NCBI GenBank assembly: GCA_032622095.1
Contig: CP136069.1
Coordinates: 206,266,750 to 206,330,749 of the forward strand
Direction: 5' to 3'
Length of the DNA stretch: 64,000 nt
Source: Siphonodentalium dalli
Taxonomy: Eukaryota; Mollusca; Scaphopoda; Gadilida; Siphonodentaliidae
Below are positions 1 through 64,000 of this stretch, one piece after another. Under the pieces are notes generated by a model, which saw only the letters and a list, made by a program, of their open reading frames with translations, did no database searches and was not told where the DNA came from. The first letter of the stretch is position 1. Each line of letters starts with the position of its first letter. The position numbers and the translations under genes were made by a program.

Positions 1-2612
1 GTGGGAATATTTTCGGCCGAGAAGTGACATCGGCCTATTAATTTGCCCGTGCGACGTGACCTTGACCTTGAAATCGGGTCATTTCGACTTTTCAAGGTCA
101 AACTCCCGAATATCACTGGATTTCGATGAAACTTGGTATGTGGGGGTATTTTCGGCCGAGAAGTGGCACACGCCTATTAATTTGCCCGTGCGACGTGACC
201 TTGACCTTGAAATCGGGTCAATTCAAGGTCAAATCGCGAATTTTGATGGGATTTCCACTAAATTTGATACATAGGGTTTACTTTTGTCCACTGAGTGTTT
301 TCGACGGGTCAAATTGTGACCCCGACCTGACCTTGACCTTCAAAATGATCAATTCAAGGTCAAACCGGGTAAAACAGGATGGATTTCGACGGGTACATTT
401 GTCGGGTACCTTTGTCCGGGCAGTGTTTGGGACGGGTCAAATCGTTACCTCAACTGACCTTCAAAATGGTCAATTCAAGGTCAAAGCCCGGACGAAGTCG
501 GTCACATTCTAGTCTATTATATATTTTGGAAGATCTGTGTGTGTGTCTGTCTGTGTGTGTGTCTGTAATCGATGGACTCGAAAACGGCCGATTTCGATGA
601 AACTTGGTATGTGTGGGTATTTTCGGCCGGGGAGTGACACATGCCTATTAATTTACCCGTGCGACGTGACCTTGACCTTGAAATCGGGTCATTTCAAGGT
701 CAAACGCCCGAATATCACGGGATTTTGATGAAACTTGGTATGTGGGGGTACTTTCGTATGGGGAGTCTCATAAGCCTATTCATTTGCCCGTGCGACGTGA
801 CCTTGACCTTGAAATCGGGTCATATCAAAGTCAAACGCCCGAATATCACGGGATTTTGATGAAACTTGGTATGTGGGGGTACTTTCGTATGGGGAGTCTC
901 ATAAGCCTATTCATTTGCCCGTGCGGCGTGACCTTGACCTTGAAGTCGGGTCAATTCAAGGTCAAATCGCCAATTTTGATGGGATTTCAACGAAATTTGA
1001 TACGTGGGGTTATTTTTGTAAGGTCAAATCGGCTAAATCTGATGGATTTCGACGGGCACGTTTGTCGGGTTCTTTTGTCCGGGCTGTGTTTTGGACTGGT
1101 CAAATCGTGACACCACTTGACCTTGACCTTCAAAATGGACAATTTAAGGTCAAAGCACGGACGAAGTCGGGTCACCTTCTAGTCTATTATATATTTTTGG
1201 AAGATCTGTGTGTGTGTGTGTGTCTGTCTGTCTGTAATCGATGGACTCGAAAACGGCTGAGCCGATTTCGATGAAACTTGGTACGTGGGGGTATTTTCGG
1301 CCTGGGAGTGACATAGGCCTATTAATTTGCCCGTGCGATGTGACCTTCACCTTGAAATCGGGTAATTTCAAGGTCAAACGCCCGAATATCACGGGATTTC
1401 GATGAAACTTGGTATGTGGGGGAACCTTCGGCCTGGGAGTGGCATAAACCTATTAATTTGCCCGTGCGACGTGACCTTGACCTTAAAATCGGGTCATTTC
1501 AAGGTCAAACGCCCGAATATCACGGGATTTTGATGAAACTTGGTATGTGGGGGTACTTTCGTATGGGGAGTCTCATAAGCCTATTCATTTGCCCGTGCGA
1601 CGTGACCTTAACCTTGAAGTCGGGTCAATTCAAGGTCAAATCGCCAATTTTGATGGGATTTCAACGAAATTTGATACGTGGGGTTACTTTTGTAAGGTCA
1701 AATCGGCTAAATCTGATGGATTTCGACGGGCACGTTTGTCGGGTACTTTTGTCCGGGCTGTGTTTTGGACTGGTCAAATCGTGACCCCACTTGACATTGA
1801 CCTTCAAAATGGACAATTCAAGGTCAAAGCACGAACGAAGTCGGGTCACCTTCTAGTCTATTATATATTTTTGGAAGATCTGTGTGTGTGTGTGTGTGTG
1901 TCTGTCTGTAATCGATGGACTCGAAAACGGCCGAGCCGATTTCGATGAAACTTGGTACGTGGGGGTATTTTCGGCCTGGGAGTGACATAGGCCTATTAAT
2001 TTGCCCGTGCGACGTGACCTTCACCTTGAAATCGGGTAATTTCATGGTCAAACGCCCGAATATCACGGGATTTCGATGAAACTTGGTATGTGGGGGTAAC
2101 TTCGGCCGGGGAGTGGCATAAACCTATTAATTGCCCGTGCGAAGTGACCTTGACCTTGAAATCGGGTCATTTCAAGGTCAAACGCCAGAATATCACGGGA
2201 TTTCGATGAAACTTGGTATGTGTGGGTACTTTCGGCTGGGGAGTCTCATAAGCCTATGCATTTGCCCGTGGGACGTGACCTTGACCTTTAAATCGGGTCA
2301 ATTCGAGGTCAAATCGCGAATTTTGATGGGATTTCGACGAAATTTGATACGTGGGGTTACTTTTGTCCACTGAATGTTTTGGGCGGATCGAGTCGCGATC
2401 CCGACCTGACCTTGACCTTCAAAATAATCAATTCGAGGTCAAATCGGGTAAAACCGGATGGATTTCGACGGGTACTTTTGTCGGGTACTTTTGTTCGGGC
2501 AGTGTTTTGGACGGGTCAAATCGTGACCCCACTTGACCTTGGCCTTTCAATTCAATGTCAAAGCCCGGACGAAGTCGGTCACGTTCTAGTATATGTATAT
2601 ATTAAATTTTGG
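1..2612. repeat. Nested tandem array: 131-bp subunits in a 674-bp higher-order unit
   Basis: The motif GATTTCGATGAAACTTGGTA recurs at about 119, 594, 724, 857, 1268, 1399, 1531, 1941, 2073 and 2206. Spacings are mostly 130-133, with longer gaps where another module intervenes. The whole arrangement repeats every 674 bp (for example 742 and 1416, 1150 and 1824). Each large unit ends in a (GT)n/(GTCT)n tract near 531-568, 1206-1235 and 1877-1905, followed by TAATCGATGGACTCGAAAA. Every subunit carries TGACCTTGACCTTGA and usually TCAAGGTCA. A reverse-complement single copy with the same core and (AC)n tract lies at about 34,690-34,925. The core plus microsatellite layout resembles microsatellite-associated Helitron-derived repeats (HINE/MINE/pearl type) known from molluscs and insects; that class assignment is inference. 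The long reading frames here repeat with the DNA and are not judged to be genes. Confidence 0.88.
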
Positions 2613-3099
2613 AACAAATAACGTAAATATATGTACCCCGTATATATATATCGGCAGGATAATAATACATAATATATATTATTTTATTATTATTATGTAT
2701 ATTATCATAACCCACCCACGCGAATCTCAGATCTTATACATTTATTACATCTGCATCACATGTTTATTAACTATGAAAAATATAGCATGTATATAGTATA
2801 CGGACCGCGCGGGCACACCGGGATCCACGAAAGAACACATATCACTGTGAACCACACTGTGAATGTTGGCAATCAATAAAGAGCGTTTAGCTCAGTGCTT
2901 CGATCGCGGTGTATTGTATGCGTATGCCCTCGTGGGGACATATTCGGTTTCCTTGTATTATAGTTGCTTCAAAGACGTATAATGTATTAGAACCTAATAT
3001 CAGCAAACGAAAGGAGCGAAAATGTGCCCCGCATCGCCTTAATACTTACTTAAGGTAACTTAAGATTGTTCCTGACAGCAGGCTTGGCCTTTTTTGTCA
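2613..3099. other. AT-rich stretch without a recognised feature
   Basis: Contains short TATATA and TATTATTA runs, especially 2,640-2,710, and nothing coding that I recognise. It separates the tandem array from the 3' end of LINE A. Confidence 0.5.
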
Positions 3100-3656
3100 G
3101 CTCTTCTTGAGTTATCATTTCCATTATTGGTGCGTCGTATATGTATCGTTTTCTGCTTTTTTTCAAGAAATTTATCAAGGCTATTTTAAAATTAATTTAC
3201 CGTATCTGCATATACTACATCTGATGGTAAGGCATTCCATGTGTTTACTATTCTGAAAGGAAGGGTGCTGGCTCTTTGTTTGCTGTTATGTTATTGATGG
3301 TAGATTGTGTAGTCATGCCTTCTTCCCTCTCTCTTCACCATATCTGCTCTCATTGGGATAGGTGTTTTTCACCTTCTTTGTAGACCGCATGTGTCAATTT
3401 ATATGTTTCAATGAGGTCTCCTCTGTCTCGTCTGAATGAGAGAGTTGGTAGCTGTAATTTCTTCAATCTTTCATCATATTTCAATCCCTTCATTCCCGGA
3501 ATTTGTTTGGTGGCTCTCTTCTGTACTATTTCGATATTTTTGATATGTTCCTTTGAGTTTGGGTGCCATACAGATTGGGCGTATTCTAGTTTGGTTCTGA
3601 CCATAGTGGTGTATATTGTTTTGAATATCTTCTCGTTCATGTTCTTGTATGATCTT

Positions 3657-4412
3657 CTAATAATTCCAAAAGTGCTGTTTTGCATTATTGATTTTATTGC
3701 TGATATGTTCTTCGAATTTAAGTTTGCTGTCAATCTCCACTCCAATGTCTCTCTCTAGTTTGGTTTCTGTTATTGCTTGTCTATTTCCTTGATTGACCAT
3801 TGTGTATTGAATATCTCTTGTGTCAGGATTAAACTGCAACAGCCACATTTCAGACCACTCGACCATCTTATCTATATAATCCTGTATGATCTGTCTATCG
3901 GAGTAATCTCTGATGCTCCTGTACAGTTTAGTGTCGTCTGCGTATAGCATCATATTTGATTTTGTTTCATCTGGGAGGTCGTTGATGTATATCACAAAAA
4001 GCAGCGGCCCCAATACACTTCCCTGTGTTATTCCACAAGTGACCATTCTGCTTGATGATTGAACATTGTTAATTGCCACTTTTTGTGATCTGTCTGATAG
4101 AAAGCCCAGGATCCATGTAATGATCTTCTCGTTTATGCCGTATTTTTTCAGTTTCTCTATTAGCCTCCTATGTGGGACCGTGTCAAATGCTTTCTTAAAG
4201 TCAAAGTAGATGACATCTATACATGTTGGTGTTTTATTATCCAGAGCTTCCGTCCATGCATCCAAGGTGTGTAGAAGTTGTAGTGTTGTGGATCTCCCAT
4301 TAATGAAGCCATATTGGTTGTCACTCAATAATTTGTTTTGATCAAGATGTGTTGTGATATGGCTTCTCATGATCTGTTCCATTATCTTGCATACAATACA
4401 TGTCAGGCTCAC
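3657..4412 (-). pseudogene. Reverse transcriptase domain of LINE A
   Basis: This 251-codon open stretch holds the palm and fingers of a LINE reverse transcriptase. Visible blocks in order are DNQYGFINGRST (fingers), YFDFKKAFDTVPH (motif A, first catalytic Asp), GITQGSVLGPLLFVIYINDL (motif B region) and MLYADDTKLY (motif C; the YADD codons are at 3,933-3,944). All three catalytic aspartates are present. The domain is out of frame with the upstream endonuclease/linker segments (4,409-5,327) and with the downstream C-terminal segment (3,350-3,745), so it could not be made as one protein. It would copy element RNA at a nicked genomic target. It is part of the parent element and not a host gene; the start methionine is arbitrary. 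Confidence 0.9.
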
Positions 4413-4608
4413 TTGTCTGTAATTTCCTGCTTCACGTTTGGCTTTTTAAATATTGCCGATACTTTTGCTTCTTTCCATTCTGTCGGGAGTTTTCCTTGAT
4501 TTAGTGAGGTTTTGAATATATGTGTGGTTGCTGGTGACAATTCTTCTGCTAGCTCTTTCAGCATACGCGGATGTATGTTATCTGGGCCGGGTGACTTATC
4601 TATCTTTG

Positions 4609-5327
4609 TTACATCATCTTTGTATATGATTGGTTCTGTGTCCAAGTATTTATTAGGTCTCTTGTCAATTGTTGGAATATTTCCGTCTGGTTCATTTGTG
4701 TAGACACTGGCAAGAATGTTGCAAGCACTTCTGCTTTTTCTAAATCTGTTGCTGCCAATTCTGACTTCTTGTTGCATGGGATTTTGTATAGTTCTTGAAC
4801 CTTTGCTTTAGTTGAGCTCATAGATTTTACATATTTCCAGAATGATTTTTGGTTTGTTTTGGTTTCTGCTGCTATCTTCTCTTCATACTCTCTTCTGGAA
4901 TTACGGGTATCTTGTCGCACTTTATTACGTATTTTGCAGTATTTTTGATATGTTGATACAGATCTGTTATGCATGTAGCGGCTCCATAATGTGTGTTTTT
5001 GTCGTATCAGTTTCCTGGTAGCAGAATTTGTTGGGCATTCATAATTGATTTTTGTCCACATTTTCCCTTTCTCTTTGGTACCATCTCTTGTAGCTCGTAA
5101 ATAGCTGTCTTCATCAGTTCCCATTGTTCATTAATATCGGATGTCATTTTAATGTTTTTTTCCAGGTCCATGTTCTTTAGTTTTGTCCTCATTTCTTCAT
5201 AGTTCGCACGATCGTACATGAACTGGTCTTTCCTTGTGTTTCCAGTCTGAGCTGAGCAGTCAACTTCTATTAGGAGGACTTTGTGGTCACTTTTTCCTAA
5301 GGGACTCAAGTTGGTTATTTTATCCAC
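4609..5327 (-). pseudogene. Endonuclease C-terminus and linker of LINE A
   Basis: Two overlapping open segments (5,007-5,327 and 4,609-5,124) in different frames cover the end of the APE-like endonuclease, with SDH as the final catalytic block (SPLGKSDHKVLL). They also cover a charged linker with WTKINYECPTN and SFWKYVKS, typical of the region between endonuclease and reverse transcriptase in CR1/Jockey-type elements. The frame switch between them lies near 5,000-5,120. A third segment (4,409-4,777) carries the start of the RT domain, including KSPGPDNIHPRMLKELA. The similarity comes from family knowledge; no search was run. Confidence 0.75.
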
Positions 5328-5651
5328 AAAATGCTGATCCTTTGTGAGAACTAGATCTAGTATCGTCGGTATATTTCCGATTCTACATCTTGTGGGTTCT
5401 GTTACATGTTGGTGTAAGTATGCTCCTGAATAGCTTTCATAAAGGCTGTTTCTTCTGATTCTTCATTGTTTACCTTTGGCCTCATGTTATTCCAGTCAAT
5501 AGCTGGGTAGTTAAAATCGCCCACTGCTAATTAGTTTAACAAAACAATATTTGACTACATTCGGTGTTTGGTTTGATTCTGATTCAAGGGGGTGCAGTTG
5601 GAATTTCTTAGATGGACACCCCCAACGGAGACCCTATAGTCACGTCCCTGG

Positions 5652-7720
5652 CCTCACCTTGTCGATTGTCATGTTGTTTATCGCGATTAATCTATTCCAC
5701 CGATAAAGAAGTATTTATTTATTTACAATTGCGAATCAGACGTTATGACATGAAACACGTACATCATAAACACATCAGTTCGCATAAATAAGACGACAAT
5801 TGGGTTTTTACATATATAGAGATGTATCAATCAATCTAGTGGGTTTGACTAAGATTTTGAGGACACATAGCTATCATATCGCCATGAAGATACAATTGTT
5901 TAAAGAAATGTCCAGGTGTTTTCTGTTCATGGTGCTACATATTGGCGAAATATTTTCAGTTTAAAAGAAATGTTGCTTGTTGTTACGTATGTATATCAAC
6001 TACATCTGTCTGACCCAGAGCGAGATTTTGAGTGGGTTATTGTAAAACAATTGTGGAAACTATATTTAATGGAACAGACTCAATTGTGGTATATAGACAT
6101 GATCCATTCTACTATGCAATCCTCGGACGGTTCGAGGTCTCTCAATTTGCAAGAATATATGTTTCTCTTAAATAAAATAAATGTTTTTTTCTTTGTATTT
6201 GTTTTGCTAGCTCATACGTTTTATCATATTAGAAGAACGTGTATTAATTTGATGGTAGTTGGCACTAAACATATTTTTTCTCAGTTTTGGTGATCCTCCC
6301 GTCCCTATATTTGAGACTGAAACGGTGCCACTTTTGTCATCATTAAACCACCTGCTTAGACTCATTATGGAAATGCATATATATAATTGGTGAACATTGG
6401 TGAGTATACAATTTCGTATCAAATTGAGGGCCCCCATATATCTCACACAAAACAGCACCAATTTGGCGATTCTAAACCACACGATTAGATTCGTCGTATC
6501 ACAGAGAATATAATATATCAATCTGGTGGAGATCGGCGCTAAACATATTGTTTATCTTTTTTGTGTCCCTCTCACCCTCTATGCATCCCTGACTCGAATG
6601 GCCCCACTTGTGACATCCTTAAACAACACAATTAGACTAAGTTTGGTGCTAAGCGGCGACTAAACAAATTCTGATCAAATTTAGTGCCCATCCACCCAAA
6701 CATCACCAATATGGCGTCTTTAAATCACACGATTAGACTCTTCGTATCATGGATAAGAATGTGTATCACTTTGGTGGAAATTGGAGCTAAAGATATTGCG
6801 TATCAACTTTGATGCCCCTCTGGCTTTCAGTGCACCCCTGACTCGAATGATGCCACTTTTGACAGATTTAAGCCACACCATTAGAATCATCATACCATAT
6901 GTAACCATGGGGATGACATTGTATAAGTGTGGTGGCAATCGGCGACTAAACCCATTCTGATCAGATTCAGTGTCCGCCCCCCCAATCTTTCATCCAAAGA
7001 CAGCAATTTGGCTTCTTTAAATCACACAATTAGATTCCTTCGATCATGGTGAAGAATATATATCAGTTTGGTGGAAATCGGCACTAAAGTTGGATTTAAT
7101 CTATTTTGTAGCCCCTCTACCCTTCCGTGCATCCCTGACGCGATCGGCGCCACTTTTGACATATTTAACACACCATTAGATTCCTCATATCATGGGCATT
7201 ATTATATATAAGTTTCGTGGCAATCGAAGACAAACATTTTTTCAGCCCCTCCCACTTTTCTGCTCCTGACAACAACGGCGTCACTTTTAAAGATTCTAAC
7301 CCGCACCATTATCTTTCCCGTAAAAAGTTACCCCTAGTAGATCCCTTTGGCGCCATTAAATGTTCCCTCGGCGCTAAAATTAGTTTTTATCAATTTTGGT
7401 GCCCCTCTCCCCTTCCGTGCATACCTGACTCGAACGGCGCCACTTTTGACAAATTTAAACCATGCCATTATATGACGTATATCATGGGGATGATTATATA
7501 TAAGTTTCGTGGCAATCGGTGACAAAAAAAATTCTGCCCCTCTCCGTTTCTGCCCCTGACAACACACGGCGTCACTTTAGAAAATTCTAACCCGCACCAT
7601 TATCTTTCCCGTAAAAAGTTACCCCTAGTAGACCCATTTGGTGCCATCTAGATGTGAATTTCTATAGAACACAGACAGACAGACAGACAGACATTTAAAA
7701 ATATAGATATAGATAGTTAT
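5652..7720. repeat. Complex dispersed repeat, copy 1 (inverted relative to copy 2 at 35.65-38.31 kb)
   Basis: The low-coordinate end (GGCCTCACCTTGTC...) is the reverse complement of the end of copy 2 near 38,313. The high-coordinate end (CTATAGAACACAGACAGACAGA, then ATATAGATATAGATA) is the reverse complement of the start of copy 2 near 35,660-35,730. Between them, 6,200-7,650 is a diverged tandem array with a dimer period of about 250-300 bp. Each dimer has phrases such as TTGGTGGAAATCGGCACTAAA and TGACTCGAATGGCGCCACTT. A (GACA)n tract at 7,674-7,694 closes the element. A 125-codon open frame at 5,916-6,293 matches antisense sequence of copy 2, is not conserved as protein, and is not called a gene. 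Confidence 0.8.
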
Positions 7721-8844
7721 AGTTCGCTATTCAACTCTCACATTGTGAAAACAATACGGATGGGTGTTTAATCAAAATAAGCCAAATTAAATTATTTGTG
7801 ATGTCATCATATACCATCATTTTCTCCACCTAAACACTGTTGTTTCGGTCGGGGCTATGACGTAAATATACCGACTTATTCAATATCTGAGCTTGGAATC
7901 GCCCCAGGTCCACTAATTCAAAGAGTGGTGTTTTTTCTCTCGGGGCATAATTTACCGCTATCAACACTTAGCCACGTGACTACCCTACGATCTTTCCATC
8001 TACGATTTCCACGTACATATCACTGAAAAATCCGGAATTTCCAAATAAAATAATAGTCATCAGCACTAGAACTGAATACGCCACATGACGATGTTCGTTC
8101 GAAAAGACTGCCCCATCAGCGTTGGGGATGGAAAGCAATAAGCCAAATTGAACGTCTGGCTGCATGCTTCCACTATTATTGTTTGAGTTTGCAGTTTGGC
8201 AAGCGAATGTGTGCAATGTTTTAAAAGAAAATAAATAATATCAAGTTATTCACGATTCAAACTTCCGGTTAATTTTATTACTCTTGAAATAGATAAAATA
8301 AAAACGACTGTTACTAACCTCTCCCTCGGAAAAGTCATGCAGTAACCTCAACATCATCATCTGTTTTCTGGCTCTTCAATCTCTTCTATCCTCTCGTTCC
8401 CAATTATCCACAACACATTTGTAATAAAGCGCGTGGTTCACAATATCTTGTGTTATTCAAAAACCGCTTGATGCGCTTCAAGTTGCAATATGTATATTAT
8501 GCTCTGTCGCAGCTCTGAATAAATCACATTTCTTTCCTACGTTTCCCGATCATTGAAACCATTATGAACAAGCAGTCGCAGACGACGGTATCCCCCGCCG
8601 AATTGTGCAGTTGGGGAAGTGCATTCTCAATAATGTTTGTGTTCTCAGTATGTGCTAAACAAGAGTTGGAATTTTGTCAAAAAGCCTGGCCTGCGACCTC
8701 ATTTTAGGTACTGACTTTTGTGGAAACTAGCCATGTGACGTCGTGGTTGCACAAAAATAATAAACAAAGTCCAATAACTCTTCTGAAAATATCTGGCCGG
8801 ACCTAGGCCGTGGGCCAATTCTCAGAAAGCCTCTAGTTTAGAAG
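7721..8844. other. Stretch without a recognised gene
   Basis: AT-rich; no open frame of interest on either strand. At 8,769-8,818 a block (AAGTCCAATAACTCTTCTGA and following, with GGCCGGACCT) also occurs in the same orientation at about 14,746-14,795, next to the other inverted arm. The repeat family there is therefore larger than the arms. Confidence 0.5.
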
Positions 8845-9690
8845 TTGGCTGCACCCCCTCCAACAAATGTTTTTATATATCGAATTAAAGGTCATTATAT
8901 GACGCATCCGATTTTGCTTGTTGCCAACTTCAGATTGTGTCCCATAATAGATTTTGTCAAGGAAGACAACTACTACCCCTTAATAAAATAAAAAATTCAT
9001 CGAGTACAAGTGTCAGCGTATAAAAATATGACTGTGGTTACAAAGTGAACAAGACATCGTTTATATGAATAACAGATGACCATAAAACAAATTGAGATAC
9101 AACACTGGACCAATGTTTAAGCTAGTTCGAAATAATTGCGATAAATGTTTGGAAATTGCGAAAAATTACTTGAATTTTGAAAAAATAGTGTCACATATAA
9201 TTGGCTGTAACTTGTGAAACACATGGGCTATTGACGCGCAACATATCTCAAAACGTGCCCAAAAAAAAAGACCAAGTAAAATAATTTGGATGATGGACTG
9301 ATAATTATATTTCTGGGAAAATGCGTTGTGGGCATAAACTTAACCACACCCCCTAAAATATAATTATCTCAGAAAAATGAATTGCACAGTTTACACTTAG
9401 AATGCCGCATGCAAAGACTTTATTGGCATAAAATGAAACAGTGTAGATATTGATGAAGGGGCATTATAAACAACCTTGTCCGAACATGTTCTAAGATGAA
9501 AATGTGGGGGGAAATGGTGAAACATTGTATGTTTTACTAATTTCTCAAACTTTTACAACATTGTGATTAAATTTTGATAAGGGTATGGAAACGACACACG
9601 GGGATACTGGTCAAGAAAATGTAAATTCAGAAAACCTCACATGGTCATATTTTTGTCAACTAGTTCATATTTTTACAATTTTTATTTGAA
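8845..9690 (+). repeat. Left arm of a diverged 0.8-kb inverted repeat
   Basis: It runs from GCTGCACCCCCTCCAACAAA to about TCATATTTTTGTCAAC and matches the reverse complement of 13,880-14,693 over its whole length, with many substitutions and small indels (about 70% identical by eye). Shared phrases include TACAAGTGTCAG, GCGAAAAATTACTTG and CACATGGGCTATTGA. Both arms may simply be copies of one dispersed repeat in opposite orientation. Confidence 0.75.
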
Positions 9691-9730
9691 TTTTTGTACA
9701 AAGCCGATTCTATATATATATTTTAACTGG

Positions 9731-9913
9731 TCACATATGGTTAGCAAATGCTGATGAGTAAGACTTACGTTTTACTGGAAGGTATTTTCTTATTTTTAGG
9801 CGCATTTTGTGACACTTGACACACTTGACGATATATACAGCATCGGACACTTCATGTTTGATAATTGTTTTAACATGGCATCCAACATCGAAGATTTTTA
9901 AACTTACCGACAC
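9731..9913 (-). pseudogene. Possible scrap of a Penelope-like GIY-YIG linker/domain
   Basis: A 60-codon open frame includes GCHVKT and then DAVYIVKCVKCHK. A cysteine-containing stretch followed by Y-x-x-x-C-x-x-C is the way the GIY-YIG nuclease domain begins in many Penelope-like elements; compare the better copy at 19,799-20,095. The expected YIGxT and the arginine/histidine residues do not follow, so this is at best a short decayed fragment, and chance resemblance is possible. Confidence 0.22.
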
Positions 9914-11460
9914 AAATTAAACTGGGTTCGTCATATGGTGATAATGGAATTGTTCATTAAGAATGCACTCACTGGTGCTTCTCAACAAACTAAAGAACTA
10001 TAATGTCTTGTACCAACTCATGTGTTGTGATGAATAATTTACTGACGAAAATGCCCAATAACTCTGCTCATCCGCAGGGTAGCCAGTTACGTCAAAATCG
10101 TCACTACTTCGGTTATTCCATGCAGATATCCTCAAATTTCATATACCAGTACATCCTGACATGTCGGCGACCAAATAACAATTCGCATGAATCATTGTAG
10201 CCAATTGCAAATCTCAGTAGATCTATAACTGCATTTGGATAGGGATGAAGTGCCATCAATGCGCTGTTGACATGTATATGGCTTCCTGTCCCCTCAGCAG
10301 CGACCGTGCGATGACCGTCAAGGAAAACCAAACCCATATAATCCCATGCACCCATATATCTCATGCGCGGTGACTATGCTTTCTATACCGGTACTTCTGT
10401 TGCGGGGTCATTTTGGCCAGACCTATTTTCAACCTTGAGAGAGACAAGCAGAACTCACATGGCTTGGTTATATATTAGCGCTGGGGACGGACCGGGCCAA
10501 CCGGGGCGATCCGATACACTGCATGACAAAAGGTTCAGTACTTCAGGATTTTAGGAAAAATATTTGACTCTGTTTAGCTGTTATATTTCTGCTCACCTTG
10601 TGGGTATATATTCTGGGTCAATTGAAATCATTTGGGACCCGACGGGCATGAAAGATACAATGAGAGTGGACTGGCTGATCATGATTACGCCTGAATCTTG
10701 CTTCATCATTGTTTCATTATAGATTCGTTTTTATGCATGTACATCTCGGCGCTGACTATTCCCGCTCTGTGTCCAGGGGATAACATTATTTACATGACAC
10801 TAACACGGGCATATAGGTAAAGGGACATACTTTAGGAACACATCATGTCACAATGCCTATCGTTGTTATCATTTAACCATAAACATGTATCTTGTGCATT
10901 TTAGATAGGGCTATGGTTATATATGCCACACTACATAGGTCAATATATGGAGCCCAACTTGCATAGGGTTATACGGACATGGCATTCCAGAATAGGTTGA
11001 GTTATTGTGCCAAGTAATTTCCTGATATTTTGCAAGAAAATAGTGTTGCTTAAGAAGTCTGCAGTTTTGTTATTGTTCTCGTCTAACAACAGGAGAAATA
11101 TTATCATAATTCGTCGACTTGAATACATGTCGGCTTGTCCCTTAAAGCACATACACATTCTTGACATGATGTAAGTAGGTCATCGTCGATATTAGTAGAT
11201 TGTTGAAGTTGTTGCATAATATGCTACATTACAATTCTTTTTCAGAATAAGTCATTATGCTACCACCTTTTTCCTGCAACCCGAGAATACAATCCTGGTA
11301 TTCAAGCAAGCTAGGCTTCATACATCCTGTGTCCATGACACAGTTCCAGACATTGCCAAATATTTATCAGGTCGTGATAACAAAGACTCCTTGACAGGCT
11401 TCTATTTTTTTCGTGAATGGCCGAGTGCAGAATCTACATGTGTTTCAAAAACACTGAATT
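9914..11460. other. Stretch without a recognised gene
   Basis: Only short unconnected open frames, none with a motif I recognise, and no clear tandem repeats. Confidence 0.45.
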
Positions 11461-11463
11461 ATA

Positions 11464-11670
11464 TGTTTGCCATTGGATCGAATGTCACGTGATATTGTCC
11501 CTGAATGGCGACGTTCGCTTGCAGTTAGTTCCTTAGTTCCTGATCTCGTGCTAGTATGTTACCACGAGGAAGCGGATACAGGTATACTGTTACATGCAGC
11601 CAAGGCAGCACGCCTCGGTCGGAAGCTAGTTATTATTTCTATTCCATTGACGTACATGTCAAAATACTAG
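11464..11670 (+). pseudogene. Fragment of the invertebrate HEEADT...LLHA protein family
   Basis: The 67-codon frame contains LVCYHEEADTGILLHAAKAA followed by LGRKLVIIS. The phrase H-E-E-A-D-T-x-x-x-L-H-A, then G and V-I-I, is familiar from a repeated family of uncharacterised invertebrate proteins, often next to DTDV. Here the expected DTDV block is replaced by LTYM and a stop, and upstream sequence (11,260-11,460) is only weakly similar. I read it as an orphaned, decayed piece of such a gene or of an element that carried it. Function of the family: unknown to me. Confidence 0.4.
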
Positions 11671-13371
11671 AATGTTATCTTTCTCAATGAATAGGAGCTA
11701 GGTATAATTATTCATACTGAATCCAAAAATAGGCCATGTGTCATTTCCGTGAACGACATAGCGGACAATATTGTCCAATGAGGTGTGCGAAATATTGCTT
11801 CTAATTCACGCGTTGACAGGCTACGACATTCACAAATAACTATACAATGAATCCGTTTGACTTAATAGTTAAAAGCAGTAAAATGTGATGCGACTTTAAC
11901 TTTGCATCAATTTGTGCAATCTATTAATTTTGACGAGTACACTATATATACTACCAAGAGTTTGCATGTGGACTATATTATGGTGGGCCATAATGTCGTC
12001 TATTCGACATTAATACACACGTTCTTATGTTGTATAACCGAACACTGGAACACATCTTCTACCTCCAGCAGCCACATTCTCCTTAATAAATCACACCAAC
12101 ATCTCGTGCGAACTATATCAGTGATTGGCACATCATACTAACTCCCAATCCTGGTGTACCATGTCATGACAGCCATTGCTGGTCGCTCTTTGATTGAGTC
12201 CTACATACCAGACGGATTATACTTCCTCCCGATCGACTGTAACAACTGAGCTTTGGCTGCAAATATTCATGTGAATCTGACACATGATCATGTTTCAGCG
12301 CAGACTAACGACGTGACGATGTATGTGAGAATGTCTACAATAACCGAAATAGTGTAAATTTTGACGACTCATAGGATGAGTAGAGCAAGAGACCATTTAA
12401 GGACTATAGATACTCAAATCACAGAACAGGAATTAGTAGCATGTCTTGAAAACTGTTTGGCAACACAATATTATATACTGTAAAAGTCATTTCTTTATTG
12501 ACAAAAAATTCTCTGTATAACAACTAATTTTTTTAATATAAAATATTTCACCTGAAGACATCAGATATGCGACTTGAAATTGAAGGCTGGTAATTTTGGC
12601 ATACAATTTCCATTTTCTTCAGAAACATTATATAAATTGATATTACTTATATAAACTGATCCGAAAGGCACATATTAGCGATGATTGTTTTAATCTTTCT
12701 ATACACTGACTTGTATCAAGTATTCCCCCAATAAATGAGTATCTATAGTCCTTAAGACAATCAATTACTCATAGCTTAAATTAATTGAAACAATAGTAGG
12801 GCTCTAAGGTCTGTTTATGGGTACCAGTGAACTCATGATTAACAATGCCATTGTCCCCAGATAACGAACTCAGTCACTTTTGTGAAGGAAAATGTGAGAA
12901 GCTTCGATTTTATTGGCCGATTTGGATGCCATCCTAAACTTATTGTCAAATATGGAGCGTATGTAATGCCGTATCTATTGTCAGTTGTTATCACTGTCCC
13001 GACATGCGCGGCACAAATAAGAAAATACCGTTCTATATAACGTAAGTCTCACTCATAAGCCTTTGTAGCCATATGTGTTCAGTTGAAATATATATGTATA
13101 TAATCTTCCCATAAAAATTCAAGTAAAAATTGAAAAATATACGAAACAGTTGATTGCACATATTTATTGTGACCCACAGTATATATATATAAATTACACA
13201 TATTATTATAGACTTAGATAGTTGTTTGGGCACAGAGGATTGGTGCACACAAGTTGCGGAACTTATCAGAGCCCCTCTTCTCTGACATTCGGCTGCTAAT
13301 AAATGTATTTAGAGATAGGTTCAAAATTTGTGTTCAAAGTGGCTGCTGTATGCTGTTGCTGTTTGGAATGG
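11671..13371. other. Stretch without a recognised gene
   Basis: AT-rich, with unremarkable short open frames, possibly including remnants continuing from the fragment at 11.5 kb. A short TATATATATA run is at about 13,181-13,192. Confidence 0.4.
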
Positions 13372-13858
13372 CTATGGTCTCGCGTTAGGGAGTAGGGTAA
13401 CATTTATGAGAAGCGGTCTGTCGAAGAAATTGCGCGTATTTATTGTTTCATTGTAGTGCGGAATGCCGAACAGGAGATCTTTTTCCGAGACGATAGACAC
13501 ATTAAGTTCATTCAACGTTACCCACAGTAAGTTCTCTGGAGTCTGCGTACCAAGGACAACTGAAGACAAAATGGTTTCCGTCTTCACATGGATGACCACA
13601 ACTACATGTTGGTTGAGTCGAGATGTAATTTTCATGTTTGTCGAAGTTTAGATCACTGCAGTTATCTCTGAGTCTACAGTGCAGTATGTTTAGTTTCCTC
13701 TGACCAGTGTTATAGTATGATGGGGTTTTTATAGTCATTTCTTGTTTGCAAAAAGTTTTATACATGTTACTTATGATTTCGTCTTTGGTTGGTTCTGATG
13801 AGGGGTCAGTAAGTTTTTTTGTCGGTAGTGGTTTTGCATGATAAATTTCACTCATCGA
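13372..13858 (-). pseudogene. 3' coding end of a LINE-type element (zinc-knuckle C-terminus)
   Basis: Minus-strand segment 13,508-13,855 reads NILHCRLRDNCSDLN, then TCSCGHPCEDGNHFVFSCPW. This is the C-x-C-G...E-x-x-x-H-x-x-x-x-C-P block found at the C-terminus of many non-LTR retrotransposon proteins. The continuation (PENLLWVTLNELNVSIVSEKDLLFG...) is in another frame (13,372-13,635), so one frameshift separates them. No reverse transcriptase precedes it; directly upstream is the inverted arm at 13,880-14,693. It is a short relic whose parent element cannot be named. Confidence 0.65.
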
Positions 13859-13879
13859 TCATGGACGGGATGAAACTCG

Positions 13880-14693
13880 ATTTAAAATACGAAATAGTTG
13901 CCAGAAAGGTGATCGTATGAGGTTTTATGAACTTATTAATTCTAGACCAGTGTTCTCATGAGGTTATACCATAGCCTATCAAAATTTAATCAAAATGTTT
14001 TAAATTTTACAGAAATTAGTAAACATTCTCATCTTTCACATTTTTTCTTCAAATTTTAATCCTAGATTACGTTCAAACACCATTATGTATCATTCCCTTC
14101 ATCACTCTGTACACTGTTTCAGTGTATGCTTCTAAAACCAACTTGACATACAGCATTCTAAGTGTAAAATACATAATTCGTTTTTCTGCAAAAGTTTTAT
14201 TTTAGGGGGTGGGGTTATGTTTACGCTCATATAACATTTTTACAGCCATATTCTTGGCATTCCATTATTAAAATCGTTTTGATATGTTATCAGGGCAATG
14301 TTTGAGCCATGTTACGGATCAATAGCCCATGTGGTTCACAAGTTATAGTCATTTATACGTGACCATTTGTTTTCAAAATCCAAGTAATTTTTCGCGATTT
14401 CAAAATATTCATCGCAATATTTTCTAACTAGCTAATAAATTGGTCTAGTTTTGTATCTCGTGTCATTTTATGATCATTTCTTATTAATATAAACTATATA
14501 TTGTGCAGTTTATAACCGAAATATTTTTGTTATGCTCTGACACTTGTACTCAAGAAAATTTTCATTTTATTTTCGGGGTAAAAGTTGTCTTCCCTGAAAA
14601 ATCTATTTTGGGACACTTTCTTAAACGGGCAACAAGCAAAATCTGATGCGCCATGTGATGACCTTTAATTTGATATGTAGAAACCTTTGTTGG
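13880..14693 (-). repeat. Right arm of the 0.8-kb inverted repeat
   Basis: Reverse complement of the 8,845-9,690 arm. The outer end reads TTGTTGGAGGGGGGTGCAGC, matching GCTGCACCCCCTCCAAC on the left. Directly outside it, 14,746-14,795 repeats in direct orientation the block found at 8,769-8,818, so the relation is not a simple pair of transposon ends. Confidence 0.75.
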
Positions 14694-14978
14694 AGGGGGG
14701 TGCAGCCAAATCGAAAAATATCTTGTTTGGACCACGGACTAAGTCCAATAACTCTGCTGAAAATATCCGGCCGGACCTGGCTTGCGAACTCATTCTATGT
14801 AATGGTCAGGTGAACTCATATACCAAATATCTTTTTAATCAGTTGAGATTTTTGGAAATGAGCCCTGTGACGTCGTCTATTTGCTATTTGGTAATTTGGT
14901 AATGGTCAGATGAACTCATATACTACAAATCTTTGAAATCCGTTTACCTTTGTTCAAGTTATGACTCTTACAAATTCT

Positions 14979-15078
14979 GGACGGACGGATAGACGGACGG
15001 ACAGACCACTAGACGGACGGACGGACGGATGGAACCCATTTATATATCCCCCGCATATTTTCAATTTGGCGGGGGATA
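14979..15078. repeat. (GGAC)n microsatellite and TATCCCCCGC hairpin
   Basis: A GGAC/GGAT tetranucleotide tract runs 14,979-15,032. It is followed by TATCCCCCGC (15,045-15,054) and its exact reverse complement GCGGGGGATA (15,069-15,078), giving a 10-bp stem with a 14-nt loop. This looks like the terminal part of a microsatellite-ended dispersed repeat, with the inverted-repeat family to its left. Confidence 0.7.
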
Positions 15079-16801
15079 ATTATAAATTTTCATGTTCATT
15101 TCGGACTATCCAGCTTATAATAGTTAATTATAACTGTATATCGGCAGATATAAATTGAGCATCAAATAGGAATTGATGACAATTTGATAGCCGACCTAAT
15201 AAGATTAAAAATAATTGGCGCAATTGGTGGGTTTACATATTAATTGATGATACTGGAAAGTGGTGTAAGCAGCGCAATTTCATGGCACAGCTGATATCAA
15301 GCTTAATTGAGCTGAAGCGCAAAAGAATTGTGCTGCAACTCAATTATTAACTAGAATGCACTCAGAGAGATGCCAACGTGCGCAAAAATGTAATAAACAA
15401 TAATTTAAAAAATAATTTCACTGTATTTTACTTAATTTATTTAATTTAATTTAATGTTAGCAAAAAAAGACAATTACCATTTCTCATTTCATCACAGATA
15501 AAAGGCAAATTACTATATTAATCATTTAAGTAATTAAAACCAATTCCATGTTGCCGAAAGGATGAGACTTTAATATCGATTACATTTTTTTCAGCGGCAT
15601 ATTTTGATTTTGATTTTCCGATAGTCAAAGTTGACCAAAGGAGCAATTATAAGAAATAATTAATACCATTTATGTAAATATTGATAGGAGCCAATATGCA
15701 ACAATAAATATCAATAATTCATTAATAATTAATCAAATACGATCATTTTATGTAATAATTAACTCTTCAAACGGTGTTTGTGTCAACAAATACGTTTTGT
15801 TTTGTGTTACGTCATTCGTCGTAGTTGACCCGGAACTCGGCTGAAGGTTAGGCTATTCAGCATATTGCGTCGAATTACGAAATCGCGTTTTGAATGTCTC
15901 TCTTTTCCCGCACGATAAAAAGAGGTCTTCGCACGAACAAAAAATGATAAAACTTCCCAATTATAAGTAAAAATACCCAAATGAAGGAGTCTATGTATGT
16001 CCCGAAGGAGTCTATAGACTCTTTGATGTAGAGTTCTGATGGAGAAAATGTAGGTCGATCTATTTTTGTCATAACTCTGACGTATTTTGACCTGGGAGAA
16101 AAAATCGAAATCGAGGCTCACTACGAGTATGCCAGTTTTAAATATAGAAACAGGGAATCCCGACAAATGGCGATATCGGCGGCAAACAAATAATCGAAAA
16201 CAACACATAAAATAAACATAGCAAAAACGCGGCACAGTAAAAATGTCCGAACGCCACGAGGTTTTACGTCGTTTTTGGTGACGTCATGGAGTGAAACGGA
16301 GTAGGATGACACCTACGAATCTGTCTGATCACCATACTGTTGCGCGAGCGCACGTAATAAACTAGTCAAAACAGTCTCCCTTCGGGAACCTTTATTCAGC
16401 GTCAAATGGGCATGTGGCCCCTGTTTACGTTCGGAACTTGCAGGCCTGTATGCGCATCGCGCACATGACAGACAGATCACATGACAGACATATCATATAA
16501 TGCTACTTCAATATATCCTCGAGCAAATATATTCATTTTGAACCTAAATATTGACATTGGTTCATATTGGAATTTGGCATCCCATACATTGATGCAAACA
16601 TACCGTAATCGGGGTGGCAAATTCATGGCGTTTGGCAAACACCATCGCAGCCACTATTAAAAGATTAAACAAATGTTTTGTCCATGAACAGTTCATACAG
16701 ACTGGTTGTACACGAAACAAATAATTCTACTGACTATTAAAAATGCATACTCAAAGAAAATCAGCAGTACCCATCACCATTATATATATAATTATGGCAA
16801 A
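15079..16801. other. AT-rich stretch; possible 3' flank of the membrane-protein gene
   Basis: TTTAATTTAATTT-rich DNA at 15,420-15,460. A 142-codon open frame (15,807-16,235, minus) is basic, resembles nothing I know and is not called. TTTATT at about 16,388 would read AATAAA on the minus strand, some 410 bp past the stop of the gene at 16,802-17,929, and is a possible polyadenylation signal. Confidence 0.4.
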
Positions 16802-17929
16802 TTAACAGAAGCATTTATCAAAAGATGGAGATGCGTCATACAGAACCTGAAAGTTAATTAAATTCTGTTTACGCCATATGTTCAAACTCTGTATATTGTA
16901 CCGATTCAGAACCACATAACTATGGCAATTTGCATCGGCATCTGTGAAAACCTGTAAATCCTTACCTGCAACATTGTACGATGCTGATGGCATTACTGTG
17001 AAATCATCCACAATGCTGACAAATGTTGACCGATGCTCTTTAGGATGGGATAATATCAAGTCCCTGGTCTGCGGCAGCCCATCCAAAATGTCCCGCTCTA
17101 TTGCGCTAAATAAAGACGTCCTGGACACTATTGTATCAAGAAATCCAAATAAAGTCACATCTACGAGAAATATCACTCTCGCGACAACGAAGATAGCGGA
17201 TATGACTCTCAACCACAAATAAATAACGTATGAAATGACAGTGTCTGCGGCGAAAATATCATATGCACTGAGGATGAACAACACACAAATTCCCATTAGA
17301 AATTTCCCGTTGACCCATCTGTCACCTCGAATGAGACAACACAGCCAGTCGATGTCGATTTTCAATTGAATAATCGCGAACATAATCCAACAGTACGGTG
17401 TGCATAACGGCAATTCACCCCAGAACATACGTGTCCCAAAATAGCACAATGTTTTATGCAAAATCGCATTCACAATAACGCAAGGAAAGGTCAAATTCAA
17501 TCGGGACATACTGTTTTCAAAAATATATAGTATCCTCTTGCTTGAGGGTTCGATATCAAAAATATATACCGGTGCCATGGCTATTCTTAGTGCGACTCCA
17601 ACACAAAAACAAACAAGCGTCCATTGGAATGTTCTAAAAAAAAAACATATATTCCACAACTGGAAGCAAAGATTCTTAATAAACGCAAAGTTGTGCCACT
17701 GTCTATGCGACATTGATGATTCGTTATGTGTCACTGCATATGTTATATTAATATCCAAGTAGTGATCGACCTTGGTGTCACCAGCCATGCATGTATATAG
17801 GTAAAACACCACATCTAGTAAAGCCCAGCACAAGTCGAGCATGACACTTATACAAGGAATCACCACTATTACCATCACTAGTGTCATCGCAATGAGGAAG
17901 ACTCCGGATCTGACTAGCCGGCGTATCAT
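16802..17929 (-). CDS. Predicted multi-pass membrane protein, 375 aa, family not recognised
   Basis: This is the longest intact open frame outside mobile elements and low-complexity DNA, and is unlikely by chance in AT-rich sequence. Hydrophobic segments lie at roughly residues 10-32, 33-49, 102-122, 143-165, 174-200, 208-228 and 230-262, so 6-7 membrane passes are expected. Residues 50-101 form a hydrophilic loop with two N-glycosylation sequons (NIT at 61, NES at 69), and NLT is at 145. The last 110 residues form a soluble tail without obvious repeats or catalytic motif. The start ATG has A at -3 and G at -2, and an in-frame TGA lies 27 bases upstream, so the frame is closed at both ends unless an upstream exon splices in. 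It has no introns, unlike most animal membrane-protein genes, so a retrogene or lineage-specific gene is possible. No function is proposed; I cannot match it to a channel, receptor or transporter family. Confidence 0.6.
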   Translation of the reverse strand: MIRRLVRSGVFLIAMTLVMVIVVIPCISVMLDLCWALLDVVFYLYTCMAGDTKVDHYLDINITYAVTHNESSMSHRQWHNFAFIKNLCFQLWNICFFFRTFQWTLVCFCVGVALRIAMAPVYIFDIEPSSKRILYIFENSMSRLNLTFPCVIVNAILHKTLCYFGTRMFWGELPLCTPYCWIMFAIIQLKIDIDWLCCLIRGDRWVNGKFLMGICVLFILSAYDIFAADTVISYVIYLWLRVISAIFVVARVIFLVDVTLFGFLDTIVSRTSLFSAIERDILDGLPQTRDLILSHPKEHRSTFVSIVDDFTVMPSASYNVAGKDLQVFTDADANCHSYVVLNRYNIQSLNIWRKQNLINFQVLYDASPSFDKCFC

Positions 17930-19049
17930 TCTCGTTGTAATACTTGTTACCCGTCAAATGCAATATGGGAGGGAATGCACAGTATTATTAACAGTATAAC
18001 CATCATTGATTTGTCTTCATTCCGTCGCAAATATTTGGGTCCATTTTCACATCATCTTGGGTCTCGGTATTATTATTAGTTATCCCGGCCGTTAACGGTA
18101 TTCAACGATAACGTCTATTGTCAACCCGAAGTGACACTTTCTTTGTAATATTCCCCAACTCGCTCAGTTTACATCTATCGCACTCCACCAATTAGTCATA
18201 CTGACGCCATGATTGGTCCTGAAAATATAGAGCAAACTTAACACTATATAGATCGGGATCGTTTTAGACTATGGTCAATATGAATATCACGAATGAAAGA
18301 GGATGACTATACTTCTTTTTGTGTGTGTATGAGTACGTTTACACAAGCTGACAACACATTGGTTCGATATTCAAGTGACAACAACAACAACAACAACAAC
18401 AACAACTATAGTTCAAACACCTATGCAATGCAATGCAAATTGCGCCAATCGAATATCGATATTTAGAAATAATGAAACTATTGATTACCGGACACCTCGC
18501 AACCACCATCTTTGTGTTTTCTCCAGGTTGTCTTGCATCGTCTGTACCCACTGTTGTCCGGTTGCATATGTAACAATCTGAGATGTAGCTCTGTAAACCT
18601 ATGGTCACCACATGTCAGGACACATCGATGATGATGATGATGATGATGATTGTTTATTTGTATAATATTTACAAGCGTATGACAATGGTGATAATAAACA
18701 AACAAAAATGATATTATACAGGAGCGACATGTCCCAGATGGGCCGTCTTCCTGTGAATCTTGTGGAGATCAATAAGATCCAGATGGGCTCCGGACAATGA
18801 AGGAGATTGTGACAATGTAACTCAGCAAGAAGACGTGACGCCAGCTGGTGGGAATACGTTGATTGTGACTGATCTATACACGTAGTTTAAATGTCATAGT
18901 TAGTATAATATAAATCCTTATAATTTTAATTCGCCGGAGCCTGGTTTCCTCACATGCATATATACGATCGTCAGGGTGGTATACATAATTATATTCGTAC
19001 ATGTTTTATTTCATATTCCTTTGTACAGCTGTCGGTGGCGCTTTAGTGG
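17930..19049. other. 5' flank of the membrane-protein gene; two microsatellites
   Basis: No recognised coding sequence. (CAA)n lies at 18,379-18,407 and (GAT)n at 18,627-18,650; the open frames over them are products of the repeats. If the 375-aa gene is real, its promoter should be in the first few hundred bases after 17,929; I see no clear TATA box. Confidence 0.45.
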
Positions 19050-19420
19050 TGGACCGGGAGCGGAGAGGGGTACCCATGCACCCCTTGGGATTTAACGTTA
19101 TCCCATTAATTTTCTTCCTTATTATGTCCCTCAACTTTTAAGCGAAACAAAAAGTGGCCGTGTCGACACCAGACAAAATGGCGTCCAACATTCCCACCGT
19201 TTTCAGACAGGGTACTAAGTCAGTATGATGTGAATTATAGTGAGAACATCTTATCAAATGTATAAAAATGTATATGTGTGTGAAGCTAAGATACAATGCC
19301 ACCTTTTAGGTGACTTGCTCTCCGTCGAAGATGGCCACCAGAATGGCCGCTGGAAGTAGACAAATTGAAATTTCACTAATATGTTCTATATCAGTTTCTG
19401 CTATTGAAAAGGCAAGATGT
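19050..19420 (+). repeat. Solo arm fragment of the foldback element family
   Basis: Starts GGACCGGGAGCGGAGAGGGG, then TACCCATGCACCCC. It follows the outer part of the arm at 45,161-45,540: TTATGTCCCTCAACTTTTAAGC, AAAAGTGGCCGTGT, AAATGGCGTCCA and AAGATGGCCACCAGAATGG all have close counterparts. Similarity fades near 19,420. No opposing arm is nearby, so this is a single-arm or truncated, older copy. Confidence 0.75.
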
Positions 19421-19619
19421 GCCGAAACCGGTATAGCTGTATGTACATACATGTAATAAATATTCAACAATGAACGGATACCTTTCTTAATTTTCAAACT
19501 ATTCCATTCTTCACGACAGCAATCACCTACCTCAGAGGAGAGTTTCTTCCTTGTTTAAAAAATATATATATATATATAAGTTCAAGTAATGATAAACATG
19601 ATGTAAAAAATAATCTAAT

Positions 19620-20398
19620 TTAATCTTGTAGTCTAGAGGCCTTTCGTGCATGATGCACTCATCAGTAGACATTATACAAACAAGAATTTCACTGTTTGTA
19701 ACTTCTCTCCATCTGTATGATGACGTCATAAAGCCTACGGGGACTAACTCCGAATTCCTTCCGCTGGGAACCAGCCAGTTTGACGTCATATTACGCGTTC
19801 AGCTTGGTGAATAGCGATCAATGAATCTATCTTCTTGAGATGTTCTATTGATAGTATCCCGTGTGAACATTTTGGAGAATGGAAATACAGTGAATTCCCC
19901 ATGTCCCCAATCGTCCAGATGTGCACTTAAGGGAATGTTTCTGTATTCTTTCTGCCTTATTTGCTGGCGATGAATGTGAATCCGTTCGCAAAGTTTATTT
20001 CCGGTCTGCTCAATATAATATTCTGAGCAGCCGCCGCATACGATGCAATACAAGATATTGCGTGTTTTGCATGACATGTCAGCATTAGGAAACAAATGAT
20101 TTCCATTTTTTAGATTCAGGATTGTCCTAGTTGATATGAGCCGACATGTTTTGCACCTAGAATCCCCGCTTTTACTAATGCGGGGATTCTCTTTATTTTA
20201 AGAAAATCTGGCTTGAGTCAGAAATCTTTTGAGGTTTTTAGGTTGCCTTCTGCTTGCCAGTATGTCGCCACGTTTAACCAGTGATCTCATTTTTGAACTT
20301 TTGTCTAGAATGGGTACTAGTTCTTTCGCGATCTGTGGCATATTTTGGTGGCGTGGCTTGTGTGTTGTTACAAACGGTATTGAGTCATCGTTTGTGCT

Positions 20399-20400
<2 letters not shown>
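19620..20400 (-). mobile_element. Penelope-like element, 3' fragment (linker + GIY-YIG nuclease + hammerhead)
   Basis: Minus-strand frame 20,434-19,799 carries IPFVTTHKP, then ILASRRQPKNLKRFL, then GDSRCKTCRLI, the usual linker between reverse transcriptase and nuclease in Penelope-like elements. The GIY-YIG-type domain follows: NILYCIVCGGCSEYYIEQT, with CERIHIHRQQ. The element would prime reverse transcription at nicks made by this nuclease. Defects: an in-frame TAA at about 20,198-20,200; YIE in place of the catalytic-core YIG; and no reverse transcriptase, since a (CA)n tract replaces it from 20,401. The 3' untranslated part contains a hammerhead ribozyme motif (separate entry). Clade not assigned. 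Confidence 0.85.
19624..19685 (-). ncRNA. Type I-like hammerhead ribozyme motif of the Penelope-like element
   Basis: Minus-strand RNA in order: stem I 5' strand GUCUA (19,666-19,670), core CUGAUGA (19,659-19,665), stem II GUGCA-UCA-UGCAC (19,646-19,658), GAAA (19,642-19,645), stem III self-complementary AGGCCU, cleavage triplet CUC, and stem I 3' strand UAGAC (19,631-19,635). Stem I resumes beyond an internal loop with UCUUGU (19,680-19,685) pairing with ACAAGA (19,624-19,629). All invariant core bases are present. Stem III has no loop, so cleavage would need a dimer, as reported for minimal hammerheads of Penelope-like elements. Only one copy is in the window. Confidence 0.75.
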
Positions 20401-20437
<37 letters not shown>

Positions 20438-20474
20438 CCCTCACACACACACACATACACACATATATATATAT
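20401..20474. repeat. (CA)n / (TA)n microsatellite
   Basis: A long CA run interrupted by CCCTCC, ending in ATATATATAT. It truncates the Penelope-like reading frame at its 5' side. Open frames through it encode only HTHT or CVCV. Confidence 0.9.
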
Positions 20475-21059
20475 TGCGACCGCTGAGTATTATCCACAAT
20501 GTTGACGTGGCGAATGATAACACGAGCTCTTGTTTGGGGCCTAGGATAAAACCGTGGTACAGTGGGACGTCAGAAGAGTATGTGCAGTACGTCTGCGAAC
20601 GTCTAGATGCTTTACGAAACATGATGAACTGTGTAGAATTGAACCCGTCAAAAATTGGCATAAATAATTTGGCCCAACTGACTTCTCGTATTTTATCCGG
20701 CAACGTAGTCCACTAATTTCTTACAGCATAATGCGAAGTCAGCTCGTAAAGTGTCATGTTGATTCTGGTTAGGACGCTATCCTGAACCAAAGAAAACGAA
20801 AATAAGAAGGAAGTTGAATTACCACTATTATTCAATATGGAGGTGGCAATGGTTCACAATATGATGGCATCGTTCAGATCATATTATATAGGCCGATCTA
20901 ATTATAGTCTAATGCCTCAAACTGTTGTAATCATGTTCGATCAGGAGTTAATAGATCAATTTGGCTGTGCCCAATCCCATGCATTGTATAGAACGTGCAT
21001 AATGATAATCTACCCCAGCCAAGTGGCATATACATATGTTTCTACAATTTAATATTTTT
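20475..21059. other. Stretch without a recognised gene
   Basis: An 80-codon frame at 20,474-20,716 is not recognised. Nothing else is supported here. Confidence 0.4.
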
Positions 21060-21172
21060 AATTATGCATATCAAGTAAATTAAAAATATTAAATGGTAGA
21101 AAAATTGAAGACATTCTCGGAAAAGCAACATGCTATCAAATGAATGCAAACTCGCCTTCAACAGTCGATTAT

Positions 21173-21703
21173 CAGGTCAGGCACATCCTGCATTCCACTA
21201 TTATAGCGATATTCCACTATTATAGTGGTATTTGACCATTACCGTTTTGTTAATTTGATAAAAGAGGGATAATCCAAAATCATATTTCCCACAAATATTA
21301 TTCAAAATCAGATCGTACTAACTCGATACCATGCATATAGTTTGTCCAGGAGAATTATTAATCATGACGGCACACGATAAGCAACCCAATTAGCATGTAA
21401 TTAGTTTAAATATTGTTATGAAGGAGCGATTGAGTCATCCTGCTATTGTCATTTAGAACGGGATATATTAGTAATAGTATAATATTATTGAATATCAAAG
21501 CTGGCGCAAAAGATTGCACAACGAATTTTGTCGGAAGACTGTTCATTCGCTGCAATATTGTTATGAGTGACATTTGGCTGTGCACTGGTGTGCGCCGTCT
21601 TCTATTCCCGACGCAAATAAAGGAAACATGAATATTTATAGTCAAATATCACATAATAGTGGAATATCGATATAATAGTGCAATTCAGGATGTGCCTGAC
21701 CTG
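21173..21703. mobile_element. 531-bp MITE with about 70-bp terminal inverted repeats
   Basis: Ends CAGGTCAGGCACATCCTG at the left and its reverse complement at the right; the inverted similarity continues through CACTATTAT and ATATTCCACTATTAT for about 70 bp. It is flanked by ATTAT at 21,168-21,172 and 21,704-21,708, a 5-bp target-site duplication. It sits inside the endonuclease coding region of LINE B, whose reading continues from STVDY to CLADQ once the MITE and one ATTAT are discounted. It has no coding capacity; superfamily not assigned. Confidence 0.88.
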
Positions 21704-22525
21704 ATTATTGTTTAGCTGACCAAGACTTATTTAATATAATTACTAGTTTTAATGTAGGCAATTTCACAATTTACTCAGACCATTGCCCTCTGTCGTGGAC
21801 AATGAAGATTAATAAACTTCGCTTTAATACTCCTGATGATAGAGAGTATAAACTCTCCGGTACCAGTAAAAGTAAAAAATCTGGGATATTAAGAATTAAA
21901 CAAATTCAAAAGAGCCTTGGATTGCCATAAAATAAATACATTCATGAATGATTCATACACAGCTGACCAATTTGGTGTTGACAAGCAGTTGATTCATTCA
22001 ATACTATTTTAATGTCAGCAGCTAAATCAACCATGAAAAAAACAGTGCATCTCGTGATAAAATATCATATACAAATCATCATAAATTGCCATACTCTTGT
22101 AGAGATCTTTCAAAGACTACCAAAAGGTTAGCCAGAGAAATGTATCAACATCCAAGGGATAAAACACTTCGCGTTAAATACTATTCTGCTCGAAAAGATC
22201 TGAAAAAGCAAATAAAATTATATATGAAGAAAACTAAGCAAGAGATTGTAGATAAAAAATTCTCTGAATGGCGGGAAAAGACCCAAAAACTTATTGGGAT
22301 CTTATTTCAAAACTACAAAATAAAGCATCAATAGAAACTTTTAATAACATTGATGGACCCACTTGGGTAGAGTACTTTAAACAATTACATCCATCAAACA
22401 ATAAAAGTACTAAACAAAACAAATCCAACTCAGAGTGCTAAAATATTCAATGAATTGTCATTTGCTATTAAAAATGAAGAAATTAGTGTGGCCATAAAAA
22501 ACTATCAAATAATAAAAGTAGTGGT

Positions 22526-23190
22526 TTGGACTGTATTTTAAACGAAATGCTAAGGTGTGGCTCTAGTGTTTTATTACCACTCTTGAATAAATTATTTAAC
22601 CTTATCCTCAATACAGGTGTTTATCCAAAATTATGGAGTTCCAGTATACTAAAACCAATTTTTAAAAGTGGAGGAAATTATAGAGGTATATCAATAATTA
22701 GCTGTGTTGGGAAGTTATTTGGGTCTATATTAAATGAGAGATTAATGAGATTCAGGGGAAAAAGTAAATCAGTATATCAGACTGGATTTGAAAAAGGTAA
22801 ATCACATATAGATAAGTATGTAATGAAAAAAAAGAGTATACAATCTGAGCCGCTATTTGTTTGTTTTATTGACTTAAAAAAAGCATTTGACAGTGTTTGG
22901 CGTGATGGACTTTTTAGAAAGATGTACAGCAACAACATCAGTTCTCAAGTAATCAATTTGATAAACAAGTATGTACAGTAACACTCAAACAGCTATAAAA
23001 CTACCAAATGGCTTAACAGAATTCATACCATCTTCTACTGGTGTGAGGAAGGGCTGTAATCTGAGTCCTACGTTATTTAATCTTTATGTAGATGATATTA
23101 AAGACATATTCAGTGGTCAATCTAAATTTGATTCCCATTCCCTCTTAAAAAACAAGTAAGTTGTCTAATGTATGCCGATGATCTTAATTA
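22526..23190 (+). pseudogene. Reverse transcriptase domain of LINE B
   Basis: The first open segment (22,526-22,981) has NYRGISIISCVGKLF (fingers) and FIDLKKAFDSVW (motif A). A second frame (22,971-23,159) gives TGVRKGCNLSPTLFNLYVDD (motif B region). A third frame gives SCLMYADDLN with YADD at 23,171-23,182 (motif C). The catalytic aspartates are therefore present but spread over three frames. It resembles the RT of LINEs with a GELGR(F/Y)P C-terminal block. Confidence 0.85.
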
Positions 23191-24920
23191 GTAGATCTCC
23201 TAAAGGTCTGAAAAATTGTTTAGGGAAAATTACTGTTCTCAGTGGTGTTTTGATGTTAACCCAAAAAAATCAAAAGTTATGCAAATTTCTAAAGAGGGTC
23301 AATTAAGTAAGGAATCATTTATGATGAACGGAACAGTTCTTGATTGTGTTCATGAATACAACTCGGTCTAACTATTTCCTCCACAGGCACTTTTTCAAAA
23401 GCAATTTATAATCTTAAAAACAAGGCCAATAAGGCAATATTTGCATTAAAACAGTGTGTTTTCAATAATAACTTACCTCCAAAATTAAGCTTAGAGCTTT
23501 TTGATAAAACTATTATACCTATTTTAACTTATGGTTGTGAAGTTTGGGGGTCTTACTGTGACAATATTGGTGACAGGTTAAATCCTACTTCCTTAACTAA
23601 TCACTATGATAAAGATGTATATGAAACATTAGCATTAAGATTCTACAACAATATATTGGGTATTAATTCAAAAGCATGCAACCTGGCAGCTATGGGTGAA
23701 CTAGGCCGGTTTCCAATTACATTTGACATTTGCAGACGTGTGAATACGGTATTTTTTCCGTTTATGTTGTAGTTCACATGACAGCCTCATTCATGAGGCA
23801 TATTTATGTAATCATAATGCTATAAATAAAGGGCAAATTACTTGGCTTACCAGTTTAAAAACAATCCTAATCAATTGTAATCTGGATGAAGTATGGCATA
23901 ACCAATATTCTAAAATGCCCAAAAAAACTGAGAATGAGATTATAAAGAATTTTAAATCATGTTTTGTTAATCAGTGGCAATGCCAAACAGCTAACTCAGA
24001 CAAACTCAAAAGAACATATGGTGTAATATAAAAAAGAATTTAAATTAGAACATTATCTATCTCAAATGAAACCGCAATGTAGACGGTCTTTGTCCAAAAT
24101 AAGGACAAGTGTTCCCTCATTACATATTGAAACTGGAAGACATAAGAGGCCAAATAAAACTGCGGAAGATAAAAGGACATTTAATGTATGTACAAAATTA
24201 CATTGAAGATGAACAACATCTAATGTTGTTTTGTAAAAAGTATTCATATGACAGGAACATTATGTTCAACTCATTAAATGATTCCATAACTGATTAATAA
24301 CATGTCTGATATTGAAAAGATGATATTAATCTTATCAAGTAATGATGCTGATATATGTATCATTGTTGAAATATTTATTAAAAAGATAATTGATCTCAGA
24401 GGTCATATTTGAAGCCCAGTGCATTTAAATGTGGTTAATGTGACAATTGGATAATTGTTACTAATACACGTTCACGTTTCAATGACTTTCTTTGTTTGTT
24501 TGTTTTTGTTTTGTTTTTTTGTGTTTTGTTTTTTTGTGTGTGCACATGTGTTTATCAACAAAAAAGAAACAATACAAAAAAACTAAAACAAAAAAAGAAA
24601 ACAAAAGTAAAGAGAAGGTGATATGACATTTATCAATCTAGATTTCCGACCACCTGTTACTCACATGTTACTGTATTTACATTTTACATTTCATTACGCT
24701 TTCATCATCATTGTTATTGTTATAATTGATAGCCAAATGTGATATGTATGTTTCGTCATGAATTATTAATAAAACTTCAAACTTCATATGTATATTACAT
24801 AATGCACATTATTGGAATCAAAACAGGCTGATACACATGTCTCTTAAAGTGATACATTTGCATGAAATGTTAATACGCATTTAGTAAATGTGGCTTCAAA
24901 ACAATGGGTTTGAAGATTAT

Positions 24921-25385
24921 GTGTCACTTTAAATGTTGAGTTGTCATCGGTGAGACAGGCCCCAAAACTTATTATACAAAAATCCATCTCGAAATAATAA
25001 ATTTGGATAGAGAGGTCTTTTCAAAAATTGGAAAGTTGTCCACGGGCGCAACAGGGGGGGGGGGGTACTCCGTGATGTGTCACTTTAAATGTTGAGTTGT
25101 CATCGGTGAGACAGGCCCCAAAACTTATTATACAAAAATCCATCTCGAAATAATAAATTTGGATAAAGAGGTCTTTTCAAAAATTGGAAAGTTGTCCACG
25201 GGCGCAACAGGGGGGGGGGTACTCCGTGATGTGTCACTTTAAATGTTGAGTTGTCATCGGTGAGACAGGCCCCAAAACTTATTATACAAAAATCCATCTC
25301 GAAATAATAAATTTGGATAGAAAGGTCTTTTCAAAAATTGGAAAGTTGTCCACGGGCGCAACAGGGGGGGGGGGTACTCCGTGAT
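24921..25385. repeat. Three tandem copies of a 154-156-bp unit with a poly-G tract
   Basis: GTGTCACTTTAAATGTTGAG starts at 24,921, 25,077 and 25,231. The copies are almost identical, differing mainly in the length of the G run (about 9-13) before TACTCCGTGAT. The next segment (25,386-25,440) is also G-rich (runs of 9 and 6). High identity indicates a recent expansion. Confidence 0.93.
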
Positions 25386-26684
25386 ACAAGGTTGAAATTT
25401 TAGGGGGGGGGTTTATTGTTGGGGGGCCACCACCTGGGGAACGCAAATCGTTTTCCTTTCTGAATCCCACCCTTCCAACGCAAGTTTTCTCCAAGGGCAA
25501 TTGGAGACCCACCCCAAAGTTCAATAAAAATAGGCGAACAAAGCAGGATAAGGCTGACATAGGGTGTGAAATGTGTTAAATAACCGTCCAGATGAAATGC
25601 CAATCAGGTAGTCTTCATGAAAAGTACCCTAAATATCAGAAAATCACAAATCACGAAACTTGTCAAACAAGGTTCAGCATCCACCCACTAGGTTACCCAC
25701 AGTATATATGCGATAAAGATATGTATAGACAGCAGCCTATTCTCTCACGCTGCGACTGGTCCCGGCTAGATGGATAAGCGGACGCCACTCTCAGTACAAG
25801 AAAACCATAATCAGGAAATGGTATAAACGCCCTCAAGACTATATTATTAGCCATAAATATAAATTATAATATAAAATATATTGGTAACATGAATTCACCC
25901 CATACGAATTCCGTTAAAACAACTAATCCTTCAAATTATTACAAAAAAACTATGGCTTATTACTGCAGGTTTGTCGTTCACCACACCAGAAAGCTTCTAT
26001 ATGCGGATACAAAATCGGAGGTATTGTGTTCCCTCCAAGAGTGTATGGTCCAGCCATTATTCATACCTAAAGATCGAAAGCAATGAACGCAGTCATAATT
26101 ATTACATCCGGCAACTTTAATACCATCACAACACAACCATCAATGGGCTGCAGAACGAAAAATATCTATAAAAGTTTAAATATAAGACTTACAAATTATC
26201 CTTTAAATTTCTTTTATTGGTAATTGACATAACTTGTCACAAACCAAAAATCAACATTATTCACATAATAATATAACGGACAATAAACGAAATTGAAATT
26301 CCCAACTACACCGTTTACCGGTGACCGGCCTCCTGATCGCGCAGTTCGACTTTTAAACTAATAAAACCGGGAAAAAAACATAAAACCTACATGGGACCAT
26401 GGAATTTTATAATTTGGGCCACAGTATACACGCGGGCGTGCTAATTAATTATATAACGTTCCGTCTGCAGTCTGCTCCGTTAACCGATAACAATTGGTTG
26501 AAAAATACACATATATACATGTATTCTTTGCAATTGACAGAAACACAGGGACGTTTAACACACTCGCTGCTCTGCCACACCCGCAAACGTACTACCCTTA
26601 AACGACGTAAATATAAGATGTGTTTAACACTCACCAACCCGAACAGGCCTTATGTACCGCACCTATACTAGTTTATATTGTGAA
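25386..26684. other. Stretch without a recognised gene
   Basis: Poly-G-rich to about 25,440, then ordinary AT-rich DNA. Short frames at 25,889-26,086 and 26,399-26,671 show no recognised motif. Confidence 0.45.
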
Positions 26685-26985
26685 TGTACCCTCGTCATTT
26701 TGGGCATTTACAAGGGTGCTATACCAATGCATATCATGATGCAAGTACCCAAGTAAACCCCGGTAGCTACCAAAGTATACCCTCGTACATGTCTCCACGT
26801 ATGCCCTAGTATCTACAAAAGTAAACCATCGTATATCCAAGTGTACCCAGTTCATTTGGGCATTTTACAATGGCACTGTACCCACGTATACCACGGTACA
26901 CCTGCCCATGTATACCCTGGCATTTACCAAAGTAAACCCTCGTGTCTGTACCCAAGTATACCAAATTTTCTCAGGTCATGTTGAC
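26685..26985. repeat. Degenerate minisatellite of about 160 bp, two units
   Basis: CATTTTGGGCATTTACAAGG (26,696) and CATTTGGGCATTTTACAATG (26,853) mark two diverged units. Both contain recurring GTATACCC, CCCTCGTA and ACCAAAGTA words. Confidence 0.6.
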
Positions 26986-27201
26986 ACTGTACATTATGAC
27001 GGCTAAGACAAAGAGCCAAATGGTCACAAGTGAGACAAAAACCACACACAGCAAAAGTAATTGATAACCATGTTGGGACAGGCTTGTCAATCAACAGATG
27101 GAATATTCAGATACAACGCGTGGCCGAACACATGTGATATATTGTCCGAGGCAGGTCAGTAAAATACTAGGGACAGGCTGGTTACTCGAAACAATCTGTA
27201 G

Positions 27202-27570
27202 ATGGTAGATGGAATCGGGAATATTGAAAATAGAAAATTATTCAATCCACTTTTCGTTAGATCTTGGTTGGTTGTTTATAATAATAAAAACATTCAACCA
27301 TCGTTTCCTTCCGAAATTTCTAACTGCTGTTCTCCCAGCCATGAATTTACGATAAAGAGCGTTCGTTGTTTTATTTCCAATTATCCAGAGTATATTAAAG
27401 AGCGTTTTGAAAACAAGTTGTACGCTTGTTATTATTTGCTATCGAAATGTGTCAACGTTAGTATACAAAGGGTGACATATGACAGGGACGTTGTCCGAGG
27501 GCGTGCTTTGTGTGAGGGCCCGGGTGTAAATTTCGATCGTCTCGTGAACCAGTCCGTTTTCTCAACTTGA
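27202..27570 (+). other. 122-codon open frame, coding status doubtful
   Basis: The frame has a fairly normal amino-acid make-up (KERFENKLYACYYLLSKCV) but no motif I know. Part of the same DNA (TTGGTTGTTTAT...CCGAAATTTCTAACTGCTG, about 27,262-27,330) recurs diverged at about 27,747-27,810 without keeping the frame, which argues for repeat DNA over a gene. Confidence 0.2.
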
Positions 27571-29154
27571 CTAATTTTAACTCACCTCACTAAAAAGTTT
27601 TCACCTTGTACCTGAAACCTTCCAATTGAGCATAAATTCCAACCAAATCACCCCCTATAATCGGACATTTTCTAACCGAGGGCGAATTAATATAACTTTT
27701 TATTAAAAATAAGAAATTATCCAACGCACTTTACAATATATATATTGGTTGTTTATTTACAAGAACAGAAAAATAAATCATTGTTTCTTTCCGAATTTTT
27801 AACTGCTGCATTTACAACTGTAAGATATACATAAAAGGTGGTCTATCCCTTTCTACAGCAAGTTTTATATAGATCCCTGGATATAAAATAATAAAAATCG
27901 GAGGCCCTGGAAACGCTCCTATCAATTAATATTGATTGTTTTTCGAATGTTCTGGTTAATAAATGTATTTAATTTGAGACATTTTACGGTTCGCGGAAAC
28001 GTTCGGAGCGTAGAAAGTGCGGAACTCTATCTCTATCTGAGATCGCCTGAAAGTTTTATGACGGTCTATTCTAACATGAGTATCGAAAAATGTCCCGATT
28101 AATCATCGCATTGTATAAGAAAATATCGATATAAAATCACTATTAATTGACAGAAAAGTTTCCGGACAGATGTCTTCGACTTATATTTATTATTGTATAC
28201 CGTATAAATTATATAATGCGTATTTATGAAGAGATAATCCATCCTTAAAACTTAGATTATCGTGGGACACGCACACCATCGGTAGTTCAGTACAGGTACA
28301 TATTCATTGGGTTTACAATAAACAGAAAAGTCTGTGGTTTCAACATATTATACTAATGTGACCCAGGCTGAGATCTCAAAACATTAGTGCGGCACACCCG
28401 AGCGCATGTACATTGAAGTTCGCCAGGGGGTCCTGGGTCCTAGTTCAGGGAAATTTTGAAGAAACAAATAAGTTTAATTTTGTGCACTTTGTGAGTTTGT
28501 GTGGTTTTTGGTAGTCATATTGCAGACGGATTCGATTCAAGACTTTGCAGTATATTATTAAACTATTAGACACAACTATAAGGCACTGATATACTTCATG
28601 ACAAAAATGTGAGAGCACATTTCCTCTATGCTCCGGCTACGTAGCCTCTGACTAGATTTATCATGTTATTCTGGCAAGCACGGTAAACTATTCTTCGTGA
28701 GTTTGTTCTGCTCATTGTCATTTAGATTACTACCTGCAGTTTGTTTCTCAGGTATCATCTACCTGTGGAACAAACCAGAGCAATCTTTAAACAACAGCTC
28801 TGACAGCTAAACAAAGCCCCCCAAAACAACTCACTGCATGAAACGAATACCTGGAACAGATCACGGAAGAACTGGGTACAATGGGGTACTAGGATACTAT
28901 GTTGTTATACTAGGATAGTTCCTACATATACCAGGGTTATACCCTAGTGTACGAGAGAAGAATACAATGTTATCACCTCAAAGATGAATACTTGTTTTGT
29001 AATAATTACCATGATATATTTGTTTAATTCCTCAGATTTTCATTTTATCGGTATGTCCCAATAATCCAAGGTCCCATCTATAGCCAATGGTGACCGTCAT
29101 ACAGTGATAAAGGACATATGTTTATCTTTCGATATACATACCAATTAAAGCACT
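27571..29154. other. Stretch without a recognised gene
   Basis: Contains the second copy of the short duplicated segment near 27,750 and otherwise ordinary AT-rich DNA. Confidence 0.4.
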
Positions 29155-29690
29155 AGATCATGCCATGTGTCTCTACTCTGGCTAACGCCCCCCCCCCCCC
29201 CCCCCCGTAGATATCATATTCCACAAGTAAGTAAAACCTGGGAACTTTTTGAAGTTTTGACAGGGAACCTTATAAAGTCGAAAAAATAATTCGAGGAATA
29301 TATTTCTTAGTTATTATCTGTTGCTTAATAATGTACTTCACTGTAGGTAAAGGTCCTAAACTCAAAATTGCATGTTTTTCTATGAATTTTGTGAGCCTAT
29401 ATCGCAATAAACATTGAAATATCTGGCCCATGAGAAATTCCATAATTGTAAGCGACGCAAAGCAAAATCGCTCACAAAGTCACTTAAATCGTGAAATTTC
29501 GATTTGGAACCTTTACCTGCATTGAGGTACATTACTAAAGATCAGATGACATCTAAGAAATATTTTCCCTGTGTTATGTTTTCGACTTTATAAGTCGGTC
29601 AAAACTTGAAAAAGTTCCAAGGTTTTATACTGGTGAAATATGATCTCTACGTGCGTAGCTAAGAGTAGAGATTCATGGCATGATATATTG
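29155..29690. mobile_element. Palindromic MITE, about 200-bp inverted arms
   Basis: The left arm begins TCATGCCATG and the right arm ends with its exact complement CATGGCATGA near 29,687. Inside, TAGATATCATATT / AATATGATCTCTA, GGAACTTTTTGAAGTTTTGA / TCAAAACTTGAAAAAGTTCC and TAATGTACTTCA / TGAGGTACATTA pair. The left arm has acquired a poly-C run (29,188-29,206) at the place where the right arm has CGTGCG. No coding capacity. Confidence 0.82.
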
Positions 29691-30860
29691 AAGCATCAGA
29701 AGAATTTAAATGAGATAACGTAGGCATTGCAGCGATAATTGAATGTCATAAAAAAACAATGAGATTTGATGGAAAATCTGTTTACAGTGCAAATGTTGTT
29801 CTCGTAAGAGGCGGGACCCACCCCATTATATCGAGTTATAAACGAACGAATTATTGGGTAAATATTTAAACTATTAATTTAAACAATATTTTCTTTGAAC
29901 TAAACAGAACAAAATTACAAACACTACATATATGACATATAATTATAAAATGTTCAAAAAGGATTGGGCAACAAGCTTAGGGGCTTTTGTTAAGTCCTAT
30001 CCTCAGAAAATAAATGTTACCCCAGGTATCTTGGAATGGATACCATTGGGTTATTGCAGACGGGTTTAGTTCTGTATGGTCCGAATAATAAAGTTTAGAT
30101 GAAGGGAAAGGAAAGGGAGAGGGAATGCAGCAGTGATTGAATAGGGGTAATTGAACTTACCATTAACAGTAGGATAAGATATGTCACATGTCGAGAAATA
30201 AGAGAGGATTCTACAATGTTAAATTGCTCACCATTTATCGTCTCAAGTCAACGAAAATCTAAATTCAAAACAGATTTGATCACACTACGACCCAACTGGA
30301 GGGAATTTCGAAACTATTAGCGCCCTTCTTTTCACCAATGTTCTATGGTGGTCCAGTGCGTTTAAATACGTGCACTGGAACCTGTGCATTTAAAATAATT
30401 TAGTAGTCATCATTTATCTTTGGATTTGGAAAAACCAAACGGAACTTATATCCTGGGTGTAGTACAATATAACGAGCCAGACGAAAGAGAGTTTGTGAAA
30501 TAAATGTAAAGTGATCACCCACCCATTTTGTGGCGACTCATGTGTCCCTTTTGATATACAGTGATTTATATTTATTACGCCGTGCTAATACCACCGATAT
30601 AAACTTACCTCAAAATGTTAACGAAGTCCACGATGCTTATCTAAACTTCAGTAGTATCCACTTTCCTCAATTATTCACTTCATATAAAACTGCGTGATGA
30701 TAGTATACACACTATAATATCAAACTGTTAACGAGAACATTGAGTTCACAGAGAGAGACAACAAGCGATATTTAAATGAGGCCAGCTAACCAGACAACAT
30801 GTGAAACCTGACATATTACACAACATGCTACCTGTATACAAGCAGTAACTAAGCTACTTA
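29691..30860. other. Stretch without a recognised gene
   Basis: AT-rich; no supported feature. It ends where the recognisable part of LINE C begins. Confidence 0.4.
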
Positions 30861-30869
30861 CATAATCAA

Positions 30870-33282
30870 ATGCACACGGAGAGACCAGGCTGGATCGCGG
30901 CATGTAGGCCCCGGAATGTATTTTTATATGATGCTTACAAAGCAGCCAAGTGTTCGTTTAGACGCGCTTATCGCAGGGCTTCGATGCAATATCTGGATAG
31001 CATTAACGAAGAAATCGACAAGTGTGCCGAAAGTGACCTAGCAACGGTCTTTAAACTTTTTAATGCCAAAAGAAGAGACCGTGGAACTCTTGCTTCTTCT
31101 TTTTTCACACACAATGGCCAGATTCTTAGAGATAAATCTGAAATCATCGAGGGTTGGGCCTCTTACTATGAGCAAATTTTCTCAACACGTCTAGTTGATC
31201 CCCAATTTGACCAGAAGCACTTTGAGACTGTCAATAGTTTTGTCGACCAGGAACGTTCTCAAAATACATCCAGTCACGTCGATGGTCTTGTAATGTTTCC
31301 GGCAACACCTACTGAGGTGCTTTCTCTTTATAAATGCTTAAAGCCAAACAAAGCGGCCGGCTTTGATGGAATTAATTATGAACACATTATTTTTGGTGGT
31401 AATATGTTAGCGGAAGCAATTTCTTACCTGTTTAATCAAGTTATAAGTCAAGAATGTGTTCCTTTATCTGCTAAAAAAGGTGTTGTTTTTTCACTTTATA
31501 AAGGGCATCCGAAGCCCAAGGACTCATTCGATAGCTATCGGGCAATTACCCTTCTACCATGTTTATACAAGCTATTTGAGAGACTTATCTTACAAAGACT
31601 CGAAACTTATACACCCTCCTTACTGAACTTGCATCCCTTGCAAAACGGATTCCAACGAGGGGTCAGCTGCATGATGTCATCTTTCCTTGTAACGGAATGC
31701 ATATCCTACACGTCTGAGAGGCAGAGCAAATTATGTTCTTGCTTCTTAGACGTGTGGAAAGCTTTCGATACCGTCTGGGTCGAGGGGGCTATTACATAAA
31801 CTGTATCATAGGAAATTTCAAGGCAAGCTCTGGAGAATTATTTCTCATCTTCTGTCTGATATCCAATGTTGCTTAAAATACATGGGTCACACCTCTCGTT
31901 GGCTTCCGATGTTGCAAGGAACGCGCCAGGGAAGTACATTGTCCCCTTTGTTTTATACCATATATATTGACGATTTGTTGGCCAATCTAGAACTTTCAAA
32001 TTGTGGCCTATGTTTACAGGGCGTTAATTGTGCAAGCCCAACACACGCGGACGACATGGCCCTTTTGTCACTGTCCAAGAGTGGTTTACAATCGCTTATT
32101 GATACATGTGTAAACTACTGTCGCACGTGGAGATATCGATATAACCCACAGAAAACAGTTATTATTGTATTTAACGAGTCCACGGTTGTTTCGGCTCGCT
32201 CTCAACGGTTCTGGTTGTTGGACAGTCACCGCATAACAGATACGGAAAGTGTCACTCATCTTGGAATTCCCTTAGAAAAGATTAACTTTGTTTCAAAATT
32301 TGTTGAAAACATATGCTCTAAACTGCGTGGAACGTATTTTATGTTATCCAATGCTGGCTTACATATCGGTGGTATCACACCCGCCAGCAGCTTCAAATTT
32401 TATCAATCTGTTGTACTTCCATGTGGCTTATATGGCTCAGAGCTTCTGCATTCTTTAACTAAAACTGATAGCGACCGCCTCGAAAGGTCTCATCGCTTGT
32501 GCTTGAAACACATACAAGGCTTGCACATGCGAACCAGAACTGACATGGCACTTGGTCTCTTGGGAGCCTATCCGCTTGAATGGTACATATACCGAAGAAA
32601 AATGTCATTTTTCTATTCCCTGTGCAATTTAAATACTTCCAAAGCTGTCAAAGAAATATTTATTCTACGGTTACTCCAATTCTACTGTTCGTCCATTTCC
32701 GATTCGAACAAGAATCTTTACTTCAAAGATCTTTTCAAGGCCTTACAAGAACACGACTTAATTACTTATGTACACGATTACATATCATCTTCATTATTTC
32801 CTGATAAGTGCACATGGAAAACCCTTGTCAACTTGACGGCACTGCACTGGGAGCGTGAGTGGTTATACAGGATTGAGAACGATAATTCTTTTCAGAAATT
32901 TAAATTGGTGCATACCAATCTTGATATGTCATACCTGTGGGTAATGTGTAAGAAGTTCCCCTCAGAAAAGAATAATTTCCATACAGCGGCTCAGCTCATT
33001 TGTTCTGAAGCTATCTCAACACCTTCCACGTGCGGTGCCTGCGGACGGGGTTTCGTCGATAAGCTTGTGCATATTCTGTTTGAGTGTTATGTTCTGATTC
33101 ATATCAGAAATACCATTTGGTATGATTTTTTGGATAAATTTTCGTGTTCAATGTTCACTCATATTGACAATATGCCACTCGAAGACATTATACGCACATT
33201 TCTAGGGTACGTGCCGGAGGATTGCCGTGATGCGGATCCCACTATGGCTCGTTTCTTTTTAAAGGCAACGCGCCGCTTGTAA
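30870..33282 (+). pseudogene. Reverse transcriptase and C-terminal region of LINE C
   Basis: Blocks in order: a basic linker (SFRRAYRRAS); KPNKAAGFDGINYEHI (start of the RT fold); SYRAITLLPCLYKLFERLI; CFLDVWKAFDTVW (motif A); then after the frameshift GTRQGSTLSPLFYTIYIDDL (motif B region); PTHADDMALLS (motif C, HADD codons 32,044-32,055); and THLGIPL. The catalytic box reads HADD where most LINEs have YADD or FADD. The C-terminus ends in a zinc-binding-like CGACGRGF...HILFEC block (near 33,030-33,090). With a single frameshift and no internal stop this is the youngest-looking LINE of the window, though it lacks the endonuclease needed for autonomous movement. The first methionine is simply the first in the truncated frame. 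Confidence 0.88.
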
Positions 33283-33539
33283 CCAATGACGTAAACTGCA
33301 AGATAAATTGTATTTGCATTGTTAATTCCTCTGTTGCTTTCGTGACGTCAAACAGACACACATATCTTAATCAGAACAATATATAATGATACACTCACGT
33401 TCTTAACTAAAATAAGTCGATTATCTTCCATTCAATTCCCAGTGAATTCCGCATCCCGGCATGTCCTGGTATCATTTGTTAATGTTTAGTAGTTATCAAC
33501 TACGGGTCGGTGACCGTACGGTATAGGCATTTTCCATTA

Positions 33540-33925
33540 CAAATATAAATATATATGTGTGTACGTATGCATGTGTGTGTATGTATTATATATGTGTGTG
33601 TGTACATGTGTATGTGTGTATATATGTATGTATCCATAATCTGTACACATTAGCAGCTTGGGGCGGCAACGCATATCACGGTATTAAGGATTGCCTTATA
33701 ACCGACCGGTATGCGTGGCCGCCCTGATCTATGTGTAGGTATGTGTACGCACATGTATGTATTCACACACGTGTGTATATAAGTATGATTGTGCACCCGC
33801 GTAAATGTAGTTTATATTTGTGTTGTACGGCCTACTGTATACGTGTGTGTATGTAGGGGTGTTTATGGGCGAGGGTGTGTGTGCATGTATGTATATCATT
33901 TTTTATGTATATGTGTAAACATGGA
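33540..33925. repeat. TG/TATG-rich simple sequence in the LINE C 3' region
   Basis: Imperfect TGTGTATG / TATATGTG runs, interrupted near 33,650-33,720 by about 70 bp of ordinary sequence. Confidence 0.75.
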
Positions 33926-34419
33926 TTCGGATGCAAGCTGATGAGATTATGTGCTTATGCGAGTTTGTTTCGATGAGTGCTTGTGCTTCATGGTGGCGGG
34001 AATTATTATCTATTGTCTTCTCTGTATTATTATTATAAATTTTTTATGTTTTTTTTGTTTTTGTAAAACATACTCTCCTAGATGGAGGAAATAAAGATAT
34101 ATATATGCACTGCCAATTATTGGATTACATATATAGAAATTAAACTTCCTGGTCCAAAATATTCGCAGAAACAGCGTGGCAGACTCCATGCAGCGCCCTC
34201 TATGTTAACACTGCGATATATCTCAGATGAGAGATAACGCTGCCTGCCTGGAGTTTGACAGCGTGGGCGATGGGATTTTATTAGCTGTATTGCTCATGCA
34301 AAACGACGCGGATTCACAAGTGCCATCAATCGGGGTACAATGGGGTTTAAACATAACTAGGTAACTGTCCACGATGAAGATAATGGTGCATGTTAAACAT
34401 GTATAAAGTGTTACTGTCG

Positions 34420-34640
34420 GCGTCAGGCATAGAAAAGGGAGAGGGGCAACAAAATAGATGACATTTTTTGTCTGATTTCCACCAAACTGATATAGAATAA
34501 ACTCCATGATATGCATTTAATGGTGTGGGTTAAAGATGCCAAAAGTGGCGTGTTCGAGTCAGGGATGGGAAGGGGAGGGGGCACCGAAAAAAGAAAGGCG
34601 TGTGATACATCATTGGAAAGAGGAAGCGCCACAGATTCTA
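34420..34640. repeat. Partial unit of the 5.65 kb / 35.65 kb repeat family
   Basis: CGTCAGGCATAGAAAAGGGAG, GATTTCCACCAAACTGATAT and GATGCCAAAAGTGGCGTGTT match the 250-300-bp dimers of 35,830-37,000, in the same orientation. Confidence 0.7.
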
Positions 34641-34689
34641 ACCGTGCAAATTATATGACTGGCAATTTATTATTCGCGCTATATCGAAT

Positions 34690-34925
34690 CGATTTGTGAG
34701 CACCGAACTGAAATATATTAGCGCAAAACGGCGTAAAAACAGATTTGACCTCGGCACGTGAAACGTTGACCTCGGATCTGAAAATTAATATGCCTATGTT
34801 ACTCCCCGGCCGAACATACCCCCACATACCAAGTTTCATCGAAATCGGTTCGGCCGTTTTCGAGTCCATCGATTACAGACACACACACACACACACACAC
34901 AGATCTTCCAAAATATATAATAGAC
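34690..34925 (-). repeat. Single copy of the 1-2.6 kb repeat core with (AC)n
   Basis: CATACCAAGTTTCATCGAAA, CCGTTTTCGAGTCCATCGAT, (AC)n at 34,880-34,899 and AGATCTTCCAAAATATATAA are the reverse complement of the unit ends at 530-600 of the first array. Confidence 0.88.
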
Positions 34926-35018
34926 TAGCCGATGAGCCCGACGTTGTCCGGGCTATTCTAAAACGAAATTTCAAGTCGATAGCTCTACCCAGCCTGACGT
35001 TGTCCGGGCTATTCAATA

Positions 35019-35545
35019 ACCAAATTTCAAGTCGATAGCTCTACCCGTTTCCGAGATCTGGTCTGCGCATGCGCGAAGCTGGTGTCGCACGGGCTCGGCG
35101 ACCCGATAAAATTCGTATCCGGGGCAAGATACATTCACATACCAAATTTCAAGTCGATAGTTCCACCCGTTTCCGAGATCTCGTCTGCGCATGCGCGAAG
35201 CTGGCGTCGCACGGGCTCGGCGACCCGATAAAATTCGTATCCGGGGCAAGATACATTCACATACCAAATTTCAAGTCGATAGCTCCACCCGTTTCCGAGA
35301 TCTCGTCTGCGCATGCGCGAAGCTGGCGTCGCACGGGCTCGGCGACCCGATAAAATTCGTATCCGGAGCAAGATACATTCACATAGCAAATTTCAAGTCG
35401 ATAGCTCCACCCGTTTCCGATATCTCGTCTGCGCATGCGCTGCACGGGCGCCGCACGTGCTCGCCAATACGACAACGTCCACCGCCTGGTCAAAGTACAC
35501 ACACGTACCATGTTTCGTCCCGATCGGTCGAGAATCGTAGATTTG
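35019..35545. repeat. 122-bp tandem array (4 full units) with TGCGCATGCGC palindromes
   Basis: ACCAAATTTCAAGTCGATAG starts at 35,019, 35,141, 35,263 and 35,385, with a partial fifth unit at 35,507. Each full unit has TGCGCATGCGC, starting at 35,064, 35,186, 35,308 and 35,430; the first three are followed by G, matching the NRF1 consensus YGCGCAYGCGCR, and the fourth by T. Units are 95% or more identical by eye except the last. The start of each unit resembles the ACCAAGTTTCATCGAAATCG core at 34,830, so the two belong to related families. Confidence 0.93.
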
Positions 35546-35699
35546 TATAAATGACAGACAAACATACATACATACAGACAGACAAACAGACAGAGGTCTT
35601 CAAAATATATATGAGATATATAGAGCCGCGATCGCGGTTGGCTAACAGAATCGTACATCTCTATATATATATATATATATCTATATCTATATTTGCGAA

Positions 35700-35720
<21 letters not shown>
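35546..35720. repeat. Back-to-back microsatellite ends: (CAGA)n, (TA)n, (TGTC)n
   Basis: A CATACATACAGACAGACAAACAGACAGAG tract (about 35,562-35,596), then (TA)n/(TATC)n at 35,661-35,692, then (TGTC)n at 35,701-35,728. Two microsatellite-ended repeats abut here in opposite orientation. Confidence 0.8.
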
Positions 35721-35730
<10 letters not shown>

Positions 35731-38313
35731 GTTCTATAGAAATTCAAAGGGGACCATCTAGATGATGCCAAAGGGATCTACTAGGAGTAGCTTTTTACGA
35801 GAAAAGATAATGGTCGGGGTTAGAATTTTCTAAAGTGACGCCGTTGTTGTCAGGGGCAGAAAAGGGGGAGGGGCAGAAAAAACATTTGTCGCCGATTGCC
35901 ACCAAACTTATATATAATCATCCCCATAATATGAGGAATCTAATGGCGTGGTTTAAATATGGCAAAAGTCGCACCGTTCGCGTCAGGGGTGCCCGGAAGG
36001 GGGGGGGGGCATATTTTTTTGTCGCCGATTGCCACGAAACTTACATATCATCATTCCTATGATATGAAGAATCCAACGGTGTGGTTTAAATATGTCAAAA
36101 GTGGCGTCGATTGAGTCAGGGGTGAACGGAAGGGGAGAGGGGCAGCAAAATTGATAAAACTAATTTTAGCGCAGATTTCCACCAAATTTTTATATATTCT
36201 TCTTCATGATACAATGAATCTAATTGTGCGATTTAACAACGCCAAATTGTTGTTTTTGGATGAGAGATTGGGAGGGGTGGGCTCTAAATTTGATAATAAG
36301 TCGCCGATTGCCACCGCACTTAGAGAAAATCATCCCCATGGTATGAGGAGTCTAATGGTGTGGCTTTTATCTGTCAGATGTGGCCTCATTCGAGTCAGGG
36401 TTGCATTGAAAGGGACAAGGGCACCAAAATTGATGCACAGTTTTTTTAGCGCCAATTTCCACCAAATTGATACACGTTCTTATCCATGATATGAGGAATC
36501 TAATCGTGATTTAAAGACGCCATAGTGGTGCTGTTTGGGTGAGCGGTGGAGAGGGGAGGGATTGGCACCAAATTTGATAAAAAAATTGTTTAGTCGCCGA
36601 TTATCACCAAACTTATAAACAATAATCTCCATGATATCAGGAGTGTAATCGTGTGGTTTAAGGGTGTCTCAAGTGGGGCCATTCGAGTCAGTGGTGTATA
36701 GAGATAAGAGGGACACAAAAAATTATATCTATATGTTTAGTGCCGATTTCCACCAGATTGATACATATTCTTCTCCGTGATACGAGGAATCTTATCGTGT
36801 GGTTTAGATACACCAAACTGGTGATACGAATACGAATTTGTATACTCGCCAATTTTCACCAATTTTATATATATGCATCTCTAATCTCTAATGAGTCTTA
36901 GTGTGTGCAGCTTGAGTCCGAAATAGGGACGGGAGGGTCACCAAAACTGATACAAAATATTTTTAGTACCAATTACCATCAAATTCAGACACGTTCTTCT
37001 CAAATGATACAAGAAATAAAATCGTGCTGTCTGTCTGACTTTTTGTCTGTCTGTGTGCGTTCTATATATAACTTCACGCGGTACAATCGAGATGGCACCA
37101 AGGCGTTCTAAGAGGGGTAACTTTTTACAAGGAAGATAATGGTGCGGGTTAAAATTTTCTAAAATGACGCTGTTGGTGGGAGGGGAAATTTAAAAAATAG
37201 TTTTGTCGCTGATTTCCTCCAAACGAATACATAATCACCTTCGCCATATGGCGTTGTTCGAGTCAGCGTTGCATCAACAATTGATTTAATAAACCAAATT
37301 CCAACAAATTCATACACGTTTTCTCTAATGATATACCATGAATTAAATCACATTTGGTGTTGTTTGCGTCACGGATGGCGAGCGGATATGCACTATCATT
37401 GATAAGATTGCTATTCGCCGATATCCACATATAAGTTATATACAGTCACCAGGCCATCTCCATATCATTTTAAGTAGTTGGGCGTTCACATTTCACAATC
37501 CCGACATATGGTGACCCACATAAGTCACTTGAACAATTATATCTTCTTAACAGTCATATTTATATGGGAATGGCAATCAAGGCTTTCATACAATGAGCTA
37601 GCAAAAAGAGATAACTAGAAGAAGCATTAAACGTATATTTATCATTCTATTGAAGAGATACATATATTCGTGCAAACTGAAAGATCTCGAACCGTCAGAG
37701 GATTGCATATATATAATAACAAAATATAGTCTGTTCCATTCAATAGTTTCCACAAAAAGTTACAATTTGTCAAGAGATATGGAAGGCCTGTACAAAAATA
37801 GTGGTCACAGTGTGCAGTCAAATGTAGTTTCTTCTGATATACAAGAAATTGCAGTTAGTAGCACAAGACTTTTCAGGATCCTACCAATACTGACATCTGA
37901 CAAGGGTTTTAGAACAGACTCATTGACTGACATAAACAACTCAAAATCTCGCTCTGTACCTGGCACATGTAGCTTATATACCTGCGCAGCAACATTTCGT
38001 TTAAACTAAGAATATTTAGTCAATATATAGCACCATGAACAGAGGAGCACCTGGAAATTTCTTTGAAACATCTGTATCTTCATGGAGATATGATAGCCAG
38101 GTGTCCTCGAGATCTTAGTCCAACCCACTAGATTGATTGATACATCTCAATATGTAAAAGCCAATTATTATCTTTTATCGAACTAATGTGTTTATGATGT
38201 GCATGTATCATATTATAACGTCTAATGTATACGCAGTTGTAAATAAATAAATACTTCATTATTGGTGGAACGGATTAATCGCGATAAACAGAATGACAAT
38301 TGACAAGGTGAGC
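35652..38313. repeat. Complex dispersed repeat, copy 2
   Basis: Inverted relative to 5,652-7,720. Starts with (TATC)n and (TGTC)n, then TTCTATAGAAATTC, GATCTACTAGGAGTAGCTTTTTACGAG and GTGACGCCGTTG. Then come diverged 250-300-bp dimers (GCCGATTGCCACCAAACTTA, TTTGAGTCAGGG-like words) to about 37,400, then an AT-rich body ending GACAATTGACAAGGTGAGCC. The terminal module recurs internally at about 37,028-37,180 with its own (GTCT)n, so the copy contains an extra 1.3-kb tandem step. A 119-codon frame at 37,650-38,009 is antisense to the frame in copy 1 and is not called a gene. Confidence 0.8.
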
Positions 38314-38461
38314 CACTACTTATATTCCATGACTGTAATACTCATGTTTTGTGATGCTATTTGAATATACAATTTATTTATTAACACTTTAAGCAAGAGC
38401 ATTCTCTATTCCCCAAAAAATCCACAGCATACATTAACCTGGGAAACGCCGGGTAACCCTG

Positions 38462-38491
38462 CTAGTATATATATATATATATATATATATA
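38462..38491. repeat. (TA)n microsatellite
   Basis: About 14 TA dinucleotides immediately before the 181-bp satellite. Confidence 0.95.
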
Positions 38492-38559
38492 GTGGATTGA
38501 GAAGGTACCCGTGCCCGCGTATCCGTGCCAAGTGCGCCCATATATATGGTTAGTTCCAC

Positions 38560-39375
38560 CAGCCGAGGCGCACAAAATATATGATTTAATTTTTATATTA
38601 TAGTCATTTAAGGTCGTATTGTCCCTTTCCGCCGGACCCATATACTCCAATATTAGCGATGTATATGGTATGTTCTGTCAGCTTAGGCGCAAAAACTACT
38701 TGATAAATTGATGAAAATATTGCAGAATTGAATTCATATAGTACCCGTCTATCAGAATCGGTGCGACTAATTTTTATATTTTAGTCATTTAAGGTCGTAT
38801 TGACCCTTTCCGCCGGACCCATATACTCCAATATTGGCGATATATAAGGTATGTTCTGTCAGCTGAGGCGCTCAAACTGCTTGACAAATTGATGGGAATA
38901 TTGCAGATTTGAATTCATATAGTACCCGTCTATCAGAATCGGTGCGACTAATTTTTATATTATAGTCATTTAAGGTCGTATTGTCCCTTTCCGCCGGACC
39001 CATATACTCCAATATTAGCGATGTATATGGTATGTTCTGTCAGCTTAGGCGCAAAAACTACTTGATAAATTGATGAAAATATTGCAGAATTGAATTCATA
39101 TATATAGTACCCGTCTATCAGAATCGGTGCGACTAATTTTTATATTTTAGTCATTTAAGGTCGTATTGACCCTTTCCGCCGGACCCATATACTCCAATAT
39201 TGGCGATATATAAGGTATGTTCTGTCAGCTGAGGCGCTCAAACTGCTTGACAAATTGATGGGAATATTGCAGATTTGAATTCATATAGTACCCGTCTATC
39301 AGAATCGGTGCGACTAATTTTTATATTTTAGTCATTTAAGGTCGAATTAACTCTTCCCGCCGGACCCATATACTT
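38560..39375. repeat. 181-bp satellite with alternating A-B-A-B units
   Basis: GGTCGTATT-type anchors fall at 38,612, 38,793, 38,974, 39,159 and 39,340 (steps 181, 181, 185, 181). Units 1 and 3 share TTAGCGATGTATATGG and AACTACTTGATAAATTGATG. Units 2 and 4 share TTGGCGATATATAAGG and AACTGCTTGACAAATTGATG. The alternation means the present array arose by duplicating a dimer. Each unit holds an EcoRI site (GAATTC) before ATATAGTACCCG. Confidence 0.92.
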
Positions 39376-40420
39376 GTTGTGGTACACTCGTTTGATAGTT
39401 TGTGGCCATAGTTGGATGGATGGAACACACTTTGGTGGTTTTAGGATACCAGTTGGATAGATTTAGACACCGGGTGGGTGGTTTGTAAATGGGACACCTG
39501 CTTTTGAGCATTTTACACTATTTGTATAATTGGATACACCCGTTGGGTGGATAGGTTGGGCAATCATTGGCTGGTTTGTAACACTAACCATTGCTTGGGA
39601 CTCGGTCGAAATCGAGTATTCCATTTGAAAATAGTGTTCGTATAAACACGACCTGGTGACATTTAGCGAACACTGACAAATGTTGAAACTTTTAGTTGCC
39701 ACTTTGTCCGCAATTTTGGAAACGTCTACTCAAATATGCACCGTGGTCCATATCTAACATACACTTAGTACTAGGTTCACTTGTGTGCTCTATTCTTGAC
39801 ATTACAATAAAGATTGATAACTTGTTTAGCAATTTAGTACACCTATACTTGGAACTTTGATTATGAGGGAACACAAGGGCCAAATGCTCGTGATATAACG
39901 GACACTAATCGAAATTGGATTGATCCTCATATGCAGTTGCGCACTGGTCATTTAATCAGATAGGTTTTGTATAAATAGAAAAGAAAAGATCTCATTAAAT
40001 TTAATGAAATTCCCCGATTTTACTACTCCCGTTCGTCATTTTGACCGCCATTTTTTATTTTTACAATCTAATTCCACACGAAGTGATAGCTATACGTCTT
40101 GATCCGTTTCCATGGAAACTACATGCCCACTTTTGTTTCTTGTTGACATCGAACAGTTTAAGCGGACATCATAACGAACAAGAGAAATTGTGAATAGCAC
40201 AGTCCATCACATGACCTGGAGACGGACTCATCAAACAACAAAACGTTCAGACTTCTTAATGACGAATATTATAAATTAGTCCAGTCAACATAGGGTTTGA
40301 CCTACACAAAATTTGTACAGAATTGGTTTTATCGTTTTTGGTCGATAATGGTCGTGTTGTGGTATAGATAACGTAGTAATGGTCGTGTTGTATTATTGAC
40401 TGGTATATATATATATAGAG
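39376..40420. other. Stretch without a recognised gene
   Basis: Loose repetition of TTGGATGG/GGTTTGT words at 39,380-39,600; otherwise no supported feature. (TA)n at about 40,404-40,417. Confidence 0.4.
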
Positions 40421-40575
40421 TAATCAATTGTTTTCGATGATTACGTGACATAATTAACGAGGGGAGCCGGGCCTGGTAAAACTCGAGTGAGCGGAGCGAA
40501 CGAGGGTTTTACCAATAGGACCGGCTACCCGAGTGAATTATGTCACGTAATCATCGAAACCAATTGATTGTTCTG
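40421..40575. repeat. Strong inverted repeat (about 65-bp arms, 15-nt loop)
   Basis: CAATTG...TTTCGATGATTACGTGACATAATT is mirrored by AATTATGTCACGTAATCATCG...CAATTG, and CCGGGCCTGGTAAAACTCG by CGAGGGTTTTACCAATAGG. The loop is about AGTGAGCGGAGCGAA. Short bulges only. It could be a compact MITE or form a cruciform/hairpin RNA. Confidence 0.88.
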
Positions 40576-41045
40576 TTTATTACACACTTTCAACCACTAA
40601 ACGTTGCTATTTCTAAAGAGAAGATGTGACAAAATAAGACCAGATCAGCTGATTCTCCCATTTTGAACCCCAACGTACAGTTGCGCGTGCAGTGACGCGG
40701 ATGGACACATAATTTAAATAATTGTGACGTAACGATACCGATCGACCTCATTATTTTGATTCACTTTGGCGCGATTCATTTTTTAAAGTTTCGGAAATTT
40801 TCTGTCAAAATTGTGTTTATTCTGACCGAACAAGCATGGCACTTGGAACGGGATATTGTCAAGATTCTGATGGTGTGTGTAAATAATGTTGGTTCATACA
40901 GGAAATGTTTGAAAATCGTGCTAAAAGTAGAAAACTAAGTTTCGAAGTGAGGATATATTAATTATCGACGTAAACAAACACTCGACGGAACTGGATAAAT
41001 TTATTGTTCACATGGAATTTTTCATAGTTCATTTGACTGGAATAT

Positions 41046-41078
41046 GACATCGTCCGAATCATCGGAGTCGATAATAGG
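41046..41078 (+). other. Possible first coding exon ending in a splice donor
   Basis: ATG followed by a Ser/Glu-rich dodecapeptide (MTSSESSESIIG) runs into ATAG/GTAAGA, a good 5' splice site in phase 1. Acidic Ser/Glu starts occur in several families. No linked downstream exon can be shown; the exon at 51,908 is in the same orientation, 10.8 kb on. Weak evidence. Confidence 0.2.
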
Positions 41079-43291
41079 TAAGATTCTTCTTCATTTTACC
41101 GGTTTATTAACTGCTTCTGCATCATCGTTGGCAGTTCGTTTCTGTTCAACTTCAACCATGTTTGAGCTGTAGAAAGTGAAAATAGTTCCGGCTGTCAAAA
41201 GTCGCGTGCTCTCACCGGTGACGTAATTCACAGGTGTGACATTATCACTTTTAATTCACCAAGAAATCCTTATAAATCACGGCTAAGTGTGTAATAAAAC
41301 GTAGTTATTTGGAAATGTCTGTCGCAGCACCGTGTACAGCACATGTGATTGAACTTAAAGCACCAGAGAATACTTTTCAAACATTAATTAATTTATAGTC
41401 AGCGAAGAGTTACTACAGAATCAAACAAACAAACATTGTCTGACTAAATTTGAGATTTTTTTTTTATTTTAAATTTAATTTTTAATATTATACGAATCTG
41501 GATTGGTTTTTACAAAAAATCATTATACTATTGGATTGGTTTTTACAAAAAATAATTTGCGAGGGACTACCATCACTACGGGCGCGTTTGTCGCTCAATT
41601 TTGGTCCCCGTTCTCCGTGACCAGTTTATTACTATTTTTACGTACAGCGCGAATTTTGTCATTCTCGGTTTTGCGATTGTGGGTGAAAGACGCCGAGATT
41701 TTAAACAACAAACAGATCGCTGATTATTGACATACACGTACCTGTAAGCTAATCCAAATGTGGCCAAATTAGGTAATCGTCGAGTAAATATACGTCCAGG
41801 GGCTGTCCGGAATCCGGGAAGGACGCAACTAGACTAGAGTGATTGTTCTATCTGTCTATTTTTAAATTTTTGTCTGTCATGACCTCATCTGCTCATGTAA
41901 TTGTGTCATGATTGTGCTTGTCAGTAATGTCACCCAACCCAGATATTTGTGGGAAAGTATGTAAGATATTTCCAGTGTATTCTTTTCAGCAAACAAATTC
42001 AAGTTCATACGGTATTGTATGATATCTGTTTCCAAATTCCATTGTCCAGGCCTGGTGTTTATATCAAATTCAGGGTGGCAGAAAATCGCTCCCTAATACT
42101 AATAGTTACTAATACTTAGGAGCGCAAATCGCTCTCCTGAGTAATATGTTGTGATTTTTGTATGTAATTCATTCCATTTTACATGAAAAGATAAATCACA
42201 ATACATGCATGATGCAGTGGAGTATAAAATCAATCCACTTTTTTCAGAACAATTAATAAATTAGTTCAATGCAGTGCAGAAGATCTTGGAAAGACACATG
42301 ACGATCTTGTCAACCAGAGCACGCAGCACTTATGTCATAACCTATCGCTATAAAATAAATTATCGGGACACCGATTTACAAAAGTCGGAACTCATTGGTG
42401 TTTACAAATCAAAGCCTCGATGCTGCTCTGAACTCTATCCGAATACATGTGGTAACCGAAAGATGTCAACACGACTTCAAAGACTCGATGTCGCTGTAGA
42501 ATTTAACACCGCGCATGCAGTTTTGTTACCACTCTTGAGTGATCTTCTGTCTACTAGTTTGGAACTATATAAGTGGTGCCATGGTCATGGAATTGAATGT
42601 CAGTTTCACAAACACGATAAACCGCGTACTGGTACGTGGAATGCGCATAGTAACCCCCGGTATGTTGACACAAAGTACAACTTACAAGGTTGTCCAATCC
42701 CGTCTGTCAATCAACCAAGGCACGTCTTGCCATCATAACATTACGACAGTTTTCATTTCGAGACAATGTTTGACGATCCGAGGTAGTGATCGGTGTTGGA
42801 ACATCAAAGACTCGCCGCCGCCGCTCTGAAACCTAACCCGAAGAATGTGGTCACTGACGTCACTCATGTCTGCACTTCAATGAATCGGTGCAGCTATTGA
42901 ATTTAACCCAGTTCAGGCCCCTGTTAATAAAACCTATGTTTAGCGTCACTTTGGGTTTTCAAACCTAAATGCGGTATGAGGTTATTATTTATTATTTTCG
43001 GGCCAATTTCCAGAATATGAAAATGTTCTGGAAATTGAAACTGCCTCAAGTTGATATTACCTAATAATAACCCTTTTAGTACATAGCAATAACCCATACT
43101 TCTTGCATTCTACATGGATACAGAGAAGAAGTAGATTAACCATTATAGGCATATCAAAACATTAAACATTATATCACATGCCTGGTAGCAATGTCCACTT
43201 TGCTAAGCTCGATCACTATAGCTATTCTTAGAAAAAATATCACCATAAAGAGTTTGACATCAACACATCATTGAAAGTTTTCGGCCTTGAC
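41079..43291. other. Stretch without a convincing gene
   Basis: The 154-codon frame at 42,274-42,738 has no recognised motif. Part of its DNA (AAAGCCTCGATGCTGCTCTGAA near 42,411, and an ATTGAATTTAACCC-like stretch) recurs diverged near 42,807-42,910 without the frame, suggesting repeat sequence. Confidence 0.35.
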
Positions 43292-43729
43292 TCAGTCATC
43301 AGATGGGGAACCTTCATTCTGTTCATCTTTTGGTTGTTGGTTTCTCCAAGGCCCACTCTCATGCAATAAATTATTCCCCGCGACATCCGCGCGTAAATCA
43401 CGTACAGTGATAGTAGATAGTGTGCCTTTTCGACTGAGATCAAAATTACCCCAGTCGCTGCCGACCTCAACGTCACCGACACCCGAAATACCTATGTCGG
43501 ATCCGTCATCAAGCTTTACGTTCTCGAGGAAACATTGGATAGTGGAGTCCGCGTCACAGTTTGTGATCAACATTATCAACATGATCAGTACAACGAAAAT
43601 ATGCAACGGATTTCGAGAAAAATCCTTGATGGAAGTTGTAAATTGATCCCCCGTCTGGTTCGACACGAACTCTGGAACATTTGCCATGCGTTGACGATAA
43701 TAAAGGAAATGCGCTATTATTATTACCAA
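43292..43729 (-). CDS. Hypothetical 145-aa protein with one membrane segment (doubtful)
   Basis: The frame has a hydrophilic start, a strongly hydrophobic stretch HIFVVLIMLIMLITN at about residues 43-57, and a mixed acidic region (LDDGSDIGISGVGDVEVGSDW) with a normal amino-acid balance. Such a layout would fit a small signal-anchored protein or one exon of a secreted or membrane protein (segment plus acidic ectodomain). I recognise no family. There is no clear promoter, and neighbouring open frames on the opposite strand weaken the case. Kept because composition is unlike the nearby repeats. Confidence 0.25.
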   Translation of the reverse strand: MVIIIAHFLYYRQRMANVPEFVSNQTGDQFTTSIKDFSRNPLHIFVVLIMLIMLITNCDADSTIQCFLENVKLDDGSDIGISGVGDVEVGSDWGNFDLSRKGTLSTITVRDLRADVAGNNLLHESGPWRNQQPKDEQNEGSPSDD

Positions 43730-44509
43730 AAAAGTTAAATGCGGCGGGTTTTATTAACAGTGGCATCCTGCATGTTTGGTTCTTGCTATTGGGTAATCTC
43801 CCATTTATTTTTGTTTGGAACAAGAGAAGCATTGTATTGTCAACATCGCACAAAGCATTAATTGTTTGTTTTAGGCACGCAATAAAACGCGTACCATGAA
43901 TAAAAATTAGGCCAGCGGTAGGTGTAAATTCGAACTGAAGTGAAACATGGATAGTAACAATTCAGTGATCCACATTGAATTTATTCTCTGCCTTCATGGG
44001 GAATGAGTAATACTTCTCTCATATCCATACATGTGGCATTGTACAGTAATGAGAATGCCCTTGAAAAAGCCCTTGAAGTCCTTGAATTTTAAAGCTTAAA
44101 TTTAGACTATGGGAACCTGTATGAACCCTGATTAGACCACTTGCCATGGTATAATTCGCCGACCACCCAATAATAGAACCTAATGACCATGTCCCTATCG
44201 AAGGCAAGTGATTCAAAAGCGATGTCATTCGACCTTGACCGAATTTGGCCATCAACTTCATGAACGTCGACGTATGTCGGTCATCTTCAAAGAACATGAA
44301 AGGCTTCTATGTTTTTGATGTTCATCGCTGATCGCCTACAGAATAAAGCCATGATTTGGTTGATTTATCGGTCACGAATTATGGTTCATCTCTCATTCCC
44401 ACCCGTGAATCTGAACAAACTACTTAAATCGGTCCATACCCCTTCAAACATTAAACAAAAATGTCATGCAAACAGTCCAATCTCTGGGTATATTTTGATG
44501 AAAGTCCTC
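43730..44509. other. Stretch without a recognised gene
   Basis: No repeat or coding feature supported; a 92-codon minus frame at 44,019-44,297 has no known motif. Confidence 0.4.
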
Positions 44510-45160
44510 ATAGACGTCTCATCTTGGATCAAAATCAGTTTTGAAAAATGAATTGCGAATTGCTATCTGCTTTCAAATGAACATGACTGTTCGGCTATAT
44601 TATATTGAATATTTTCCTAATAAGTTGGTTATGAGAAATATCATTGGATGTATTCACAAGTGTTTGGGCGACGAGTGTGAGGATTTCTCAAGTCTACACT
44701 CTCCTCTGGTAAATAATTCCTCCAATGCAGTTTTGAAATAAAGAAGATAGGTTCCATAGAATGGGAGAGTCCTAATGCATTTTAGTGTTTGAACGGGTTG
44801 ACCACATAACATCGCTAAATGTGATCGAATTAGTGTAATCTTATCGTAATAGTGCCTTTATCGCAAATTGCGATTCGTTATCGGTTATTTCGATCCCTAC
44901 GTCTCATTCATTCTACAGACATCCGATGTACACACAATGTCCTCATAAATAAAATTGTCCTCGCAATGTTGTTGTGAAAGCACATACATGTATGTGTCCT
45001 CCCAACGCAACGAAAACGAACACAATCACATATGTGCCATTTTACCCGGCCTTATAATGTTGATGCAGGCTCAGTATAATCCGCTCACAGTTTAGATATA
45101 TTAGCACTTCATCTGTTGTCACACTCAACTTTTACTTTATCTACCAGTTGACAATAGTCC

Positions 45161-48100
45161 TAGTCCGGGAGCTAATAGGGGTACCCTTGCACCCCCCCCC
45201 CCCCTGGGACTTAACTTCACCCCACTCATTTTGTTCCTTATTATGTCCTTCAACTTTTAAGCAATGTTAACAAGAAAAAAAAGTGGCCGTGTAGGACTCC
45301 AGACAAGATGGCGTCCATCATGGCCGCCGTTTTTCAGCCCAGACACTAAGTCAGTTTTATGCAAATTATAGCGAGAAAATCTTGTAAAATGTATACAAAT
45401 GTATATATTTTCGTGAAGCTGAGACATAATGACACATTTTTGAGCCAAAATTGAAACTCACCATTCAAGATGGCCGCCAAAATGGCCACCGGAAGTTGAA
45501 AATATAACATTTGTTCACAAATATCTTCTAGATCAATTCATGCTGTTTGGAACTGGTTGAGTAATGCAACTTTATTTTGTGTTTTGTATATTAATTGATC
45601 ATTGGAGCAACGAAATATGCAATTATTGGGGTCCTAACGCCTTCCGATCCCTCAAAAATTCGATTTTACAGAATGCGGTATAAAATTTCACAAAAAATCA
45701 CAATTGGGATTCTAATCATATTTCAACAAGAAATGAACAGAACTTTGTAACGTAAGTGAGGCATATCATTAACTATTAATATTCCAAATCACTGGGACCA
45801 AAATTCTTACTTTGGCTCAAAATGGCTGCCAATATGGCCGCCAAAATATGGGAAATGGTAAATATTACACCAGCGTGTCCTGCAATCGCTTACAAGTTGT
45901 GGTTGATGTATACAATTGGCTAATCTGTATTCTATACATTGCATACTAACATGTCTAATGCACCATGGATCATTTTTACTATTGTCACCACTGACATCAC
46001 CAGAAATATGGGATTTTTCTCTCAGAAACTTGACAAAAATATTGGCAAAAATTCACTATTCAGGGTTCGACCATTTGTTCAAGTAAACTGCAACTATCTT
46101 TGGTATATAAGGTGTTTATTGTTTTGGTATATCTTAAGTGTGTCACACTGTGATGTTTAAAGACTGAAATGCTCAAGATGGCTTCCAAAATGGCAACCAA
46201 ATTTGTAAAAAGTTAAAAGTTAACATATCCCGAACATTATTCTCTGCGTTATCCGAAAAAGATAGCAAATTGTGACTAACTTGGTTATTTTACGTATTAG
46301 TTAATTAACTGACAAATACGTTCTATTATATTTGTTCCAGTTCCGTATGGGGCATGACAAATTCATTTTAAAGTTGCAGTATGGAATTTTGCGGAGAACC
46401 TCTTTTGTGATTCTGGCAATATTATTGAAAGGAAATGAGCAGAACTTTGAGACGGAACTGAGATTAATATGTTTACCTGGATTGACTCTATGGTCATGTG
46501 TATGGCGAATATGTATACATGTAGCGGCTGTATGGTCCATGGTGAGGTGAATATGTATACAATGAGTGACTGTATGATCGTGAATGTAGTGAATATGTAT
46601 ACATAGAGTGACTTTTTGTCATGCGTCGGGTGTAGGTGTATACGTGGTGTTCTTGCATGGTGACTCGTGGCTTTATCGTCATTTGTGGTATGTACGGGTA
46701 TAAACAAGTATGGCTGCATGATCAGGTGTACGTGTATAAAGTGGGTTACTATGTTGTCATTTGTGTGGTGTTTATGTACATATGGAGTGACTTGGGTAAT
46801 GGGTGGGTTATATCTTGGTGGTAATGGGTGGGTTGTATCTTGGGTGGCTATCGCTTTCTACAATAACTCAAGGGTATGTTAATCAATAAAGAGGTAATGT
46901 CAGAGAGTTCTCCATCTTGATGATGTTTATGTAGATGGGGGGTGTTAAGCGTGGAAAGCGATAGCCACCCATTAGCATACAGTCATTACATATATACATA
47001 AACACCACAGACATAACAATATAGTGACCCACTGTATACATGTACACCTGATCCATGACCACGGATGACCATACAGCCATGCGTCACAATGCAGGCACAC
47101 CGGGTATACTCCTAATCATGACCCATAACCATATAGTCACTCACTGTATACCCATTCATCTCACCAGTGGCCATAAGGTCATCCCCTGTATACCTATTCT
47201 CCAAACGCATGGTCAAATAGACAATCAATATATACATCAACACCACAACAATGGCCATAAAGTCATTCCGGTATACATATGCACCTCAACAATGACCATA
47301 TAGCCACTCGCTTCATACTCATACCCTCACCCATGTCACCTGGTATACTCCTTCATCTGACCTATGGCCATATAGTCACCCCGTGTGTACCTATTCAAAA
47401 CATTCATACATGATCATGGTCAATCCTTGTATACATATTCGCCTCAACATTGGCCATGTCACTCCTTGTATCCCTATTTGTCACACCATAGCCGAATAGC
47501 CACTCAATATATACTAATACACCCCATCCATGTCACTATATTCACTCCATGTATGCATGTGCACCTCATCCATGGCCATATAGCCACTCGCTATATACAC
47601 ATATCCCTCGCCCATGACAATAAAGTAACACGTGTTATACTGGTATAACCTACACATGACCATACCTCCACGAGTCACCAAACAGGAGCACCAGGTATAC
47701 TCATACGCCTGACACATGACCATTTAGTCACCCCCTGTATAGATGTTCATTACATTTGTGACCATACAGTCACTACTGTCTTGTATACCTACATGTTCTC
47801 ATCTCACTATTAACCATACAGTCACTACTTGTATACCTATTTGACACACATAGTCATATAACCACTCGATATACATATGCAGCTCACCCTAGACTATAGA
47901 TTTACTCCAGGTATACATGTAAACCTCACTAATGGCCATTCAGCCCTTCCAGATATACAAAAAAAAACGCACACACGACCACTCAAACACTCCATAATTG
48001 CATATACACATCACACATGACAATTCAGCAATTCACTGCATAATCATACACACCATCCATGATAATACAGCTAAGCTTTATACACCCACAAATGATAATA

Positions 48101-50033
48101 CATCCAAGAGATATATAAATATACATCCCACCATTACCACACGGACACTCCTTATATAACCACACCCTCGATAATGTCCACCCAGCTTACTCCAGGTATT
48201 CATATTCAATCATGACCGTACAGTTATTCCATGTATACCTGTACACATTACCCGTAACCATAAAATCACTCCCTATTTATCCACACACCCCATCCATGAT
48301 CATACAGACAACACATGCACATACCTCCCAGGACTTTACAGTCACTCCATATATACATAATCAACACATAGATGACCATGTAGCTATATCCATACACCAC
48401 ACCAATGACCATACAGGTACACCAGTTGCATCCGTACTGAATATACACAATCATACACCATAGAGTCACTCCATGCATACCGATTGACCTCACACCTGAC
48501 CATGACCTCTCCCTGTATACCTAGATGCATCTTACCATGGACAACCCACTAATAACCATATAGTCACTCATTGTATACCTACTCACATCAGTCATGACAT
48601 ACAATAACTCCCTGTATAACTATTCACCGCACATATGATCATAGAGTAACTCCCTGGCTATGATCTTGGCATCCACACTGTATCATGTTGACATTTATTT
48701 TATCATAATGGACCAGAATAGCCAATGATTATGATCCATCTCAGTTCTGTATCAAAGTTCTGCCCATTTCCTTTCAATAAATGTGGCCAAAATTACAAAA
48801 GAGGTTCTCAGCAAAATTGCATACTTTAAAATGAATTTGCCATGCTCCAAAATGAACTGAGACAACCAGAATAGAACATGTAGTTGTCAGTTAATTAAAT
48901 AACATGTATAATAACCAAGTGAGTCACAATATGCTACCTTTTCGGATAATGCAGATAATGTTCGGGATATATGTAAAAAATTAACATTCTACAAATTTGG
49001 TTGCCATTTTGGAAGCCATCTTGAGCAATTAAGTCTATAAACACTGTAGTGCGATACATTTAAAATAGACCAAAACAATAAACACCTTTCAATCCAAAGA
49101 TAGTTATATTTTACCTGAAAAATGGTCCAAACCTGAAAAGTGAATTTTTGCCAATATTTATGTCAAGTTTTTGAGAGAAAAGTCCAATATTTTTGACGAT
49201 GTGAGGAGTGACAATAGTAACAATTAACCATGGTGCATCAGACATGTTAGTATTCAATGTATAGAATGCAGAATAGCCAATTTTATACATCAACCACAAC
49301 TTGTAAGCGATTGCAGGACACGCTGGTGTAATATTTACCATTTCCCATATTTTGGTAGCCATATTGGCAGCCATTTTGAGCCAAAGTAAGAATTTTGGTT
49401 CCAGTGATTTGGAATATTAATAGTTAATGATATGCCTCACTTACGTTACAATGTTCTGTTCATTTCTTGTTGAAATATGACTAGAATCCCAATTGTGATT
49501 TTTTGTGAAATTTTATACCGCATTCTGTAAAATCGAATTTTTGTGGGATCGGAAGGCGTTAGGACCCCAATAATTGCATATTTCGTTGCTCCAATGATCA
49601 ATTAATATACAAAACACAAAATAAAGTTGCATTACTCAACCAGTTCCAAACAGCATGAATTGATCTAGAAGACATTTGTGAAAAAAAAATTATATTTTCA
49701 ACTTCCGGTGGCCATTTTGGCGGCCATCTTGGATGGTGAGTTTAAATTTTGGCTCAAAAATGTGTCATTATGTCTCATCTTCACGAAAATATATACATTT
49801 GTATACATTTTACAAGATTTTCCCGCTATAATTTGCATAAACTGACTTAGGGTCTGGGCTGAAAAACGGCGGCCATGATGGACGCCATTTTGTCTGGAGT
49901 CTACACGGCCACTTTTTTTTCTTGTTAACATTGCTTAAAAGTTGAAGGACATAATAAGGAACAAAATGAGTGGGGTGAAGTTAAGTCCCAGGGGGGGGGG
50001 GGTGCAAGGGTACCCATATTAGCTCCCGGACTA
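45161..50033. mobile_element. 4.87-kb foldback element with minisatellite core
   Basis: Ends TAGTCCGGGAGCTAAT and its inverse. Flanking TCC at 45,158-45,160 and 50,034-50,036 may be a target duplication. The outer arms (about 1.3 kb each; 45,161-46,470 and 48,735-50,033) are near mirror images, including matching poly-C/poly-G runs (45,191-45,206 and 49,991-50,002) and words such as AGATGGCCGCCAAAATGGC. Inside, the minisatellite also switches orientation near 46,860-46,960, where GGGTGGCTATCGCTTTC pairs with GAAAGCGATAGCCACCC. The palindrome is therefore continuous but the right arm is longer. No transposase was found. The architecture recalls foldback elements with long repetitive inverted repeats such as Galileo of Drosophila; relation not implied. 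Confidence 0.9.
46480..48660. repeat. Degenerate minisatellite of about 55-60 bp inside the foldback
   Basis: From about 46,960 on, units read like ATGACCATA-AGTCACTC-TGTATACC-ATTCACCTCA with much variation (roughly 28-30 copies). From 46,480 to 46,860 the same words appear reverse-complemented (GGTGAATATGTATACAATGA, GTGACTGTATGGTC). The many short frames of Tyr/His/Thr-rich peptides come from this repeat. Confidence 0.88.
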
Positions 50034-50095
50034 TCCCTGTTAAGTATGAGAGAGTTTGTTATCTCCTTGTCAATAAATCTTGTCTTATGGATTCG

Positions 50096-51609
50096 ATAGA
50101 CGTCTCATCTTGGATCAAAATAAGTTTTGAAAAATGAATCGCGAATTGCTATATACTTTCAAACGAACATGAGTGTTGGACGATATTAGATTGAATAATT
50201 TTCCTATTAAGTTGGTTAATTAAAATATCACTGGATGTATTCACAAGTGTTTGTCATAAATTGTGTGACGAGTGTGAGGATTTCTCAAGTTTACACTCTC
50301 CTCTGGTAAATAATTCCTCCAATGCAGTTTGGAAAAAAAGAAGATAGGTTCCATAGAATGGGAGAGTCCTAATGCATTTTAGTGTTTGAACGGGAACGGA
50401 CGGAGATGTTGACCACATAACATCGCTAAATGTGATAGAATGAGTGTAATATTATGATTGTTATCGTACAATAGTGCCTTTATTTATCGCAAATTGCGAT
50501 TCGTTACCGATTATTTCGATACCTACGTCTCATTCATTCTACAGACATCCCATGTACACACAATGTCCTCATATCTAAAAAATTGTCCTCGCAATGTTGG
50601 TGTGCAAGAACATATGCATCCTCCCAACGCAACGAAAACGAACACAATCACATATGTGCCATTTTACCCGGCTTCTTAATGTTGATGCATGTACAGTATA
50701 AACCGCTCACAGTCTAGCTAATTTAGCACTTAATCTGTGGTCACTCAACTTGTACTTTATGTACCAGTTGATAATAGACCCTGTTACATGTACAGAGGCG
50801 GACTGGGCCAAAAAATCGGCCCGGGAAATGAATATAATACCGGCCCATCTGCCAAAGGCAGTTGCCGAGGTTCCGAGTGGAGGAGGGTCTCTGTTCGGGG
50901 GGTGTCCACCTTGGAATTCCAACTGCACCCCCCTCTTGAATTAAAATCAGACCAAATACATGTTTTTGCATAATTCCATTGCACCCCACCTTGCACCTCA
51001 GTGCTCTTGCCTAATATCCTATAAATTCATCAACCATGGTTCTATATATTCCCGGCATGAGACCATTCCGTTATTTTTACCTGAAGAATTGCATAAATTC
51101 TTACATCTATAGCGGTCTAACAGACAAGAAACCAGGACACACCGGGCTGTCCATGGTTGTTTGGCCCGGGGTGAGAAAATTTTGAAAACTATACAAGAAA
51201 ATCGCTAATCCTAGGTACTAGTAGCATCTAGACTGGCCTCAAATTTTGGGGGATTTACAGCTGGGAGTTACCATTAATATCTCGAGATTAACGGGGTCTT
51301 CACGTGGTGTTATATGATGCTGCCAAGTTCATTTAATGACAAAATTATGATTAGCCAGTTAGGCTGGTTAAACAACACATGTGGCGGCCTACATCAGTTT
51401 AATTTGTGGCCCAACTACATATACCCCCCCCCCCAAACTGTAAAAAAAACCCTCAGATTCTCGCTTGATAGAAAATCACGTGGAATCAGAATTTTCCGGC
51501 CTCCGGCACATCGGGTATTTACCGGTTTCCCAATCGGCCAATCCACCTCTGTAGGTATCAGAGAGTTACTAGTAGTTATCTTGTCAATAAATATTGCCTT
51601 CTGGATTTG
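50096..51609. repeat. Tandem unit 2 (about 750 bp net) split by a TIR element
   Basis: Repeats unit 1 from ATAGACGTCTCATC to ATAGACCCTGTTACATG (50,096-50,790), is interrupted by 50,791-51,553, then continues GGTATCAGAGAGTTAC...GTCAATAAATATTGCCTTCTGG up to 51,609, where ATAGAC starts what may be a truncated third unit. Confidence 0.82.
50791..51553. mobile_element. 763-bp non-autonomous TIR element
   Basis: Left end TACAGAGGCGGACTGGGCCA, right end AATCGGCCAATCCACCTCTGTA, which is its imperfect reverse complement for about 22 bp; AAAAATCGGCCCGGG and CCGGTTTCCCAATCGG extend the resemblance. No coding capacity. A clear target duplication is not seen; the insertion point is within about 10 bp of that of the foldback in unit 1. 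Confidence 0.7.
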
Positions 51610-51907
51610 ATAGACATTATTTTATTTAGCTACCGGTACTATATGTCCCTCAGTGAACATACTTCTGAGTTATCTGAAATTCTGTACCATTCTTCATCAA
51701 ATCTGCGGTCCGCTTAGGTACAACATAGATCATGGGCATTTTAATCAATAATCTATATAGAGTCCAATTTAGATTATGTTTCCGGTAGCCGTCATGTCTG
51801 AGCAATACTAATATTGTTTTGTTGCTTCAGAAGTTTTGATTAAGTGTAAACATTAAATATAACTTTCAAATCATTTATTTATTCATTTATTTCTCAGGCT
51901 GTGTTAG

Positions 51908-52151
51908 ATGTTATATGTGGCAACTGTATCACAGATCATGAATTTGAAGAACAATGAGTTGGATGTTTTAGCTAACTTTATGGGACATGATATACGCACT
52001 CACAGAGAATATTACAGACTGCCGGAAAAGACCCTACAGCTATGTAAATACAGTACTAGTAAACTGCTTCGAGTGGTAGCGAAGGGGAATGTGCACAAGT
52101 ATCAGGGCAAATCTTTGGATGAAATAGAAATGGATGCTGATTCAGAAGTTG
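51908..52151 (+). CDS. Exon-like segment: C-terminal part of a tyrosine-recombinase-like protein
   Basis: Encodes VATVSQIMNLKNNELDVLA, then FMGHDIRTHREYYRLPEK, then GKSLDEIEMDADSE. The GH...EYY pattern matches the last histidine and nucleophilic tyrosine of tyrosine recombinases, and the phrase MGHDIxxHRExYRLP plus KGKSLDEI is familiar from an expanded family of uncharacterised animal proteins. The 3' edge is GAAGTTG/GTAAGT, a strong splice donor (phase 1). The 5' edge is TTTATTTCTCAGGCTGTGTTAG/ATG, a T-rich tract with an acceptor-like AG, and the expected LRK(H/Y) residues before VAT would be supplied by an upstream exon. No partner exons were identified in the window. It may be a host gene exon or a domesticated or degraded recombinase. 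Confidence 0.55.
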
Positions 52152-53611
52152 GTAAGTAACTTTAGTTGTTATACATACACATTATCAATAAGTATAGTGA
52201 TATGGTCTGCCATATCACGTCGAGTTGAAGTCAGATCTGTATCAAACGAGCTGTTTTTGGCAGTGAGATTGAACTTGATACAGCAATCTGATCTCAATGA
52301 GACGCGATACTGCGATACATATCACTACCCTGTATTGATAAAGCGTTTATTATATGACTACTGGCGTTCTGAGTTGCCAAAAGTTCAATGAAAAATGAGA
52401 CTTTTCTCCCAACTTACTGGTAGGTGTAGGTCGATTGATATTCTGAGACTTCGACGATCAGCAAATAATAATTCATCAAAGGTAATAGCTTGCGGATTGC
52501 TATAACAAAAGAATATTCATGATATGGTTCAATTAATTACTAAATGAACATCTTTTAGTTCAGATCGTAACATATTTAGGCCTAGAAACGAATGAATCGA
52601 TTTCTCGCTTCATTCAGTATATGATGTTTACAAAATGACGACAACGATGTCATGCTGAGTAGCATAAGAAATCGGAGAAAAAAACACTCTTGTTTTCTAA
52701 TAGAAAAACTAGAACGCGTTTAAGCAAGATACGGGGAGAGAAAACTATAGTCATATAATAAATAACTTCAATTGTTATACAGTCACTTGAAATTGTTACT
52801 GGATTATTTCTAGATTTTTAAGACCTTAATTAAAACAGCAAACTAATTTCTCAGAATATTAATTCTATTAGTTTCTGACATATGCCCCTTTAAGTTTATA
52901 ACTTGGGTCAGAATAAGGCGCATGCTTTCTCTTCATCAGGTACACTCGTAAACTATTGGGCCTATATCAAAAAAATTTGCTATCTAAGGTATTTTGGGAC
53001 TGGAAGGGTATAATTTGGGAATGCTGTCAAGATAATTTGCCCTTCCGATATTCCTGTGACCTTGTGTATGACCAAGTGACGTTTAACTGTCTCAGGAACT
53101 ACATTGCCCATAGAGAATAAGTTTGGTATATAGAGGTATGTTGGGGTGGGCAGTAACCTCATCATGTCTGTCTGCCCATCCTTCCATACAGGTACCCACA
53201 AATTACCTTTAACCTTATCTTGGAATCGGTACTATATTTGGATAGACTTCACTTTTTGTATGCACTGTACAGAGTCATACTGCCCCTATCATATGACCTT
53301 GGTGACATGAAATATACCGCGGAGTCAGCGGGCACATAGCTAGTATACTTAGATTATGAAGAAGTGTTTGTCCTGTGTCTGTCATGCTTTGATGGTATCA
53401 CCCCCCCCCCCCCTTCGGTACGCGGGATTCAGGGTGTTTTGAAGCTGTACGCGGGATTCATACCCCCGAATTAACTGGTATTCAGGTTCAAGTAAAACAT
53501 ATTGGACGTAGGTTGTGATGGCGCAAAATAATATTTGTGTGCTAGTTATCTGTATGAATAAGTGGGTAGAATAGCTTCTTGGGCATATTCGACCACTATG
53601 CCATCATAAAG
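52152..53611. other. Stretch without a recognised gene; possible intron
   Basis: If the 51,908 exon is real, the first part is intron. A dispersed-repeat-like stretch occupies about 52,980-53,340 (ends GCGGGCACATAGCTAGTATACTT). Poly-C lies at 53,401-53,414. Confidence 0.4.
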
Positions 53612-54131
53612 TATCATTATACAAGACCCCAACTGTCTTCTAACAAGTATCCCAACAAGTATCCCAACAAGTATCCCAACAAGACCCCAACATTATCTAC
53701 CACGTATCCGGGCCTAATTCATGGGGACTCCCCCACCCCATATTGAGAGCCCATTGTTTCCTAAGTTTGTTGGGATTGAGAGAGACTCAGTGGTGTTTTT
53801 GCGGAGATGGCCACATGTTTAATAATTAAAACGACTACAGAGGTTGAATGAGGGCCTGCCGGTCCGGATGGTCTTCCATGCGACGTGAGGCTCGATGGGA
53901 TTCGACTCGAGCAGCAGATGCCGGTGGTGTGTCGGCCCAGGTATCTGGGTAGATGGACGTGATGAGCCCGATGGGAGTCGACTCGAGCAGATGTGAATGG
54001 TGAATGGCGGTGATGTGCTCGATGGGACACGGCTCGAGCGACAGATACTGGTGGTATGTCGGCCCAGCATCCGGTGGAATGAATGTGATGTATGGATGTG
54101 GTACACGGGTTAGATCCGGACCAGCAGGCCC
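53612..54131. repeat. Long direct repeat, left copy
   Basis: From TATACAAGACCCCAACTGTC to CCAGCAGGCCCCGCC. Almost identical (about 98%) to 57,466-57,968; the main differences are one extra 17-bp AAGTATCCCAACAAGTA-type unit here and a few substitutions. It contains three of the GCTCGATGGGA...CTCGAGC motifs. Confidence 0.95.
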
Positions 54132-57100
54132 CGCCCTCCGGCGATGTGACCGCACAGCAGCTGGAAAGAGAAATTAGACAAGCACAGCAAGGGAAACGAA
54201 GACATCAGCAGGAGCAGCAAAACAAAACACACGGCCCCTGGGAAACGACGGGGAAGCATAAACGACGGGTGGATCAAGCCGCGGATGAGTAAAAGTCGCG
54301 GGGGGAGCAGAGGCGAAACCGAGGTAGCGGATGAGACATGAGCAGTTGGTGAAGCGGAGGATGTGATGAGCTCGATGGGAGTCGGCTCGAGCAGCAGAGG
54401 CCGGTGGGGCGTAGCCCAGGCATCGAGATGCGGGATGAGATGAGCCCGATGGGAAACGGCTCGGGCGGCAGATGCCGGTGGTATGACGGCCCAGGCATAA
54501 GCAGCGCATGAAGCGGAAGAGGCGATGATACATGAGTAGTGGATGGTACGAGATGAGGCGGCAGCGGCGGGCGGGTTGGGAGCGGCGGAATAAGAAGCAG
54601 CGGGCGAAGAAGAGGATGAGATGAGGTGAGCTCGATGGGATTCGACTCGAGCAGCCGATGCTGGTGGAGCGGCGGCCCAGGCATCGCGGGTGCGGTGAAA
54701 TGAGCTCGATGGAAAAACGGCTCGAGAGGCAGATGTCGGTGGGTGTCGGCCCGGACATAAGCAGCGCATGAAGCGAAGATGCGGTGAGGCAGGTGTAGCA
54801 GGCGAGACGTGAGCTGAGGTAGGAGTGTGAGCGGCGAAGAAGTCGGAGCAACAGCGGGAGCCAACGCGGCGGGGGGGGGGGGCAGAGGCGGCGGGGAAGC
54901 AAAATCAGAGGATAGGCGGAAGCGGCGGCGATGTATAACCAGCGGGGGAGGCGGTAGCAGCGGGTGAAGCAGACGGTGAGATGAGCTCGATGGGATTCGG
55001 CTCGAGCAGCAAATGCTGGAGGGTAGCGTCCCGGGCAGCTAGGGTGCGGGATGAGATGAGCTCGATGGGAGACGGCTCGAGCGGCAGATGCCGGTGGTAT
55101 GTCGACCCGGGCAAAAGCAGCGCATGAATATGAAGAGGCGGTGAGGGATGAGTAGCGGGTGAAGCGAGATCGGCGGGCGATGGCATGAGCGGCGGATAAT
55201 CCGAATCAGTGGAAGGAGCAGGAAGCGACAGGGAAGCGGAGTCGGCGGTAGAGGCAAAAAGGGGAGGAGAGGCGTTAGCGGCAATGAGGGATACTCAGCG
55301 GTGGAGGCGTTAGCGGCGGGTAAGCGGTAGCGACGGTAACGAGAAGCAGCGGGTGAAGCAGAGAATGAAATGAGCTCGATGGGTACCGCTCGAGCAGCAT
55401 ATGCTGGTGGTGTGTCGGCCCAAGCACAGCGGGTGCGGGATGAGATGGGCTCGATGGAGATTCGGCTCGAGCAGCAGACGCTAATGGCGTGGCCAACGCA
55501 TCGGGTGCGGGATGAAATGAGCTCGATGGGAGACGGCTCGAGTGGCAGATGCCGGTGGTACGCCGACCCAGGCAAAAGAGTGATGTAGAGCGGAAGAGGC
55601 GGTGAGGCATGAGTAGCAGTGAACCGTGGCCACGGGTGGGTGGAGAGCGTCGGAATGGCGGAACCGGCGGGTGGGACAGAAGCGGAAGGCGAGGCAGAAG
55701 TAGCACGCGAAGAGAAACGCGGAGAAGACCAGATACGACGGGAGAGGCGAGGGAGCGGGAGAGACAGGAGCGGCGGGAACGGATAAGCGGGAGGTGAGGC
55801 AGAGGCAGCGGGCGGGTGAGATACGGCTGGGGAAGCGCATGCGGGGGCAATGGGAAGCGACGGGCGGGTCGTAAGCGGCGGGTGGAGCGTAAGCTGCGGG
55901 TGGAGCGGAAGCGGCGGCGGGTGGAGCGTCAGCGGCGGAAGGTGCGGAAGCGGCGGAAGTACAGTAAGCGGCGGAAGTACAGTAAGCGGCGGGTTAAGCG
56001 GAAGCGACGGGCGAAGCGGAAGCGACGGGCGAAGTGGGAACAGCGAGCGAAGCGTGAACAGCGGCGAACCGGGAGTAGCGGGCGATGCAGTGCCAGCGGG
56101 AGATGCAAGAGCAGCGGGTGATACAGGAGCAGCGGGTGATACAGGAGCAGCGGGTGATACAGGAGCAGCGGGTGATACAGGAGCAGCGGGTGATACAGGA
56201 GCAGCGGGTGATACCGGAGTAGCGGGTGATACAAGCAGCGGGTGATACAAGCAGCGGGTGACACAAGCAGCGGATGACACAAGCAGCGGATGACACAAGC
56301 AGCGGGTGATACAAGCAGCGGGTGATACAAGCAGCGGGTGATACAAGCAGCGGGTGATACAAGCAGCGGGTGATACAAGCAGCGGGTGATACAAGCAGCG
56401 GGTGATACAAGCAGCGGGTGATACAAGCAGCTGGTGATACAAGCAGCGGTTATGCAAGAGCATCGGGTGATAACAATAGCAGCAGGCGAGCAAGCGCAGC
56501 GGATGCAGAGCTCGATGGGAGGCGGCTCGAGCAACAAAGCTGGTGGTGTGACGGCCCAGTCTTCGGATAGCATGGATCGCAGAGCTCGACGTGATGCGGC
56601 ACGAGCAGCAGATGCCGGATAATGTGGGTCCAGACAGAACCAGCGTGTGACGCGTTGGCGGCGTGGGTGACCGGAGCAGCGGCTGAAGCCTGAGCGGCGA
56701 CTCGAAGGTGAAGCCGGTTAAAAACAGAAACAGCGGGGGGAGGCAAGGGGTGAAGCAAAAACAAAACAGAAAAATGTGGCGGCGGGAGTGGTGTGAGCGG
56801 TGGGTGGGTTAGAGACAGCGGTTGGGGCCTTGACGGCGGTGACGTATAGGCGGCGGGAGAGGTGGAAGCGGCGACTGAGGCGGACGCTTTGTGAAGCAGA
56901 AACAAGCGGCGCAGAAACTGAGGAGTAGCATCCGCGGCGGATGAAGCATCGCTGGGAGGAGAGCGGAAGCGGAGGGGAGGAGGAGGCGGTAGGAGAGAGG
57001 CACCAGTCGCGATTGGGTAGCACCAGCGGGGTGAAGAGCCACGAACCGAGAAGAGACGCGCCGATGCGATGAGTACCACGGGGTAACGAGGGGAGTTATG

Positions 57101-57300
57101 AACGCCGCGCGTGGCGACGAGCCACCAGCGACAAGAATGGGACACGCGACCGTGCGCGGCCGCCGGGGGAAGGACGACCGATAGAACCGATGGCCTGGCC
57201 ACCATAGGGTGGGAGGGTGGGGGAAATTTTACGTCCTCTCTCTGTGGACAAAAGTTGGAATGGACGGAAGTGACAATATTTTCTGCGCATGCTCGGAGCG
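53890..57300. repeat. GC-rich compound minisatellite (GCTCGATGGGA...TCGAGC motif, paired)
   Basis: The motif GAGCTCGATGGGA(N)5-6GGCTCGAGC, usually followed by AGCAGATGCCGGTGGTGTGTCGGCCCA, occurs near 53,892, 53,966, 54,027, 54,371, 54,447, 54,632, 54,704, 54,986, 55,062, 55,374, 55,451, 55,523, 56,512 and 56,585, in pairs or triplets about 60-77 bp apart. GCTCGA and TCGAGC are complementary, so each motif can form a 6-bp stem. The remainder is AGCGGCGG/AGCAGCGGG-type filler. Long open frames (for example 55,039-56,493 minus, 484 codons) exist only because GC-rich repeats lack stops. Confidence 0.85.
56095..56455. repeat. 16-18-bp tandem repeat GCAGCGGGTGATACA(GG)A
   Basis: About seven 18-bp units (AGCGGGTGATACAGGAGC) up to 56,220, then about fourteen 16-bp units (GTGATACAAGCAGCGG) to 56,450. 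The switch from 18 to 16 bp changes the coding phase, so selection for protein is unlikely. Confidence 0.95.
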
Positions 57301-57465
57301 GATAACTCTACTTGGCATGAGTGACCTTAGTTGTCAGTGATGTTGTAGCTCTCGGAAGTCACACCCCGGTATTCTACGCTTATTGGAGCAAACGCGACTT
57401 GCCGCTTAATTGAAGACGTTGAGCTTGTATAAATTGCCACAAGGGTGATTCCTTGTGGCTTCTTA
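57301..57465. other. Short unique stretch before the right direct repeat
   Basis: Ordinary composition; AAATTGCCACAAGGGTGATTCC can pair with the nearby GGAATCACCC-like segment (CACAAGG...CCTTGTG). No gene seen. Confidence 0.4.
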
Positions 57466-57968
57466 TACAAGACGCCAACTGTCTTCTAACAAGTATCCCA
57501 ACAAGTATCCCAACAAGACCCCAACATTATCTACCACGTATCCGGGCCTAATTCAGGGGACTCCCCCACCCCATATTGAGAGCCCATTGTTTCCAAAGTT
57601 TGTTGGGATTGAGAGAGACTCAGTGGTGTTTTTGCGGAGATGGCCACATGTTTAATAATTTAAACGATTACAGAGGTTGAATGAGGGCCTGCCGGTCCGG
57701 ATGGTCTTCCATGCGACGTGAGGCTCGATGGGATTCGACTCGAGCAGCAGATGTCGGTGGTGTGTCGGCCCAGGTATCTGGGTAGATGGACGTGATGAGC
57801 CCGATGGGAGTCGACTCGAGCAGATGTGAATGGTGAATGGCGGTGATGTGCTCGATGGGACACGGCTCGAGCGACAGATACTGGTGGTATGTCGGCCCAG
57901 CATCCGGTGGAATGAATGTGATGTATGGATGTGGTTCACGGGTTAGATCCGGACCAGCAGGCCCCGCC
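57466..57968. repeat. Long direct repeat, right copy
   Basis: From TATACAAGACGCCAACTGTC to CCAGCAGGCCCCGCC; about 98% identical to 53,612-54,131 and in the same orientation. Beyond this point the sequence differs from the left copy and leads into the DIRS fragment. Confidence 0.95.
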
Positions 57969-58139
57969 ATATGACGAAGTCACGCCATCGACGAGAAATC
58001 GGGGGCCAGGCCAGAGGGGAGAAAGGGGAGGGGCCGGTACACACCGGGCACCCAAGGGAGGCGCGTCCGTGGCGAGGACAACAGTGGAGCAGAATAACGA
58101 CTTTATGGTGCGGTAGCGAGATGAATAGCGGTGGATGGA

Positions 58140-59400
58140 CGATGGAGATGCTACAGCCGAACGGAAGTGGCTAGTCAAAGTAGAACTGGCCGTCGAACCG
58201 GAACCCAAGTTGGTCGAAAGCGGACGGTGGATGGAAAGGGCGCGGTAGGCGGAGAAAATGTCTCCCTTTCCGAGAAGGGCCCCACGACCGAGGTGCTGAA
58301 CGATGGGAACCGCGTCATCAAACCGCGAGGAGGAGACCGACGTGAATTCCGGTTAATGAAGTCTATGCGCGAGGAACCAGATGGGTAGGAAATATTGTGG
58401 AGAAGGCGGAAATCGCCTTTGCGTGGAATTAGGCGCCAAGCCAAGAGGGGAGACCAGGAGCGGAGGCAGGGGCGGGACGGGAAGGGACCCGTCACGCGAC
58501 CCAAAGGTATCGCTTTAGCGAGTGATGCACGGACGACATTGGGGCGACCGAGGCAGACAGGAGGGATCGAGCATTGGATGGGGAGCGGGGGCCAGTGTGT
58601 TGTAGGTGGAAACCGGGGGGGGACCAAGCCACAAGAGCGATTGCGCGGCGGGGATACAAGTCGAGCCAAAGCTTAAGCGGGAGGAGTTCGCGCGGCGAGA
58701 GAGCCAGACCGAAAGGGCCGAGGGGTAGCGGGCGGTGGCTGGTGGAGTTTAGAAATAGCTGGAGCGTCACACAAGGAGCAAGCATGGCGGAAGCGGTGCG
58801 ATGATCGAGAGCGCGCTCAGGCATTGAAATCAAACCAGACTGGCGTACGTCGGTTGCCGGGTTGACGAGGCTGATCTCGAGGAGCAGACGAGGGCGCTGG
58901 TGGTACAGTGGGGGAGGGTTGGCGAGAGACACAAGAGCCAGCTATTGTCGATGTTGGCCCACGACAGCGATGGGCGAAGCGCGCGCTTGTTCCGGAGTTG
59001 TTCGTCGGAACGCGCCAGCCTAACCCCCCGAAATCCCACGCGGCCCAGCGGAACACTTGCATGTACTGTAAAGAGCGAGAACGTTTTCCGACGGGTGGTA
59101 CTGAAGGTGGAGCGAGCTGAAAGTGAAGAACGTGTCCGCCCACTGATCGATGTCCGCAATCGACGAAGCCGATGCGCGGGATCTGATGCCCAGTTGACCA
59201 GACGGAAGCAGACGAATTGGCTGTGCGGCTATGAGCGAACCCCCGGGCGGCGGTAGGAGCGCAGCTAGGGGGACGTATTCGCCGCGAGCAATGCGGTGGC
59301 GAATCGTCTGAGGCACATGCGAGCCGAAATCGTCATGGGTCGAAACTGGCGGGGGCGGGCCCAAGCGCCCGGCCAGCTATGATCGAAATTGACGTCATTA
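58140..59400 (-). mobile_element. DIRS-type (tyrosine-recombinase) retroelement fragment: gag-like + reverse transcriptase start
   Basis: On the minus strand, 59,364-59,020 reads SHVPQTIRHRIARGEYVPLA and IDQWADTFFTF...YHPSENVLAL. A frame change leads to LQYMQVFRWAAWDFGGLGW (about 59,075-59,020) and another to EQLRNKRALRPSLSWANIDN. This W...P...W-x-x-YD-x-x-FR...SW order is the gag-like protein preceding RT in DIRS/Ngaro-type elements. A cysteine/histidine segment (FRHACSLC) follows near 58,780. The RT fingers are GRVTGPFPSRP and LIPRKGDFRLLHNISYPSGS (58,371-58,425). Motif A is GKGDIFSAYRAL (about 58,237-58,270), then FRFDGQFYFD (58,174-58,203), a stop, and PFGCSIS. Motif C (Y-x-DD), RNase H and recombinase are absent. 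At least four frame disruptions: a dead fragment cut at its 3' side before the direct repeat. Confidence 0.8.
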
Positions 59401-59960
59401 AATAGTTCATTACCTCCAGTGAAAGCTGGCCGGACCCCGCCCCCAGGCAGAGATCGCACGTTTGTCGGTGGCATCCGGGCGGCGGCACGTCGCTGAAGGC
59501 TGGTAATGGCATGGAATGACGACTGCATGAAGAAGGCGCCGACTGATGCGGCGGAGGCGGTACAAGGCGATCGGGTCTAGTGCGGCTGCGATGTGAGCTG
59601 TCCGATGAAGGGCACTCGGACACCGAGTGAAGCGGGCTGCCGTCAAAGTCTGAGACGATCCGAAACCCGGCCGCCGGGGGGTCCCCCGGGGCGGCGACGG
59701 CGGTCACCGCGAGGCGCAGTCTGAGGCAGAGCGGCATGTGGGTGCCCGTGACATTACCTAGGAAATGAAAAGAAAGTGAATTGGTTAGCGTACGAAGGTG
59801 ACAATGGCTGGGAGTGCCAGAGCGGAGCAAGGCGCGTGGAGTGCGGTTTCAGTGGCCAATGGTAGCGGACAGCGGGCTGATGGCTGAACCAAATGGATGT
59901 GACGAAGGTATATAAAGCACCCGATAGATATAACACATACAATGTTGATACAGACAAAGG
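59401..59960 (-). other. GC-rich 5' flank of the DIRS fragment
   Basis: Open minus-strand frames here (59,333-59,830, with GSGQLSLEVMNYLM) probably continue the gag-like region upstream, but I cannot match them. GC content drops to background by about 59,900. TATATAAAG at 59,909-59,917 (plus strand) is TATA-like but points away from the element. Confidence 0.4.
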
Positions 59961-60625
59961 GACTGGAGGCCAAGTGCTGACTCACTTATCGGTGCCCCCT
60001 CTCCCATATGTTATGACACTGAAAATAAATAATAAGTAATGGCAACGCAACCTGACCACCAAAAACAAGTGGAATAGACATACATAACACCGGACACCAC
60101 ACCCCCGAGTTAGTCCTAAGGCTGTATAGAGATATAGGTATATACGTAACGCCGAGTCTGTGTGGTACCATTGATGGCTAGTACGGATCGTAATGTGGAA
60201 GAGTTAGGCAAAGGAATCCCGAATCGTCTCGCGTATGGATGACTGTACAGCTAAGAAATTTCTCATATTGGCACAATCAGGTAGTGCGGAACCGTCAAAT
60301 GCAAGATAATTGAATAAGGAAATATGGTAAGGAAGTAATTGATTTAATAGACGAATTCGGGATTGAAAGGAGGTGGCGGCCAAAGAATAATGAAAGGCAT
60401 TTACGATACCGTTCCATTGGGACAGTTGATTGAATTGGCAATGTGAACGGATAGCAAGTTGCCACATTCACAGAGGAATCCACGGTTAAATATATGGGCA
60501 GGCCGCGGACCGACAGAGGAATACTGTGGTGGTACGGGTGTCGTATGCGTAATGGTGTGTACATAACAATGGGGGCTCTCGAATCGAAATTGTTGGTTGT
60601 ATTCCAGTATAGTCCACAGCGGGCG
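59961..60625. other. Stretch without a recognised gene
   Basis: Mixed composition; two overlapping minus frames (60,204-60,467 and 60,295-60,657) have no recognised motif. Confidence 0.4.
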
Positions 60626-60629
60626 TGAT

Positions 60630-61180
60630 GGCTACACTGCCAAAAATATTTTCTCAATTCAGGAAAAAAAAAATCTTGAAATGAGATATTATCTTGGGAG
60701 AATAGCTAGAAAAATAAGAAAAACATATTTTCTAGGTCAAGAAATGAAAGGGTGGGATAATTTCTTGTCTGAGAAAATTTCTTTAAGAAAACACAGTAAT
60801 CTTAGTAAGAAAATCCTAGTAAAAAAATCTTAGTATAGATTTTTTTTCTTAATGTAGGAAAGATTGTTTTTCTCACATAAGTTTATTTTTCTTGAAATAA
60901 GATAAGTTTAAGATACTGCGATTATCTTGGGAGAATAGCTAGAAATTTAAGAAAGCTATACAATTAATCTAGAACAAGAAATTATATTTTCTATAGTAAG
61001 AAATATCGTCAAGATATTTTTTCTTAAGTGATGCCAATTTTTTCTAGAATGAGATTTTCTCAAGCAGGAAAATAAATCTTAAGTGAGGAAAACAAGTTTT
61101 CTTAACTAGGAATATTTTCCCCAATTAGGAAAGATATATTAGAAAACAATTCTTAATTAAGAAAAACATTTAATTTTAAA
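60630..61180. repeat. AAGAAA/TTTTCTT-motif dispersed repeat
   Basis: Begins TACACTGCCAAAAATATTTT and is built of variants of TCTTGGGAGAATAGCTAGAA (60,692 and 60,926), AAGAAAA, TTTTCTT and ATCTTAGTA(AG). The opening CACTGCAAAAA followed by AAGAAA-rich DNA resembles a type of non-autonomous DNA transposon known from several animals; that assignment is a guess. Confidence 0.6.
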
Positions 61181-62457
61181 TTAATATATAATTTCAATTG
61201 TGTTTTAAAATATACAATTGACATTTATTCTGAATATAAAAACTTGTAAATATCATTGTTAAATGTATAATAGAGACAATAAGGGGGCTTAAAGGCACGG
61301 GAGGACTTAGTTGTCGAAAATATTCATATTTGTTTCAATCACCGTAAACAGAAAAACATTAAAACGCATACAGTTTTTTGTTCATATAAACATGACCATC
61401 GCGTAAACAGCATGCTATCATAAAGACCTACTATATTTTACCTAAGCAGGAGCCTGATTGTGTTACAGAAGGCAGCACAGTGTTACTGGCTAATCACACA
61501 CAAATGATATAAATGCTCTTTATTCGTTCCATATCAAAATTCAGCAACAATGAACGCTCTTTATGTTTACCATCATAATATAAACAAACACCAGGAAAGT
61601 ACCTTTTTATGCTTTTGTTTACATAAGAATGGTCAAACATATGACAATAACATACTGTTTATGCGATATTTCTTATTTGTATACGGACAGTCTGTCTGCA
61701 TTTTAATATTCTTTCTGTTTGTGGCGGTTTTTGACCGGTGGAAATATTTTCACAGCATACCCACCGCCAAGGCCTCCCATACCTTTAAACTTTAAATATA
61801 CAGTCAACAATTTCTCGTTACAGTTATGGGTTTCTAAAATTGCAAGTGGCCAAACAAGATACTGTGTACATTCGCGAAATTAAACTATACAAAGTACCTG
61901 TATCTTGTTCTGCCTCTTAAAATTGTATAAACCTATATACGCAACAAAAAATATATTGATTGCTAATATTACATCCCGACACATGATTTTCAATATATTT
62001 ATAGAAAGAGTTACCTCAAATCTGTCGGTTGCAAAAATAATATATAACAATTTCTGTTATTTGAGTATCCAGTTCAAACGATAGGATAAAAAATCATCAC
62101 ACATGACAAAACAAGCACTGTATGTGCCTTAATAAACATCGTAACCCTGTATTTTTAAATGCACATATTCTAGGACGGGTGATGTGTAATAAACACAGAA
62201 AGACACTTGTATTAATGGATTTGTTGATACAGCACTTGTGCCATTGAGGAAAGATAGAACTCTAGGGTGTGCTGTTCATTCCGTCATTGTGCGCTAGCAC
62301 TCGTGTCATATCCACAAACCCATAAACAAAATTGTGTAATTCTAAGTATATACAGCATGGTTTCAATAGCTGTTTCACGAATCATGCAGATTGCAGGTTT
62401 ACTGTTCAGGTACTAGCCCAAGTCTTTTCGGTATGCAACAGCTTGAGATATCGAATA
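61181..62457. other. Stretch without a recognised gene
   Basis: AT-rich; the 81-codon frame at 61,550-61,795 contains a hydrophobic stretch (ILIFFLFVAVF) but no further support. Confidence 0.4.
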
Positions 62458-62670
62458 CAGTAATGCCCAGAGTATAATCGACTCCTTAAACACAGTAGAA
62501 TTATGGGTAACTTTTCAGGATTTAGTCGGAAATATGGCTTGTTGCCATTCATCAGAAAGCTCTCTGAGAGCTTTCCGATGAATGGCAACAAGCCATATTT
62601 CCAACTAAATCCTGAAAAGTTACCCATAATTCTGCTGTGGTTAAGGAGTTGATTACTTAGAGCATTACTG
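62458..62670. mobile_element. 213-bp near-perfect palindrome (compact MITE or hairpin RNA source)
   Basis: CAGTAATGCCCAGAG at the left mirrors CTTAGAGCATTACTG at the right. The arms (about 105 bp, roughly 90% complementary overall and nearly perfect over the inner 80 bp) meet at GAAAGCTCT-CTG-AGAGCTTTC, so the loop is only 3 nt. A TA precedes the left end (62,456-62,457) and CA follows the right, compatible with a decayed TA duplication of Tc1/mariner-type elements. Confidence 0.9.
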
Positions 62671-64000
62671 CAGTTGAAACTGTTTTGGATCGAGTCCTGT
62701 CCGGCTACTCTTCTATAACCTCTCAAGATTTTGAAGTGTTGAATGGGTCACCATGAATCGCTCAATTAAACAATCGCAACGGTGTTGAGTGTTTTGCTTA
62801 TCGCTCACTATTTACTGCTGTATATAAACAAACGATTGACTCACACAAAGTGTGTTTTGTGGATAATAACGCATTCATATGAACATTATCCTATACTATT
62901 AGTATATTCTTGGGAAACTTTTTGTAAATGTTATTTATAAATTATAACCTATAACGAAGGCCATCCATTCCTTTAAGTTCCAAAGATATAAGGAGAATCA
63001 CTGCATTTTAATTGCATACCGCATCCATCGTGGTGCTGTTTTGTGTTCAAGTGACAACCTTACCATGGTGTTGGAAATTACTGCAGTGTAATACCACAGC
63101 ATTACCTGGGTAACACCACGTTAGAGATGGTCAATTACTTTAAGTATATGCAGGTTTGAAATCATCACGCTTGGGAAAGGCTGCCCTCTATGTTCTTATA
63201 AAAAAGCGTCACTTTGACCTAATCTGACGAAATACTGGTAGTGCTACAATCAAGATAACTTCAACCCACAATTCTGGGCGTAAAGTCCATTATAGAAGAG
63301 TATCGGGATGGGACTCGGTCCAAAACAGCATCAACCCAACCGATACCACAAGTTGTGGACAGGGAAAACTTGGTCTAAACAGGTACTAGTACATGCATGT
63401 ATTACAAGCATTAAAGGGTACACTAAATCCGGCCATTTATGAGACCATCTCCTTGTATACTCAACAGAATATATGCAACAAATGAATGTGCTCTATGTCT
63501 AAGCCACATTAAGCTCCTTGTACAGATTACTTGGTGATACAGCAGGTTGACAAAGATAAAGGAACATCAGAATATTTTTATTCTGTGATGGATTTTAAGG
63601 CCTGTATGTGTGTACATGTACATGAATCTGATTATATTGACATGCTGCAATAATGTGTCACTTGAAGTGATGTGAAACACTCCAATAGGGTGATAAAATA
63701 TAAATGGAGAATAATCTTGTTAAAAGTAGTACTTTTTACAAACATTATATCCAAATTAACAACACACACCATCATTCGTATACATAATTAAATGCAGTAA
63801 CTATCAAAGGCGAACTCGTTTTCGTTATATTATCGCCGATAGATGCGCCCCGAATCGAGTAGTAAATATTCACAATTGAGCGTAGTTCAGACAATGTTTT
63901 CTATGGAGTATTACGGTTGATTTGCTTTCGATTTTCGGCTATGTTAGTAGCATGCTACCTTATTCCAGTTGGCATAGCGCCTTGGTACTAACTGATCAGT
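62671..64000. other. Stretch without a recognised gene
   Basis: Ordinary AT-rich DNA. A short inverted pair TGGTGTT/AACACCA lies at about 63,068-63,117. Confidence 0.4.

Follow-up and report, generated by a model that had tools for sequence, protein, structure and literature searches.

The window analysed here, a stretch of 64,000 nucleotides from the genome of Siphonodentalium dalli, carries on its minus strand a truncated copy of a Penelope-like element (PLE), in the 3′ part of which a minimal hammerhead ribozyme is predicted (Table 1). The coding part survives as a 132-aa frame (19,802–20,197, stop codon 19801–19799), which resembles the C-terminal end of a 777-aa ORF, itself open, elsewhere in the genome (locus L035; 55% identity over 120 aa). 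No Pfam match was obtained with the 132-aa frame alone. The L035 ORF matched RVT_1 (2.8e-05), and a sister ORF of 787 aa (L036) matched RVT_1 (6.3e-06) as well as GIY-YIG in its C-terminal part (1.9e-04); the three matches lie under the Pfam curated cut-offs. PLEs are described as being made up of a reverse transcriptase (RT), a GIY-YIG endonuclease and direct and inverted pLTRs (PMC3846280; PMC11167929), and the identity to the L035 ORF together with these sub-threshold matches in relatives bears out the assignment to PLEs made in an earlier reading of the sequence alone. The same reading called the element truncated, which agrees with its in-frame stop (20200–20198) and with the element sequence ceasing at a CA repeat near 20,403; related copies align to 20403–19574 at most. 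Furthermore, the YIG of L035 is YIE in the window copy. The copy is hence a fossil in which the letters of the ribozyme are intact and the coding part is not.

The ribozyme lies directly after the GIY-YIG remnant, the placement expected for a pLTR or 3′ UTR hammerhead of a PLE that encodes an RT and a C-terminal GIY-YIG. It had been placed 110–180 bp after the frame; the interval first proposed (19624–19685) starts 113 nt and ends 175 nt past the stop codon, with stem I starting 128 nt past it. Non-LTR retrozymes are short non-coding tandem repeats (~150–450 bp) with a type I hammerhead; the window, with one such motif after a coding remnant, does not fit this description.

Two further features were noted in the window. 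A strong hairpin, AGAATCCCCGC...GCGGGGATTCT, lies at 20156–20203, in the frame just ahead of the GIY-YIG part, and gave several weak Rfam matches. On the plus strand, the frames at 22487–23772 are broken into pieces and contain, by eye, words resembling those of a reverse transcriptase (FIDLKKAFDSVWRDGL); they probably derive from a decayed non-LTR retrotransposon.

Table 1. Features of the truncated element and its predicted ribozyme (window positions).
Feature	Position	Strand	Basis
Extent of truncated Penelope-like copy, 3′ end in TA-rich tail near 19,574	19574..20403	-	blastn against other copies, longest match query 798-1627
Remnant of stretch preceding the endonuclease, closed by in-frame stop 20200-20198; 5′ truncation at CA repeat	20198..20403	-	ORF list; copies align up to 20403
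Remnant of C-terminal GIY-YIG endonuclease including stop codon	19799..20197	-	ORF; 55% identity over 120 aa to L035 ORF
Hairpin immediately 5′ of the ribozyme, TACAAACAG...CTTGTTTGTA	19675..19700	-	RAGATH-1 alignment; family pairing; minimum-energy fold of 82-nt segment
Minimal type I hammerhead ribozyme, predicted (stem I, core, stem II, GAAA, palindromic AGGCCU, cleavage site)	19631..19670	-	sequence; out-of-family model R1; RAGATH-1 (19631-19698)
Stem I 5′ strand GTCTA, partner TAGAC 19635-19631	19666..19670	-	sequence; covariation between families
Catalytic core CTGATGA (C3 to A9)	19659..19665	-	sequence; genome-wide C3/G8 combinations
Stem II hairpin GTGCA-TCA-TGCAC	19646..19658	-	sequence; fold
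GAAA	19645-19642	-	sequence
Self-complementary AGGCCU replacing stem III (A15.1 to U16.1), proposed dimer interface	19637..19642	-	sequence; in silico pairing
Expected cleavage site U16.1 C17 / U1.1, between 19636 and 19635	19635..19637	-	position in hammerhead fold

Layout of the motif and the hairpin upstream

Read on the minus strand from 19,670 to 19,631, the elements are arranged as in a type I hammerhead, whose open ends belong to stem I, and a CUGANGA...GAAA...UH core with stems I and II is present, as judged from the letters and from an out-of-family model described below. Every component listed in the sequence-only reading (CUGAUGA, a 5-bp stem II with a 3-nt loop, GAAA, AGGCCU and the cleavage triplet) was found again in the minus-strand letters. 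Position numbers (C3, G8, 10.1, 15.1, 16.1, H17) follow the usual hammerhead scheme. The window copy has the standard C3-G8 and G10.1-C11.1. Within one strand, stem III amounts to the A15.1-U16.1 pair and the palindromic GGCC; between two strands, 6 bp are possible.

Stem I had been read as resuming, perfectly paired, after an internal loop. The proximal helix GTCTA/TAGAC was upheld, being paired in 104 of 115 cells in the window's family of copies, but the distal helix TTGTA/TACAA was not. The latter needs a T at 19,630, and its closing A-T pair occurs in one of 22 copies, the window's own. Across the family copies the whole TTGTA/TACAA helix was paired in 86 of 114 cells and CTTGT/ACAAG in 110 of 115, and a hairpin immediately upstream (TACAAACAG/CTTGTTTGTA) was paired in 223 of 232, with a few changes preserving pairing. 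The Rfam model RAGATH-1 also has a 5′ hairpin at this position (19,700–19,675), and the minimum-energy fold of an 82-nt segment includes it; a shorter segment of 62 nt folds with the distal stem I in its place. Because the distal stem I needs a base peculiar to the window copy and the upstream hairpin is better kept, the hairpin is probably the better assignment of the two and the distal stem I probably a mis-assignment.

Models, pattern counts and copies of the window's family

A search of the whole window at Rfam gathering level gave no matches. Below that level, in a 2-kb neighbourhood, RAGATH-1-hammerhead (RF03152) reached 23.5 bits (E 0.51 over 4227 families) against a gathering score of 56.3, over a full-length alignment (model 1–77 of 77). 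The window motif and RAGATH-1 have in common a 5′ hairpin followed by stem I, CUGAUGAG, stem II and CGAAA; they differ in that the structure line of RAGATH-1 has a 9-bp stem III hairpin, and the score of the window is far under the gathering score. This score is a library threshold, not a defining biochemical feature, and RAGATH-1 expects the stem III hairpin. The same 23.5 bits were obtained for one other copy (L003), and the RAGATH-1 match was absent from the other loci searched. Hammerhead_3 (RF00008) matched neither this genome nor a single one of the 14 control genomes; with all controls empty, its search is uninformative.

Because RAGATH-1 expects a stem III hairpin, we built a covariance model (R1) from 13 hammerheads belonging to other families in this genome, with none from the window's family. 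R1 found 19,670–19,631 at 44.9 bits (E 1.4e-14 for the 64-kb window, the E-values of the tool being rough), and its next-best match in the window had 14.2 bits (62555–62534). This second place was rejected as a hammerhead; judged by eye it forms one arm of a near-perfect inverted repeat, and no GAAA follows it. R1 was also used to score loci that had supplied some of its training rows, where scores are high partly by construction; the window lies outside the training set. The covariance-model check proposed in the sequence-only reading gave no match at the Rfam gathering level; the out-of-family model did match. Genome-wide, the pattern CTGANGA-N8-24-GAAAGGCCTH had 515 matches in 2.23 Gb and the reversed pattern 5; among the matches listed, 36 rows belong to one satellite at C2:115.57-115.80 Mb. 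The lack of a gathering-level Rfam match is what might be expected of a chance resemblance, but neither the E-value from a model that never saw the window's family, rough as it is, nor the excess over the reversed pattern is compatible with one, and we give this explanation practically no weight. On these sequence comparisons we regard the predicted hammerhead as real.

A 231-bp query around the motif had at least 45 matches in the genome, of which 25 were cut out; the family alignment comprises 26 copies from 22 loci, after removal of identical rows, of matches shorter than about 120 nt and of three overlapping loci (L015, L021, L025). In these 26 copies the ribozyme columns had a mean majority of 0.918 compared with 0.942 for the rest, and the core did not differ from random columns (p 0.81). 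The first G of GGCC (position 190) was G in 62% of copies. By reading of rows, the catalytic letters were kept in 14 of the 23 copies spanning the motif, and there are copies with TGCC or AGCC in which the core is otherwise intact. Conservation of the core among related copies, by which the motif had been proposed to be judged, did not favour it, the ribozyme being no better kept than its flanks. We count this within-family test as uninformative rather than as support, because dead copies drift everywhere.

The absence of excess conservation is also what would be seen if the motif were a functionless relic that persists in dead copies through recent insertion. The truncated frame, the in-frame stop and the YIE for YIG fit such a relic, as does the report that insertion of an Anolis PLE in vitro did not need cleavage (PMC11167929). 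We consider this reading improbable for reasons that lie in other families, to which we turned because the within-family test says nothing.

Complete elements were absent among the copies of the window's own family, where we saw only partial tandem and inverted arrangements: two direct copies 3.4 kb apart (L026), copies in the order plus, minus, plus (L027) and an inverted pair (L028). Among the copies listed, none ends at the cleavage site (query position 195). Most motif-spanning copies run ~60 nt further into the tail; one ends at 169 (L016) and one at 190 (L017). Four matches to the 231-bp query (C6:200814265, C6:212671024, C6:161677798, C7:144903637), outside the 25 that were cut out, end at position 171, inside CTGATGA, and these endings may be true ends, deletions or a diverged subfamily.

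Covariation and core variants between families

A query with the GIY-YIG part gave 150 scored places out of 2148 candidates, from which we picked 20 loci (L035–L054) so as to include long open frames and a range of identities. A hammerhead was found downstream, in sense, in 19 of these 20 loci. At two of them (L040, L041) the motif is partial, running only up to GAAA, where the element meets a TA repeat. No hammerhead was found downstream at L051, though its GIY-YIG groups beside copies of family F4 that have one. The palindrome read GGCC in 15 of the 20 loci, GGCT in one and GCC in one, while two end earlier and one has no motif. At L035 the motif occurs in both direct repeats (391–436 and 4094–4139, copies 95.7% identical), the second with a changed core, CTAAAGA.

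As a side observation, L040 and L041 pass into the TA repeat right after GAAA, and a sister (L042) continues through GGCCTC; the GAAA endpoint could possibly be a reverse-transcription start site inside the ribozyme. Matches to microRNA families at two loci (L057, L065) were discarded as they fall on inverted repeats.

The stems differ between families, with GTCTA/TAGAC, GTAAC/GTTAC, GTCAC/GTGAC, TGTAA/TTACA, ATTCC/GGAAT, TCGC/GCGA and others among the stem I and II variants. For a comparison between families we picked 14 representatives (11 family labels, some of them near relatives), or 13 without the window's family, from matches fitting YTGANRA...GAAAGGCCTH, omitting the C2:115.57-115.80 Mb satellite and any match that lacked a stem II. 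In the 13 other-family rows, 92.3% of 130 cells were standard pairs compared with 53.0% after shuffling (reached by 0 of 500 shuffles), percentages which, given this selection, describe hammerhead-like rows and not all pattern matches. Cells changed on both sides numbered 50 in these rows and 15.8 in shuffles (again 0 of 500), and pairing fell to 26–44% when partners were slid by 1 to 3 columns. Two further measures were weak: all 10 pairs showed change on both sides (8.1 in shuffles, reached by 52 of 500), and there were 21 further pair types (17.4, reached by 31 of 500). With the window's family included (14 rows), 141 of 154 cells were paired, the shuffled mean being 82.6.

Helices that pair through two-sided changes between families would not arise by drift, and the motif stands after the stop in 19 of the 20 chosen loci; both count against a mere relic. 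A relic is probably an apt description of the window copy but not of the lineage.

Three families (F8, F9, F10) have the core UUGAAAA, that is U3-A8 instead of C3-G8. With GGCC required, the genome held 515 C3-G8, 268 U3-A8, 25 C3-A8 and 32 U3-G8 matches, and the reversed-pattern controls gave 5, 25, 13 and 13 respectively. The U3-A8 loci (L037, L038, L043–L046, L054, L060, L064) mostly read UUGAAAA, one (L046) UUGAAAU. A stem II of at least 4 bp was present in 10 of the 25 C3-A8 matches (5 of these from one satellite array) and in 1 of the 32 U3-G8 matches; the single-change cores are not all noise. On a GIY-YIG tree of 29 rows (L066 was too short to be included) U3-A8 needs two changes. A single origin was not rejected by an AU test (p 0.128), and the FastTree drawing looked more decisive than is warranted. 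Furthermore, a U10.1-U11.1 mismatch is found at the base of stem II in F3, F4, F5 and F10.

Both the U3-A8 swap of F8–F10, described as rare, and the U10.1-U11.1 mismatch of F3, F4, F5 and F10 have been reported in natural hammerheads (PMC3088659, which also gives part of the position numbering). Compared with the variants as described there, those found here are in PLE copies, with about 240 U3-A8 matches above control.

Proposed cleavage as a dimer and comparison with known ribozymes

The helices of other families, the placement after GIY-YIG and the hundreds of like motifs lead us to read the window motif as a hammerhead. Very probably it is the 3′ (pLTR) hammerhead of a 5′-truncated, decayed PLE, proposed to cleave as a dimer. 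In the proposed mechanism, the minus-strand transcript would fold stems I and II around the CUGAUGA/GAAA core. A monomer would be unable to close a stable stem III, which has one A-U pair over GGCC, so a second copy would be needed: two copies, on one transcript or on two, would pair through AGGCCU into a shared 6-bp stem III, and the dimer would cut itself just 3′ of C17. Where a complete element has one ribozyme per direct pLTR, transcripts would be trimmed to unit length.

In silico, two AGGCCU strands pair with −9.1 kcal/mol and AUGCCU strands with −0.9 kcal/mol. In free co-folding of two 62-nt copies the AGGCCU dimer was not the optimum, and the dimer model is therefore argued from the literature and the palindrome. 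The loop-less stem III and the action as dimers that the sequence-only reading had ascribed to PLE hammerheads agree with the accounts in PMC7761336 and, for axolotl repeats, PMC7229834. PLE hammerheads are usually without helix III (PMC7761336; PMC6155905), and the minimal ones are said to occur in tandem and perhaps to self-cleave as dimers, their role being called still a mystery (PMC7761336).

The ribozyme might instead work, if at all, as a monomer, with A15.1-U16.1 as a one-pair stem III under a GGCC tetraloop, and with assistance from a protein of the element or from loop II contacts made by the upstream hairpin or a stem I bulge. Several observations would suit this arrangement, namely the hairpin kept in 223 of 232 cells with a counterpart in RAGATH-1, the TGCC and AGCC copies with otherwise intact cores, in which a dimer would be weak (AUGCCU above), and the report that cleavage by the Anolis PLE ribozyme needed protein (PMC11167929). 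We nevertheless think it unlikely, as GGCC is present in 15 of the 20 loci that were chosen by GIY-YIG alone, and axolotl ribozymes with a one-pair helix III and palindromic tetraloop are described as cleaving better as dimers (PMC7229834). GGCC is also present in all 13 rows of the between-family alignment, where the search pattern required it.

The arrangement of copies weighs against the dimer model. From 64 listed C3-G8 places (satellite rows dropped) and 100 listed U3-A8 places, we obtained 20 neighbouring hammerhead pairs within 5 kb, of which, among the matches listed, 16 were divergent, 2 on the same strand and 2 convergent, so that one transcript would often hold one sense ribozyme. 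The divergent pairing looks as if inverted pLTRs flank inserts.

Minimal type I hammerheads of PLEs are documented (Cervera & de la Peña 2014; Lünse, Weinberg & Breaker 2017, via PMC7761336 and PMC6155905). By these review descriptions, the hammerhead of the window is like them in its type I topology, in having no helix III beyond the conserved pair and in its place in the pLTR of a PLE with RT and GIY-YIG, as well as in the tandem or inverted pLTR copies and the proposed action as a dimer. Nothing categorical sets it apart; the window's family has the loop II TCA and the upstream hairpin. The retrozyme ribozyme HHR_Amex1 of axolotl also has a single-pair helix III capped by a palindromic tetraloop and cleaves better as a dimer, but as described in PMC7229834 its setting is small non-autonomous tandem repeats rather than a PLE, and it has loop 1–loop 2 contacts. 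Since U3-A8, U10.1-U11.1 and a palindromic tetraloop on a one-pair helix III have all been published, the hammerhead is ordinary for its class; no feature of the window is new in kind, and few of those found around it are. An identical family, for example with GAAAGGCCU, may possibly have been published already.

The genome nevertheless holds about ten divergent versions of one small ribozyme side by side. Their covariation, including the U3-A8 swap in three PLE families, makes them a natural set of cases for testing the dimer model and for asking why PLEs keep a ribozyme whose role is described as still a mystery (PMC7761336). A more speculative idea, to which we attach little credence, is that AGGCCU is a common dimer handle of divergent families (C3-G8 and U3-A8 cores, PLEs and a 436-bp satellite), such that RNAs of different families could pair with, cleave and perhaps co-mobilise each other, GGCC being kept for pairing across families rather than for each element alone.

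Two satellites with hammerhead-like motifs were also observed. At L062 (G000:C3:274680673-274683650) a tandem array with a period of 436 bp, its copies about 95–99% alike, has a minimal hammerhead per copy (TCGC/GCGA, AACGC..GCGTT, GAAAGGCCTA); it is retrozyme-like, with no GIY-YIG match in the stretch, and A8 with C3 retained is seen in 2 of 6. A 437-bp satellite at L063 (G000:C2:115581000-115583000) and across C2:115.57-115.80 Mb has a hammerhead-like core with poor stems. The two satellites have ~60 bp in common at 75–78% identity, at a like distance after the motif.
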